Notes under the pieces: model-generated
Databases searched by the model: none
What the model was told of the DNA's origin: nothing
What the model saw: only the letters and a program-made list of their open reading frames with translations
Position numbers and translations under genes: made by a program
Part shown: positions 1 to 38,581 of the stretch, one piece after another
How positions within the stretch are numbered: the stretch's first letter is position 1
How the letters are laid out: each line of letters opens with the position of its first letter
Origin: an uncultured Bacteroidales bacterium
GTDB taxonomy: Bacteria; Bacteroidota; Bacteroidia; Bacteroidales; UBA932
Reading direction: 5' to 3'
Length of the DNA: 38,581 nucleotides
Assembly (NCBI GenBank): GCA_944326335.1
Contig: CALVDM010000021.1
Location: forward strand, 1 to 38,581

Positions 1-30
1 AACGGCACGTACGGTGGTGTGAGAGGTCGG

Positions 31-63
31 AAAACGAAAGTAGGAAGAAAACTACTTCGTTTT
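31..63 (-). terminator. Candidate terminator hairpin after the M16 protease gene
   Basis: A near-perfect inverted repeat lies about 30 bases beyond the stop codon of the minus-strand protease gene. On the plus strand the arm AAAACGAAAGTAG (31-43) pairs with CTACTTCGTTTT (52-63) with one bulged base. Read on the minus strand, the hairpin ends in a run of T residues. The stem is A/T-rich, so a terminator is likely but not certain. Confidence 0.5.
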
Positions 64-94
64 CCTCCTACTCGATTGTCGTCAGGCAGCAGAA

Positions 95-2899
95 CTATTC
101 CGCAGCATTCTCGGGAGACATCATCACTTCGATGAAGTTGCCGGAAGAAACTATGTCCTTTACAGCGGCCTTGATGTTCTCTGCATTGATATCAGCCACA
201 GCCTCCTCGTATGCCTTGTCGTAGTCCACGCCATACTCGTAGAAATACTTCAGATTATCCATCCAGTAACTGTTCCTGATTCTCGATTCAGGAATGTTCT
301 TCTTGAAGTTCTCTATGGTCATGGAGAGCTGTTCCTCTGTCGGCCCTTCCTCCATGAGCCTGGCAAGCCCGTCCACGGCAGCTTTCCTGAGTTTGTCGGC
401 AGACTCCGGATTCGTGTCGAAATATACCTGTATCAGAGCCCTGTCCTGAGGCTTCTGCTGGAGGCTGAAAGCTATGCTTGCCCCGTATGTGCCCCCTTCC
501 TCTTCGCGGAGGGTCTCCACATAAACCATGTCCATGATATACTGGGCGGCATCCATCATCACCTTCCTGTGTATGGAGTAAGGGATGTATGACGTGTACA
601 CCTGGAATACGGTGCTCTTCGGTGTCTCCATCTTCACATTGAAGTGGTCTTCAACCTTTCCGGCCGCGATGTCCTCGTGCGTGTCAACCCATTTGTGCGC
701 TTTCTTTCCCTTAGGCAGGGAGCCGGCATATTTCTCTACAAGCGGTTTGAGGGTCTCTGCATCGGTGTTGCCGATTATCACGAGGGTGGCTCCGGCGATA
801 TTGTCGAACAGGCTTCTGTAGACTCTCTCTATTGTCGCCAGATTTGCCTTTTCAAGGATTTCCCCGCTTATGACGAACCTCCTCGGATTATTGTTGTAGA
901 GAGTCTTCACCATCTCTTTCTCGAACTTGAACCCAGGCTGGTTTTCAACGTTCGGAAGCAGGGCCTTGAGCTGGGCTATCGAAGTGTTGAACTCGTTTTC
1001 ATCGAAACGCGGTTCCATGAATGTGAGGTAGAGAAGCTGGAATGCAGTCTCAAGGTCTTTCGGCGATGCCGAGGCTGATATTCCGTGGCTGAGACCGGAA
1101 ATGAAAGGCGCAGCACCGGCATTCTTGCCGGAAAGCATCTTCGGAAGGTCTGTGCCGGAGAACTCGGAGACACCGGAATTACGCATGAACATCCCGAATA
1201 CGTTGTCCTCGAACGACGGCAGGTCTTCGGTGGCAATCAGCGAGCGGCCTCCGTCCATGTAGAGCTGCATGACAACCTCGTCCTTTTCGTATTCAGTAGG
1301 CAGGAACACGACCTTGAGCCCGTTCTTGAGTGTCCACTCGGTCGCCCCGTATATCGTCTTCTTCTCTTTCTTCACAGGAGAACCTTTCAGCGCGGATGCG
1401 TCCAGAAGAGGCTTGTCGAAATTCCCGGCTTCGTTTGCCTTGATTTCGGATTCCTCGACCTCCTTGAGTGCATTCAGGAAATCTGCTTCGGCCGGATGTG
1501 CAATGCCTTCCTTCTCCGGAGCCTTGTAGATAATCACCATGTTCTCGTCCGACACAAGCTGTGCAACAATCTGGTTCAGCATTGCTGCGGTGACGGATGC
1601 GCTTACGGCTTTGGCCACTTCATATTCCGTAGCCGGCTCCATGTAAGGATAATTGTCGAAGAAATTGTTTATGTAGCTCTGGACAAAATCGGCGTTCTTC
1701 CTTGAATCCGCCCCTTTCATCTGGCTTTCATAGTAGGTCAGGAGGTTCTCCTTTGCCCTCGACACTTCGTCTTCGCTGAATCCGTAGAGTTTCATCTTTT
1801 CCACTTCGGTCATGAATGCCTTGAATGACGGGATGCCTTCCCCGTTACGGCACGAAATGTTTCCGATTACGACCTCGCATGTTTCGCAGATGTTGCCTAT
1901 CCCGAGGCTCGCGCTTATGAACGGTGCGTCAGGGGCTGCGGTGATGTCGTTGAATCTCTCCCTCATGACCATGCCTATCACGTTCTTGACGAAGTCCATG
2001 GTGAATCCGATGTCGGTGTTGTTCAGTTCTTCCGGCATTGGCTCGCCTTTCCAGAGCACCTCTATGTTTGTGGATGATGCTTCAGGGTCCGTTATGATTC
2101 CGACCACAGGCTCGGCATTGCCCGGAATCTTGTGGATTTCCTTGGGCTGCGGATTCTCCACGGCAGGGATGTCGCTGAAAAGAGCCTTGATTTTTGCCTC
2201 AATCTGGTCCACGTCAATATCTCCTACAACTATCACTGCCTGGAGGTCCGGGCGGTACCATGTCCTGTAGAAGTTGAGCAGGCTTTCAGGCTTGAAGGTC
2301 TCGAGGTTTTCCTTGCTTCCTATAAGGGTGCATGTCGCATACTTGGAGTCTCCGTAATAGTACGGGAGAGATTTCTCGTGCATCCTCCAGTCGGCGGTGC
2401 GCCTTGTACGCCACTCCTCTATGATAACGCCTCTTTCTTTGTCAATCTCCTCAGGGGAACAGGTGACGTAGTGCGAGTAGTCGTGCATGATGAGCAGGCA
2501 GGTGTCGATTATGCCTTCACGTACCACCGGGATATTGTTGAGCATGTAGGTTGTCTGCTCGACGCCGGTTGCGGCATTGATGTTCCGTCCGAACTCGGCA
2601 CCTATCTTCTGGAGATAGTCGAGCATGGTCTTGCCGGGCAGGTTCTTCGTGCCGTTGAAGCACATGTGCTCGAGAAAGTGGGCCAGTCCGTCCTGGTCAG
2701 GAGTCTCCTGGATGGCGCCTACGTTCGTGGCGAGGTAGAATTCCGCACGCTGTGCAGGCTTGTCATTGTGTCTGATGTAGTATGTCAGACCGTTTTCCAG
2801 TTTTCCCTTGCGTACAGCAGGGTCGTTGGGCAGCGGGTTCTGCCCGTACATTGCGGTTGCCGACAGGAATACGGCAAACAGTAAAAGGATTTTCTTCAT
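95..2899 (-). CDS. Secreted M16-family zinc metalloprotease (two-module, PqqL-like)
   Basis: This 934-residue protein begins with a signal peptide (residues 1-20, ending AMYGQ), so it should be exported to the periplasm. The first M16 module carries the inverted zinc site HFLEH (H74, E77, H78), with the distal Glu ligand probably E155, at the HxxEH-x76-E spacing known for the family. The second half (from about residue 510) looks like a second pair of M16 folds without its own HxxEH, as is usual for these clamshell proteases. The length matches PqqL-type M16B proteins. It is transcribed alone, diverging from a LysR gene, and ends in a candidate terminator hairpin. The substrate cannot be read from the sequence; peptide breakdown for nutrition or envelope quality control are both possible. 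Confidence 0.93.
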   Translation of the reverse strand: MKKILLLFAVFLSATAMYGQNPLPNDPAVRKGKLENGLTYYIRHNDKPAQRAEFYLATNVGAIQETPDQDGLAHFLEHMCFNGTKNLPGKTMLDYLQKIGAEFGRNINAATGVEQTTYMLNNIPVVREGIIDTCLLIMHDYSHYVTCSPEEIDKERGVIIEEWRTRRTADWRMHEKSLPYYYGDSKYATCTLIGSKENLETFKPESLLNFYRTWYRPDLQAVIVVGDIDVDQIEAKIKALFSDIPAVENPQPKEIHKIPGNAEPVVGIITDPEASSTNIEVLWKGEPMPEELNNTDIGFTMDFVKNVIGMVMRERFNDITAAPDAPFISASLGIGNICETCEVVIGNISCRNGEGIPSFKAFMTEVEKMKLYGFSEDEVSRAKENLLTYYESQMKGADSRKNADFVQSYINNFFDNYPYMEPATEYEVAKAVSASVTAAMLNQIVAQLVSDENMVIIYKAPEKEGIAHPAEADFLNALKEVEESEIKANEAGNFDKPLLDASALKGSPVKKEKKTIYGATEWTLKNGLKVVFLPTEYEKDEVVMQLYMDGGRSLIATEDLPSFEDNVFGMFMRNSGVSEFSGTDLPKMLSGKNAGAAPFISGLSHGISASASPKDLETAFQLLYLTFMEPRFDENEFNTSIAQLKALLPNVENQPGFKFEKEMVKTLYNNNPRRFVISGEILEKANLATIERVYRSLFDNIAGATLVIIGNTDAETLKPLVEKYAGSLPKGKKAHKWVDTHEDIAAGKVEDHFNVKMETPKSTVFQVYTSYIPYSIHRKVMMDAAQYIMDMVYVETLREEEGGTYGASIAFSLQQKPQDRALIQVYFDTNPESADKLRKAAVDGLARLMEEGPTEEQLSMTIENFKKNIPESRIRNSYWMDNLKYFYEYGVDYDKAYEEAVADINAENIKAAVKDIVSSGNFIEVMMSPENAAE

Positions 2900-2940
2900 A
2901 AATATTGTTTAAATATTACCTTATCCGTTCGGATGAATCC

Positions 2941-2987
2941 TGCAAAGATAATTCTTTTTGCAGACAGTCCGGTTCTGCAAGCAGGAA
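2941..2987. promoter_or_regulatory. Divergent promoter/operator region between M16 protease and LysR genes
   Basis: On the minus strand TATCTTTG (plus coordinates 2943-2950) matches the Bacteroidota -7 element TAnnTTTG and sits about 45 bases before the protease start. A dyad TGCAAA-N10-TTTGCA covers 2941-2962 and a second short dyad, TTCTGC-AA-GCAGGAA, covers 2973-2987. Such dyads between a LysR gene and its divergent neighbour are typical LysR binding sites. No -33 element at good spacing is seen, so the promoter call is moderate and the operator call is an inference. Confidence 0.4.
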
Positions 2988-3022
2988 AAATGATTAAATT
3001 TACATCCTGCAATTTTACCGGT

Positions 3023-3880
3023 ATGGATGATTTCAGACTGAGGGTTTTTCTTGCCGTAGCCCGGACAGGCAGCTTCACCACGGCGGCCGGGCAGATGGGT
3101 ATTTCGCAGCCGGCAGTGAGCCAGAATATCGGCGGGCTCGAGAATGAACTCGGCTCGAAACTCTTTGTGCGTTCCCGCCATTCCGCAGTGCTTACTGAAG
3201 AGGGGAGGGTCTTTCTTCCCTATGCCGAGCAGATTGTCCACTGGTATGACGCAGCAGGGCGCATGTTCGGCAGCGGTGTGCGGAAGACCGGGACGCTGGA
3301 CGTGACTGTCGCCGCATCCGGAGACCTTCTCGTCTCCGTGATTCCGGACCTCCTGCTGTCTGTCTCTGCAGTGAATCCCGATATCCGGTTCCATGTGTCG
3401 GAATGCGGTGACGCTGTGCCCGAGCCGGACATCTCGGTAAGGACAGGGGTCCTTTCAGGCTATCGCGGCGAAGAATTGTCAGGCATGGAACTCATTGGGA
3501 CATCGGAAGCCTGTGTAGTGGTTTCCTCTTCAAGTCCTTTGGCTTTCGGTAATGTCACGGCGCGGGAAAGGGGAGACCTGGCCTTCTGGACCGGGGCCGG
3601 ACGTGCGGCGGACGTGCTTCCGGCGGACATGCTCCCGAATGTAAGGTTCGAGTCGTCATCCGCGGCGTTCGTGAAAAACTGCATCCTCTCATCACCGGGA
3701 CTGCAAGGCATCCTCCCGTACCATCTTGTTTCGGCAGATGTTGCAGGAGGCGTCCTCAGCCTGCTCCCGCACCGTTCACCCCTGTACACGATTACGGCCG
3801 GACTTTCCGTGTCTGAAAAGTTCGGCCGTAACCCTTTGTGCGGTTTCCTGCGCGAGAAGCTCAGGAGTTATTTCCATTGA
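3023..3880 (+). CDS. LysR-family transcriptional regulator
   Basis: The protein is 285 residues from the chosen start. An in-frame ATG 90 bases upstream exists, but the family's winged helix-turn-helix normally begins within a few residues of the N-terminus, and MDDFRLRVFLAVARTGSFT fits that exactly. Residues 1-60 form the HTH domain (AAGQMGISQPAVSQNIGGLE is the recognition region), followed by a substrate-binding LysR domain to the end. It should bind DNA and respond to a small effector. It diverges from the M16 protease gene, which is its most likely target besides itself. On the other side it ends 2 bases from the stop of a convergent esterase gene. The effector cannot be guessed. Confidence 0.9.
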   Translation: MDDFRLRVFLAVARTGSFTTAAGQMGISQPAVSQNIGGLENELGSKLFVRSRHSAVLTEEGRVFLPYAEQIVHWYDAAGRMFGSGVRKTGTLDVTVAASGDLLVSVIPDLLLSVSAVNPDIRFHVSECGDAVPEPDISVRTGVLSGYRGEELSGMELIGTSEACVVVSSSSPLAFGNVTARERGDLAFWTGAGRAADVLPADMLPNVRFESSSAAFVKNCILSSPGLQGILPYHLVSADVAGGVLSLLPHRSPLYTITAGLSVSEKFGRNPLCGFLREKLRSYFH

Positions 3881-3882
3881 CT

Positions 3883-4899
3883 TCAACGTTCCGAGAGCCA
3901 CCGTGCAAGCAAGGTCTCGAATTCGTCTCTTGCATAACCGATTTTGTCTTTTTCCACATACCTCTCCGATGAAAATCCCCAGCCGTGACCACCTTTCGGG
4001 AAGATGTGCATTTCGGCTTCAACTCCGTTGTTCACGAGACCGTTGTAGAAGATGATGCTGTTGATGACAGGGACAGTCTTGTCGTCGGTGCAGTGTGCGA
4101 GGAATACGGGAGGTGTGTCCGGGGTGATGTCGTTGCTGAGCGTGTATTTCTTCACGAGTTCTTCGTGCAGCTTCTGGTCGGCTATCCATTCCTCCGCAGT
4201 CTTGCCTTCAGTTGATGCCCATTTCTCCTCGTTGCCTATCAGGTTCAGCCTTGTCCCCTTGTGCGAAGGGGTCTTGTCTATTGCAATGACAGGATATATC
4301 AGCACTGAAAAGTCAGGCCTTGTCTCCTTGTCGGTGTAGAGGGTGGTGGCAGATGCAGCGAGATGGCCTCCTGCGGAGAAGCCCATCACGCCTATCTTGT
4401 CCACATTCCACTCTGCGGCATGGGCCCTGCAGTATCTGAATATGTTATGGATATCGGTGAGCGGTACTTCCCAATGCCCGTTCGGCAGCCTGTATTTGGC
4501 GATAGCGACAGTGTACCCTCTTTCTTTCATCCATTCTGCCACATACACTCCTTCGTTATATGAGGAAACGTTTCCATAGCCTCCTCCCGGGCATACGATG
4601 AGCATTGTCCCGTTCGGTTTTTTCGGAAAATACAGGTCGAAGCGGGCATTTTCAGATATTTTCCTGATGCCGCCGGTCTCTGAAATCTCCTCACCCTCGT
4701 TGTATCCGTTGTCTTCAGCGATTTCGAGTCCAAGGGCTTCCTTGGTCTTGCCCTGTACAGGGTCGGAGAGCTCCACTGCAGCCTTCTGGTAGAGGAACAC
4801 TGTCTTGTCCGGCCGCAGTTTAGTGTTCGGCTGTGCCGACATTGCATTTGTCATGATAAATGCTGCAATAATGCAGGCAGATTTCAGTATGGTTTTCAT
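3883..4899 (-). CDS. Secreted alpha/beta hydrolase, acetyl-esterase/lipase type
   Basis: The 338-residue protein has a signal peptide (residues 1-22, ending MSAQ) and an alpha/beta-hydrolase fold. The oxyanion region CPGGGYG lies at about 103-109, the nucleophile elbow GFSAGGH places Ser175, and the acid and base are most likely Asp273 (CTDDKTVP) and His305 (GGHGWGF). This arrangement is typical of the HSL/BD-FAE-like esterases of Bacteroidota that remove acetyl or feruloyl groups from plant polysaccharides, so a xylan or pectin esterase is plausible but not proven; no carbohydrate-binding module is present. It lies 81 bases downstream of nifJ on the same strand, with a possible terminator between them. 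Confidence 0.85.
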   Translation of the reverse strand: MKTILKSACIIAAFIMTNAMSAQPNTKLRPDKTVFLYQKAAVELSDPVQGKTKEALGLEIAEDNGYNEGEEISETGGIRKISENARFDLYFPKKPNGTMLIVCPGGGYGNVSSYNEGVYVAEWMKERGYTVAIAKYRLPNGHWEVPLTDIHNIFRYCRAHAAEWNVDKIGVMGFSAGGHLAASATTLYTDKETRPDFSVLIYPVIAIDKTPSHKGTRLNLIGNEEKWASTEGKTAEEWIADQKLHEELVKKYTLSNDITPDTPPVFLAHCTDDKTVPVINSIIFYNGLVNNGVEAEMHIFPKGGHGWGFSSERYVEKDKIGYARDEFETLLARWLSER

Positions 4900-4923
4900 T
4901 TTCTTGTCTTCTGTATAATATAT

Positions 4924-4953
4924 GAGGGTGAGCCAAGAGTCTGGTCCACCCTC
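4924..4953 (-). terminator. Candidate hairpin between nifJ and the esterase gene
   Basis: GAGGGTG (4924-4930) and CACCCTC (4947-4953) form a perfect 7-bp G/C-rich stem with a 16-base loop, 28 bases past the nifJ stop. On the minus strand it is followed by an A/T-rich but not T-only tract, so it may be a weak terminator or a processing site. Confidence 0.4.
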
Positions 4954-4980
4954 TCTGTTACATTGGAATGCGGCAGGAGA

Positions 4981-7900
4981 TTATTCCTTGCCTGCAAGAC
5001 GCTTGTAGGTGTTGAGCCTTATCTTTGCAAACTCTTCGGTCTTCTCGAGAAGCTCTCCGGCTTCGTTCGGGAACATCTTGTAGAGTGATGCAAATCTCAC
5101 TTCACCTTTCAGGAAGTCCTGGAACTTGCTCCAGTCAGGCTCCTTGCTGTCGAGCGTGAACGGATTCTTACCTTCATCCTCGAGGGCAGGATTGTACCTG
5201 AAGAGGTGCCAGTAACCGCAGTCGACTGCAAGTTTCTCCTCTTTCTGGCTCAATCCCATACCTGCTTTCAGACCATGGTTGATACATGGAGAGTAAGCGA
5301 TGATGAGGGACGGACCGTCGTATGCCTCGGCTTCCTTGAGTGCGTTGAAGAACTGTGCAGGGTTTGCGCCCATGGCTACCTGTGCCACATATACGTAGCC
5401 GTAGCTTATGGCCATCATTCCGAGGTCCTTCTTGCGGATTCTCTTTCCGGAAGCTGCGAACTTGGCGATTGCACCTGCAGGGGTTGACTTCGACGACTGT
5501 CCGCCGGTGTTGGAGTAGACTTCGGTGTCGAGCACGAGGACGTTCACATTCTCGCCGGTTGCGAGCACATGGTCAAGTCCGCCGTATCCGATATCGTATG
5601 CCCAGCCGTCACCTCCGAAAATCCACTGCGAGCGTGCAGGTATGAAGTGCCTGTACTCGAGAAGTGCCTTGCATGTGTCGCACTTGCACTCTTCCATGAG
5701 AGGTACGAGGGCGTCTGCCACTTCGCGTGTGATTTTGGCGTCGTTTCTGTTCTCGAGCCATTTCGTGAAGAGGGCCTTCATCTCGTCGGTGCAGCAGCTG
5801 CATGCGATACCTTCTTCCATGAGCCTTGCGACTGTCATCCTTGCCCTGTCGGAGCCGAGCTTCATTCCGAGGCCGTATTCGGCGTTGTCCTCGAACAGCG
5901 AGTTAGCCCATGCAGGACCGTGGCCCTGAGCGTTGGTGCAGTAAGGCGATGCCGGGAACGATGCACCGTAGATGGACGAACATCCTGTCGCGTTGGATAT
6001 CATCATGTGGTCTCCGAACAACTGGGTGATGGTCTTGATGTACGGTGTCTCGCCGCAGCCTGCGCATGCTCCTGAAAATTCGAACAGAGGCTGTGAGAAC
6101 TGTGCGTTCTTCACGTTCTGGAACTTGTTCTGGACGGTGTCCTTGTAGCCGATGTGCGAGTGCATGTAGTCGAAGTTGGCCTGCTCGTGCTCCTGGCTCT
6201 CTGCAGATACCATGACGAGGGCTTTCTCCTTGGCAGGACATACGTCGGCGCAGTTGCCGCAACCTGTACAGTCCGCAGGTGAAACCTGCATTGTGAAGGT
6301 GTATTCCTTGAACACAGCCTTGCCCTGGGCCTTCTTGATTCCGGCCGGTGCTGCGGCAGCTTCTTCGGCTGTCATGAGGAACGGACGGATTGCTGCGTGA
6401 GGGCAGACGAATGCGCAGGTGTTGCACTGGATACAGTTCTCGGCCTTCCACTCAGGCACCTTCACTGCCACGCCTCTCTTCTCGAATGCAGCCGTGCCGT
6501 CAGGTATGGTGCCGTCGGCCATGTCCTTGAACACGCTTACAGGAAGCGTGTCGCCGGCCTGTGCGTTCACGATGTCGGCAATCTGCTTTACGAATTCAGG
6601 CGCGAGCCTGTCCTTGTTAGGATTCTCGAATTTGGCGGTGATGTCCTTCCAGTCTGCCGGAATCTCTACCTTGGTATATTCTCCGCCCCTGTCGACAGCG
6701 GCATAGTTCATCTTCACGACGTTCTCGCCTTTCTTGCCGTAGCTCTTGTCGATGGCTTTCTTCATGTATGTGACAGCGTCCTCGTACGGGATGATGCCTG
6801 TGATTTTGAAGAATGCCGACTGGAGGATGGTGTTTGTCCTTCCGCCGAGACCGATTTCAGCTGCGATTTTCGTCGCGTTGATTATGTAGAGTGAGATGTT
6901 CTTCTTGCCGATGACTGCCTTCACGTGGTCAGGAATCCTCTTGAGGGTCTCCTCTTCGTCCCAGAGGCTGTTGAGGAGGAGGATACCGTTCTGCTTGATA
7001 CCCTTGAGCACATCATACTTGTGCAGGTAGGAAGGTACATGGCAGGCCACGAAATCAGGAGTGGACACCAGATACGGAGCCTTGATAGGAGCGTCTCCGA
7101 ACCTGAGGTGCGAGCAGGTGTATCCGCCGGATTTCTTGGAATCGTAGTCGAAGTAGCCCTGGCAGTATTTCCGGGTGTGGTCTCCGATGATTTTGATGGT
7201 GTTCTTGTTCGCACCCACGGTACCGTCGGAACCGAGTCCGTAGAACTTGCACTCGGTGGTGCCAGGCTTCACGATGCTGACTTCCTCCTTTACAGGAAGT
7301 GACCTGAATGTCACGTCATCGATGATGCCTATCGTGAATCCGTCCTTAGGCTCGGCAAGCTCGAGGTTGTCGAACACTGCGATAATCTGGGCAGGGGAGG
7401 TGTCCTTTGAGGACAGTCCGTAGCGGCCGCCGATTACCAGAGGTGCATTCGCCTTGCCCTGGAAGAGAGCCTTCACGTCCATGAAGAGCGGCTCTCCGAG
7501 AGCGCCCGGCTCCTTGGTCCTGTCGAGAACTGCAATCCTCTTGACAGTCTCAGGAAGCACTTTCAGGAAATACTTGGCAGAGAACGGCCTGTAGAGGCGG
7601 ACGATGATGAGTCCGTATTTCTTGCCTTCGGCAGCGAGGTGGTCGATGGTCTCCTTGATGGTCTCGGTGACCGAACCCATGGCGATGATGATGTTCTCGG
7701 CATCCGGAGCTCCGTAGTAGTCGAACGGACGGTAGTCCCTTCCGGTAGCTTCGCTGATTTCGCCCATGTATCTTGCCACGATGTCAGGCACTGCATCGTA
7801 ATACTGGTTGCTTGCCTCCCTTATCTGGAAGAACACGTCCGCATTCTGGGCAGTTCCCCTCGTTACAGGGCTGTCAGGATTGAGGGCCTTCTCCCTGAAC

Positions 7901-8511
7901 TTTGCGAGGGACTTGGTGCTTATCATGCCCCTGAGGGTGTCTTCGTCGATGAGTTCTATTTTCTGTATCTCGTGCGATGTACGGAAGCCGTCGAAGAAAT
8001 GTACGAAAGGTACGCTGGACTTGATTGTGGAAAGATGGGCAACGGCTGCCAGGTCAAGAGCCTCCTGTACGGAAGCGGATGCCAGCATGGCGAATCCCGT
8101 CTGCCTGCAGGCCATCACGTCCTGATGGTCTCCGAATATGGAGAGTGCGTGTGAAGCGAGGGTCCTTGCCGATACGTGGAATACGCATGGAAGCAGCTCG
8201 CCGGCAATCTTGTACATGTTCGGAATCATGAGGAGAAGTCCTTGCGATGCGGTGAATGTAGATGTCAGCGCACCGGCCTGCAACGAACCGTGTACAGCTC
8301 CGGCAGCACCGCCTTCACTCTGCATTTCAGTAACTTTCACTACCTCTCCGAAGAGGTTTTTCTTCCCCTGGGAAGCCCACTCGTCGACATATTCAGCCAT
8401 TGTAGACGATGGGGTGATCGGGTAGATGGCCGCATTCTCGCTGAAAAGATAGGCGATATGTGCGGCGGCATAGTTACCGTCACAAGTGATGAATTTTTTT
8501 TCGTTTGCCAT
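4981..8511 (-). CDS. nifJ: Pyruvate:ferredoxin (flavodoxin) oxidoreductase, single-chain
   Basis: This 1176-residue homodimer-type enzyme converts pyruvate and CoA to acetyl-CoA and CO2, passing electrons to ferredoxin or flavodoxin; it is a central fermentation enzyme of anaerobes. The domain order is complete. The N-terminal domain carries YPITPSSTMAEYVDEWAS (about 31-48), followed by the CoA/transketolase-like region. A two-cluster ferredoxin domain has CIQCNTCAFVCP at about 691 and CTGCGNCADVCP at about 746. The C-terminal thiamine-diphosphate domain contains GACAGCGETPY, GDGWAYDIGYGG (near 967) and YSNTGGQSS. The extra cysteines of the proximal cluster (ACAGC and the late SPCINHG) are present. 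Length is close to the 1170-1230 expected. It is preceded by a long structured region and is monocistronic or followed by the esterase. Confidence 0.97.
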   Translation of the reverse strand: MANEKKFITCDGNYAAAHIAYLFSENAAIYPITPSSTMAEYVDEWASQGKKNLFGEVVKVTEMQSEGGAAGAVHGSLQAGALTSTFTASQGLLLMIPNMYKIAGELLPCVFHVSARTLASHALSIFGDHQDVMACRQTGFAMLASASVQEALDLAAVAHLSTIKSSVPFVHFFDGFRTSHEIQKIELIDEDTLRGMISTKSLAKFREKALNPDSPVTRGTAQNADVFFQIREASNQYYDAVPDIVARYMGEISEATGRDYRPFDYYGAPDAENIIIAMGSVTETIKETIDHLAAEGKKYGLIIVRLYRPFSAKYFLKVLPETVKRIAVLDRTKEPGALGEPLFMDVKALFQGKANAPLVIGGRYGLSSKDTSPAQIIAVFDNLELAEPKDGFTIGIIDDVTFRSLPVKEEVSIVKPGTTECKFYGLGSDGTVGANKNTIKIIGDHTRKYCQGYFDYDSKKSGGYTCSHLRFGDAPIKAPYLVSTPDFVACHVPSYLHKYDVLKGIKQNGILLLNSLWDEEETLKRIPDHVKAVIGKKNISLYIINATKIAAEIGLGGRTNTILQSAFFKITGIIPYEDAVTYMKKAIDKSYGKKGENVVKMNYAAVDRGGEYTKVEIPADWKDITAKFENPNKDRLAPEFVKQIADIVNAQAGDTLPVSVFKDMADGTIPDGTAAFEKRGVAVKVPEWKAENCIQCNTCAFVCPHAAIRPFLMTAEEAAAAPAGIKKAQGKAVFKEYTFTMQVSPADCTGCGNCADVCPAKEKALVMVSAESQEHEQANFDYMHSHIGYKDTVQNKFQNVKNAQFSQPLFEFSGACAGCGETPYIKTITQLFGDHMMISNATGCSSIYGASFPASPYCTNAQGHGPAWANSLFEDNAEYGLGMKLGSDRARMTVARLMEEGIACSCCTDEMKALFTKWLENRNDAKITREVADALVPLMEECKCDTCKALLEYRHFIPARSQWIFGGDGWAYDIGYGGLDHVLATGENVNVLVLDTEVYSNTGGQSSKSTPAGAIAKFAASGKRIRKKDLGMMAISYGYVYVAQVAMGANPAQFFNALKEAEAYDGPSLIIAYSPCINHGLKAGMGLSQKEEKLAVDCGYWHLFRYNPALEDEGKNPFTLDSKEPDWSKFQDFLKGEVRFASLYKMFPNEAGELLEKTEEFAKIRLNTYKRLAGKE

Positions 8512-8584
8512 AATCTTTAATGTTTATTTAGATTATAAAAATCGGTATTTATTAATTATGTCAGCATCCTTCTGCGCTGAACGC

Positions 8585-8669
8585 CCGTCAGGGACGGAAT
8601 GCAAAGCCCTGTCTTGTAACAGATTGTAATTCCGTGCTCGTTAACGACAGCAACATCAGCACAAATTTA
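8585..8669 (-). promoter_or_regulatory. nifJ promoter element, palindrome and structured leader
   Basis: This covers much of the 303-base gap between fabD and nifJ. TAAATTTG on the minus strand (8662-8669) matches the -7 consensus and would give a leader of roughly 145 bases. A perfect 10-base palindrome TCGTTAACGA lies at 8638-8647, near the expected transcription start. Further into the leader, ACGGAAT (8594-8600) can pair with ATTCCGT (8629-8635), while an overlapping alternative pairs CCGTC (8585-8589) with GACGG (8593-8597). No -33 element at ideal spacing is visible. A regulated leader is an inference. Confidence 0.4.
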
Positions 8670-8721
8670 GATAAAAATTTGAAATAGTGGCTGTTATTTC
8701 AATATTTTTTCAACATGCAGA

Positions 8722-8762
8722 AAGAGGATGCAGCAAGGCTTGAAAATCCTGTGCATCCTCTT
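8722..8762 (-). terminator. Terminator hairpin after fabD
   Basis: A perfect 11-bp inverted repeat, AAGAGGATGCA (8722-8732) and TGCATCCTCTT (8752-8762), with a 19-base loop lies about 50 bases after the fabD stop. On the minus strand the stem is followed by TCTGCA, so only a short T-rich tail is present. It separates fabD from the nifJ promoter. Confidence 0.6.
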
Positions 8763-8814
8763 CTTCCCTGTACTGGTTGCGCCTGTGTAACGCAATGAAA
8801 ACCAGTGATATGTC

Positions 8815-9705
8815 TTATTGGAGAGCGCTGATTCCCTCGATGGTGACGTCCGCTCCGGCAATTTTCTTTATGAGCCCCTGGAGGACAGTCCCCGGACCTA
8901 TCTCCATGAAGTAGCCTGCCCCGTCCGCGAGCATGTTCTTCACGGTCTGCGTCCACTTCACAGGCGAAGTGAGCTGTGCCAGGAGGTTCTTCTTTATTGT
9001 CTCCGGATCGGTTGAAGGCATGGCTGTCACGTTCTGGTAAACCGGACATACCGGAACCTTGAACGATGTCTTCTCGATGGCCTTTGCAAGTTCCTCGCGG
9101 GCAGGCTCCATCAGAGGGGAGTGGAAAGCTCCGCTCACCTGGAGAATCAGGGCGCGTTTCGCTCCTGCAGCCTTCATTTTCTCACATGCCTCGTTGATGG
9201 CATCGACTTCTCCCGATATGACTATCTGCCCGTCGCAGTTGTAGTTTGCAGGGACAACGATACCGGAGCATGTGGAACATATTTCCTCGACCTTTTCAGT
9301 AGGGAGGGCTATGATTGCGGCCATCGTGGACGGCTTTATCTCGCAGGCCTTCTGCATGGCCCGGGCCCTGATTGACACGAGCTTGAGCGCGTCCTCGAAA
9401 TCCATGGCACCCGCAGCTGCAAGAGCCGAGAATTCACCGAGTGAATGCCCTGCCACCATATCCGGCTGGAATCCGCCATAGCATTTGGCAAGCACGGTGG
9501 AGTGCAGGAACACTGCCGGCTGAGTCACCTTCGTGGCCTTCAGCTCTTCCGGTGTGCCGTTGAACATTATGTCGGTTATTCTGAAGCCGAGGATTTCATC
9601 AGCCTTTTCAAGCATTTCTTTTGCACGTGCATCCGACTCGTACAGGTCCTTGGCCATCCCCGGGAACTGGGAACCCTGACCTGGAAATACGTAAGCTTTC
9701 TTCAT
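8815..9705 (-). CDS. fabD: Malonyl-CoA:ACP transacylase
   Basis: The 296-residue cytosolic enzyme moves the malonyl group from CoA to acyl carrier protein, the entry step of type II fatty-acid synthesis. The family start FPGQGSQFPGMAKDL is at residues 7-21. The catalytic Ser88 sits in GHSLGEFSA, and His195 in GAFHSPLMEPA completes the active site, in line with S92/H201 of the E. coli enzyme. The length is normal (about 300). No other fatty-acid gene is adjacent. A tRNA-Arg gene lies 18 bases upstream on the same strand, so fabD may be expressed from the tRNA promoter. A hairpin terminator follows the gene. Confidence 0.97.
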   Translation of the reverse strand: MKKAYVFPGQGSQFPGMAKDLYESDARAKEMLEKADEILGFRITDIMFNGTPEELKATKVTQPAVFLHSTVLAKCYGGFQPDMVAGHSLGEFSALAAAGAMDFEDALKLVSIRARAMQKACEIKPSTMAAIIALPTEKVEEICSTCSGIVVPANYNCDGQIVISGEVDAINEACEKMKAAGAKRALILQVSGAFHSPLMEPAREELAKAIEKTSFKVPVCPVYQNVTAMPSTDPETIKKNLLAQLTSPVKWTQTVKNMLADGAGYFMEIGPGTVLQGLIKKIAGADVTIEGISALQ

Positions 9706-9723
9706 AACAATTCCATTAAGTTG

Positions 9724-9795
9724 TACCCCCGTGGGGAATCGAACCCCAACCGTCAGAACCGGAATCTGAAATTCTATCCATTAAACTACGGAGGC
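9724..9795 (-). tRNA. tRNA-Arg, anticodon CCG
   Basis: The minus strand folds into a complete 72-base cloverleaf. The acceptor arms GCCTCCG and CGGGGGT pair with two G-U-type pairs. The anticodon stem TCAGA/TCTGA encloses the loop TTCCGGT, giving anticodon CCG (9760-9762), which reads CGG (arginine). The T arm is GGGG-TTCGATT-CCCC. The 3' CCA is not encoded, so it must be added after transcription. Confidence 0.95.
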
Positions 9796-9807
9796 AGATT
9801 CAGCCTG

Positions 9808-9836
9808 CAAATATAACAAATATTTTAATCCGCAAA
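9808..9836 (-). promoter_or_regulatory. Promoter of tRNA-Arg (and possibly fabD)
   Basis: On the minus strand TTTG (9833-9836) is followed after 17 bases by TATATTTG (9808-9815), a full match to the -7 consensus TAnnTTTG. The tRNA begins 13 bases further on, fitting a transcription start just before the mature 5' end. The spacing is slightly shorter than the usual 19. Confidence 0.6.
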
Positions 9837-9858
9837 GGCCACTTTCCGCCCATGAGCG

Positions 9859-10782
9859 TCATCCAATCTCCAGCATCCGCTTTATAGGGAGCATGGCCCT
9901 TGCCCTTATGTCCTCGTCAAGCACCACTTTCCCGGTCCCGTACCTGAGGCATTCAAGCACATTCCGGACGGTGACTTTCTTCATTTCCCCGCAGCATATC
10001 CCCGGAGCCACCGGGATGAAGGTCTTTCCCGGGTTTTCCTTCTTCAGCTGATGTATGGTGTCTTCCTCGGTCGCCACTACGAAAGTGACTGCCCGGGAGG
10101 ATGCGGCATGTCTGAGCATGCCGGCGGTGGATGCGAAGATGACGCGAGGATTCGCGTTGAGACCGGCATCGTCGGAGCAGCCAGCTTCCGGATGTATGAG
10201 GATGTCTGCGTCCGGCCATTCCCGGAGAGCATCCTCCACCATCTCCCGGGAAATCCTGTCATGTACCGTGCAGACTCCGTCCCACAGCTCCATCTTCCTT
10301 CCTGTCAGACGCATGATATGGCTTCCGAGGTGTCTGTCCGGGCCGAAGAGTATCGGCCTGCCTTCAGGAAGGCCCTGCACCACCTTTACCGCGTTGGCAG
10401 ATGTGCAGCACCAGTCCGTGAGAGCCTTCACGGCGGCGGATGTGTTGACATAGCTCACCACTATCCCGTCCGGATATCCGGCTTTCCATGCCGCAAGCCT
10501 TGCTGCGCTTATGCTGTCCGCGAGGGAGCATCCTGCATCCGGGGCAGGGGACAGTACGGTCTTGTCCGGGCACAGTATCGCTGCCGTCTCGGCCATGAAA
10601 TGCACTCCGGCGAAGACTATCGTGTCCGCGTCCGAAGCCGCAGCGAGCCGCGACAGCCCGAGGGAGTCCCCGAGATGGTCTGCAATATCCTGCACCTCCG
10701 GGGATGCATAGTAGTGGGCAAGGATGACGGCATTCCTTTCCCGTTTCAGCCTTTCTATTTCTTCCCTTGTTTCCCTGTCCAT
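9859..10782 (-). CDS. nadA: Quinolinate synthase
   Basis: NadA condenses iminoaspartate (from NadB) with dihydroxyacetone phosphate to quinolinate using one 4Fe-4S cluster. The open frame runs upstream into nadC, but that extension is low-complexity and out of frame with nadC. The real start is MDRETREEIERLKRERNAVI, 5 bases after the nadC stop, giving 307 residues. The family motif LAHYYASPEVQDIADHLGDS is at 21-40. The three cluster cysteines are most likely C85 (DAGCSLADS), C171 (DGVCTVHD) and C264 (GICCGEMKK), matching the C83/C170/C256 spacing of Thermotoga NadA. HPEAGC replaces the commoner HPEC. It is the last gene of the nadBCA run. Confidence 0.96.
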   Translation of the reverse strand: MDRETREEIERLKRERNAVILAHYYASPEVQDIADHLGDSLGLSRLAAASDADTIVFAGVHFMAETAAILCPDKTVLSPAPDAGCSLADSISAARLAAWKAGYPDGIVVSYVNTSAAVKALTDWCCTSANAVKVVQGLPEGRPILFGPDRHLGSHIMRLTGRKMELWDGVCTVHDRISREMVEDALREWPDADILIHPEAGCSDDAGLNANPRVIFASTAGMLRHAASSRAVTFVVATEEDTIHQLKKENPGKTFIPVAPGICCGEMKKVTVRNVLECLRYGTGKVVLDEDIRARAMLPIKRMLEIG

Positions 10783-10787
10783 GTCTT

Positions 10788-11627
10788 TCAGTCCTGTGTG
10801 ATGTTCATGCTGATGTCGAGGGCCGTGACAGAGTGCGTGAGCGCCCCGACGCTGATGTAGTCGACACCTGTCGCCGCCACTTCCTTCAGCCTCGGTATGC
10901 TCATGTTGCCGGATGCCTCGGTCTTCGCCTTGCCGCCTACGATTTTCACGGCCTCGGCCATTGTCGCAGTGTCCATGTTGTCGAACATGATTATGTCGGC
11001 CCCGCATTCGAGAGCCTGCTTCACTTCCTCGAGATTCGTGGTCTCCACTTCGAGCCTGACACTGAGCGGCAGGTCCCTCTTGACTGCAGCCACTGCCGCA
11101 GGTATGCCTCCGGCGATTTTTATATGGTTGTCTTTCAGCATCACCATGTCGTAAAGCCCCATCCTGTGGTTCTTCCCGCCTCCGTCCTTCACGGCCATCT
11201 TGTCCAGGACACGCATGCCCGGCGCGGTTTTCCTCGTGTCGAGTATCGTGGTGCCGGTGCCTTCAATCTCCGCAACGAACCTCGAAGTCGCGGTGGCTAT
11301 ACCGGACATGCGCTGCAGTATGTTGAGCGAAAGCCTTTCCCCGTAGAGCAGGGTCCTGTAGCTTGCCCTTATCTCGAGAATCCTGTCTCCCTTGCGGACA
11401 GAATCCCCGTCCTTCACATACGGCTTCCATCCGAAGTCATCCTCGAATCTCCCGTACACTTTGCGTATCACTGAAAGTCCGGATATCACGCCGTCCGCCT
11501 TTGCCGTCATCACGGCCGTGGCCATGGAGTTTACCGGTATTATGGCATCGGTGCTTATGTCTCCCGAGGAGATATCTTCCTCTATCGCAAGGTCTATCAG
11601 CCTGTCAATCAATTCTTCGTTCTTCAT
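10788..11627 (-). CDS. nadC: Nicotinate-nucleotide pyrophosphorylase (quinolinate phosphoribosyltransferase)
   Basis: This 279-residue enzyme converts quinolinate and PRPP to nicotinate mononucleotide and CO2, the third step of de novo NAD synthesis. The diagnostic stretch TRKTAPGMRVLDKMAVKDGG, followed by HRMGLYDMVMLKDNH, is near the middle (about residues 135-170), and the later LEVETTNLEEVKQALE and IMFDNMD motifs complete the barrel. The length is typical (about 280). It starts 3 bases after the nadB stop and ends 5 bases before nadA, so the three are almost certainly one transcript. Confidence 0.97.
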   Translation of the reverse strand: MKNEELIDRLIDLAIEEDISSGDISTDAIIPVNSMATAVMTAKADGVISGLSVIRKVYGRFEDDFGWKPYVKDGDSVRKGDRILEIRASYRTLLYGERLSLNILQRMSGIATATSRFVAEIEGTGTTILDTRKTAPGMRVLDKMAVKDGGGKNHRMGLYDMVMLKDNHIKIAGGIPAAVAAVKRDLPLSVRLEVETTNLEEVKQALECGADIIMFDNMDTATMAEAVKIVGGKAKTEASGNMSIPRLKEVAATGVDYISVGALTHSVTALDISMNITQD

Positions 11628-11630
11628 ATC

Positions 11631-13220
11631 TCAAATATCATGTTTCACTTCCCGTTTCACGATTCCGCGGCCTTTCTGCTGCAGGGTGTGCACTTCGAAA
11701 TCCCTGCTTTCGGAAGGGTAGTCGGACCTGTAGTGGCAGCCGCGGCTTTCTTTCCTGAACAACGCTCCCCTGACTATGAGGGAGGCCGAGGTTATCAGGT
11801 TCGAGCACATCCCGCTGTAGACCTCGTCGCTGCCGTATCCCCCGAGGGATTCAATGTGCCCCTTGAGGCTCTCAAGCTCTCCGAGACCTTTCGTGAGCCC
11901 TGCCTCGTCCCTTACAATCCACGCATATTCCGACATTATCCGTGCAATCCTGCTCCTTGTTTCCAGATACATGTCCATGTTCTCCGGCCTGCATTTCAGG
12001 TATGCTTCATATCTGCGCATCCCGCCTTCTTCCGCCGGCACCGACAGGGAGTGGCGGATGGCCCTCTGCGCGAACACCATGCATTCGATAAGCGAATTGG
12101 AGGCCAGCCTGTTGGCACCCATGATGCCGGTGGAGGCGATTTCCCCGCAGACATAGAGGTTGCGGATATCCGTCTCCGAGTTTTCGTTGCACCGCACGCC
12201 TCCGACGGTGTAGTGCGCTGCAGGGGCGACCGGTATCCTGTCGCACATGTCTATGCCGAATTCCCTGCATTTGGCGTATATCGTCGGGAACCGGGACTTT
12301 ATCATTCCGGGGTCGAGATGGGCGAGGGAAAGATATACGTATCCCTTGCCTTCGGCCCGTATCTGCCTGTCTATCATCTGGGCGACCACGTCTCTCGGGG
12401 CGAGCTCCGCCAGTTCGTGCGCCCCGGCCATGAAGCGTTCCCCTTTCAGGTTGAGCAGGTGGGCTCCCTCTCCGCGCACAGCCTCGCTTACAAGGAAGCT
12501 CGGGCACCCTTCCTTCGCTATCGCCGTCGGATGGAACTGGATGAATTCCATGTCCTCTATCAGGCATCCGGCATTGTATGCTATGGCGAGCCCGTCACCT
12601 GTCGTGGTGGACGGATTCGTGGTCCTCCCGTATATCGCGGCAGTCCCTCCGCTTGCAAGAATCGTGTGCCTCGAATAGAAAAGTCTCTCGCAGCCTTTTG
12701 ACGAGTCCCAGCATCTGACCCCGTCGCATTCCCCGTCCGTGACGAGCAGCCCGGCAAGGGAACAGTGCGGTATGATTTCAATCGAGGGTTCCTTCAGTAC
12801 AAGGCCAAGGACGAAGCTTGTCACGAGCCTGCCTGTGGCATCGCCTCCTGCATGGAGAATACGCCGCCTGTGGTGTCCGCCCTCGAGCCCGAGAGCCAGT
12901 TCCCCGGTTTCCGTGACATCGAAGTGCATGCCTCGGTCTATCAGGTCTTTGATAAGTTCAGGACCTTCATTCACCAGAATATTCACCGAAGGGTAGTCGC
13001 AAAGTCCTCTCCCGGCCACGACGGTGTCCTCGAAGTGATATCTCGGGATGTCATCCTTGTCTGAAACAGCCGCAATCCCTCCCTGCGCATTGTAAGAGTT
13101 GCTGTCGGACATGTCCATTTTCGTGACCAGCCCGACTTTCCCGTGACGGGATGCCAGAAGGGCCGAATAAAGTCCGGCAAGTCCGCTCCCCACTACCAAA
13201 TAATCGTATCTGTCTTCCAT
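11631..13220 (-). CDS. nadB: L-aspartate oxidase
   Basis: NadB is an FAD enzyme that oxidises aspartate to iminoaspartate for NadA; in anaerobes fumarate can serve as electron acceptor. The chosen ATG gives 529 residues starting MEDRYDYLVVGSGLAGLYSA, the classical FAD-binding Rossmann motif at residues 6-20. A 39-residue in-frame extension upstream is not NadB-like and overlaps the previous gene's end. SNSYNAQGGIAAV (near 45-57), GLEGGHHRRRILHAGGDATG (near 113) and MGANRLASNSLIECMVFA (near 350) are all conserved in NadB/fumarate reductase flavoproteins. It follows the S9 peptidase gene by 19 bases and precedes nadC by 3. Confidence 0.96.
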   Translation of the reverse strand: MEDRYDYLVVGSGLAGLYSALLASRHGKVGLVTKMDMSDSNSYNAQGGIAAVSDKDDIPRYHFEDTVVAGRGLCDYPSVNILVNEGPELIKDLIDRGMHFDVTETGELALGLEGGHHRRRILHAGGDATGRLVTSFVLGLVLKEPSIEIIPHCSLAGLLVTDGECDGVRCWDSSKGCERLFYSRHTILASGGTAAIYGRTTNPSTTTGDGLAIAYNAGCLIEDMEFIQFHPTAIAKEGCPSFLVSEAVRGEGAHLLNLKGERFMAGAHELAELAPRDVVAQMIDRQIRAEGKGYVYLSLAHLDPGMIKSRFPTIYAKCREFGIDMCDRIPVAPAAHYTVGGVRCNENSETDIRNLYVCGEIASTGIMGANRLASNSLIECMVFAQRAIRHSLSVPAEEGGMRRYEAYLKCRPENMDMYLETRSRIARIMSEYAWIVRDEAGLTKGLGELESLKGHIESLGGYGSDEVYSGMCSNLITSASLIVRGALFRKESRGCHYRSDYPSESRDFEVHTLQQKGRGIVKREVKHDI

Positions 13221-13239
13221 TTCCTGCCATGTTGAATGC

Positions 13240-15579
13240 TCACTTGCACCATGTGTCAAGCCATCTGAAGTATTCCCTGTGCCAGAAGAGTGCGTCCTGC
13301 GGCTTGAGAATCCAGTGGTTCTCGTCCGGGAACACAATCAGTCTCGACGGCACCCCCATCATCTGCGCCGCATTGTACGCCGCCATGCCTTGCTCCACAG
13401 GCACCCTGAAGTCCATTCCTCCGTGGGTGACGAGTATAGGCGTGTGCCATGCTGTCACGAGCTTGTGCGGCGAATTTGCATAATGTCTCCTTGCGGCAGG
13501 CAGGTCGCTCCACGGTGAGCCTCCCTGACGGATGCCTCCGAAAGTCTGTCCGTCGCCGGCAGGCCCTACAGGGCAGCCGGCAGTGCCTGCCGACTTGTCT
13601 ATCTCTGCCTCATGCAAGCCTCCGTTGTCCCAGTTCGGGAACCACATCTCTTCGGTGGTCATGTACATCTGCTCCTGGTTGAATATGCCGGCATGTGCCA
13701 CGAATGCGTCGAAGATGTCTCCGTGCACACCGCTGAGGTAATACACCGAATAGCCTCCGTAGCTTGCGCCGCAGGCAGCCATCTTGCCGATGTATTTTTC
13801 GGCCTTGAGAGCCTTCGCGGCGGAGATGTAGTCCTGCATGTTCAGGCCGCAGTAGTCACCTGATATCTGTTCCGTCCATTCCTGTCCGAAGGCTGTCGTG
13901 CCCCTCCTGTTCGGAAGCACCACCACATAGCCTTGCGAGGCCATGAGCCTGTAGTTCCATCTGTAGGACCAACCCTGGCTGAGTGTGCCCTGAGGCCCTC
14001 CGAGGCATATCAGTATCGATGGATACACCTTGTTTTCATCGAAATCAGGCGGATACACCACCCATGTGAGCATGTCTTTCCCGTCCACTGTGGTTATATG
14101 CCTTGCTTCGGTCCTGACAGGCGCGAGACTGGAGAGCAGAGCGGCGTTCTCGTCCGTTATCGCCCTCGGTGAGACCGAGCCTTCCGCCACGTCCAGCGCA
14201 ACGAGCTCGTCCGGGAAATCCATGCTGCACCAGCTTGTCAGCAGGGTGGTCTTCCCGTCCTTCTCCTGTATGTGGAACGGGGATGCGAAGTCGTACCAGA
14301 GGTCCTCTCCTGTCACCCTGCTCACCTGCCCGGATGCCAGGTCCGCCACGAAAATGCCCTGAAGCCCTTCCGCAAGGGCGTTGAAGAATATCCTGCCGGA
14401 GTCTTCCGTCCATACTGGAGATGCGGCATTGTACCTGAATCCGGATGTGACATCCCTCAAGTTGCCGAGCAGCGGCATCCTTCCTTCCTCCGTGTCCTTC
14501 CAGCCGAGGTCTGCGACCATGAGCCTCTGCTTGTCCGCCTCGTAGCCGTCTCTCTCCATGCTTATCCAGCAGAGCATGTTCCCGTCAGGCGACCATACGG
14601 GGTTGGTGTCGTATCCTCCTCCGGAGACTATCCGGGTGCATTTCCCGGTCCGGACTTCGTAAAGGTATATGTCCGAGTCCGTCGAGAAGGCATATCTCTT
14701 CCCGTTCATCTTCTTGCACGAGTAGGCCACAAATCTGCTGTCCGGGCTCCAGTCGAGCTGTTCGAGCCCTCCGAAAGGCTCCATCGGGAGTTCGTAGAGG
14801 TCTTTCTCCGCGGCAAGTATGTCCGTGGACGATTCCGGCCTTATGCTCTTCGGTTTTGCCGACCTCACGTTCAGCTTCGCGATGAATGTGTGAGGAATGT
14901 CGGTCGCCCAGTGGTCCCAGTGCCTGTACATGAGGTCATCGGTCTCGATGGCGTCTGCATTGCCCAGATCCGCGTATATGTCGGACGGTTTCCGGACGAA
15001 GTTCCTGACGCTGCTCGTGAACATGACCATTGTCTGGTCCGGCGAGAGCTTGAATCCGGAAATCCCGGCCGGGATGTCTGAAACCTGTTCTTCCTTCCGG
15101 AGCACCAGACCGTCTTTCACATGTCTGATTTCGGCTGTCCATATCTGGCCTTCCCTGAGGAACATGAGCCTCCTTCCTCCGTCGCACCATCTGGCGTTGC
15201 TTATGCTCGATGCGCTGGCTGTGAGCTGCTGTTTCCAGCTTCCGTCCGGCCTGCAGACATAGAGGTTGCCGCACGACTTGTTCTCTTCAACAGAGGTGTA
15301 CGACACATTATAAAGTATGAGGCTTCCGTCCGGGGATATCTGCGGGTCCGAGATTCTCCCGAAGGACAACAGTACCTCCGGGGTCATCTTCCCGTCCTCG
15401 ACGGCCGCCTCGGGTTTCGGTATGTACCCTGCTTGCGTATCCTGTTTCATGATGTCATAGCTTCGTCTGATAAGGAATGTGACAGCATAGACAAGGCAGA
15501 TGATGCCTGCCGCCCACGCGAGGAACTGCAGGAAACTCCTTACACGCTTGTCCGACCATATTGACCGTTTCTTCTGCAT
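13240..15579 (-). CDS. Membrane-anchored S9 (prolyl oligopeptidase family) serine peptidase
   Basis: The 779-residue protein has an N-terminal membrane anchor (about residues 14-37, LQFLAWAAGIICLVYAVTFL) after a basic stretch, then a WD40-like beta-propeller (about 60-500) with repeated SPDG/SPDS motifs, then an alpha/beta hydrolase domain. The triad is Ser606 (CGASYGGYS), Asp723 (GGMDFRVPV) and His755 (DENHWIL). This fits the S9B/S9C oligopeptidases (dipeptidyl peptidase or acylaminoacyl peptidase) that trim peptides in the periplasm. A Gly/Pro-rich stretch of about 40 residues (about 660-700), not expected in the family, lies between Ser and Asp; its DNA has G/C-rich inverted repeats. The gene lies between the WYL regulator (10 bases) and nadB (19 bases), an unexpected place for a peptidase. 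Confidence 0.92.
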   Translation of the reverse strand: MQKKRSIWSDKRVRSFLQFLAWAAGIICLVYAVTFLIRRSYDIMKQDTQAGYIPKPEAAVEDGKMTPEVLLSFGRISDPQISPDGSLILYNVSYTSVEENKSCGNLYVCRPDGSWKQQLTASASSISNARWCDGGRRLMFLREGQIWTAEIRHVKDGLVLRKEEQVSDIPAGISGFKLSPDQTMVMFTSSVRNFVRKPSDIYADLGNADAIETDDLMYRHWDHWATDIPHTFIAKLNVRSAKPKSIRPESSTDILAAEKDLYELPMEPFGGLEQLDWSPDSRFVAYSCKKMNGKRYAFSTDSDIYLYEVRTGKCTRIVSGGGYDTNPVWSPDGNMLCWISMERDGYEADKQRLMVADLGWKDTEEGRMPLLGNLRDVTSGFRYNAASPVWTEDSGRIFFNALAEGLQGIFVADLASGQVSRVTGEDLWYDFASPFHIQEKDGKTTLLTSWCSMDFPDELVALDVAEGSVSPRAITDENAALLSSLAPVRTEARHITTVDGKDMLTWVVYPPDFDENKVYPSILICLGGPQGTLSQGWSYRWNYRLMASQGYVVVLPNRRGTTAFGQEWTEQISGDYCGLNMQDYISAAKALKAEKYIGKMAACGASYGGYSVYYLSGVHGDIFDAFVAHAGIFNQEQMYMTTEEMWFPNWDNGGLHEAEIDKSAGTAGCPVGPAGDGQTFGGIRQGGSPWSDLPAARRHYANSPHKLVTAWHTPILVTHGGMDFRVPVEQGMAAYNAAQMMGVPSRLIVFPDENHWILKPQDALFWHREYFRWLDTWCK

Positions 15580-15589
15580 AACTGGAAAT

Positions 15590-16492
15590 TTATCGGTTGT
15601 ACAATCCCGCCATCTCCTGTGTCAGGGACTTCATCTCCTGCCTGATTCCTTCGGGAGCCAGCACCTCAATGTTGGCCCCGTGCCCGAGGAATTCGAGGAA
15701 AAGGCTTGTGTTCGGGGATACAAATATGGAAAAAGTTGTTGATTTTTCATCTTCTTTCACCACAGTTTGAGTCCTGTGCAGCGGAAGGTCGCGGATATAC
15801 GATGCTTCGTTGCCGTATGCCCGGAACTCGATTTTCACCGGAGGGGTGTCCGGAAGCCAGCTTCCGAATGATGTGGCGAAAAGCGAGTCGATGTCGAATC
15901 CGGCCGGCATGCTGAAGGTCTCCGGACAGATTTTCATGGTCTCTATCCTGTCGAGGGCATATATCCTGCAGGATTCCTTTTCGCACGCCCACCCGACGAG
16001 ATACCACCTCAGGGCCGCCTCCTTTATCCCGTAGGGGAACACGTGCCTGACATCAGTTTCCCCGGAGCCGTATTTCCTGTACCGGATTTCCACGACATTT
16101 CCTTCCTGCATGGCGTTCATGAGCGGTGCGAGATGTTTCCTTCCTGACGGCACCTCCTCCACCGATATGCGTCCCGCAAGTTTCTCCTTCGCGAGTGTAA
16201 GCATGTTGTTTACGGTAAAAGTGTCTATGAGCCATGCGATTCCGGATTCCCTGCCGGATATGCCGCCGCTGTCCCTGATGAAATACCGCCTGGTGCTCCT
16301 GTCGCATTCGATGTCTATCCCGAACACTTCGGACACGGCTTCCCTGTGGTTGTTGAACGTGCGTCTGGGATATTCTGTCCCGAATTTGTTTTCCCAGGCT
16401 CGCCCGAGCTCCCCGAGGCTGAGCCCCCTGTCTCCTGCGATGAGGAATTTCTGGACCAGCCAGATGTATTTGTTGAGCAGTTCCGTCACCAT
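15590..16492 (-). CDS. WYL-domain transcriptional regulator (HTH-WYL)
   Basis: The 300-residue protein starts at ATG 16492 (MVTELLNKYIWLVQKFLIAG), the usual beginning of Bacteroidota WYL proteins; a GTG at 16522 in the same frame would add 10 residues. An N-terminal winged-helix region (about 1-70) contains LSLGELGRAWE and RRTFNNHREAVSEVFGI. The WYL domain (about 130-205) includes the near-signature RWYLVGWACEKESCRIYALD, and a WCX-like C-terminal extension follows. WYL domains sense ligands, often nucleotides or nucleic acids, and control the attached DNA-binding domain. As the first gene of a run with an S9 peptidase and nadBCA, and divergent from a beta-galactosidase/pnuC operon, it is a good candidate for a local regulator. 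Its ligand is unknown. Confidence 0.88.
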   Translation of the reverse strand: MVTELLNKYIWLVQKFLIAGDRGLSLGELGRAWENKFGTEYPRRTFNNHREAVSEVFGIDIECDRSTRRYFIRDSGGISGRESGIAWLIDTFTVNNMLTLAKEKLAGRISVEEVPSGRKHLAPLMNAMQEGNVVEIRYRKYGSGETDVRHVFPYGIKEAALRWYLVGWACEKESCRIYALDRIETMKICPETFSMPAGFDIDSLFATSFGSWLPDTPPVKIEFRAYGNEASYIRDLPLHRTQTVVKEDEKSTTFSIFVSPNTSLFLEFLGHGANIEVLAPEGIRQEMKSLTQEMAGLYNR

Positions 16493-16507
16493 ATACGAGT
16501 CGTTCCC

Positions 16508-16597
16508 GGGAAAATTCTCCACGAAAATACTTCATAAAATCCATATTTGAAAATTTCATGGCAGTTTCCGGATTTAAGTGCTATATTTGGATTTGTG

Positions 16598-16610
<13 letters not shown>
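16508..16610. promoter_or_regulatory. Three A/T-rich dyads in the WYL/beta-galactosidase divergent region
   Basis: GGGAAAATTCTCC (16508-16520), TGAAAATTTCA (16548-16558, perfect palindrome around a central A) and TGAAAATTCA (16600-16609, 4-2-4 palindrome) share a GAAAATT core. The second lies where the minus-strand -33 element should be (TTTC at 16549-16552, 19 bases from TATTTTCG at 16522-16529). The third overlaps the -33 TTTG of the plus-strand promoter. This is the layout of an operator for a divergently acting repressor, perhaps the WYL protein. The function is inferred. Confidence 0.4.
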
Positions 16611-20407
<3,797 letters not shown>

Positions 20408-20411
<4 letters not shown>

Positions 20412-21277
20412 TAACGGTAACAGCTGAAAGCGGTTCTTCCAAGACCGACTGGGTCGCAGGAGGAAAGACCTTCCGGACGAAAGGCATAAATTTTTCCGTG
20501 ATGTCGGTCCGGGACATAGTCTCGGTGGTGTCCTGTGCGGCCGCTGAGATAAACGGACGTATGCGGGACATTTCCGAACCTGTATCCGTACACTTCTACG
20601 GGGCCGGGCTCGTGTCTGCGGACAATGTGAAAGTGATGACAGGGATACTCGGGGACTTCTTCCCGAGGGCGGAGATAGAATGCGCCTCCGATCTCCTCGC
20701 TGCGGCAAGGGCTCTCTGGGGAGACACGCCTGGCATAGTGGCCATACTCGGCACAGGCTCCAACAGCTGCAGCTACGACGGTACGCGCATCACGGGAAAC
20801 ATCAGTCCGGGAGGCTACATACTCGGAGACGAAGGCGGGGGTGCCGCCCTCGGCAAACGCTTCATCTCAGACTACATCAAGAATCTCGTCCCGGAGCCGA
20901 TTGCCGCCGAATTTACCGGCAGGTACCAGCTCAAGTATGCGGACATTGTAAATTCGGTCTACAAGGGTCCCAACCCTGCCGGCTTCCTCGCATCGTTCGC
21001 TCCGTTCGTGATGGAGACAGCCGTGGAAGGGAATTATTCGGAGAGGTTGATACGGGAGAATTTCCGCCTGTTCATCGAACGCTCGCTGCTGCCGTACAGA
21101 CACGGTGACGAAAGGCTGTCCGTCGGGGTGGTCGGCTCGGTCGGCTGCAGCTGCAGGGATATCCTGACGTCGGTAGGGAATGGGTGCGGAGTGGATTTCG
21201 TCAAGTTCATTCCTGCACCGATAGAGGCTCTCGTCAAATATCATTTGCGGAAAAACCCTATATTTGCACCCGTTTAA
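20408..21277 (+). CDS. BadF/BadG/BcrA-type ATPase, N-acetylglucosamine-kinase-like
   Basis: The 289-residue protein belongs to the ASKHA sugar-kinase/Hsp70/actin fold. The phosphate-1 loop is AESGSSKTDW (6-15), the phosphate-2 loop is ILGTGSNSCSYDG (near 116-128), and GGYILGDEGGGAALGK (near 137-152) is the strongly conserved motif of GlcNAc kinases and related BadF ATPases. This predicts a cytosolic kinase that phosphorylates an amino sugar or a similar small substrate. The overlap with pnuC (ATGA) suggests a joint role, perhaps trapping an imported compound by phosphorylation, though no PnuC partner of this fold is established. The recR promoter lies inside its last codons. Confidence 0.85.
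21259..21266 (+). promoter_or_regulatory. Promoter -7 element for recR-mntP
   Basis: TATATTTG followed by CACC is a full match to TAnnTTTG and lies 23 bases before the recR start, inside the 3' end of the kinase gene. No TTTG/TTG is at the ideal upstream distance. recR and mntP may therefore be expressed independently of the beta-galactosidase operon. Confidence 0.5.
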
Positions 21278-21288
21278 AAATTTGACGT

Positions 21289-21921
21289 ATGTATAGTGAG
21301 AAATATCCGTCAAAACTGCTTCAGGAGGCGGTGGAATCCATAGGTTCCCTTCCTGGCGTGGGGAGGCGGAGCGCATTGAAGCTGGCACTGCATCTGCTGA
21401 GGCAGCCGGCCGAAAATGTAAGCCATTTCACCAGGGCGATAGACAGGCTCAGGAATGAAGTGAAATATTGCTCAATATGCCGCATGATTTCGGACGGGGA
21501 CGTCTGCGGAATCTGTTCAGACAGGAAACGGGACCACAAGACGATATGCGTGGTGGAAAGTGTCAGGGATGTCATGAGCATCGAGAAGACGAGGCAGTAC
21601 ACCGGGGTCTATCATGTGCTCGGGGGCATAATTTCCCCGATAGAGGGCACCGGACCTTCCGACCTGACGATAGCGGACCTCGTCTCGCGGGTGACTGCCC
21701 TGACCGCGGAATTCCCTCCACAGGAGATTGAGGTGATTTTCGCCCTCAGCGGGGACGTCGAAGGCGAGACCACGGCATTCTACATCTACCGCCAGCTTTC
21801 AGCCACGGGCGTCAAGGTGTCAACGCTTGCCAGAGGCCTCGGTTTCGGGGACGACCTGGACTATGCGGACGAACTCACGCTCGGACGTTCCATTGTCAAC
21901 CGCCAGATATTCAGGCCATGA
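21289..21921 (+). CDS. recR: Recombination mediator protein RecR
   Basis: The 210-residue protein has the complete RecR layout: a helix-hairpin-helix near the N-terminus (SLPGVGRRSALKLALHLL, 20-37), a four-cysteine zinc finger (C61, C64, C73, C76 in CSICRMISDGDVCGIC), a Toprim domain from about 84 (CVVESVRDVMSIE), and the Walker-B-like C-terminal region with LARGLGFGDDLDYADELTLG. It works with RecO (and RecF) to load RecA on single-stranded gaps. Length is normal (about 200). It starts 11 bases after the kinase gene and overlaps mntP by 4 bases. Confidence 0.97.
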   Translation: MYSEKYPSKLLQEAVESIGSLPGVGRRSALKLALHLLRQPAENVSHFTRAIDRLRNEVKYCSICRMISDGDVCGICSDRKRDHKTICVVESVRDVMSIEKTRQYTGVYHVLGGIISPIEGTGPSDLTIADLVSRVTALTAEFPPQEIEVIFALSGDVEGETTAFYIYRQLSATGVKVSTLARGLGFGDDLDYADELTLGRSIVNRQIFRP

Positions 21922-22469
21922 TGGATATTGCAGAAATACTGCTCCTTGCCCTTTCGCTGAGCGCGGATTCGTTTGTCGTGTCCATGGGCGGGAGCGTGTC
22001 GCTCGGGAAGGTGAGCACGGGAAAGGTGCTCCAGGCTTCACTCGTGTTCGGCTTCGTGCAGGCCGGATTCCTTTTTGTGGGCTGGCTGTCCGGCTATTCC
22101 ATAGTTGAATATATAAGCAAGGTGGCTCATTACATTGCCCTGGTGATTCTTGCCTATCTCGGGATACGCATGATAATATCAGGTATCAGGGACAGCCGGG
22201 AGTCGGTGGATTTGTCGGGCTTCAGGAGCCTGATTGTCGCAGCAGTGGCCACAAGTATCGATGCGGTGGCGGTGGGGGTGTCGCTTGCCATGGGTAACAT
22301 GGAGTTCCCTGAGGCTGCGCTTGTGACTGTGCTTACACTCGTCGTGACCGTGCTCGCGTCTTCGGTCGGGATTACAATCGGCTCGGCCGCCGGCAGGCGA
22401 TTCGGCAAAATTGCAAGGATTGCCGGCGGGCTCGTGCTTGTTTTCATCGGTTTCAGGCCGTTCATCTGA
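21918..22469 (+). CDS. mntP: Putative manganese efflux pump MntP
   Basis: The 183-residue membrane protein has six predicted helices in two pseudo-repeats. Each carries the acidic family motif: LSADSFVVSMGGSVS in helix 1 (near 14-28) and ATSIDAVAVGVSLAMG in helix 4 (near 110-125). MntP exports manganese in E. coli and other bacteria. The start ATGATG overlaps the recR stop; either of the two adjacent ATG codons could serve. In many bacteria mntP sits under a manganese (yybP-ykoY) riboswitch, but here it directly follows recR and there is no room for one. Confidence 0.93.
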   Translation: MMDIAEILLLALSLSADSFVVSMGGSVSLGKVSTGKVLQASLVFGFVQAGFLFVGWLSGYSIVEYISKVAHYIALVILAYLGIRMIISGIRDSRESVDLSGFRSLIVAAVATSIDAVAVGVSLAMGNMEFPEAALVTVLTLVVTVLASSVGITIGSAAGRRFGKIARIAGGLVLVFIGFRPFI

Positions 22470-22486
22470 AAAGTTTGTCCTGAAAA

Positions 22487-22519
22487 TTGCCGATAGTTCT
22501 GAAAAAAGAATTAATTTTG
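22487..22519 (+). promoter_or_regulatory. Promoter of corA
   Basis: TTG (22487-22489) and TAATTTTG (22512-22519, full match to TAnnTTTG) are 22 bases apart, slightly longer than the usual 19. The corA start is 52 bases downstream. This is the main content of the 102-base gap after mntP. Confidence 0.5.
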
Positions 22520-22571
22520 CAGACTTTGTTTCACTTTCCGACTTTCCGGGCCGGTACAAATACAGATAGGG

Positions 22572-23519
22572 ATGATAGAGATTTTTTACAAATCCAACGG
22601 TCAGATGGAAATGTCGCAGTCTGTATCCATATTGTCGCAGCTGACACCGGAGATGGTGGTGTGGATAGACTTGTTCGCACCGACAGGGGACGAGAAGCGT
22701 TCCACCGAGTCTTTCGTGGGCACTACCATCCAGAGCAGGGCTCAGGCGGAGGAGATTGAGAGTTCATCCCGTTTCTCGGAGACCGACACTGCAATTTTCG
22801 CGAACACCAACTTCCTGATTCCGGGACCGGAGGAGTATTCCATGGAGACCGTCTCCTTCATACTTACCGACAATGTGCTCGTGACCCTGAGGGAATGCCC
22901 TTTAAGGAGCCTTACGGACCTGCAGCGCAGGATGATGGCTTTCCCGAAATTCTATCCGAACGGCTATACCGTGTTTGTCAGCATACTCGAGCAGCGTATC
23001 GACCTTGATGCGGACATGATTGAGCTGATGTCAAAGGAGATAGAGCAGTTCAACAGGAAGGTGAGCCTCGGCGAGGACATAAACGAGGAGTTCCTCCTCG
23101 ACATAAACCAGCTCCAGGAGAACACGATGCTTGTGCGGGAGAACATAGTCGACAAGCAGAGGGTGATATCGAGCCTTCTCAAGAGCAACAAGTACCCGCA
23201 TTCGCTCCAGCCTAAGCTCAATGTGCTCCTGAAGGACATATCGTCGCTCATCAACCATACGAATTTCGGCTTCGAGCGTCTGGAATATCTCCAGAACACG
23301 GTGGTGGGTCTCATCAACCTGGACCAGAACAAGATAATGAAGGTGTTCACCCTCGTGTCCCTCCTGTTCATGCCGCCTACGCTGATAACCGGGTTCTTCG
23401 GCATGAACCTCATGCTTCCGCTGACGGACACATGGTGGGACGTGGTCATAGTGCTGGTGCTGATGATTTTCTCATTCAGCATAATCCTTCTCATCTTCAG
23501 GAAACGCAAGATGCTGTAG
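22572..23519 (+). CDS. corA: CorA-family magnesium/cobalt transporter
   Basis: The 315-residue protein has a long cytosolic N-terminal funnel domain (about 1-250, rich in helices) and two C-terminal membrane helices (about 254-275 and 287-308). The signature tripeptide G277-M278-N279 (FFGMN) is at the end of the first helix, where it forms the ion-selectivity filter of the pentameric channel. The last residues are basic (RKRKML), as in other CorA proteins. It is expected to import Mg2+ down its gradient. It is flanked by mntP (another metal transporter) and rpsA and has its own promoter. Confidence 0.94.
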   Translation: MIEIFYKSNGQMEMSQSVSILSQLTPEMVVWIDLFAPTGDEKRSTESFVGTTIQSRAQAEEIESSSRFSETDTAIFANTNFLIPGPEEYSMETVSFILTDNVLVTLRECPLRSLTDLQRRMMAFPKFYPNGYTVFVSILEQRIDLDADMIELMSKEIEQFNRKVSLGEDINEEFLLDINQLQENTMLVRENIVDKQRVISSLLKSNKYPHSLQPKLNVLLKDISSLINHTNFGFERLEYLQNTVVGLINLDQNKIMKVFTLVSLLFMPPTLITGFFGMNLMLPLTDTWWDVVIVLVLMIFSFSIILLIFRKRKML

Positions 23520-23557
23520 CCCTGGAGGGGGAAAGTCGGGATAATTGTCGAAAACTT

Positions 23558-23588
23558 TTTGAAAATCCGAAAATTATGCATATTTTTG
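23558..23588 (+). promoter_or_regulatory. Strong promoter of rpsA
   Basis: TTTG (23558-23561), exactly 19 bases, then TATTTTTG (23581-23588) is a textbook Bacteroidota sigma-ABfr promoter. The rpsA start codon is 89 bases downstream, so the leader is about 80 bases long. Confidence 0.75.
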
Positions 23589-23626
23589 CCCGCCTTTTGA
23601 CCGGAGGCGGGCTTTCTGTCCTCCGG
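23588..23626 (+). promoter_or_regulatory. Overlapping alternative hairpins: corA terminator or rpsA leader control
   Basis: Stem A pairs GCCCGCCT (23588-23595) with AGGCGGGC (23605-23612) and is followed by TTTCTGT, like a terminator for corA. Stem B pairs CCGGAGG (23601-23607) with CCTCCGG (23620-23626). The two share bases 23605-23607 and cannot form together. The expected rpsA start lies inside the left arm of stem A, so rpsA transcripts would form stem B, while transcripts read through from corA could form A. Confidence 0.5.
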
Positions 23627-23677
23627 CAAGGTACAAGGATAATGTTTAACCCGCTAATTTGTTTTTAATTAATCGCA

Positions 23678-25513
23678 ATGGAAGAAAACAAAACAGTACA
23701 GGCAGAGGTTGCTCCGGAGACGGCGGCAGCACCTGCAGTCGAGGCTCCCAAGACTGTCTCGAACGCTTCGGTAGCACCGGACAAGTTCGACTGGGATGCA
23801 TTCGAAGGCAACTCCTCTTCGGCAGAGGACAGGAAGAAGGTAGAGGAAATGTATGACCAGACACTCTCCAAGGTTGTGGAGAACGAGGTCGTTGAAGGTG
23901 TGGTCACATCCATCAGCAAGAGGGAAGTGATTGTGAACATCGGCTACAAGAGCGAAGGCGTCATCATGGCTCCGGAGTTCCGTTACAATCCGGACCTCAA
24001 GGTCGGTGACACCGTTGAGGTCTTCGTCGAGACTGCTGAAGACAAGAAAGGACAGCTTGTACTTTCACATAAGAAGGCCCGTGCGCTCCGCTCATGGGAT
24101 ATGGTCAACGCAGCATACAACTCCGGTGAGGTTGTGAAGGGATATGTCAAGACCCGCACGAAGGGCGGCATGATTGTGGACATATTCGGTATCGAGGCAT
24201 TCCTCCCTGGCTCCCAGATAGATGTCAAGCCTATCAGGGACTACGACCAGTATGTTGACACTACCATGGACTTCAAGATTGTCAAGATCAACCAGGAGTT
24301 CAGGAACGTGGTCGTTTCACACAAGGCTCTCATCGAGGCAGAGCTCGAGCAGCAGAAGATGCAGATTATCGGCAAGCTCGAGAAAGGACAGGTGCTCGAG
24401 GGTACTGTCAAGAACATCACCGGCTACGGTGTGTTCGTGGACCTCGGCGGTGTGGACGGACTCATCCACATCACAGACCTTTCATGGGGGAGAATCAACC
24501 ATCCTGAGGAGGTCGTACACCTCGACCAGAAAATCAATGTCGTCATCCTCGATTTCGACGAGGCCAAGAAGAGGATTGCCCTCGGTCTCAAGCAGCTTAC
24601 TCCGCATCCATGGTCTGCACTCGACCCTAATCTCAAGGTGGGCGACAAGGTGAAAGGAAAGGTTGTCCTCATTGCCGACTACGGTGCATTCGTGGAGATT
24701 GAGCCGGGCGTCGAAGGTCTCATCCACGTGTCCGAGATGTCATGGTCTCCGAGACTCCGCATCGCACAGGACTTCCTGAAGGTAGGCGACGAGGTAGAGG
24801 CCCAGATCCTTACCCTCGACAGGGAGGAGAAGAAGATGTCCCTCGGCCTGAAGCAGCTCATCCCTAATCCGTGGGAGAACATCCGCGAGAAATATCCTGT
24901 CGGCTCAAAGCATACCGCAATCGTGCGCAATGTCACCAACTTCGGTGTATTTGCCGAGCTCGAGGAGGGAATCGAAGGCCTTGTCCATATCAGCGACCTT
25001 TCATGGACCAAAATCAAGCATCCTTCAGAGCTTGTACAGCCTGGCGACAAGATAGATGTTGTCATCCTCGATTTCGATGAGGAGAACCACAAGCTCAGCC
25101 TCGGCCACAAGCAGCTTCTGCCTAATCCGTGGGAGGGAGTGGAGAACGAGTACACTGTAGGCTCTGTCCACACTCTCAAAATCGGCAGCATCACCGACAA
25201 GGGTGCCGTGATTCCTCTCGGGAACGATATAGAGGCCACCTGCTCGATGAAGGAGCTTGTGAAGGAGGACGGTTCAATGCCGGTTGCCGGTGAAGAACTT
25301 GCATTCAAGGTAATCGATCTCAAACGCAGCACGAGGAAGGTCATCGTATCTCATCTGAGGACATATTCGGATGTAAAGTCCGAGAAGGCTGCAGGTGAGG
25401 CCGACAACACCAAGAAAGCTGTCAAGAAAATCAATTCAACAATCGAGAAGACTACTCTCGGAGACATTTCCGAGCTTGCAGCCCTCAAGTCAAAACTTGA
25501 AAAAGGCGAGTAA
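23678..25513 (+). CDS. rpsA: 30S ribosomal protein S1
   Basis: The 611-residue protein contains six S1 RNA-binding domains starting near residues 68, 150, 240, 325, 410 and 495; domains 3-5 carry the clear signature (for example GYGVFVDLGGVDGLIHITDLSW). The first 60 residues are acidic and alanine-rich, and the last 60 form a lysine-rich tail. S1 binds mRNA on the small subunit and helps start translation. In Bacteroidota, where most genes lack Shine-Dalgarno sequences, it is expected to be especially important. The last domain (about 495-565) is the most divergent. Codon use is visibly more biased than in the neighbours, as expected for a highly expressed gene. Ribonuclease Z starts 11 bases after its stop. 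Confidence 0.97.
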   Translation: MEENKTVQAEVAPETAAAPAVEAPKTVSNASVAPDKFDWDAFEGNSSSAEDRKKVEEMYDQTLSKVVENEVVEGVVTSISKREVIVNIGYKSEGVIMAPEFRYNPDLKVGDTVEVFVETAEDKKGQLVLSHKKARALRSWDMVNAAYNSGEVVKGYVKTRTKGGMIVDIFGIEAFLPGSQIDVKPIRDYDQYVDTTMDFKIVKINQEFRNVVVSHKALIEAELEQQKMQIIGKLEKGQVLEGTVKNITGYGVFVDLGGVDGLIHITDLSWGRINHPEEVVHLDQKINVVILDFDEAKKRIALGLKQLTPHPWSALDPNLKVGDKVKGKVVLIADYGAFVEIEPGVEGLIHVSEMSWSPRLRIAQDFLKVGDEVEAQILTLDREEKKMSLGLKQLIPNPWENIREKYPVGSKHTAIVRNVTNFGVFAELEEGIEGLVHISDLSWTKIKHPSELVQPGDKIDVVILDFDEENHKLSLGHKQLLPNPWEGVENEYTVGSVHTLKIGSITDKGAVIPLGNDIEATCSMKELVKEDGSMPVAGEELAFKVIDLKRSTRKVIVSHLRTYSDVKSEKAAGEADNTKKAVKKINSTIEKTTLGDISELAALKSKLEKGE

Positions 25514-25524
25514 TTTCTCGTGAG

Positions 25525-26475
25525 ATGAACTTCACTCTGAATATTCTGGGGTCGGCTTCAGCCCTCCCCATGGTAAACAGATTTCCAAGCGCCCAAGTGC
25601 TCGATGTACGGGGGCGCTTGTTTTTGATTGACTGCGGTGAGGGCACGCAGATGCAGCTCCGCCGTCAGAGGATGTCCTTGCTGAAGGTGGACACGATATT
25701 CCTGTCGCATCTCCACGGAGACCATGTCTTCGGCATCTTCGGCCTGCTTTCAACCTTGAGCATGCTCGGACGCAATGCTCCTCTCCACATCTACGCACCG
25801 TCGGATTTCAGCAAGGTCCTGACGGATTTCCTCGCTTCTTTCGGAGCAGGATTCAATTTCGAGCCTGTGCACCATGTCGTGTCGGTTGACCGGCGGTCCG
25901 CTCCCGGGAAGATATTCGAGACAAGGTCGGTGGAAGTCCTGGCATTCCCGCTCAGGCACAGGATAGAGACATACGGCTACCTGTTCAGGGAGAAGACGCC
26001 GCAGCTGAATGTCCATAAGGAGGCAATCGGGAGGTACGGTCTGACTCTGGCCGAGATTGCCATGCTCAAGAACGGCCTGGATGTCGTCCGCGATGACGGC
26101 TCCATAATCAGCAATGCGCAGGCCGCATATCTGCCCTATGAGCCGAGAAGTTTCGCATACTGCAGCGACACGGCACCGTTTCCGGAACTTGCAGACTGGG
26201 TAAGAGGTGTGGACCTGCTCTACCACGAGACCACTTTCCTTGAAGACATGGCTGACATTGCCGCCGCTACATATCATTCGACCACGGTGCAGGCGGCTGA
26301 ATGCGCAAAGGCGGCTCATGCGGGCAGATTGCTGATAGGACATTATTCGTCGCGCTTCAGCGACACCTCCGCCTTTCTTGACGAGGCAAGACGGATTTTC
26401 CCGGATACGACGTTGGCTGAAGACGGGCTGAAAATCGATTTGCCTCTTTTGAAGCGGAAGCAGGACCGCTTGTAA
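25525..26475 (+). CDS. rnz: Ribonuclease Z (tRNA 3' endonuclease)
   Basis: The 316-residue metallo-beta-lactamase-fold enzyme cuts the 3' trailer from tRNA precursors. The zinc motif HLHGDH is at residues 62-67, preceded by the family start LGSASALPMVNRFPSAQVL and IDCGEGTQMQLRRQ (35-48). Later ligands are seen in SDTAPFPEL and HYSSRF near the C-terminus. RNase Z is needed especially for tRNAs whose genes lack an encoded CCA, which fits the tRNA-Arg in this window. It is probably co-transcribed with rpsA (11-base gap). Confidence 0.95.
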   Translation: MNFTLNILGSASALPMVNRFPSAQVLDVRGRLFLIDCGEGTQMQLRRQRMSLLKVDTIFLSHLHGDHVFGIFGLLSTLSMLGRNAPLHIYAPSDFSKVLTDFLASFGAGFNFEPVHHVVSVDRRSAPGKIFETRSVEVLAFPLRHRIETYGYLFREKTPQLNVHKEAIGRYGLTLAEIAMLKNGLDVVRDDGSIISNAQAAYLPYEPRSFAYCSDTAPFPELADWVRGVDLLYHETTFLEDMADIAAATYHSTTVQAAECAKAAHAGRLLIGHYSSRFSDTSAFLDEARRIFPDTTLAEDGLKIDLPLLKRKQDRL

Positions 26476-26509
26476 GGTCTCCTGCCGACTCTTTTAGCGA
26501 AAGATTTCC

Positions 26510-26517
26510 TATCTTTG
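26510..26517 (+). promoter_or_regulatory. Promoter -7 element of the glucosaminidase-mltG operon
   Basis: TATCTTTG is a full match to TAnnTTTG, 23 bases before the start codon. No TTTG lies at 19 bases upstream, so the -33 contact is weak or absent. Confidence 0.55.
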
Positions 26518-26540
26518 CTTCCCGTTAATACTGTTGTGAT

Positions 26541-27590
26541 ATGAAATTTTCCCGTTGTTTCCATATATTGGCGGCATTCCTTGCCATCTCCGGTTGCGGG
26601 ACAGCCTCCCGGACCATGTCTCCGTCGTCTGCCGAAAGTCTGGCGCAGACTTTTACGGAAGACAGCCCGCAGCACCGGTATATCCGGCAGTATGCAGGCA
26701 TAGCGGTCAGGGAGAGGGCAAGGTCCGGTGTCCCTGCAAGCATAACCCTTGCCCAGGGCATGCTCGAATCCGGAAACGGACAATCCGAACTGGCAGTCAG
26801 GGGCAACAATCATTTCGGCATAAAGTGCCACGACTGGAAGGGGCAGAGGCTGTATTTCGATGATGACAGGAAAGGGGAGTGCTTCAGGAAATACAGGAGC
26901 GCGGAAGAGTCTTTCAGGGACCATTCGGATTTCCTGAGATACAGGGACAGGTACAAGTTCCTGTTCGATTTCAATGTGACTGACTACGAGTCTTGGGCAT
27001 ACGGGTTGAAGAAGGCGGGATATGCCACAGACCCGGCCTACCCGTCAAAGCTGATAAGGCTTGTCGAGGACTATGGACTCGACCGTTTCGACAAGGTGTC
27101 CGGGAAAGCTGCGGCCGGAGACGGGGCTGCCGCGTCCGGGTCAGGGGCTCCGGCAGAGGAGGAAGTGAAGGTGCCGGCGACACCGGCGGAGCTCGAGGCT
27201 CCCGTGCCTCTGTCCGACAGGCGTGGGGCGACAATGCATCTGTCCCTGACCAGACAGCTCTATTCCCAGAACAATGTGCCTTTCGTGTATTCGGTGGAAG
27301 GCGAGACTTATTCGGACATAGCCGGATACTACAATCTCTTCACGTGGGAGATATTGAAGTATAACGACCTGTCCGCGGAAGAGTCTCTGCTTCCCGGCAC
27401 AGTCGTATATCTCCAGCCGAAGAAGTCGAGGGCTGCAAGGCATGTCGACAAGTATGTTGCAGAAGGCGGTGAGCAGCTCAGGGATGTGGCTCAGAGGTAT
27501 GCAGTCAGGATGAAGAGCCTGATGAAGCTGAACGGAATGGAAGAGCCGCGGGAGCTTCAGGAAGGCGAGATGATTTTATTGAGGAAGTAG
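26541..27590 (+). CDS. Lipoprotein N-acetylglucosaminidase (GH73 type) with LysM-like repeats
   Basis: The 349-residue protein has a lipoprotein signal with lipobox ISGC (Cys19), so it should be anchored in the membrane. A GH73-like glucosaminidase domain covers about residues 45-185: ASITLAQGMLESGNGQSEL contains the likely catalytic Glu, followed by NNHFGIKC and YRSAEESFRDHSDFL. A low-complexity Ala/Pro/Glu linker (about 190-230) leads to two LysM-like modules, VPFVYSVEGETYSDIAGYY (near 245-295) and VAEGGEQLRDVAQRYAVRM (near 300-349), which bind peptidoglycan. It cleaves GlcNAc-MurNAc bonds during wall remodelling or cell separation. It is followed after 5 bases by mltG, another wall-cutting enzyme. 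Confidence 0.92.
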   Translation: MKFSRCFHILAAFLAISGCGTASRTMSPSSAESLAQTFTEDSPQHRYIRQYAGIAVRERARSGVPASITLAQGMLESGNGQSELAVRGNNHFGIKCHDWKGQRLYFDDDRKGECFRKYRSAEESFRDHSDFLRYRDRYKFLFDFNVTDYESWAYGLKKAGYATDPAYPSKLIRLVEDYGLDRFDKVSGKAAAGDGAAASGSGAPAEEEVKVPATPAELEAPVPLSDRRGATMHLSLTRQLYSQNNVPFVYSVEGETYSDIAGYYNLFTWEILKYNDLSAEESLLPGTVVYLQPKKSRAARHVDKYVAEGGEQLRDVAQRYAVRMKSLMKLNGMEEPRELQEGEMILLRK

Positions 27591-27595
27591 GGACC

Positions 27596-28648
27596 ATGCG
27601 CAGATGGATATTGCCGGCAGCTGTAGTCGCCGGTGTCATAGCGGTTTTCGCAGCGGCATTCACGGCTGCACGTTATTATTGTGACAGGAAGGCACCCTCT
27701 TTCGGGAGAGAGTATGTCCTTTACGTCTATCCCGGCACTGACGCAGGCACCGTGATAGACTCCCTTGTGTCAGGGGCTCTGGCCAGAAGGCGGGGAAGCA
27801 TAGAGCGTTGTGCGGCGGACATCGGCCTCGAAGATAACGTAACTCCCGGAAAATATGTAATTCTTCCGGAATATTCTGCTGCGTATGCAGTGCGCATGAT
27901 AGTGAACGGGTGGCAGACTCCGCAGAATCTGACACTTTCCGGTACTATACGTTCCAAGGGCAAGCTCGCCTCGGTGATAGGCCGGCAGATGATGGTGGAT
28001 TCAGCTGCGGTGGCGGCTGCTCTCGAGGACGGAGAGTTCCTGTCAGCATACGGGTTCACTCCGGAGAACGTGTTCGCTCTGTTCCTGCCTGACACCTATG
28101 AATTCTACTGGACGGCAAGTCTCGAGGATATCTTCGCCAGGTTCAGGAAGGAGTATGACAGGTTCTGGACACCGGAGAGGGTTTCCCTTGCAGAGAAACA
28201 GAATCTCACCAAACTCGAGGTCTCGGTCATGGCTTCGATAGTGAACGGGGAGACCCTCGAGGCATCAGAATATGCCAGGATAGCCGGAGTGTATCTGAAC
28301 AGGCTGCACAAGGGTATGAAACTCCAGGCGGACCCGACCGTATGTTTCTGTTTCGACTACACGCTCGACCGGGTGCTCAAGAAGCATCTCAGGGTGGATT
28401 CCCCGTATAACACATATAAATATTACGGGTTGCCTCCGGCTCCCATAAACGTGCCTCCCAAAGCATGCATGGATGCTGTGCTGTCTCCGGACGAGCATGG
28501 CTACCTTTATTTCTGTGCAAGTCCGGAGTTCGACGGCACGCATATCTTCGCCGTCACATACAATGAGCATCTGAGGAATGCGAGAGCTTTCCAGCGGGCA
28601 TTGACTGCCAGGCAAAAGGCTAAAGACCGGCAAGCTTCGCAGCTATGA
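27596..28648 (+). CDS. mltG: Endolytic peptidoglycan transglycosylase MltG
   Basis: The 350-residue inner-membrane protein has one N-terminal transmembrane helix (about 4-26) and a periplasmic YceG-like domain. The catalytic Glu is most likely E219 in MASIVNGETLEASE, matching E218 of E. coli; the Glu usually two residues before it (EKET) is Asn here. GVYLNRLHKGMKLQADPTV (231-249), SPYNTYKYYGLPPAPI and FDGTHIFAVTYNEHL are strongly conserved family motifs. MltG cuts nascent glycan strands and sets their length. Its 3' end overlaps the convergent C_GCAxxG_C_C gene by 29 bases, which leaves no room for a terminator between them. Confidence 0.95.
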   Translation: MRRWILPAAVVAGVIAVFAAAFTAARYYCDRKAPSFGREYVLYVYPGTDAGTVIDSLVSGALARRRGSIERCAADIGLEDNVTPGKYVILPEYSAAYAVRMIVNGWQTPQNLTLSGTIRSKGKLASVIGRQMMVDSAAVAAALEDGEFLSAYGFTPENVFALFLPDTYEFYWTASLEDIFARFRKEYDRFWTPERVSLAEKQNLTKLEVSVMASIVNGETLEASEYARIAGVYLNRLHKGMKLQADPTVCFCFDYTLDRVLKKHLRVDSPYNTYKYYGLPPAPINVPPKACMDAVLSPDEHGYLYFCASPEFDGTHIFAVTYNEHLRNARAFQRALTARQKAKDRQASQL

Positions 28649-29144
28649 TTCTGGCGGAACAGGCCACAAGTTCTGGGCAAGGGCGTTTGCGGTAGTATTC
28701 CGCGGTCCTGTCGGAAGGTCTCGGAGGTTCCACTCCGCACGAGGTTTCCTGCCCTTCTGCCGCAGGTCTTGCCTTGCGGTCCAGACCGAGCAGTTCCCGG
28801 CAGACAATGCTTCCGTTCTCCTCCCTGAATTTCCCGGCCAGTTCCTGCACGAGGGCATAGTTGGCAGTCCTCTCATCCATGTTCTTCGGATGTATTGCCG
28901 GAGACATGAAACCTGCCGCCATTCCCATTGCGGAAACGGTCCCGCAGACTTCACGCATGCGGGCCATTCCTCCTCCGAATCCTGATGCTACCGTGGCTAT
29001 TGTCTCCGGGCTGACTCCGAAAATGTCCTGGAATGCGAGGAGTACCGCCTGGCAGCAGTTATATCCGTCAAGAAAATTCTGTTTTGCTCTTTGTGCCCTT
29101 TCCTCGATGTCGAAATCGGCGGGCAGTTCAAAAAAATTTCCCAT
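28620..29144 (-). CDS. C_GCAxxG_C_C family cysteine-rich protein
   Basis: The 174-residue protein matches the C_GCAxxG_C_C family: paired cysteines in YNCCQAVLLAFQ (near 28-39), the glycine-rich GFGGGMARMREVCGTVSAMG (near 55-74), then CRELLG and a final CPELVACSARI. The spacing of conserved cysteines suggests a redox or metal/cluster-binding role, but no reaction has been settled for the family. The mid-region between the last cysteine groups (EGQETSCGVEPPRPSDR) looks variable. It converges with mltG (29-base overlap), and its start codon is only 12 bases from a 242-base inverted-repeat element, so its promoter probably lies inside that element. Confidence 0.85.
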   Translation of the reverse strand: MGNFFELPADFDIEERAQRAKQNFLDGYNCCQAVLLAFQDIFGVSPETIATVASGFGGGMARMREVCGTVSAMGMAAGFMSPAIHPKNMDERTANYALVQELAGKFREENGSIVCRELLGLDRKARPAAEGQETSCGVEPPRPSDRTAEYYRKRPCPELVACSARIIAAKLAGL

Positions 29145-29156
29145 AAAGGCTACTTC

Positions 29157-29398
29157 AATTAACGTCAGTTCGACGAATTTATGTCGTTCAGGACCAGGGA
29201 ATTCGTCGAACAGTCGTTATGGATTTCCTTGAAATCCAGATTTCTTAAACCCCAGTCGCTGTGGCGACAGCCCCTTTTCAAGGGGCGCCACCCCCATTCG
29301 CCCCCTCGCCGGGGGCTCGTCGCAGAACTACGTTCTGCTCCTCAGCGGAAGTTCGATGATTTTCACTAAATTAAAATTCATCGAACTCACGTTCAATT
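29157..29398. repeat. MITE/REP-like palindromic element with terminal inverted repeats
   Basis: The left end (29157-29180) and the right end read on the other strand (29398-29374) match at about 22 of 24 positions with one gap. Both contain AACGTnAGTTCGAnGAATTT. Each end also folds on itself: GTTCGACGAATT (29168-29179) with AATTCGTCGAAC (29200-29211), and GTTCGATGA (29351-29359) with TCATCGAAC (29378-29386). Between them are perfect small hairpins at 29221-29237 (GGATTTC/GAAATCC), 29255-29268, 29270-29286 (GCCCCTT/AAGGGGC), 29300-29316 (GCCCCC/GGGGGC) and 29323-29337 (CAGAAC/GTTCTG). No open frame is convincing. A possible 3-base direct repeat TCA flanks the inner ends. It fills most of the gap between the two divergent genes. 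Confidence 0.75.
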
Positions 29399-29528
29399 AG
29401 GCTCCGGGCCGTTGCCGGATGCTGTGGATGGCGAATTTATGAAAAATAGGCGAATTTCTGCCTTTGACTGCAACATTTCTCCCCCGATAGCGGTCTAACG
29501 GTCGTAATGATTCTTAAATTTGGATATT
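29399..29528 (+). promoter_or_regulatory. Upstream region of the DUF6249-sigma module: direct repeats and near-leaderless promoter
   Basis: GGCGAATTT occurs twice, at 29430-29438 and 29449-29457, 19 bases start to start. TAAATTTG at 29515-29522 is a full -7 match only 6 bases before the ATG at 29529, so the transcript would be leaderless or nearly so. No -33 element at the usual distance is present, which could mean activation through the direct repeats or by another sigma factor. Both points are inference. Confidence 0.4.
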
Positions 29529-29963
29529 ATGGAACTATTGGAAGATGTTTTTTTACCTGTTGCAATCTGTGTGCTTCTGCCGGTTCTGCTGGTGTGGATA
29601 GTGCAGTATTACCGTATGAAGATGATGGACAGGAGGATGGATGTCCTCGTCAAGGCGATTGAAAACGGCCAGGATGTGGACCCCGACCTTCTGTCCGGGA
29701 GTTTCGGCAAGGAGAGAAAATCCCCGAGGATGAAGCTGCTCGACAAGCTTCAGACAGGAATCCTCTGCCTTCTGATAGGAGCCGGCTTGCTTGTGTCAAG
29801 ACTTCTGGACGTGGGCTTCGATTCAGGGTTGTTGAGCATGGCGGGAGTAGTATTCCTCGGTGTCGGCCTCGGGATGACCGTTTCGTTCTTTGTTGGACGC
29901 AAATTTCTTGCAGGGGAACTTGACGACAGTCCGAAACCGGCAGCCGGAAAACAGGAGGAATAA
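29529..29963 (+). CDS. DUF6249-like small membrane protein
   Basis: The 144-residue protein starts at ATG 29529 (MELLEDVFLPVAICVLL); a TTG three codons earlier is less likely. Helix 1 covers about residues 7-27. A charged cytosolic region follows (about 28-75, with MKMMDRRMDVLVKAIENGQD and a basic FGKERKSPRMK stretch). Then come two helices (about 78-95 and 101-123, the latter ending GLGMTVSFFVGRKF) and a short hydrophilic tail. This pattern fits the DUF6249 proteins found beside ECF sigma genes in Bacteroidota; no molecular function is known. The sigma gene begins 23 bases downstream. Confidence 0.75.
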   Translation: MELLEDVFLPVAICVLLPVLLVWIVQYYRMKMMDRRMDVLVKAIENGQDVDPDLLSGSFGKERKSPRMKLLDKLQTGILCLLIGAGLLVSRLLDVGFDSGLLSMAGVVFLGVGLGMTVSFFVGRKFLAGELDDSPKPAAGKQEE

Positions 29964-29986
29964 TCCCGCGGAGCTGATATCTGCAG

Positions 29987-30490
29987 ATGACAAGGGAGCA
30001 GTTCATAGAATTGGTCGCACAGGAGCAGAAGCCGTTGAGGCGGTTCCTGTGTGCGTTGTGTGGAGGTGATTCGTCCATGGCGGATGATCTGGCCCAGGAA
30101 GCATTGCTGAAGGCATACCTCTCCTTCGGAAAATTCGAGGGGCGGTCCAGGTTCTCCACCTGGCTTTTCAGGATAGCTTACAACTGTTTCTGTGACAGCA
30201 GGAAGGCCGCAGGGAAGTGTCCGACGGAGCCGATAACCTTTGCGGAGGAACAGAGAGCCGACAGCACGGCAGATGCCTCGTCTCGATTCTCCCATCAGGA
30301 TTTGTACCTCGCCATGGAGAGACTTTCAGAGGCAGAAAAGGCCGTCACTCTCCTGTTCTACATGGAAGACAAGTCCATACGCGACATTGAGGCAATCACG
30401 GGGATTCCGTCAGGCACTGTACGTTCGCACCTTTCAAGGGCCCGTCAGCATCTCAGGAAATATATGGAGGAGACAAAATATGGCATCTGA
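29987..30490 (+). CDS. ECF-type RNA polymerase sigma factor
   Basis: The 167-residue protein has sigma region 2 at about 10-80 (DDLAQEALLKAYLSFGKFEG and FSTWLFRIAYNCFCD, the core-binding and -10-reading helices) and region 4 at about 108-160 (LSEAEKAVTLLFYMEDKSIR, then ITGIPSGTVRSHLSRARQHL, the -35-reading HTH). The linker between them is short and there is no region 1.1 or 3, which defines the ECF group. It overlaps the next gene by 11 bases. The partner membrane proteins on both sides may sense the signal or hold the sigma factor inactive. Confidence 0.93.
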   Translation: MTREQFIELVAQEQKPLRRFLCALCGGDSSMADDLAQEALLKAYLSFGKFEGRSRFSTWLFRIAYNCFCDSRKAAGKCPTEPITFAEEQRADSTADASSRFSHQDLYLAMERLSEAEKAVTLLFYMEDKSIRDIEAITGIPSGTVRSHLSRARQHLRKYMEETKYGI

Positions 30491-30884
30491 AAAAGACATA
30501 AGACATTTTGTGAAGCACAACATGCCTCGGCCGGAGAACGGCACCGCTTTCATGGAGGAGTACAGAAGGTCGATTGACCTGCTGCCGGTACCGTCTTCCA
30601 TGTCGTGCCGCTCTCCCGAAGACATAGATTCGTCCATAGCGGCATTGAAAAAAGCCGCAGGCACATTGAAAAAAAGAAGCCGTATCACTGCCGTTGCCGT
30701 GACACTGGTATCGATAGCGGTCTTGTTATGGATTGCTGCAGCCATTGGCAGCCTCCATCACGACTTACTGACCCGCGCAGGCGCATTCATCTCCAGCCAC
30801 CGGTTCTTCATCATTGTGACATTTGCGGCTGTCGTGACTGCCCTGTCCATGATTGCAGCGAAGAAATCCACGTCCGGGATATAG
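30480..30884 (+). CDS. Small two-helix membrane protein, possible anti-sigma partner
   Basis: The 134-residue protein starts at ATG 30480 (MASEKDIRHFVKHNMPRPENG), overlapping the end of the sigma gene by 11 bases; a longer in-frame extension upstream is a shadow of the sigma gene. The first 60 residues are hydrophilic and would face the cytosol, followed by a Lys/Arg-rich stretch. Two hydrophobic helices come next (about 69-91, ITAVAVTLVSIAVLLWIAAA, and 108-126, FFIIVTFAAVVTALSMIA). I do not recognise a named family. The layout (cytosolic N-terminus, membrane anchor, translation coupled to an ECF sigma gene) is that of an anti-sigma factor, but no ZAS zinc motif (HxxxCxxC) is present. Confidence 0.8.
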   Translation: MASEKDIRHFVKHNMPRPENGTAFMEEYRRSIDLLPVPSSMSCRSPEDIDSSIAALKKAAGTLKKRSRITAVAVTLVSIAVLLWIAAAIGSLHHDLLTRAGAFISSHRFFIIVTFAAVVTALSMIAAKKSTSGI

Positions 30885-30901
30885 GAGCGTCTGTCCTGCA
30901 T

Positions 30902-33094
30902 TCAGCTCCGGCTCACCTTGATGACATTCTTCCTTGCCCTTATCTGGGATATCACCTTGTCGAGTTCAAGGTTGCTTGGCACGGATATCCTCAGCAGGAT
31001 GTCGTATGTGCCGTTCCTGCCGTTGTCCGAGACGTTGAAATTGCGGACTGATGCCTTGAACGTGTTCACGGTGTCGAAAATCTCGTTAACCACGGACGCT
31101 TCATGAGCGGCAACTATCTTGAGCACCACCTGGAAACTGGATGTGCTCGGAGTCTCGCTCCATTTCACCTTCTGGATTCTGTACGGATATTTCTCCATCA
31201 GCCTTGCAGCGTTGGTGCAGGACATCCTGTGTATCTTTATCCCGTCCCGTATCGAGACAAAGCCGAATACATCGTCTCCGTAGACAGGATTGCAGCATTT
31301 CGCCATCTTGTAGTCGAGAGACTTGACATTCCTCGCGTCTATGACCATTATGTCGTCCGAGGCTTCCTGGCGCTTTTTTGCTGAAGGTTGCTTTTCCGTT
31401 GGTTTCCCGGTCTCTTCCGCAGGCTTTGCTGTCTCATCGGAAGCGAGTTTTCCCCCGTCCTTCCTGTCCAGGTAGGCTTTTATTTCAGATATGTCCACAG
31501 TGCCGTCCCCGATGGCTGCGAAGAATGCGTTCACGTTCTTGTACTGCATCTTCTTCATCAGGACGGCCATGTCCTCGTCGTTGATTTCGAGCTTCCAGTT
31601 CTTCAGTCTCCTTTCCAGAAGCTCCTTCCCTTCAGCGGCCTTCTTGAATTCGGCTTCGCTGAGCTTCTGCTTTATCTTTGTCCTCGCCTTGCTCGTCACC
31701 ACGAAGTTCAGCCAGTCCGCAGACGGTTTCTGGTTCTTGCTGCTCATTATCTCCACGACATCCCCGGTCTTGAGCTTCTCCTTTATAGGGACCGCTTTGC
31801 CGTTGACCTTGCCGCCAGTGCACCTTATCCCGAGATTGGAGTGGATGTCGAATGCGAAATCCAGGACCGTGGACCCGCTGGCGAGCTTTCTCAGTTCGCC
31901 TGACGGTGTGAACACGAATATCTCCTTTTCAGGCGGGGCAGGGAGGTCATCCTCATAATAGTCCGAGCCGCTCCCTTCCGACGGATGCTCGAGGATGTGC
32001 CGCACTGATGTAAGCCATTTGTCCAATGTGGCCTCGTGCTTGATTCCTTTGTAGGACCAGTGCGACGCAAGTCCGTTTTCCGCCACCTCGTCCATCCTCT
32101 TTGTCCTTATCTGGACCTCGAGATACACATTGTCCTTGTTCTTGACAGTTATATGCAGCGATTCGTAGCCGTTGGGCTTCGGGTTGGATATCCAGTCCCT
32201 GAGCCTTCCAGTGTCGGACTCGTATTCCTCGGTGACCCTGGAGAACACTTTCCAGCACAGCGCATGCTCCTTTTCCCTGTCCGGTTCGCAATCTATGATG
32301 AATCTTATGGCGAACACGTCATAGACACCTTCAAAAGGCACTTTCTGCTTCTGCATCTTTCTCCAGATGGAGTATGCGGTCTTGGTCCTTATCTTCAGCT
32401 TGTACTTTATCCCTTCTTCCGACAGCTTGCTCTCCAGAGGCTCGATGAACTGGGTCATCAGCTCCTGCCTGTCCTTTTCGGTGCTTTTCAGCTTGTTCGT
32501 GATGGCCCTGTACTGTTCCGGCTCCGCATATCTGAAGTAGATGTCCTCCATCTCGCTCTTCATGTTGTAGAGGCCGAGCTGGTGTGCAAGCGGTATGTAG
32601 AGCATGAGTGTCTCGAGAATTTTCCTTTCCCTCGATGTCTTCGGGAAAATGTCGAGAGAGCGCAGCACCTCGAGCCGGTCCGCAAGCTTCAGGACGGTGA
32701 CACGAGGGTCTCTGGAATACGATACAATCAGCCGTTTGTAGTTCTCGGCTTCAAGTCTCGTGTCTTTCGGCTTGATTGTGGAAATTTTGTTCAGCCCGTC
32801 CACCATGGTGCGGACATCCTTGCCGAAGTCGCTTCCCGAAAGGATGTCCTTGTCCATCCGGAACCTCTGGGCCTCATGCAGGAACACGGCCGCCACGCAC
32901 TCCGCCGGGAGCCCGATTTCGTCCGAAGCAATTTTAGCCACGTTCACGGGGTGTTCCATGAACGGTTTCCCGTTTCCTCTTGTCTGCCCCGCAAGTGCAC
33001 TTTCCGCAATTCCGTATGCTTTCCTTATAAGTCCGCGTCCTTTTTCGTCATAGTCCGGAAACAATTCATCTATCCTGTCCATAAGCGCCTCCAT
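30902..33094 (-). CDS. relA: RelA/SpoT homologue, (p)ppGpp synthetase with degenerate hydrolase domain
   Basis: The 730-residue protein has the long RSH layout: HD-like domain (about 20-165), synthetase (about 215-340), TGS (about 380-445), helical/zinc-finger region with AKCCNPVYGDDVFGFVS, and a C-terminal ACT domain. The hydrolase HDxxED motif is altered: FLHEAQRF gives H73-E74 and then R77-F78 where Glu-Asp is expected, so ppGpp hydrolysis should be lost. The synthetase motifs are intact (YDVFAIRFIID, NPKPNGYESLHITV, VYLEVQIRT). It therefore looks like the synthetase-type RSH of Bacteroidota, making the starvation alarmone from ATP and GTP/GDP at the ribosome; a bifunctional SpoT should be encoded elsewhere. 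A second ATG at 33082 is an alternative start. It lies 97 bases after uvrB. Confidence 0.93.
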   Translation of the reverse strand: MEALMDRIDELFPDYDEKGRGLIRKAYGIAESALAGQTRGNGKPFMEHPVNVAKIASDEIGLPAECVAAVFLHEAQRFRMDKDILSGSDFGKDVRTMVDGLNKISTIKPKDTRLEAENYKRLIVSYSRDPRVTVLKLADRLEVLRSLDIFPKTSRERKILETLMLYIPLAHQLGLYNMKSEMEDIYFRYAEPEQYRAITNKLKSTEKDRQELMTQFIEPLESKLSEEGIKYKLKIRTKTAYSIWRKMQKQKVPFEGVYDVFAIRFIIDCEPDREKEHALCWKVFSRVTEEYESDTGRLRDWISNPKPNGYESLHITVKNKDNVYLEVQIRTKRMDEVAENGLASHWSYKGIKHEATLDKWLTSVRHILEHPSEGSGSDYYEDDLPAPPEKEIFVFTPSGELRKLASGSTVLDFAFDIHSNLGIRCTGGKVNGKAVPIKEKLKTGDVVEIMSSKNQKPSADWLNFVVTSKARTKIKQKLSEAEFKKAAEGKELLERRLKNWKLEINDEDMAVLMKKMQYKNVNAFFAAIGDGTVDISEIKAYLDRKDGGKLASDETAKPAEETGKPTEKQPSAKKRQEASDDIMVIDARNVKSLDYKMAKCCNPVYGDDVFGFVSIRDGIKIHRMSCTNAARLMEKYPYRIQKVKWSETPSTSSFQVVLKIVAAHEASVVNEIFDTVNTFKASVRNFNVSDNGRNGTYDILLRISVPSNLELDKVISQIRARKNVIKVSRS

Positions 33095-33191
33095 TTCCTG
33101 TCCAGTGCTTGTGCCATGTAAATTTAGGAAATTTCAGCTTAATAATATGGGATGAAGCACGGAATTTTTCCGGAAATGGCGTGTACGGGGG

Positions 33192-35369
33192 TCAGTCCGT
33201 GGCCTTCCAGACCTTGAGATATTCCTGCAGGGCCCACATCTCGTCCCTGTATTTTGCTGCCGCAGGGAAGTCGAGGTCAGCCGCCGCCCTCTGCATGTTT
33301 TTCCTGGCAGTCTCGACGGCCTTCTCCACCTGCTCCCTTGTCATGGACCTGATTACAGGGTCCTGGAGCACGGCGGCAAGGTCTGCCCTTATGTAGCCGT
33401 CGGTGTATGCGGAATTGCTCTCCCTTTTCGAGTCATGTCCCAGACCTACGGACACATATCCGCTGCCGAGCTCGTTCGGGTCCGGTATGTAGCGAGGTTC
33501 GTCGTAGGAGTTTGCGGCACTGACCTTTCCTGTGACAGTGTTTGCAAGGCGAGGGTTGCGCCTCCTTTCCTGCTCCTCACCGTCGGCAAGCACATTCTTC
33601 CTGAGCCCGACCTGCGTCGGCGTAATCCCGTGCTTCTTGTTGTATTCCATCTGTTTGCTTCGCCTGCGGTCGGTCTCGTAGATTGTCTCCTTCATTGAGC
33701 CTGTGATGGTGTCTGCATACATTATCACGAGCCCGTTCACGTTCCTTGCCGCCCTTCCTGCCGTCTGGGTCAGGGACCTTCCGGACCGGAGGAATCCTTC
33801 CTTGTCAGCGTCGAGAATAGCCACGAGCGAGACGGTAGGGATGTCGAGGCCTTCCCTGAGAAGGTTCACCCCGACAAGCACATCGAACAGCCCGTTCTTG
33901 AAATCTTCTATTATTTCTACCCTTTCCAGAGTGTCCACATCGGAGTGGATGTAGCGGCATCTCACCCCCATCCTCGTGAAATATTTCTCGAGTTCCTCAG
34001 CCATCCTCTTTGTGAGCGTGGTGACAAGCACTCGTTCGTCCTTCTCCGCACGCACCCTTATCTCCTCGAGCAAATCGTCCACCTGGTTCTCTGTCGGCCG
34101 CACCTGGATAGGGGGGTCGAGCAGCCCGGTCGGTCTCACCACCTGCTCCACCACCAGGCCTCCGGATTTTTCGAGTTCATAGTCGCCCGGCGTTGCGCTT
34201 ACATAGACGGTCTGTCCGGTTATCTCCTCGAATTCCTCGAATTTCAACGGCCTGTTGTCCGCTGCGGCAGGGAGTCTGAACCCGTATTCAACGAGCACGC
34301 TTTTCCTGGAGTGATCGCCTCCGTACATGGCCCTAATCTGGGGGAGGGTCACATGGCTCTCGTCGATGAATGTTATGAAATCCTTCGGGAAATAGTCGAT
34401 GAGGCAGAACGGTCTCATCCCTTCCTTCCTCCCGTCGAAATACCTCGAATAATTCTCTATTCCCGGGCAATATCCCATCTCCTTGATCATCTCGAGGTCG
34501 TATTCAACCCGCTGCTTCAGTCTCTTGGCCTCAAGCGGCTTCCCGACACTCTCGAAATACTCGCATTGCTTCACGAGGTCGTCCTGGATTTCACTTACCG
34601 CCTTTATGCTCCGTTCCCTCGTTGTCACGAAGTTGTTGGCAGGATATATCGACACTTCGTCGAGCGTGTCGAGGAAGGCTCCGGTGACCGGGTCGATGAC
34701 AGATATGCTGTCCACCTCGTCTCCGAAGAATTCTATCCTGACCGCATTGTCCCCGTTCCCGAGACACACGTCCACCGTGTCGCCCCTTACCCTGAAGGAC
34801 CCCCTCTTGAATTCAGCCTCGGTCCTCGAATACAGGGCATCCACAAGCTGGTACAGAAGCCTTGTCATGCTCCTCGTCTCTCCTTTCTTCACGGTCACGG
34901 TCTGCGAATGGAAGTCCTCCGGGTTCCCGATTCCGTACAGGCAGGACACGCTCGATATCACTATGACATCACGTCTGCCGGACAGCAGCGACGAGGCGGC
35001 ACTCAGACGGAGTTTCTCTATTTCGTCATTTATGCTCAGGTCCTTCTCTATGTATGTGTCCGTGGTCGGGATATATGCTTCCGGCTGGTAATAATCGTAG
35101 TAGGAGACGAAATACTCCACGGCATTGTTCGGGAAGAAAGACTTGAACTCCCCGTAGAGCTGGGCCGCAAGGGTCTTGTTGTGGCTGAGTATGAGGGCCG
35201 GACGTTGAAGTTTCTCTATGACGTTGGCCATCGTGAAAGTCTTTCCTGACCCGGTCACGCCGAGCAGTGTGACAGCGTCTATTCCGCTGTCAAGCGCGGA
35301 GCATATCTCCTTTATCGCCTCCGGCTGGTCCCCGGATGGCTTGTAATCGGATACAATCTTGAATTTCAT
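33192..35369 (-). CDS. uvrB: UvrABC excision nuclease subunit B
   Basis: The 725-residue DNA-damage-verifying helicase begins [19 protein letters not shown]. The Walker A motif GVTGSGKT is at 37-44. The damage-probing beta-hairpin region follows, with [20 protein letters not shown] (near 89-108), then the DESH-type box FIDESHVT and the helicase motifs [20 protein letters not shown] and [10 protein letters not shown]. The C-terminal UVR domain ([19 protein letters not shown], about 678-696) binds UvrC. The linker before it is long (nearly 90 residues, polar) and makes the protein about 50 residues longer than E. coli UvrB. It starts 34 bases after the permease gene and is probably part of the same transcript. 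Confidence 0.97.
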
Positions 35370-35403
35370 TGTGGAATGCGGTTTTCAAAACGGCGACAGC
35401 TGC

Positions 35404-36318
35404 TCAATTCTTCCTGACGGCCCTCTGCGAAAGGATTACACCTGCCACAGAAATCAGGATGCCAGCCATCTGCCTGACATTCAGGCTTTCCTGCCCCAAT
35501 ATCCACGCAACTACGGCCGCCGCCACAGGTATCAGGGCGGAGAATATGCTTGACCGCGCCACACCGAGGCTTTTTATCGTGCTCACCCACAGCGAGAACG
35601 CAAGGCTCGAGCACAGGAATGCAAGACAGAAGATAGGGTAGAGCACGTCAGCGGACAGATATCTCGGACTGAAACCGTCGAGTCCCTTGAACAGGAAAAG
35701 CGGAAACAGGTACACCGAGCCTATGAGGAACTGGTACATCACAATCACCTGGCTGCTGTACTCTCCTGAAAGGCTTTTTGTTATGGACGCATGGCCGACT
35801 TCGCTCAATACGGCTGTCACGAGCAGCAGTATTCCCCAGACAAAGCCAGGTGCCAGTTCATCCCTGCTCATGACCACGAGTGCTATTCCGCACAGTGAAA
35901 GCAGGATTCCAACGATGTTCACAAGCCCTATCTTCTCCTTGAAGAACAGGACACCTGCTCCGACCGAGAATATCGGGATGGTGGCTATTATCATCGCACT
36001 GAGGGTCGGAGAACCGGTCACCTTCAGACCGTAGGATTCGCAGAGGAAATATATGAACGGTTCGAACAAAGCCAGGAGAAGGAATTTCGGCAGGTCCTTT
36101 CTCTTGATTCTGGTGATTCTGCCTTTTGTCGCATTGAACAGGAACAGAATGATTCCGGCCAGGAATATCCGGACAAATACGAAATAGAACACGGGGATAC
36201 CGTAGCCTATAAGCATGTCTGTCCATATATACGATATTCCCCACAGCAGAATCGCGAAAGACGATACGAGATATATCAGCAACTTTGATTTTCCGGCACC
36301 ATGATTGAAATTTGGCAT
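35404..36318 (-). CDS. EamA-type permease of the drug/metabolite transporter superfamily
   Basis: The protein is 304 residues from ATG 36318; a GTG at 36327, only 2 bases after the previous stop, would add 3 residues. It has about ten hydrophobic helices in two EamA repeats (about 15-145 and 155-300). Features such as FAILLWGISYIWTDMLIGYG in helix 1 and the helix 9-10 region (LIPVAAAVVAWILGQESLNV then QMAGILISVAGVILSQR) are typical of DMT exporters. The substrate cannot be predicted; family members export amino acids, nucleosides or drugs. It sits between dihydroorotase and uvrB in a compact run of minus-strand genes. Confidence 0.88.
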   Translation of the reverse strand: MPNFNHGAGKSKLLIYLVSSFAILLWGISYIWTDMLIGYGIPVFYFVFVRIFLAGIILFLFNATKGRITRIKRKDLPKFLLLALFEPFIYFLCESYGLKVTGSPTLSAMIIATIPIFSVGAGVLFFKEKIGLVNIVGILLSLCGIALVVMSRDELAPGFVWGILLLVTAVLSEVGHASITKSLSGEYSSQVIVMYQFLIGSVYLFPLFLFKGLDGFSPRYLSADVLYPIFCLAFLCSSLAFSLWVSTIKSLGVARSSIFSALIPVAAAVVAWILGQESLNVRQMAGILISVAGVILSQRAVRKN

Positions 36319-36329
36319 ATATGTCACTT

Positions 36330-37727
36330 TTATTTTTCGAAAACAAGTCTTTTACCCGAAGGCTCGGATACGGTCACTGCAGAGCCGTCGATGACGTGAC
36401 GTCCGTTGATGAAGACATCCGTTATCTTTCCCTTTAAAGTCTCTCCCTCGTACGGGCTCCAGCCGCATTTGCAGGCCAGGCCGTCCGCTTCAATCTTCTC
36501 CTCCGCATCCGGGTCCACTATGACAAGGTCGGCGAAGAATCCTTCCTGCAGCCTTCCCCTGTCCCTTATGCCGAATAGCTCCGAAGCCCTTTCCGAAAAT
36601 ACGGAGGCAATCCTGGTCAGGGGGATGTCCTCTTCGGCAGCTACGGTCAGCAGCACCTGCAGAGTCTGCTGCACAGACGGCAGTCCGGACGGGGCGGCAA
36701 GGTATTTCCGGTCTTTCTCCGAAGCAAGGTGCGGGGCATGGTCGGACCCGACAGTGTCAATCAGCCCGTTCTTCAGCGCTTCCCTGAGTGCGGCCCTGTC
36801 ATCCTCCGTCTTGATTGACGGGTTGCACTTGACGCGGCTTCCGAGCCTGTCATAGTCCCTGTCGGAGAACCAGAGGTAGTTTGCGGATGTCTCTGCACTT
36901 ATCCGTCCTCCCGCCTCCCTGGCTTCTTTTACCATCTGCAGCTCTTCCCTTGTCGATATGTGGAGGAGATGCAGCCTTGTCCCGTACTTAATCGCTGTCT
37001 GCAATGCTTTTCCCGAAGACAATATGCAGGCTTCCCGGCTCCTTATGTCCATGTGGGCCCGGAAAGGTATGTCTTCCCCGTATCTGCGTGTCGCGGCTTC
37101 CGTGTTCCTTCTCACGGTGGCTTCATCCTCGCAGTGCACAAGAACCTCCTTCCCGGTGAGCCTGAATATCGAGTCGAGAGTGCTGTCATCGTCCACCAGC
37201 ATGTTCCCGGTGGATGACCCCATGAATACCTTTATCCCGGCCACATCCCTGCTTGTCACCCCGTCTTTCCCTGTGGTGAGGATTTCCATGATTTCCTGGC
37301 AGTTGTCATTCGTGGCTCCTATGTGGAAGCCGAAATTGGCCCATGACCGGCCTGTCGCTGCCTCTATCTTCTCCTTCAGTCTTGCTGCCGATGTGGTGGC
37401 CGGTCTGGTGTTGGGCATGTCCATGAACGATGTCACCCCTCCGCGCAATGCCGCCAGAGATTCGGTGGCGATATCGGCCTTCTGCGTCATGCCCGGTTCC
37501 CTGAAATGCACATGGGCATCTATGCCGCCGGCAAATACAAGCCTGCCTTTCAGATCGATGAGTCTTGTCTGCCGGTCGCTTTTCATGAAAGACTCTGCAA
37601 GTCTGCGGCTCTCTTCATCTCCGCTCGTGTGGAATATCCTGCCGAGCCGTTCTCCTTCTATGAGGATTACGGCATCCTCCACAGCTTTCCCGGTGACGGT
37701 TTTCCCGCCGTACAGCAAATATCTCAT
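36330..37727 (-). CDS. pyrC: Dihydroorotase
   Basis: The 465-residue amidohydrolase closes the ring of carbamoyl-aspartate to dihydroorotate, step three of pyrimidine synthesis. The metal motif is H72-V-H74 in GIDAHVHFREPGMTQKAD. A lysine in AGIKVFMGSSTG (near 174) is a candidate bridging carbamylated residue. Later metal and substrate residues are in HLLHIST, SANYLWFSD and TVGSDHAPH (near 335). The length and HVHFREPG motif put it in the long type I group (PyrC/allantoinase-like), and dihydroorotase is favoured over allantoinase because no purine-degradation gene is nearby. It overlaps the glycosyltransferase gene by 4 bases (ATGA). Confidence 0.92.
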   Translation of the reverse strand: MRYLLYGGKTVTGKAVEDAVILIEGERLGRIFHTSGDEESRRLAESFMKSDRQTRLIDLKGRLVFAGGIDAHVHFREPGMTQKADIATESLAALRGGVTSFMDMPNTRPATTSAARLKEKIEAATGRSWANFGFHIGATNDNCQEIMEILTTGKDGVTSRDVAGIKVFMGSSTGNMLVDDDSTLDSIFRLTGKEVLVHCEDEATVRRNTEAATRRYGEDIPFRAHMDIRSREACILSSGKALQTAIKYGTRLHLLHISTREELQMVKEAREAGGRISAETSANYLWFSDRDYDRLGSRVKCNPSIKTEDDRAALREALKNGLIDTVGSDHAPHLASEKDRKYLAAPSGLPSVQQTLQVLLTVAAEEDIPLTRIASVFSERASELFGIRDRGRLQEGFFADLVIVDPDAEEKIEADGLACKCGWSPYEGETLKGKITDVFINGRHVIDGSAVTVSEPSGKRLVFEK

Positions 37728-38455
37728 TGTTCCGCCCTGCCTTTGATTTTCCTGAACCGCATCCTGATGACACCCCAGAACGCTTCGCCGAATATGCTGC
37801 TGCTCATCTTGGATGTGCCCTCCTTCCTGTCCACGAATATTATCGGCACTTCCTTTATCTTGAATCCCAGCCTGTATGCGGTGTATTTCATCTCTATCTG
37901 GAATCCGTAGCCCTTCATCCTGATATTGTCAAGGTCGATGGTCTCCAGAACCTTGCGCCTGTAACACTTGAATCCTGCCGTAGCGTCGAATATGTCTACT
38001 GCAAGGACTTTCCTGACGAACACTGACGCGAAATAGGACATGAGCACTCTCCCGATAGGCCAGTTTATTACGCTTATGCCGTTGCAGTACCTCGAGCCGA
38101 TGGCCAGGTCCGCCCCGTCCTTCGCGCAGGCTTCGTAGAGACGCGGGACGTCTGCCGGGTTGTGGGAGAAGTCTGCATCCATCTCGAAGATGTAATCGTA
38201 TCCGTGGGCCACCGCCCATTTGAATCCTGTGATGTATGCAGTGCCGAGTCCCTGCTTTCCTGAACGCTCTATCATGAAAAGTCTCTCAGGAAATTCTGCC
38301 TGAAGCTGCTTTACAATCATCCCGGTGCCGTCAGGAGACCCGTCCTCTATTATTATAATATGATAGCCCCCTTCAAGTGCGAATATCGCGCGTATTATTT
38401 TCGCGATATTCTCCTTTTCATTGTATGTCGGAATGATTATTACCTTACTGTCCAT
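37724..38455 (-). CDS. Polyprenol-phosphate mannosyltransferase-like glycosyltransferase (GT2, DPM1 type)
   Basis: The 243-residue family 2 glycosyltransferase begins MDSKVIIIPTYNEKENI, the GT2 nucleotide-sugar fold. IEDGSPDGTG (near 36-45), GKQGLGTAYITGFKWA (near 67-82), the DXD-type MDADFSHNP (near 92-100) and GSRYCNG (near 121) match dolichol/polyprenol-phosphate mannosyltransferases. There are no C-terminal membrane helices, as in the soluble DPM1 form. It should transfer mannose (or another hexose) from a nucleotide sugar to a polyprenyl phosphate for envelope glycan or protein glycosylation. It is the first gene of the minus-strand run pyrC-permease-uvrB-relA. Confidence 0.92.
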   Translation of the reverse strand: MDSKVIIIPTYNEKENIAKIIRAIFALEGGYHIIIIEDGSPDGTGMIVKQLQAEFPERLFMIERSGKQGLGTAYITGFKWAVAHGYDYIFEMDADFSHNPADVPRLYEACAKDGADLAIGSRYCNGISVINWPIGRVLMSYFASVFVRKVLAVDIFDATAGFKCYRRKVLETIDLDNIRMKGYGFQIEMKYTAYRLGFKIKEVPIIFVDRKEGTSKMSSSIFGEAFWGVIRMRFRKIKGRAEQ

Positions 38456-38520
38456 TTACCCGGAATTTTTTGGAAATTTGTGTTATGTCTGTTTCTCAGC
38501 ATTTTGCGTTCGAGTGCCTG

Positions 38521-38528
38521 CAAATTTA
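38521..38528 (-). promoter_or_regulatory. Promoter -7 element for the glycosyltransferase-pyrC operon
   Basis: TAAATTTG on the minus strand matches TAnnTTTG, 65 bases before the start codon at 38455. The upstream sequence is extremely A/T-rich, and no TTTG is at the usual distance. Confidence 0.45.
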
Positions 38529-38548
38529 GCAAAAAAAGGATAAAAAAA

Positions 38549-38579
38549 TTTGGCAGGAAAGAAAAAAAGCGTACCTTTG
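38549..38579 (+). promoter_or_regulatory. Strong plus-strand promoter firing out of the window
   Basis: TTTG (38549-38552), exactly 19 bases, then TACCTTTG (38572-38579) followed by CA is a perfect Bacteroidota promoter. Its gene must begin just beyond the right edge, divergent from the glycosyltransferase gene. Confidence 0.7.
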
Positions 38580-38581
38580 CA

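Follow-up and report, generated by a model that had tools for sequence, protein, structure and literature searches.

A small non-coding transposon of a gut Cryptobacteroides genome, probably mobilized by an insertion sequence of a known family

The window analysed here is a stretch of 38,581 nucleotides from an uncultured Bacteroidales bacterium (assembly GCA_944326335.1, contig CALVDM010000021.1, positions 1 to 38,581, forward strand), whose host genus we infer to be Cryptobacteroides. Two divergently transcribed genes, encoding a C_GCAxxG_C_C redox protein and a DUF6249 protein, are separated in it by a spacer containing a 233-bp element that begins with AACG, ends with CGTT and lies between two copies of CAATT, with boundaries set by comparison of copies (Table 1). 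The terminal inverted repeats of the element (29161-29180 and 29374-29393) are 20 bp long and 90% complementary, and each end is itself palindromic, with 29160-29179 matching 29200-29219 on the left (90%) and 29350-29363 matching 29374-29387 on the right (93%); between the terminal hairpins H1 and H7 lie five perfect ones, H2 to H6. Inverted and palindromic ends and internal hairpins had already been recognized in a sequence-only reading of this DNA, which judged the region too organized for an ordinary spacer; in agreement with this, the folds of both strands are better than those of all 200 dinucleotide shuffles (z -8.3 and -7.3), so that the structure exceeds chance. The extent proposed at that stage, 29157-29398, does contain the element, but also takes in AATT on the left and CAATT on the right, which belong to the target duplication; the TCA triplets near the inner ends, then considered as a possible duplication, are not one, that role falling to CAATT. 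No open reading frame of at least 80 aa lies wholly within the 233 bp, and a transposase gene is absent.

Table 1. Parts of the element and adjacent genes (positions in the window)
Feature	Position	Strand	Basis or remark
Neighbour gene, C_GCAxxG_C_C redox protein	28620..29144	-	PF09719, E 2.7e-32; ATG 16 bp from H1 end; outside element
Target duplication, left copy CAATT	29156..29160	.	sequence
Element, type A MITE, AACG...CGTT, oriented with H1 first	29161..29393	+	comparison of copies
H1, left terminal hairpin (18-bp end and inverted copy of that end)	29161..29218	+	present in 45 aligned elements
H2, terminator-like hairpin, T-rich tail on + strand	29220..29238	+	stem GGATTTC/GAAATCC in 61/63 elements
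H3, interior hairpin	29255..29268	+	two pairs changed on both sides
H4, interior hairpin	29270..29286	+	stem without variation in 13 rows
H5, interior hairpin	29300..29316	+	one pair changed on both sides
H6, interior hairpin	29322..29338	+	three pairs two-sided; 5- or 6-pair stem in 51/63 elements
H7, right terminal hairpin	29350..29387	+	inverted-repeat and fold analysis
Right terminal inverted repeat	29374..29393	-	90% complementary to 29161-29180
Target duplication, right copy CAATT	29394..29398	.	sequence
Neighbour gene, DUF6249	29529..29963	+	PF19762, E 1e-14; starts 135 bp from H7 end; outside element

Copies that share these ends but have different flanks are found both in the source genome and elsewhere in the genus. 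The source genome (2.34 Mb in 61 contigs, 89.7% complete) contains 41 match rows for the element, and the end pattern occurs in it 61 times at up to 3 mismatches, versus once for a reversed control; several of its contigs stop inside element copies, as expected of repeats. Within the genus the ends were found in 35 of 250 sampled genomes, with up to 97 matches per genome, a count to which a single element can contribute several times. Among the matches listed for the core (80 of at least 117 stretches), the named records are Bacteroidales MAGs, including those of four Candidatus Cryptobacteroides species, and plasmid and phage collections gave no match to the element. The interior model R1, applied with strict filters (E 0.001) to 296 genomes of the phylum, matched the source genome alone, which gives no support to the idea that the interior is a hairpin module shared by many phyla.

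The copies fall into three architectures with common ends. Type A, to which the window copy belongs, is mostly 230-238 bp long; in type B, of about 270-322 bp, hairpin arms are replaced by one or two copies of a module of about 50 bases, module X; and type C has a different interior and a length of mostly 199-210 bp. In assembling these sets, 26 of 62 loci were dropped from the end-pair analysis for want of an end pair, 58 of 121 core matches for lacking an end (leaving 63 full elements, three of them with flanks too short), and 13 of 71 type C anchors again for lack of an end pair; the highest count for any one type within a genome is the 66 type C anchor matches of G138, out of which 40 further regions were taken in. 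The position of module X within the interior varies from copy to copy, and of its 16 places in the source genome nine are in this family and seven elsewhere, the one of those seven that was inspected lying in an unrelated hairpin repeat. One locus of another genome (L059, about 1217-1620, in G182) combines the family ends with an interior bearing a variant of module X, in which the outer frame is the same and the hairpin arms differ. A solo 55-bp left hairpin flanked by the 5-bp duplication AATAT (L036, 985-1039, on contig C11 of the source genome) may be the smallest form in which the family moves; solo left hairpins are not claimed as a separate class, because a 5-bp duplication was seen in this one of four candidates.

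Of 130 copies, 50 lie between exact 5-bp duplications (25/70 of types A and B, 25/60 of type C), against a mean of 2.7 and a maximum of 9 when the pairing of flanks was shuffled; the other 80 copies are without an exact duplication. Earlier sets, which overlap with one another, gave 16/36, 19/60 and 24/58. The target consensus is AT-rich, about T|AWWTT|A. Since type B elements, whose hairpins are broken by the module, and type C elements both carry target duplications, the interior is dispensable for movement. An empty site, which the sequence-only reading had proposed to look for in relatives, is provided by the spacer upstream of the C_GCAxxG gene, alignable between the window and genome G076: the latter has a copy whose H1 end is about 110 bp from the start codon, and the site of that copy runs through in the window, the alignment having small gaps close by. 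At the position of the window copy, 16 bp upstream of the gene's start codon, the element is missing from G076, but so are 18 bases. Twelve further loci of this spacer, not alignable by eye, showed no element.

An insertion sequence with matching ends, another expectation of the sequence-only reading, was found in other genomes of the genus. In three loci a complete frame lies between paired ends at a distance of 1,056-1,067 bp, giving intact insertion sequences of about 1.05 kb in genomes G167 (L072, 310 aa), G096 (L079, 312 aa) and G074 (L071, whose ends differ at two positions), in addition to two broken copies (L073 and L074). The proteins of L072 and L079 belong to the IS982 family (NF033520 at 250 and 251 bits, cut-off 130), that of L079 also matching PF13612 at 5e-70; among the three intact insertion sequences, L072 alone has an exact 5-bp duplication. 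The transposase occurs at E 1e-20 in 11 of the 250 genomes of the genus, and nine of these 11 also belong to the 35 genomes that have the ends (p 3.5e-7). This association has a circular component, since the insertion sequence itself carries ends that fit the pattern. No IS982 transposase was found in the 89.7% complete source genome. Of 18 end-bearing genomes, most of them selected for high copy number, the IS982 model matched five and exceeded the cut-off in one (G102), and it had no hit in G254, a genome given as 100% complete that has 15 end matches. The partner is thus present in the genus, yet most of the copy-rich genomes searched are without a recognizable one. The ends of the element would be acted on in trans by an IS982-family transposase, at present or until recently. 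In a separate observation, a CRISPR-like array with 36-base repeats adjoins the end of an IS982-type remnant in genome G063 (L049, from about 1535).

Dispersed ends, the IS982 partner, 5-bp duplications and the empty site therefore identify the element as a miniature inverted-repeat transposable element (MITE) of the IS982 kind, in line with the first of the readings that the sequence alone had suggested, and positions 29161-29393 are a small transposon without coding capacity, resident in gut Cryptobacteroides and probably mobilized by an insertion sequence of this known family. Another such reading, a repeat of the REP/BIME type, which would be moved by a RAYT (tyrosine) transposase and consist of palindromes tagged GTAG or CGTC with no target duplication, is very improbable: its palindromes would also be located in spacers, and CGTC-type repeats are reported from Bacteroidetes in the available part of one paper (PMC3733652), but the unit here measures about 200-320 bp rather than 20-40 bp, and the target duplications and the DDE insertion sequence with the same ends weigh against it. 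The joint explanation that best accounts for the data, given a probability of roughly 0.9, is a MITE of the Cryptobacteroides genome, presumably mobilized by an IS982-family transposase in trans, whose interior fold is conserved and whose insertions in the opposite direction relative to transcription would be lost as harmful.

The hairpin chain is conserved between species. In an alignment of 13 of 21 interiors, picked for difference and drawn from eight genomes, pairing is kept in 99.3% of the pair cells of a structure derived from the same alignment, and falls to 39-60% when the partner is slid out of register. Compensatory changes, whose presence in the hairpins bears on the suggestion of a structured RNA made from the sequence, were detected at 6 of 24 pairs; the covariation score of 0.173 is higher than in any of 500 shuffles (mean 0.092). 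Further pair types are no more numerous among the 13 interiors than in shuffles. The constancy of H3 and H4 in the full elements derives partly from the choice of rows, because the search pattern fixes most of both. Among the 63 full elements, the stem of H2 is identical in 61 while its loop is variable, and H6, which forms a 5- or 6-pair stem in 51 with the arms CAGGA, CAGAA or CAGAC, is shorter or missing in the other 12. Such kept pairing may reflect either a constraint on pairing itself or a replication process in which one arm is corrected from the other.

The element also has a preferred direction relative to genes. Contexts were assigned by means of a gene caller based on codon usage, which recovers the genes of the window; 13 of the 130 elements fell within predicted genes and 12 at the edges of loci. 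In the 60 tandem contexts, where both neighbours point the same way, transcription runs from H7 to H1 in 51 (p 3e-8), namely in 30/34 of types A and B and in 21/26 of type C, 11 of these 21 being G138 regions added for that count; where both neighbours are within 200 bp, the figure is 43/48. A cruder caller based on the longest open reading frame, which misplaced the divergent pair of the window (L299) among the tandem ones, gave 47/55 and, after merging of similar flanks, 40 clusters against 6, with 2 mixed. At the 20 convergent sites the H7 end is the nearer one to the stop codon in 15 (p 0.04).

Such a bias could be set at insertion, through the target sequence or a transcription-coupled polarity of the transposase, with no later selection. 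This is possible though rather doubtful: the + strand is rich in T at targets and left flanks whatever the gene context (T/A skew 0.16 on the left and 0.02 on the right), but with a target model, for which 75 non-tandem sites served as training set, 54-61% H7-to-H1 insertions are expected versus the 47/55 observed with the cruder caller (p 8e-5 to 7e-7), and target preference alone was rejected as the cause on these figures.

Of the 25 divergent contexts, 19 have the H1 end as the one closer to a start codon (p 0.015), and in 15 this end is within 21 bp of it; the window copy fits this pattern, with start codons 16 bp from its H1 end and 135 bp from its H7 end. The H1 end might accordingly be an outward promoter or leader, with copies persisting where they drive the gene that they face, and the conserved end does contain TAAATTCG, one letter off the Bacteroidetes -7 promoter consensus TAnnTTTG. 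Against this reading, which appears improbable, no fitting upstream box was seen, copies within short operon junctions have no need of a promoter, and a sigma-70 scan of the region was negative, albeit with a model unsuited to Bacteroidetes.

The leading account of the direction in types A and B is that insertions which keep transcription from reaching the gene downstream are lost. Terminator-like sites are present on the + strand of 61/70 elements of these types and on the - strand of 20/70; in the most frequent of the forms listed, the + strand site consists of H2 and the T-rich tail that follows, and in the window it is H2. Insertions read in the H1-to-H7 direction would be lost as harmful to the downstream gene, most likely, in types A and B, through termination at H2, whereas the H7-to-H1 direction would let transcription pass, with the element as a folded spacer in the RNA. 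This account fails for type C, in which terminator-like sites are found on the + strand of 2/60 elements and on the - strand of 19/60, and it leaves the proximity of H7 to stop codons in convergent contexts unexplained.

The failure in type C, where the direction bias persists, is one point in favour of an element that arose as a MITE and is kept for its RNA, with selection maintaining structure as well as direction and the H7-to-H1 chain altering the processing, stability or read-through of the host mRNA; the compensatory changes and the constancy of stems whose loops vary also agree with such a role. Types B and C, however, show the same direction or movement with broken or different interiors, no copy at one site is conserved across many species at the loci inspected, and arm correction by template switching could yield compensatory changes without selection, so that this alternative is judged unlikely. 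Similarly, that a transposon family has turned into a mobile, directional operon-junction RNA, kept mainly where it faces a downstream start codon, is a tentative idea to which a low probability is assigned. Of the structured RNA suggested by the sequence-only reading there thus remain hairpins that covary between species and a direction that follows transcription; membership of a described family does not, a search of the window at Rfam gathering scores having returned a tRNA at 9724-9795 only and no match for the element.

As a MITE mobilized from an IS982-type source, the element has a close parallel in MITECca01 of Cardinium cOegib, a member of the Bacteroidota, which is derived from ISCca4 of the IS982 family according to the available part of its report (PMC9769881). 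As described there, MITECca01 is likewise about 240 bp long, without a transposase gene, mostly intergenic and present in many copies, and, in a comparison made by description, both have inverted repeats that are palindromic and resemble the ends of an IS982-family element (PMC9769881). Unlike the element described here, whose source genome has no recognizable partner and whose ends occur in 35/250 genomes, MITECca01 coexists with an intact parental element in the same genome and is known from one strain only; the part of its description at hand includes neither a conserved interior fold nor a direction bias (PMC9769881). Further afield, ERIC, BOX, RUP, SPRITE and QMITE2 are also short and intergenic and give stable stem-loop transcripts, but differ from the Cryptobacteroides MITE in ends and hosts; BOX is modular, and the effects of ERIC and boxB depend on orientation, as far as the available text of two sources goes (PMC10969869, PMC3049150). 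In those portions, the first, a MITE review, does not mention the word "orientation", and the second mentions neither covariation nor compensation. The BrickBuilt MITE of Porphyromonas gingivalis, as covered in the same portion of the review (PMC10969869), resembles the present family in belonging to the Bacteroidales, being strictly intergenic and having internal repeats, and differs from it in containing a minisatellite. A search of the open literature, with subscription journals mostly outside its coverage, returned no paper on transposable elements, repeats or insertion sequences of Cryptobacteroides and none on covarying hairpins in bacterial MITEs.

IS982-derived MITEs, MITEs that fold and orientation effects in operons are therefore already known, and what is unusual here is the conservation of the fold together with the direction bias. 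The family adds an IS982-type MITE and its candidate partner to a gut bacterial genus, and the combination of compensation in passenger hairpins with a direction bias makes it testable how non-coding transposons survive in operons, be it by not stopping transcription one way, by an insertion preference or by a useful effect on the RNA.

Some observations concern the surroundings of the element and other repeats. YceG and the C_GCAxxG gene, a convergent pair (27596-29144 in the window), are neighbours in many genomes of this genus; on the far side of the element the gene differs. A second hairpin-rich repeat family, seen on contig C6 of the source genome (L154, about 1320-1680) and upstream of the C_GCAxxG gene in two loci (L300 and L309), has a strong terminator-like outer hairpin beginning GGTGACCAAAAG, a GTCTTTC/GAAAGAC hairpin and further hairpins; its L154 copy also contains module X. 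Finally, a hairpin block like the interior of the MITE, but without the MITE ends, is flanked by two direct repeats of about 45 bases in genome G029 (L031, about 1450-1620).
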